Positions 1 through 7,486 of a stretch of 7,486 nt of DNA are shown here, piece after piece. Position 1 is the stretch's first letter; every line of letters starts with the position of its first letter. The translations under genes and the position numbers were made by a program. The notes under the pieces were generated by a model that was not told the origin of the DNA, made no database searches, and saw nothing but the letters and a program-made list of their open reading frames with translations. Source of the DNA: an uncultured Flavobacteriales bacterium. GTDB lineage: Bacteria > Bacteroidota > Bacteroidia > Flavobacteriales > Crocinitomicaceae. The stretch covers positions 1 to 7,486 of the forward strand of contig CAMLDR010000199.1 in the NCBI GenBank assembly GCA_946478775.1, in the 5' to 3' direction.

Positions 1-44
1 TAATTGACTGACATCTCTATAGAAATCAATTAAAAAATCAGATC

Positions 45-755
45 ATGAAAACAATCACATTTATCGCAGCTTTATTTCTGACAGGAATAACTTTTGCACA
101 AAACACCTTCGGCGATATCATCGGGACTTTTACTACTGCGGATAAGAAAGAAGGGATCTTCGGAGCCTATGCCGTAACAACCCGCGGAGACCAGGTTTTC
201 AAGGCCGTAACCGATGAAGACGGTAGATTCCGTATCTCCGCTGTTCCTGCGGGTACTTACAAAGTATTTTTCATTACAATCGAAGGTGATACAACTTATG
301 CTCGTGAAGAGGTAGATGTTGCACCGGACGGATATGGAAACACCGGTATTGTTGCTCAATCAAAAATTAATGAATTGGATGAGTTTAAAGTGGTTGCCGG
401 ACCACCAAGTCTGAGACTGGGAGTAACTCCTGAAATCAAACTAACAAAAAAAGACATCGTTCACATGCCGGTAAAATTCGATGCGAAGCAAATGGTGGCA
501 TCCATGACTTCAGATGTAAAACTAACCGATGACGGAGAATTAATCTTTCGTGGAGCACGCAAAGGAGATGTTATCAGCTACATCGACGGAGTGAAAATGA
601 ACGATGTTCAAAATGTGCCGAGTGCTGCTTTGGGATATGTGATGGTTTACTCCGGAGCAATTCCGGCAAAATACGGGGATACTACCGGCGGAGTGGTGGT
701 AATGGAAACGTTGAGCTACTTCGATCTGTTGAGAGAATACAATAACAGACCATAA
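45..755 (+). CDS. Exported carboxypeptidase-regulatory-like and TonB-plug domain protein without a beta-barrel
   Basis: The 236-residue product starts with a signal peptide (residues 1-19, cleavage likely after TFA-Q). Residues about 22-90 look like a carboxypeptidase regulatory-like beta-sandwich (VTDEDGRFRISAVPAGTYKV). Residues about 140-222 look like a TonB-dependent receptor plug, with FRGARKGDVISYIDGVKM and a closing GDTTGGVVVMET. In SusC-type receptors these two modules precede a 22-strand barrel of several hundred residues; here the protein stops 14 residues after the plug. The reading frame is intact and ends with TAA, and only about 80 bp separate it from the next structure, so no barrel fragment follows. 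It is therefore probably a genuine short periplasmic or outer-membrane-associated protein rather than a recent truncation. ATG at 45 is the only start that gives the signal peptide; no clear ribosome binding site is seen. The precise role is unknown. Confidence 0.85.
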   Translation: MKTITFIAALFLTGITFAQNTFGDIIGTFTTADKKEGIFGAYAVTTRGDQVFKAVTDEDGRFRISAVPAGTYKVFFITIEGDTTYAREEVDVAPDGYGNTGIVAQSKINELDEFKVVAGPPSLRLGVTPEIKLTKKDIVHMPVKFDAKQMVASMTSDVKLTDDGELIFRGARKGDVISYIDGVKMNDVQNVPSAALGYVMVYSGAIPAKYGDTTGGVVVMETLSYFDLLREYNNRP

Positions 756-757
756 GA

Positions 758-796
758 GAAAGCACTGCTTTCGATAATCCGTCAGTCATGGCGGAT
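758..796 (+). terminator. Two consecutive hairpins after the plug-domain gene
   Basis: Immediately after the TAA of the upstream gene, GAAAGC (758-763) pairs with GCTTTC (767-772) across a 3-nt loop. Next, 777-784 (ATCCGTCA) pairs with 789-796 (TGGCGGAT), with one G-T wobble and a 4-nt loop. Neither is followed by a T run on the + strand, so classical intrinsic termination is doubtful. The position between convergent genes suggests an RNA 3'-end structure. Confidence 0.3.
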
Positions 797-801
797 CGAT
801 T

Positions 802-834
802 AAAAAAACGGTTGGGGCGCGATTAATCGCGCCC
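802..834 (-). terminator. Perfect 20-bp GC-rich palindrome with T run, probable terminator of the ancestral manC end
   Basis: Positions 815-834 read GGGCGCGATTAATCGCGCCC, identical to their own reverse complement. Read on the minus strand the palindrome lies 3 nt after the stop codon of the orphan manC 3' end. It is followed, after 6 nt, by seven T residues (complement of the A run at 802-808). That geometry fits an intrinsic terminator for leftward transcription. The GC-rich arms could also belong to a dispersed palindromic repeat family; only a genome-wide count would tell. Confidence 0.5.
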
Positions 835-837
835 TTA

Positions 838-933
838 CTATTTCGGGAAAAACTCCGGGCTCGTCTCTTCCATCGGAGCCATGTATTTCTTCAGATTCTG
901 TTCGTCGTGCTGGTTCAGGATCATCAGCATATT
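838..933 (-). pseudogene. Orphan 3' end of manC (31 codons plus stop), left-hand copy of a 96-bp direct repeat
   Basis: Translating the minus strand from 933 gives NMLMILNQHDEQNLKKYMAP followed by MEETSPEFFPK and a TAG stop. This matches residues 332-362 of the complete ManC at 2154-3242, except Q353 to E and G358 to E. At DNA level 871-933 is identical to 2187-2249 (63 bp), while 838-870 differs from 2154-2186 at eight of 33 positions. Homology ends abruptly at 933/934. The fragment has no upstream part and no start that would give a functional enzyme. It is best read as the original end of the manC gene, displaced from its body by insertion of the segment to its right, because the terminator-like palindrome sits directly behind it. 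Confidence 0.85.
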
Positions 934-939
934 TTAATT

Positions 940-1251
940 CTACTCAATAATATTACTATTTATTCCCGCCCAAGGTGCTGAGGGTAAAACTATACACTTT
1001 TTCAACTCTATTCTTGGATTAAGAGAATTAACCGGGTCACTATTCAATAGCTGAATTATCTGTTGAATCTCAACTAATGCATCAGCAACGTTAGTATTGG
1101 GTTTCCAAACAGCATTCGACGGTAAAAGAGTTCTAGTTTTTTGACCAAACTCATTCGTTGTCGTCCATGCATTATAATATCCTTTACTAATCAATATTCT
1201 TTTGATTTCTTCCTCTTTACTTGAAACTTCAAATATTATTACTGAGTTCAT
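940..1251 (-). CDS. Small protein with a possible Cas2/VapD/SinR-like ferredoxin fold
   Basis: The 103-residue product is the last gene of the three-gene insert operon. Its pattern is a first beta strand (NSVIIFEVS), a helix (SKEEEIKRILISKGYYNAW), a strand with LLPSNAVWKP, a long helix (VADALVEIQQIIQLLNSD) and a last strand ending in CIVLPSAPWAGI. This order, with a W after the second strand and a terminal strand followed by WAGI, resembles Cas2/SinR-like proteins of the VapD superfamily. The usual acidic residue after strand 1 of active Cas2 nucleases (YDxxD) is not present; only E8 is near. There is no cas1 and no CRISPR array. Start ATG at 1251 lies 5 bp after the upstream stop, so translation is probably coupled; no Shine-Dalgarno is seen. 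The fold call is by eye and moderate at best; the function is unknown. Confidence 0.7.
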   Translation of the reverse strand: MNSVIIFEVSSKEEEIKRILISKGYYNAWTTTNEFGQKTRTLLPSNAVWKPNTNVADALVEIQQIIQLLNSDPVNSLNPRIELKKCIVLPSAPWAGINSNIIE

Positions 1252-1256
1252 GAGTG

Positions 1257-1559
1257 TTATTTATTATTGAGATACTCTCTTCTTAAGAATGAAATCATTC
1301 CAAGAATATTACCAACTATTAGATCAACATATTGATTGCCTGCATTCCCTAGTCTTCGTTGAGAAATAAAACTTTCATATGAGTGAAAACCTCTAGATCT
1401 CATCGTATTGAGTAAATAATCAGGTTCAACAACAACTAAGAAATCATTCAAATTCTTAAGATCGTCAACTGTCTGAGTATTATTTAATAATCTTTCTTCT
1501 AATTGTACTAAAAAATTTTCTGTCAAATTAGAATTCTTTGCCTCTCCCATTACAATCAT
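1257..1559 (-). CDS. 100-residue protein of unknown function, middle gene of insert operon
   Basis: I do not recognise this family. The protein has no signal peptide or membrane segment and appears mostly helical: an amphipathic stretch (LTENFLVQLEERLLNNTQTVDDLKNLNDFL, residues about 12-41) and a second part with SRGFHSYESFISQRRLG (residues 55-71) and a hydrophobic helix VDLIVGNILGMISFLRREYL. Its ATG overlaps the TGA of the upstream gene in an ATGA arrangement, and the end of that gene supplies an AAAGGAG ribosome binding site, so the pair is translationally coupled. A second ATG three codons in could also be used. Tight packing on both sides says it works with the two-TM protein and the Cas2-like protein. 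Confidence 0.75.
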   Translation of the reverse strand: MIVMGEAKNSNLTENFLVQLEERLLNNTQTVDDLKNLNDFLVVVEPDYLLNTMRSRGFHSYESFISQRRLGNAGNQYVDLIVGNILGMISFLRREYLNNK

Positions 1560-2083
1560 TCTCCTTTTTGTTCGTTTGTACCTTTTCTCTGTTTTTGAGA
1601 TAAATCATGCTCTGTTTGAATCTCACCAACTAGTCGTTTCGCCTCACCTAGATGTTGATTAATTTGGGTTTCCAATTCCTTAAAATTATCATCTAAATAT
1701 TGTTTAGTTTCATTCTTTGCTCTAACTGCAACAGAGATATTTATCAATAATAGCAAAGTGATTACGATAGCTCCAAAAGCATACAAATCATCGAATCGCT
1801 GATTTATCGAACTTATCTTCTCATTATATATATTTCGCTCATTCAATAAATTCTCTTGTAAACTATCAATCTTATCTATTGTCTCATTTACGTTTTTTGA
1901 ATGCGGATTGTCCTTTGAAAAAAGAGAATCTTTTGAGTCGATCAAATAAACAGGATGTATATTATGATTTTCGACCTTCAAAGGAACAGAATTTCCTATT
2001 ACCAAATAAACAATTAATGCTAAAATTATTCCAAATAAAACTCCCCAAAGAATTTTAGGATCAGAAACATCTTTAAATCTCAT
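1556..2083 (-). CDS. Two-TM coiled-coil membrane protein, first gene of insert operon
   Basis: The 175-residue protein has a short N-terminal tail, a membrane helix at about 11-30 (ILWGVLFGIILALIVYLVIG), a hydrophilic loop at 31-99 whose second half (65-98) looks coiled-coil, a second helix at about 100-119 (LYAFGAIVITLLLLINISVA), and a charged C-terminal tail (121-175) with another heptad-like stretch (127-160). By the positive-inside rule both ends are probably cytoplasmic and the loop periplasmic. No enzymatic motif is visible. It overlaps the next gene by 4 bp. ATG at 2083 is preceded by an AT-rich leader without a clear Shine-Dalgarno. Such small membrane proteins next to cytoplasmic partners occur in toxin or effector modules, but nothing here proves that; family unrecognised. 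Confidence 0.75.
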   Translation of the reverse strand: MRFKDVSDPKILWGVLFGIILALIVYLVIGNSVPLKVENHNIHPVYLIDSKDSLFSKDNPHSKNVNETIDKIDSLQENLLNERNIYNEKISSINQRFDDLYAFGAIVITLLLLINISVAVRAKNETKQYLDDNFKELETQINQHLGEAKRLVGEIQTEHDLSQKQRKGTNEQKGE

Positions 2084-2099
2084 CTAATAAAAATAATAC

Positions 2100-2131
2100 A
2101 AAAACGAGAATTTCACAAATTACTTTACTCG
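2100..2131 (-). terminator. Weak terminator-like hairpin between manC and the insert operon
   Basis: On the minus strand, CGAG (2131-2128) and AATTT (2121-2117) pair with AAATT (2113-2109) and CTCG (2108-2105), with a 6-nt bulge and a 3-nt loop. Five T residues (2104-2100) follow directly. It lies 23 nt after the manC stop and 17 nt before the start of the two-TM gene. If functional it would separate the insert operon from manC transcription, leaving little room for a new promoter. Confidence 0.3.
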
Positions 2132-2153
2132 ACAATCTGTTTAACCAGAACCT

Positions 2154-2249
2154 TTATTTAGGAAAGAATCCCGGGCTCGTTTCTTGCATCGGAGCCATGT
2201 ATTTCTTCAGATTCTGTTCGTCGTGCTGGTTCAGGATCATCAGCATATT
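2154..2249 (-). repeat. Right-hand copy of the 96-bp direct repeat (active manC 3' end)
   Basis: This copy forms the last 31 codons and TAA stop of the complete manC. Positions 2187-2249 are identical to 871-933. The final 33 nt (2154-2186) carry eight differences from 838-870: three synonymous sense codons in P361, F360 and F359, a stop change (TAG/TAA), two changes in G358, one synonymous change in E354 and one change in Q353. Under the insertion model this end was brought in by the element. Confidence 0.85.
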
Positions 2250-3242
2250 GTCTGACTCCACTATAATGTAATTCTCCAGTCCCTGGATCAAAGCAAGCTT
2301 GTTATTTGGAAGATTGACGATACAATTTTCAGAGTTTATCATGTGTACGTTTTCTCCAATAACAGCATTTCCATTGTAATCTTTTTCCAGGTGTGAATAC
2401 AAACTTCCCCAGGTCCCCAAATCGGACCAATCGAAATTGGACAAGACCACATCTACGTTCTTCGCATTTTCCATCACTGCAAAATCGATCGAAATATCTT
2501 CACAGGCTGCAAAAGAAGCATTCACATACGACTGTTCTTGCGGAGTATTGTATTTCTGTGATTGATCGGTGAACAAATGGAACAATTCCGGTTTGAACTT
2601 TTCAAGCGCATTCAAAATGGTTTTTGCACGCCAGATAAAAATTCCGGAGTTCCAGTAATAATTTCCGCTTCTCAGGAAAATTTCAGCCAGTTCACGATTC
2701 GGTTTCTCTGTAAAATGCTTCACGTCTTTCACCTGTCCGGGAAGAATATCGCCATCTTCTACAAACTCAATATACCCGTAACCGGTATCAGGCCGTGTTG
2801 GCTTAATTCCCAAGGTTACCAAACGATCTTCTTTATTCGCTGTGGAAATGGCCGTATGGACGATCTCGGTGAATTTATCTTCTTTCAGGATCAAATGATC
2901 GGAAGGAGCAACAACTAAAGTTGCATTCGGATTGATTGCATGGATCTTTGCAGCTGCGTAGGTAATACACGGAGCCGTATTCTTTCTTTCCGGTTCTGTC
3001 AGGATCTGTCCGTCACTCAGCTCAGGAAGCTGTTCTTTCACCAAAGAGAAGTAATTTGCGTTGGTCACAATGTATATATTCTCAGCCGGAGCAATGTGCA
3101 ATAAACGCTCAAAAGTCATTCTCAGTAGCGATTTCCCTATTCCAAGTACATCCAGGAATTGCTTGGGGCGCTGAACAGTAGACATAGGCCAAAAACGGCT
3201 GCCGATCCCACCGGCCATGATAACGCAGTAATTATCTTTCAT
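2154..3242 (-). CDS. manC: Mannose-1-phosphate guanylyltransferase
   Basis: The 362-residue enzyme transfers GMP from GTP to mannose 1-phosphate, giving GDP-mannose for glycans and polysaccharides in the cytoplasm. The nucleotidyltransferase signature MAGGIGSRFWPMS lies at residues 9-21 with RPKQ at 25-28. Further family motifs are TEPERKNTAPC (82-92), APSDHLI (112-118), FTEKPN (177-182), WNSGIF (197-202), SIDFAVME (251-258) and the WSDLGTW block (272-278). It is the single-domain form without the C-terminal isomerase domain. ATG at 3242 overlaps the end of the SprT-like gene by 11 bp, so the two are cotranscribed. Its last 31 codons are duplicated at 838-933, and the segment between the copies appears inserted, so its terminal eleven codons are probably of foreign origin while still coding for a normal end. 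Confidence 0.93.
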   Translation of the reverse strand: MKDNYCVIMAGGIGSRFWPMSTVQRPKQFLDVLGIGKSLLRMTFERLLHIAPAENIYIVTNANYFSLVKEQLPELSDGQILTEPERKNTAPCITYAAAKIHAINPNATLVVAPSDHLILKEDKFTEIVHTAISTANKEDRLVTLGIKPTRPDTGYGYIEFVEDGDILPGQVKDVKHFTEKPNRELAEIFLRSGNYYWNSGIFIWRAKTILNALEKFKPELFHLFTDQSQKYNTPQEQSYVNASFAACEDISIDFAVMENAKNVDVVLSNFDWSDLGTWGSLYSHLEKDYNGNAVIGENVHMINSENCIVNLPNNKLALIQGLENYIIVESDNMLMILNQHDEQNLKKYMAPMQETSPGFFPK

Positions 3243-3930
3243 TTGTGTTTTCTAAAAGTTGAACAGTAGCAAGAGAATGAATTAAGAACTGACGTTTCGA
3301 AGGCACTTCGGTACATAAAAAGCGAGTACGTCTCAATTCCCCTTTCACAAAGGTTTTTCCCTGCAAAACAAAAATAGCATTTTTTGGAATTTCTTCAAGA
3401 ATAATCTCCCCGCCTTCCCGCTTGTCGTATTGTCTCAAAACACGCGATAATTGGGTGTCCGTGCAGGAAGAAGCTTTCATGTTCGTTAAACTCGTCATCA
3501 AAGCAATTTCAATATCCTTCGGAAGGAGTCCCGTTTGAATAGCCGGCCACAATAACTTCCGGAATTCGGACTTCCATTCTTCACCATGCGGCTTGATTCG
3601 GAAACCAAATTGGAGATAAACACGCAGATGAGCAAATTCATGAAGTGTGGTGATCAAAAAATTGTACGGATTTAAATTTCCATTGACCGATATCCGGTGG
3701 AATGTTTCCCCCTGCTGCGGAGCACGATAGTCTCCCAATTTCGTGGACCGCGGATTGGTAATTGCAAAACGCACCGGGTGACTGAGCAATAAATCTGCCG
3801 CCATTTCCTCAAAACCGTTGGGTAGATAAGGCTTCAATTGCTGAATATACTTTTCCTTCTTCGTTTGTTTTTCTTTCACTGATGCAAAGTTAAGTTGATT
3901 TTCCAATCCCCGTTTTCGGAAAGCCAACAA
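3232..3930 (-). CDS. SprT-like zinc metalloprotease-fold protein
   Basis: The product is 232 residues from ATG at 3930. The zinc-binding HEFAH lies at 97-101, preceded by the strand and helix NPYNFLITTL and followed by KPHGEEW (113-119), the typical third-ligand region of SprT/Spartan-like domains. The C-terminal part (C156, C206, RTRFLCTE) resembles the family's zinc-ribbon-like tail, but the cysteines are too few for a full ribbon. The family includes DNA-protein crosslink proteases; the substrate here is unknown. The start is uncertain: the first 17 residues look non-conserved, GTG at 3879 (V18) is possible, and a consensus-like -7 box lies just before it. The gene overlaps manC by 11 bp, so they form an operon. 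It diverges from mlaE. Confidence 0.82.
   Translation of the reverse strand: MLAFRKRGLENQLNFASVKEKQTKKEKYIQQLKPYLPNGFEEMAADLLLSHPVRFAITNPRSTKLGDYRAPQQGETFHRISVNGNLNPYNFLITTLHEFAHLRVYLQFGFRIKPHGEEWKSEFRKLLWPAIQTGLLPKDIEIALMTSLTNMKASSCTDTQLSRVLRQYDKREGGEIILEEIPKNAIFVLQGKTFVKGELRRTRFLCTEVPSKRQFLIHSLATVQLLENTNER
3885..3892 (-). promoter_or_regulatory. Bacteroidota -7 promoter box (TAnnTTTG) for the sprT-like/manC operon
   Basis: The minus strand reads TAACTTTG, an exact match to the Bacteroidota sigma-A consensus TAnnTTTG. It lies 5 nt upstream of an in-frame GTG (3879-3877). I see no clear TTTG -33 element at the expected distance. If it is real, the transcript starts almost at the GTG and the ATG at 3930 cannot be used from this promoter. 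Confidence 0.35.
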
Positions 3931-3959
3931 GTTATGAATCAGTTGAAGTGAACAAGTCC

Positions 3960-4039
3960 GAATTGAAAATTGAAAAGAAATTCATAAGTATAAAAAGAGA
4001 TTCCGGTCTTTTCAATTCTCAATTCTCAATTTTCAATTG
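3960..4039. repeat. Heptamer array forming an inverted repeat in the divergent intergenic region
   Basis: Positions 4012-4039 are four head-to-tail 7-mers: TCAATTC, TCAATTC, TCAATTT and TCAATTG. Two inverted copies, GAATTGA and AAATTGA, lie at 3960-3973. The 13 bp at 3961-3973 are an exact reverse complement of 4026-4038. The array sits between the divergent sprT-like and mlaE genes, just before the mlaE start. Confidence 0.8.
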
Positions 4040-4064
4040 TTTTTCTTTTAACTTTATATCCGAA

Positions 4065-4805
4065 ATGGGGGTAATACAAAATATAGGCAAGTATTTCATG
4101 ATGATGTGGATCGTGTTTTCAAAGCCAGAAAAATGGAGAATATTCCGCAGACGTTTTTTTGAAGAAATGGAATTGATTGGGATTAAATCCATTCCGATCG
4201 TTGCATTGATGTCTGCATTTATGGGAGCTGTAATTGCATTGCAGACTGCTTCAAACATGGACAATCCGCTGCTGCCTACTTACACGGTTGGGTACATTAC
4301 CCGTTCATCAACCATATTGGAATTCTCCCCAACCATTATTTCGTTGATCCTTGCCGGAAAGGTAGGTTCGAACATAGCCTCTGAAGTCGGGACCATGCGT
4401 GTTACCGAGCAAATCGATGCCCTCGAAATTATGGGTGTAAACTCCCTGAGTTACCTCGTACTTCCAAAAGTTACTTCCGCCATGATCTTTTTCCCGGTAC
4501 TGATTATTTTCTCTATCGGCTTAAGTTTGATCGGCGGCTGGTTATCATTAAAACTTTCCGGACTTTCATCTACCGAAACCTATATTTACGGAATCCGCTT
4601 CTTTTACAGGGATAGTGATATTGTTTACGCATTAAGCAAAACCGTGGTATTTGCATTCCTGATCACGTCAATCGCATCTTTCAAAGGATACTATACAAAA
4701 GGTGGATCATTGGATGTAGGTAAATCTTCCACGGAAGCAGTAGTCAGTTCCAGCGTTGCTATTTTGATCGCGAATTTCTTCCTAACTCAAATGTTCTTAT
4801 TGTAA
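4065..4805 (+). CDS. mlaE: MlaE-type ABC transporter permease (lipid transport)
   Basis: The 246-residue inner-membrane permease has about five hydrophobic segments and the hallmark conserved block EVGTMRVTEQIDALEIMGVN, followed by the family-typical YLVLPK. Members carry phospholipids between inner and outer membrane with an ATPase and an MCE-domain protein. The open frame extends upstream to 3948, but the extra 39 residues are encoded by the heptamer repeat array and look non-protein-like (SQFSIFNCFSFNF). ATG at 4065, giving MGVIQNIGKYFMMM, fits the usual family N-terminus. TAACTTTA at 4049-4056 is one base off a TAnnTTTG box but is very close to the ATG, so this start may be nearly leaderless. 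The stop overlaps the next ATG by one base (TAATG), showing translational coupling with mlaF. Confidence 0.9.
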   Translation: MGVIQNIGKYFMMMWIVFSKPEKWRIFRRRFFEEMELIGIKSIPIVALMSAFMGAVIALQTASNMDNPLLPTYTVGYITRSSTILEFSPTIISLILAGKVGSNIASEVGTMRVTEQIDALEIMGVNSLSYLVLPKVTSAMIFFPVLIIFSIGLSLIGGWLSLKLSGLSSTETYIYGIRFFYRDSDIVYALSKTVVFAFLITSIASFKGYYTKGGSLDVGKSSTEAVVSSSVAILIANFFLTQMFLL

Positions 4806-5569
4806 TGATTGAAGTTGTCAACATCAATAAAACTTTTGGAGATAGCCACATCCTGAAAGACGTCAGTGCTACCTTCGAAAAAGGAAAGGTAAACCTGATT
4901 ATCGGTCAGTCAGGCTCCGGAAAATCGGTGCTTGCAAAATGTATTGTGGGCCTGCATGAAGTGGATTCAGGCCAGGTCTTGTATGACGGAAGGGATTTTA
5001 CCAGAATGGACCGTATGTCACGCAAAGAAATCCGAAAGGAAATCGGGATGCTGTTCCAGGGATCTGCTCTTTTTGATTCCATGACTGTGGAGCAGAATAT
5101 CATGTTCCCTCTCACGATGTTTACCAAAATGAGCCGAAAAGAAATGCAGGAGCGTGTTGATTTTTGCCTGGAAAGAGTAAACCTTGCAGGAAAAAACGGA
5201 CTCTACCCGGCTGAATGTTCCGGAGGTATGCAGAAACGGATTGCCATTGCCCGAGCTATTTCCATGAACCCGAAGTACCTGTTTTGTGATGAACCGAATT
5301 CAGGGCTTGACCCGCAGACATCTATTCTGATCGATAACCTCATCCGGGAGATCACTCATGAATACGAGATCACTACTATTGTGATTACACACGATATGAA
5401 TTCCGTGATCGAGATCGGGGAAAGTGTGATTTTCATCAATAAAGGCCAGAATTGGTGGAACGGCGACCGCAAATCCATTATTACCACGGATAACCCGGAA
5501 ATCAACGATTTTGTCTTTGCTTCGGACTTTATGAAGGAGATTAAAGAGACCTTGAAGAACACGAAGTAA
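4805..5569 (+). CDS. mlaF: MlaF-type ABC transporter ATP-binding protein
   Basis: The 254-residue ATPase powers the MlaE permease. Walker A is GQSGSGKS (34-41), the Q-loop is Q85 in LFQGSALF, the signature is CSGGMQKR (138-145), Walker B is YLFCDEP (158-164) with catalytic E163, and the H-loop is H196 in ITHDMN. All catalytic elements are intact. The CSGGM signature and EPNSGLDP D-loop are typical of the Mla/Ttg2A subgroup. The ATG shares one base with the mlaE stop, and no Shine-Dalgarno precedes it. An MCE-domain (mlaD) gene would be expected next in many genomes but is not found; the following gene is an L,D-transpeptidase after a 119-bp gap with an inverted-repeat structure. Confidence 0.93.
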   Translation: MIEVVNINKTFGDSHILKDVSATFEKGKVNLIIGQSGSGKSVLAKCIVGLHEVDSGQVLYDGRDFTRMDRMSRKEIRKEIGMLFQGSALFDSMTVEQNIMFPLTMFTKMSRKEMQERVDFCLERVNLAGKNGLYPAECSGGMQKRIAIARAISMNPKYLFCDEPNSGLDPQTSILIDNLIREITHEYEITTIVITHDMNSVIEIGESVIFINKGQNWWNGDRKSIITTDNPEINDFVFASDFMKEIKETLKNTK

Positions 5570-5633
5570 TGATCAATTCTGAATGGCTTAATTATCAAGG
5601 CGAATCTCACTTCATAATTAATAATTGATCATT
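5568..5633. repeat. Nested AT-rich inverted repeat after mlaF, possible transcript end
   Basis: AATGATCAATT at 5568-5578 is the exact reverse complement of 5623-5633. Inside it, TTAATTAT (5588-5595) is the exact reverse complement of 5614-5621. The two stems could stack into one long hairpin. The outer arm includes two bases of the mlaF stop codon. There is no GC-rich stem or T run, so its role as a terminator is uncertain. Confidence 0.45.
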
Positions 5634-5677
5634 TATAATTAGCTTGTACCAAAATTCACTCTCAAGCGTTTAGATCA

Positions 5678-5684
5678 AAAAGGA
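5678..5684 (+). promoter_or_regulatory. Purine-rich ribosome binding site of the L,D-transpeptidase gene
   Basis: AAAAGGA ends 4 nt before the ATG at 5689. This is one of the few Shine-Dalgarno-like sites in the window. It favours the first ATG over the second, three codons downstream. Confidence 0.4.
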
Positions 5685-5688
5685 AACC

Positions 5689-6336
5689 ATGACCCGAATG
5701 TACTATCTCATTGCCTTTATCTTCATTGTTTGCGCCTGTACATACAATCAGGCACAGTTACCCGGTCTTTCAAAAGAAGCCCCCCGGGAAGTAATATCGG
5801 AGTCCGACTACGATTCCACGCGTTTCTTAAAAGTATTGCCAAAGCAGATTGAAACTGTAAAGACTTACATTAAAAACAAAGGAGGAATCTATTCCAATCA
5901 GAAAGCGATCCTGATCGACATGAAAATTCCCTCAAAGTATTTTCGCTTGTTTGTGGTGGACCTGAAAACAAACAAAATCATTTCAAAAGGCTTATGCGCA
6001 CACGGTTCCGGCTCAGAAATACCCGGCACCGATTCCCTGCAGTTCAGCAATACACCAAACTCATACATGACCTCCTTGGGTCTGTACAAGATTGGCAGTT
6101 CCTATACCGGAAGTTTCGGGAAATCCTATAAATTATCCGGCCTCGAAAAATCAAATAACAAAGCTGCGGCAAGGGCAATTGTACTGCACCGCTACGGCTG
6201 TGTTCCGGACGAAGAACAATACTATCCTATTTGCAACAGTTTGGGCTGCGCCATGCTCTCGGAAAACTATTTCGAAGAATTGATCCCTATCATCGACAAA
6301 TCATCCAAACCAATGATTTTGAAGATCTATTATTGA
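5689..6336 (+). CDS. Murein L,D-transpeptidase catalytic-domain lipoprotein (YkuD_2-like)
   Basis: The 215-residue protein begins with a hydrophobic signal (residues 4-16) ending in VCAC, a plausible lipobox with C17 as the lipidated residue, so it is probably a periplasm-facing lipoprotein. The catalytic domain covers about 65-215. It has AHGSGSE (104-110), SLGLYKIG (129-136), the histidine in VLHRYG (H167) and the nucleophile motif SLGC (184-187, C187). This layout matches the Bacteroidota YkuD_2-type L,D-transpeptidases, which form 3-3 cross-links or attach proteins to peptidoglycan. All key residues are present, so it should be active. It follows mlaEF after 119 bp and probably has its own transcript start. 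A weak echo of its last codons lies just downstream (6332-6373). Confidence 0.87.
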   Translation: MTRMYYLIAFIFIVCACTYNQAQLPGLSKEAPREVISESDYDSTRFLKVLPKQIETVKTYIKNKGGIYSNQKAILIDMKIPSKYFRLFVVDLKTNKIISKGLCAHGSGSEIPGTDSLQFSNTPNSYMTSLGLYKIGSSYTGSFGKSYKLSGLEKSNNKAAARAIVLHRYGCVPDEEQYYPICNSLGCAMLSENYFEELIPIIDKSSKPMILKIYY

Positions 6337-6426
6337 TTCGACCAATAAGATCCATGATTCTAAAAATCAATTCGGAATTAAGCATTCGGATCCAGATAAC
6401 AATCCGGACATGATTATCCTTTTTCG

Positions 6427-6434
6427 TATATTTA
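6427..6434 (+). promoter_or_regulatory. Possible -7 box before the four-TM gene
   Basis: TATATTTA differs from TAnnTTTG at the last base only and lies 17 nt before the ATG at 6452, a reasonable distance for a short leader. No matching TTTG -33 element is visible, so this is weak. Confidence 0.22.
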
Positions 6435-6451
6435 CTATAAAGTAAGCTATT

Positions 6452-6871
6452 ATGAAAAAAGGAACCATTGCAATTTTAGTCGGAATTATTGTCGGAGGAC
6501 TTTTCATTGCCCTTGGCGAAGTCATGTCCACTTACATCTTTCCTTTGGAAAGTCCAATTCCAACTGATCCTACACTCATGGCAGATTACATTGAAAACGA
6601 TGTGCCTATGAGTTCAAAAATAGTAGTGGTTTTGAACTGGATCATCGCTGCTTTCGTTGCCGGGATCGTAAGTACCTTTATTTCAGGAAGAACTTCTCCG
6701 AAACCCATGCTGGCTTCAGTTGGTGTTTTGAACATCCTGACACTCATGAATTTGCTGATCATTCTTCATCCGGGATGGATGTGGATTGCTTCTTTGTTCG
6801 TCTTTATCCCCATTGGCTTTGTAGCCTATTTCCTGATCCGTAAAAAGCAACCGGATGAAAGCGCGGGATGA
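6452..6871 (+). CDS. Small membrane protein with four predicted TM helices
   Basis: The 139-residue product has hydrophobic helices at about 5-28, 56-77, 86-105 and 109-129. An acidic loop lies between the first two (PTDPTLMADYIENDVP), and the protein ends in a basic, hydrophilic tail (IRKKQPDESAG). There are no enzyme motifs and I do not recognise a named family; similar short hypothetical membrane proteins are common in Flavobacteriia. The start gives a normal MKKGTIAIL N-terminus, likely an N-in first helix. The end of the gene overlaps the next one by 17 bp in another frame, so the two are cotranscribed and perhaps coupled, but this does not reveal the role. Confidence 0.8.
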   Translation: MKKGTIAILVGIIVGGLFIALGEVMSTYIFPLESPIPTDPTLMADYIENDVPMSSKIVVVLNWIIAAFVAGIVSTFISGRTSPKPMLASVGVLNILTLMNLLIILHPGWMWIASLFVFIPIGFVAYFLIRKKQPDESAG

Positions 6872-7469
6872 GCGAATTACACAATATATCTCCAAATCAG
6901 CTGATTTTGCACAAGAGATCCTGCTTCATTTGAGAGAAGTGGTTCATGATTTCTGTCCGGACGTGGAAGAAGGAATGAAATGGAGTATGCCCTTCTTTAT
7001 GTACCGCGGGAAAATCCTGTGCAGCTTTGCTTCCTTCAAACACCATTGTTCTTTTGGGTTTTGGCTGCATTCCGAAATGAGTGACCCGCATGGAATCTTT
7101 AAGCGTTCGGCAGAAGGCGGAATGGGAAGCTTCGGTAAAATTACATCCCTGAACGATTTGCCAAAAGATGACCAGTTGGGATCTTACATCCTGGAAGCAA
7201 TGAGTTTGATAGAACAGGGAACCATTCCCAGGGAACTCAATCCGAAGTTTAAAAAACCCGTTGCCGAAGTTCCGGAAGAATTACTGAAACTACTTGAAGC
7301 AGAACCGAAAGCCAGAGCTGTATTTGAATCCCTTCCTCCTTCACACCAGCGGGAATACACCAATTGGATCACCGAAGCAAAACGGGAAGGAACCAAACAA
7401 CGCAGGTTGCAGCAAACCATTGAAAACCTGCTGGAAGGAAAGTCAAAAGACTGGAAATATATGCGTTAA
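6855..7469 (+). CDS. DUF1801 and YdeI/OmpD-associated domain fusion protein
   Basis: The 204-residue soluble protein has a DUF1801 (YdhG-like) module at about 15-115, with EEGMKWSMPFFMYRGKILC and FKHHCSFGFW. A YdeI/OmpD-associated C-terminal module follows at about 135-200, with FESLPPSHQREYTNWITEAK and a basic tail KQRRLQQTIENLLEGK. The fusion is common in Bacteroidota and is annotated as a YdeI/OmpD-associated family protein. Some YdeI relatives have been linked to tolerance to antimicrobial peptides or bacteriocins, but the molecular role is unknown. The start is the ATG inside the end of the previous gene (17-bp overlap); no strong Shine-Dalgarno is seen. The gene ends with TAA 17 bp before the window edge. 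Confidence 0.88.
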   Translation: MKARDERITQYISKSADFAQEILLHLREVVHDFCPDVEEGMKWSMPFFMYRGKILCSFASFKHHCSFGFWLHSEMSDPHGIFKRSAEGGMGSFGKITSLNDLPKDDQLGSYILEAMSLIEQGTIPRELNPKFKKPVAEVPEELLKLLEAEPKARAVFESLPPSHQREYTNWITEAKREGTKQRRLQQTIENLLEGKSKDWKYMR

Positions 7470-7486
7470 CCGATTTTCGCCCACCG

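What the first reader, a model, noticed from the sequence alone, without database searches (positions are those of the whole stretch)
838..2249. Three-gene cargo inserted at the 3' end of manC, with the gene end duplicated
Seen: a 96-bp direct repeat of the manC 3' end brackets about 1.2 kb of AT-rich DNA with three small genes, and homology ends abruptly at 933/934. Known: many integrative elements target gene 3' ends and carry a copy that restores the gene. Inference: the segment 934-2249 is such an insertion, unusual in using a protein gene rather than a tRNA, in being only 1.3 kb, and in having no recombinase. It could be a satellite mobilised in trans, or a swap hotspot where different cargo sits behind manC in related strains.
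Basis: partly seen in the sequence, partly recalled or inferred. Interest (0 to 1): 0.78.

Follow-up and report, generated by a model that had tools for sequence, protein, structure and literature searches.

The report
Three-gene cassette inserted behind manC
A freshwater bacterium has gained a tiny block of three linked genes exactly behind a sugar-metabolism gene, with that gene's end copied so that it stays intact; distant relatives of the same three genes ride with a jumping gene on a viral sequence and in part sit among known bacterial conflict genes, so they look like a small, undescribed mobile conflict module.

Summary
Confirmed, with refinement. The manC 3' end is present twice (839-933, 2155-2249; 88 of 95 bases identical: 63 in a row, then 7 differences in the last 32). 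Between them lie three co-directional genes, A, B, C. The distal copy is an in-frame displaced manC end with the native terminator-like hairpin behind it. In 9 of 9 aligned close relatives manC runs uninterrupted across the junction, so 934-2249 is a 1,316-bp insertion whose proximal manC end restores the gene.

The cassette is the surprise. Protein search returned only the query proteins, but profiles found complete A-B-C operons in one distant genome and on an IMG/VR contig, there with an IS1595-type transposase between inverted repeats. B recurs in three more genomes, once inside a type I restriction operon, once behind HicA/HicB. C is predicted ferredoxin-like, closest to GhoS.

How it inserted is unresolved: no integrase, transposase or inverted repeat in the insert, and no second manC end beside manC seen in 240 family genomes. 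A circle carrying a donor manC end fits best, through a recombinase in trans, one since lost, or RecA. A swap hotspot is not supported; function is inferred from context only.

The parts
2154..3242 (-). manC (mannose-1-phosphate guanylyltransferase), intact, ending in the inserted 3' end (...MQETSPGFFPK*)
   Evidence: Pfam NTP_transferase E=9.6e-43; TIGR01479 E=3.1e-87, below its curated cut-off; relatives 90-97% identical
2155..2249 (-). Proximal copy of the manC 3' end, which restores manC: 2155-2186 diverged tail, 2187-2249 identical 63-nt block
   Evidence: 88 of 95 identical to 839-933, all 7 differences in the last 32 nt
1556..2083 (-). Gene A, 175 aa; two membrane segments around a coiled-coil-like loop (read by eye, no predictor run)
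   Evidence: Local scores against A of G323, the viral contig and G315: 128, 157, 154, each reached by 0 of 300 shuffles
1257..1559 (-). Gene B, 100 aa, predicted all-helical
   Evidence: Scores against B of G323, viral contig, G315, G848, G106: 99, 105, 95, 68, 81, each reached by 0 of 300 shuffles; single-sequence AF2 pLDDT 79.5, best Foldseek PDB E=4.8
940..1251 (-). Gene C, 103 aa, predicted ferredoxin-like fold; best solved match GhoS
934..2249 (-). Whole 1,316-bp inserted unit: cassette plus proximal manC end
   Evidence: 0 extra bases at the junction in 9 of 9 aligned relatives
838..933 (-). Distal, displaced manC 3' end (31 codons plus stop, no start), native by position
   Evidence: In-frame remnant, contiguous with the downstream region
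806..843 (-). Terminator-like hairpin (GGGCGCGATTAATCGCGCCC, U-run some bases later), now behind gene C
   Evidence: Fold -18.8 kcal/mol, z -2.77. The consensus scan called this palindrome only on the plus strand and listed no terminator-like site on the minus strand in 700-2400
45..755 (+). Convergent gene with carboxypeptidase-regulatory-like and TonB plug similarity; usual downstream neighbour of manC
   Evidence: Pfam matches just under their cut-offs; next to manC in 16 of 20 relative loci

Best explanation
A small, probably circular DNA carrying a donor manC 3' end followed by A-B-C recombined once within the native manC 3' end. The product is manC completed by the donor end, then A-B-C, then the displaced native end and its terminator-like hairpin. 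manC stays intact and the cassette probably becomes the distal part of its transcription unit. The crossover was most likely made by a site-specific recombinase supplied in trans or since lost; RecA acting through the 63 identical bases is the close second. The cassette belongs to a recurrent Bacteroidota module (membrane protein A, small helical protein B, often small ferredoxin-like protein C) found with IS1595-type transposases and beside restriction and toxin-antitoxin genes; its most likely role is an addiction or anti-phage module. Shown: insertion, gene restoration, empty sites, recurrence of A-B-C, its place inside a transposon-like unit on a viral contig. Inferred: circle, recombinase, co-transcription, function.
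For: Repeat and in-frame displaced end; 9 of 9 aligned relatives uninterrupted at the junction. Both tails fall within the spread of ends in relatives, so the proximal one can come from a sister lineage. Complete A-B-C in the same order in G323 (L140) and on IMG/VR contig 3300021438_000027 (L181), the latter with an IS1595-type transposase between 43-nt inverted repeats, 77% complementary (score reached by 0 of 500 shuffles). B with A in G315; B behind HicA/HicB in G848; B between HsdS and an SMC_N-like ATPase in an HsdR-HsdM-HsdS operon in G106. Fold of C.
Against: No recombinase gene in the unit. No other manC with a second end beside it among 240 family genomes, which a manC-specific integrase would lead one to expect; one genome per species, and manC at contig ends hides some cases. 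No inverted core symmetry beyond chance in the 63-nt block (80 of 500 shuffles as good). No gene-end repeats found around the other A-B(-C) loci. GhoS likeness is fold only: Z just under 8, no Foldseek match at E 0.001, no significant sequence match. The A-like ORF of G848 is only marginally related (7 of 300 shuffles reach its score to window A) and that of G106 not detectably (52 of 300).
Confidence: 0.5

Rival explanations
1. Linear DNA from a sister lineage that already had A-B-C behind its manC entered the cell; one end recombined homologously in manC upstream of the repeat, the other joined illegitimately at 933/934 (homology-facilitated illegitimate recombination). This gives the same repeat without circle or recombinase.
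For: Needs no integrase; explains single use of the site and the sister-like tail. The process is described in PMC3240628 (abstract and section list seen).
Against: By eye, identity along manC to nine relatives shows no clear break upstream of 2249, although the bin 2250-2358 is lower (73-80%) than those after it. The needed donor, A-B-C behind manC, was not found in 14 genus genomes (the tool warns that an empty answer without a positive control shows nothing).
Confidence: 0.25
2. Remnant of an IS1595-type transposon that lost its transposase and ends.
For: An IS1595-type transposase lies near C in 4 of 6 C loci counted: L140 (2 bp), L181 (46 bp before A), L141 (about 190 bp), L174 (about 2.8 kb); a different DDE transposase in L131; none in the window. 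Left out of the count: L142-L146, with a shared chromosomal context, and L147, a partial hit.
Against: No inverted repeat at the window's insert ends (best score reached by 282 of 500 shuffles); transposition would not supply a manC end that differs at 7 bases.
Confidence: 0.08
3. Assembly chimera: strains with and without the cassette joined through the 63 identical bases.
For: Metagenome contig; short identical block; no reads available.
Against: The join of cassette to manC interior at 933/934 still needs a real junction; the protein search counts C on two contigs and lists a 97-aa copy of B with a longest contig of 888 bases.
Confidence: 0.08

Closest known systems
Mobilizable islands at gene ends: trmE 3' end (SGI1), yicC 3' end, dusA 5' end (PMC8409611, passages seen)
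   Same: Inserted at a gene end; at dusA the element supplies a diverged replacement of the lost coding end
   Different: The elements listed there are about 23-37 kb and site-specific through their own int; here 1.3 kb, no recombinase, target manC
IS1595-family transposons with passengers (MTnSag1 and tISCpe8 in PMC5704250, passages seen)
   Same: On the viral contig A-B-C lies with an IS1595-type transposase within inverted repeats
   Different: The window copy has neither transposase nor inverted repeats
GhoS, VapD and Cas2 small ferredoxin-fold proteins
   Same: Predicted fold of C
   Different: No significant sequence match; one C member matches the NCBIfam cas2 model only at E=0.092; partners A and B match no family above a curated cut-off
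Toxin-antitoxin pairs as passengers of Tn3 transposons (PMC7157771, title and start of abstract in a listing)
   Same: Small linked genes as recurrent transposon passengers
   Different: Other transposon and gene families; toxicity of A, B, C untested

Membership tests
Integrative element at a gene 3' end | Direct repeats, element restores the gene | tested here: met
Integrative element at a gene 3' end | Empty site in relatives | tested here: met
   9 of 9 aligned relatives
Integrative element at a gene 3' end | Integrase or recombinase gene inside the element | tested here: not met
   ORFs and family scans of A, B, C
Integrative element at a gene 3' end | Same site used by other elements | tested here: not met
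   221 of 240 genomes matched; the three second matches are on other contigs. Short or distant displaced ends and ends lost at contig edges could be missed
Integrative element at a gene 3' end | Excision and circular form | not testable with these tools
   No reads or strain
IS1595-family transposon (window insert) | DDE transposase and terminal inverted repeats | tested here: not met
IS1595-family transposon (viral contig L181) | IS1595 transposase and inverted repeats around A-B-C | tested here: met
   PF12762 E=4.8e-27; inverted repeats 2704-2746 and 5058-5100
IS1595-family transposon (viral contig L181) | Short target duplication (8 bp, recalled) | tested here: inconclusive
   No matching flanks at the ends as read
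GhoT/GhoS toxin-antitoxin | GhoS fold in C | tested here: inconclusive
GhoT/GhoS toxin-antitoxin | Membrane toxin controlled through RNA cleavage (recalled) | not tested
   Needs experiment
Known anti-phage system (PADLOC) | Clear match to a defence model | tested here: inconclusive
   Only weak matches, best PD-Lambda-1 E=0.0063, PDC-M14B E=0.007, KwaA E=0.0071, not consistent between family members

The most novel reading that the evidence does not exclude
A-B-C is an undescribed conflict system in which a membrane protein and a small helical partner form the effector and a GhoS/VapD/Cas2-like protein is its control or trigger. It is spread by IS1595-type transposons and a phage, with B also lodged in restriction and toxin-antitoxin loci, and here it exists as an integrase-less micro-element that inserts behind a protein gene while repairing that gene.
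Probability: 0.3. Interest if true: 0.72.

Novelty: new variant of a known kind. Interest (0 to 1): 0.5.

Why it matters
Gene-end insertions are well known, but one of 1.3 kb without any recombinase is a minimal case for asking what such an insertion needs. It also exposes a family of three tiny genes that ordinary protein search did not see, yet which recurs in Bacteroidota beside a transposase, on a viral contig, and in part in restriction and toxin-antitoxin loci. If it is a defence or addiction module, small divergent systems of this kind are being missed.

Tried and rejected
Protein searches returned only copies of the query proteins. Viral scans with single window proteins confirmed no relative; alignment A4 none; A5 and A8 one contig, the same one that its own A protein found. 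tblastn with window C on plasmids and phages: none; with relatives' proteins: none for L181 B and A on phages, L140 A and L181 C on plasmids. Solved-structure sequence searches: nothing convincing for C or B (the best, E=0.0028 to a designed filament, passed no stretch on its own). The A alignment on the 11 genomes of G323's order gave only G323 itself, which is in the alignment, and a weak G386 hit. Of 8 genomes hit by the B alignment, I read three neighbourhoods: G848 and G315 kept, G940 (L163) dropped as an unrelated HTH-like ORF; the other five, with long or broken frames, were not read. Of 5 hit only G106 was read and kept. G018's and G111's short manC pieces lie at contig ends and are not displaced ends. 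Rfam: no match at gathering score. Repeats around other loci: two-copy families of 26-43 nt in two of seven regions (L182, L174), none a gene-end pair around the module. Papers: none of the 10 listed of 231 holds the name of the manC product; 10 of 13 papers naming Fluviicola and mobile genetic elements were listed, none opened; some searches gave listings, of which PMC5704250 and PMC3240628 were opened; PMC8409611, was opened.

They placed the second manC-tail matches, confirmed HicA, HicB, HsdR and HsdM by Pfam, and showed that the A-like ORFs of G848 and G106 are marginal and undetected relatives; the text was mended, the odds were kept.

Full report
What is there. The window reads as a Fluviicola-like contig: the closest named relatives of its manC are two Fluviicola MAGs at 90%, and unnamed family members reach 97%. 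No genome is held for it. manC (2154-3242, minus strand) is intact. Its last 95 bases recur at 839-933: 88 of 95 identical, 63 in an unbroken run on the gene-internal side and all 7 differences in the last 32. The distal copy is an in-frame, start-less manC end followed by a terminator-like hairpin and a convergent gene with TonB-plug similarity. Between the copies lie A, B and C, on the same strand as manC, in AT-rich DNA.

It is an insertion. In an alignment to nine close relatives the manC sequence crosses the junction with 0 extra bases in 9 of 9. In 20 relative loci (L111-L130), 16 have the plug-domain gene directly behind manC; G058 and G070 have a 522-aa and a 243-aa ORF in between; G002 and G071 have other neighbours; no repeated manC end was seen. 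Across the 19 relative tails read the 63-nt block is 46-62 of 63 identical, and both MEE- and MQE-type ends occur. The proximal end is therefore well explained as coming from a sister lineage and the distal one as native by position; tail similarity alone does not decide it (L111 is nearer the proximal copy, L116 nearer the distal).

It is not a demonstrated hotspot. A 50-residue manC tail matched 221 of 240 family genomes, with a second match in G015, G040 and G111. One search places all three second matches on another contig: a 152-aa frame, a 339-aa frame at 41% identity, and a 38-aa piece at a contig end. Displaced ends of about 31 residues could be missed in distant genomes or where manC meets a contig end, and one genome per species is held.

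The cassette is a recurrent operon. Single-protein searches returned only copies of the queries. C alone gave matches in 48 of 240 family genomes at E 1 or better, of which only G010 (3.2e-4, 103-aa frame) reached 0.001; G112 (0.031) also covers nearly the whole of C in an open frame. An alignment of those three C sequences matched 23 of 395 class genomes at E 0.1; apart from G010, which is in the alignment, the strongest was G323 (2.2e-16), which has A and B directly before C with 4-nt overlaps. An A alignment found IMG/VR contig 3300021438_000027, which carries A, B and C in order behind an IS1595-type transposase (PF12762, E=4.8e-27) between 43-nt inverted repeats. Pairwise scores between the three copies of A, of B and of C are each reached by 0 of 300 shuffles. 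A resolvase gene, and a ThyX-like gene matching just below its cut-off, lie on the same viral stretch.

B travels further. B alignments hit 8 of 395 phylum genomes and 5 of 399 order genomes at E 0.01; those whose neighbourhoods I read and kept are G315, G848 and G106, and their B scores to window B are reached by 0 of 300 shuffles. G315 has a clear A (score 154, 0 of 300) beside STAS/ATPase, DUF4325 and PIN-like genes. G848 has HicA and HicB (Pfam) and an A-like ORF that is only marginally related (7 of 300). G106 has HsdR, HsdM and HsdS before B and an SMC_N-like ATPase, below its cut-off, after it; its coiled-coil ORF before B is not detectably related to A (52 of 300).

Mechanism. A circle with a donor manC end and one crossover explains every junction. 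Site-specific integration commonly leaves a restored gene end (general knowledge); PMC8409611 reports the same logic at dusA, where the element supplies a replacement end (passages seen). Against it: no recombinase, no second use of the site, no core symmetry above shuffles (80 of 500). RecA-dependent single crossover after circularisation of linear DNA, and homology-facilitated illegitimate recombination, are both named in the abstract of PMC3240628 and remain open. I give the circle reading 0.5 and linear recombination 0.25.

Noticed in passing
window 815-834; L111 8094-8121 and 8946-8973; L113, L114, L115, L116: Long perfect palindromes share the centre GATTAATC with different arms: 7 of 12 palindromes with arms of 9 or more in 207 kb of 13 relative loci, on both sides of the plug gene in L111 and L115. 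They look like a dispersed terminator or REP-like family.
   Followed up: partly
L122 7419-8987; L124 7154-7885: In G058 and G070 a different co-directional gene sits directly behind manC, without a manC repeat seen.
   Followed up: partly
L141/L183, L174, L131/L173: C-like genes without A or B lie near transposases, two of them near HTH_3-type regulators.
   Followed up: partly
L142-L146: Another C subfamily (105-111 aa) sits in a shared chromosomal context in five genomes, near a DUF6272 gene (Pfam run on the L143 copy only), which suggests a domesticated branch.
   Followed up: partly
window 871-933: The 63-nt block is more conserved between nine close relatives (86-98%) than the adjacent manC bin 2250-2358 (73-80%).
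   Followed up: no
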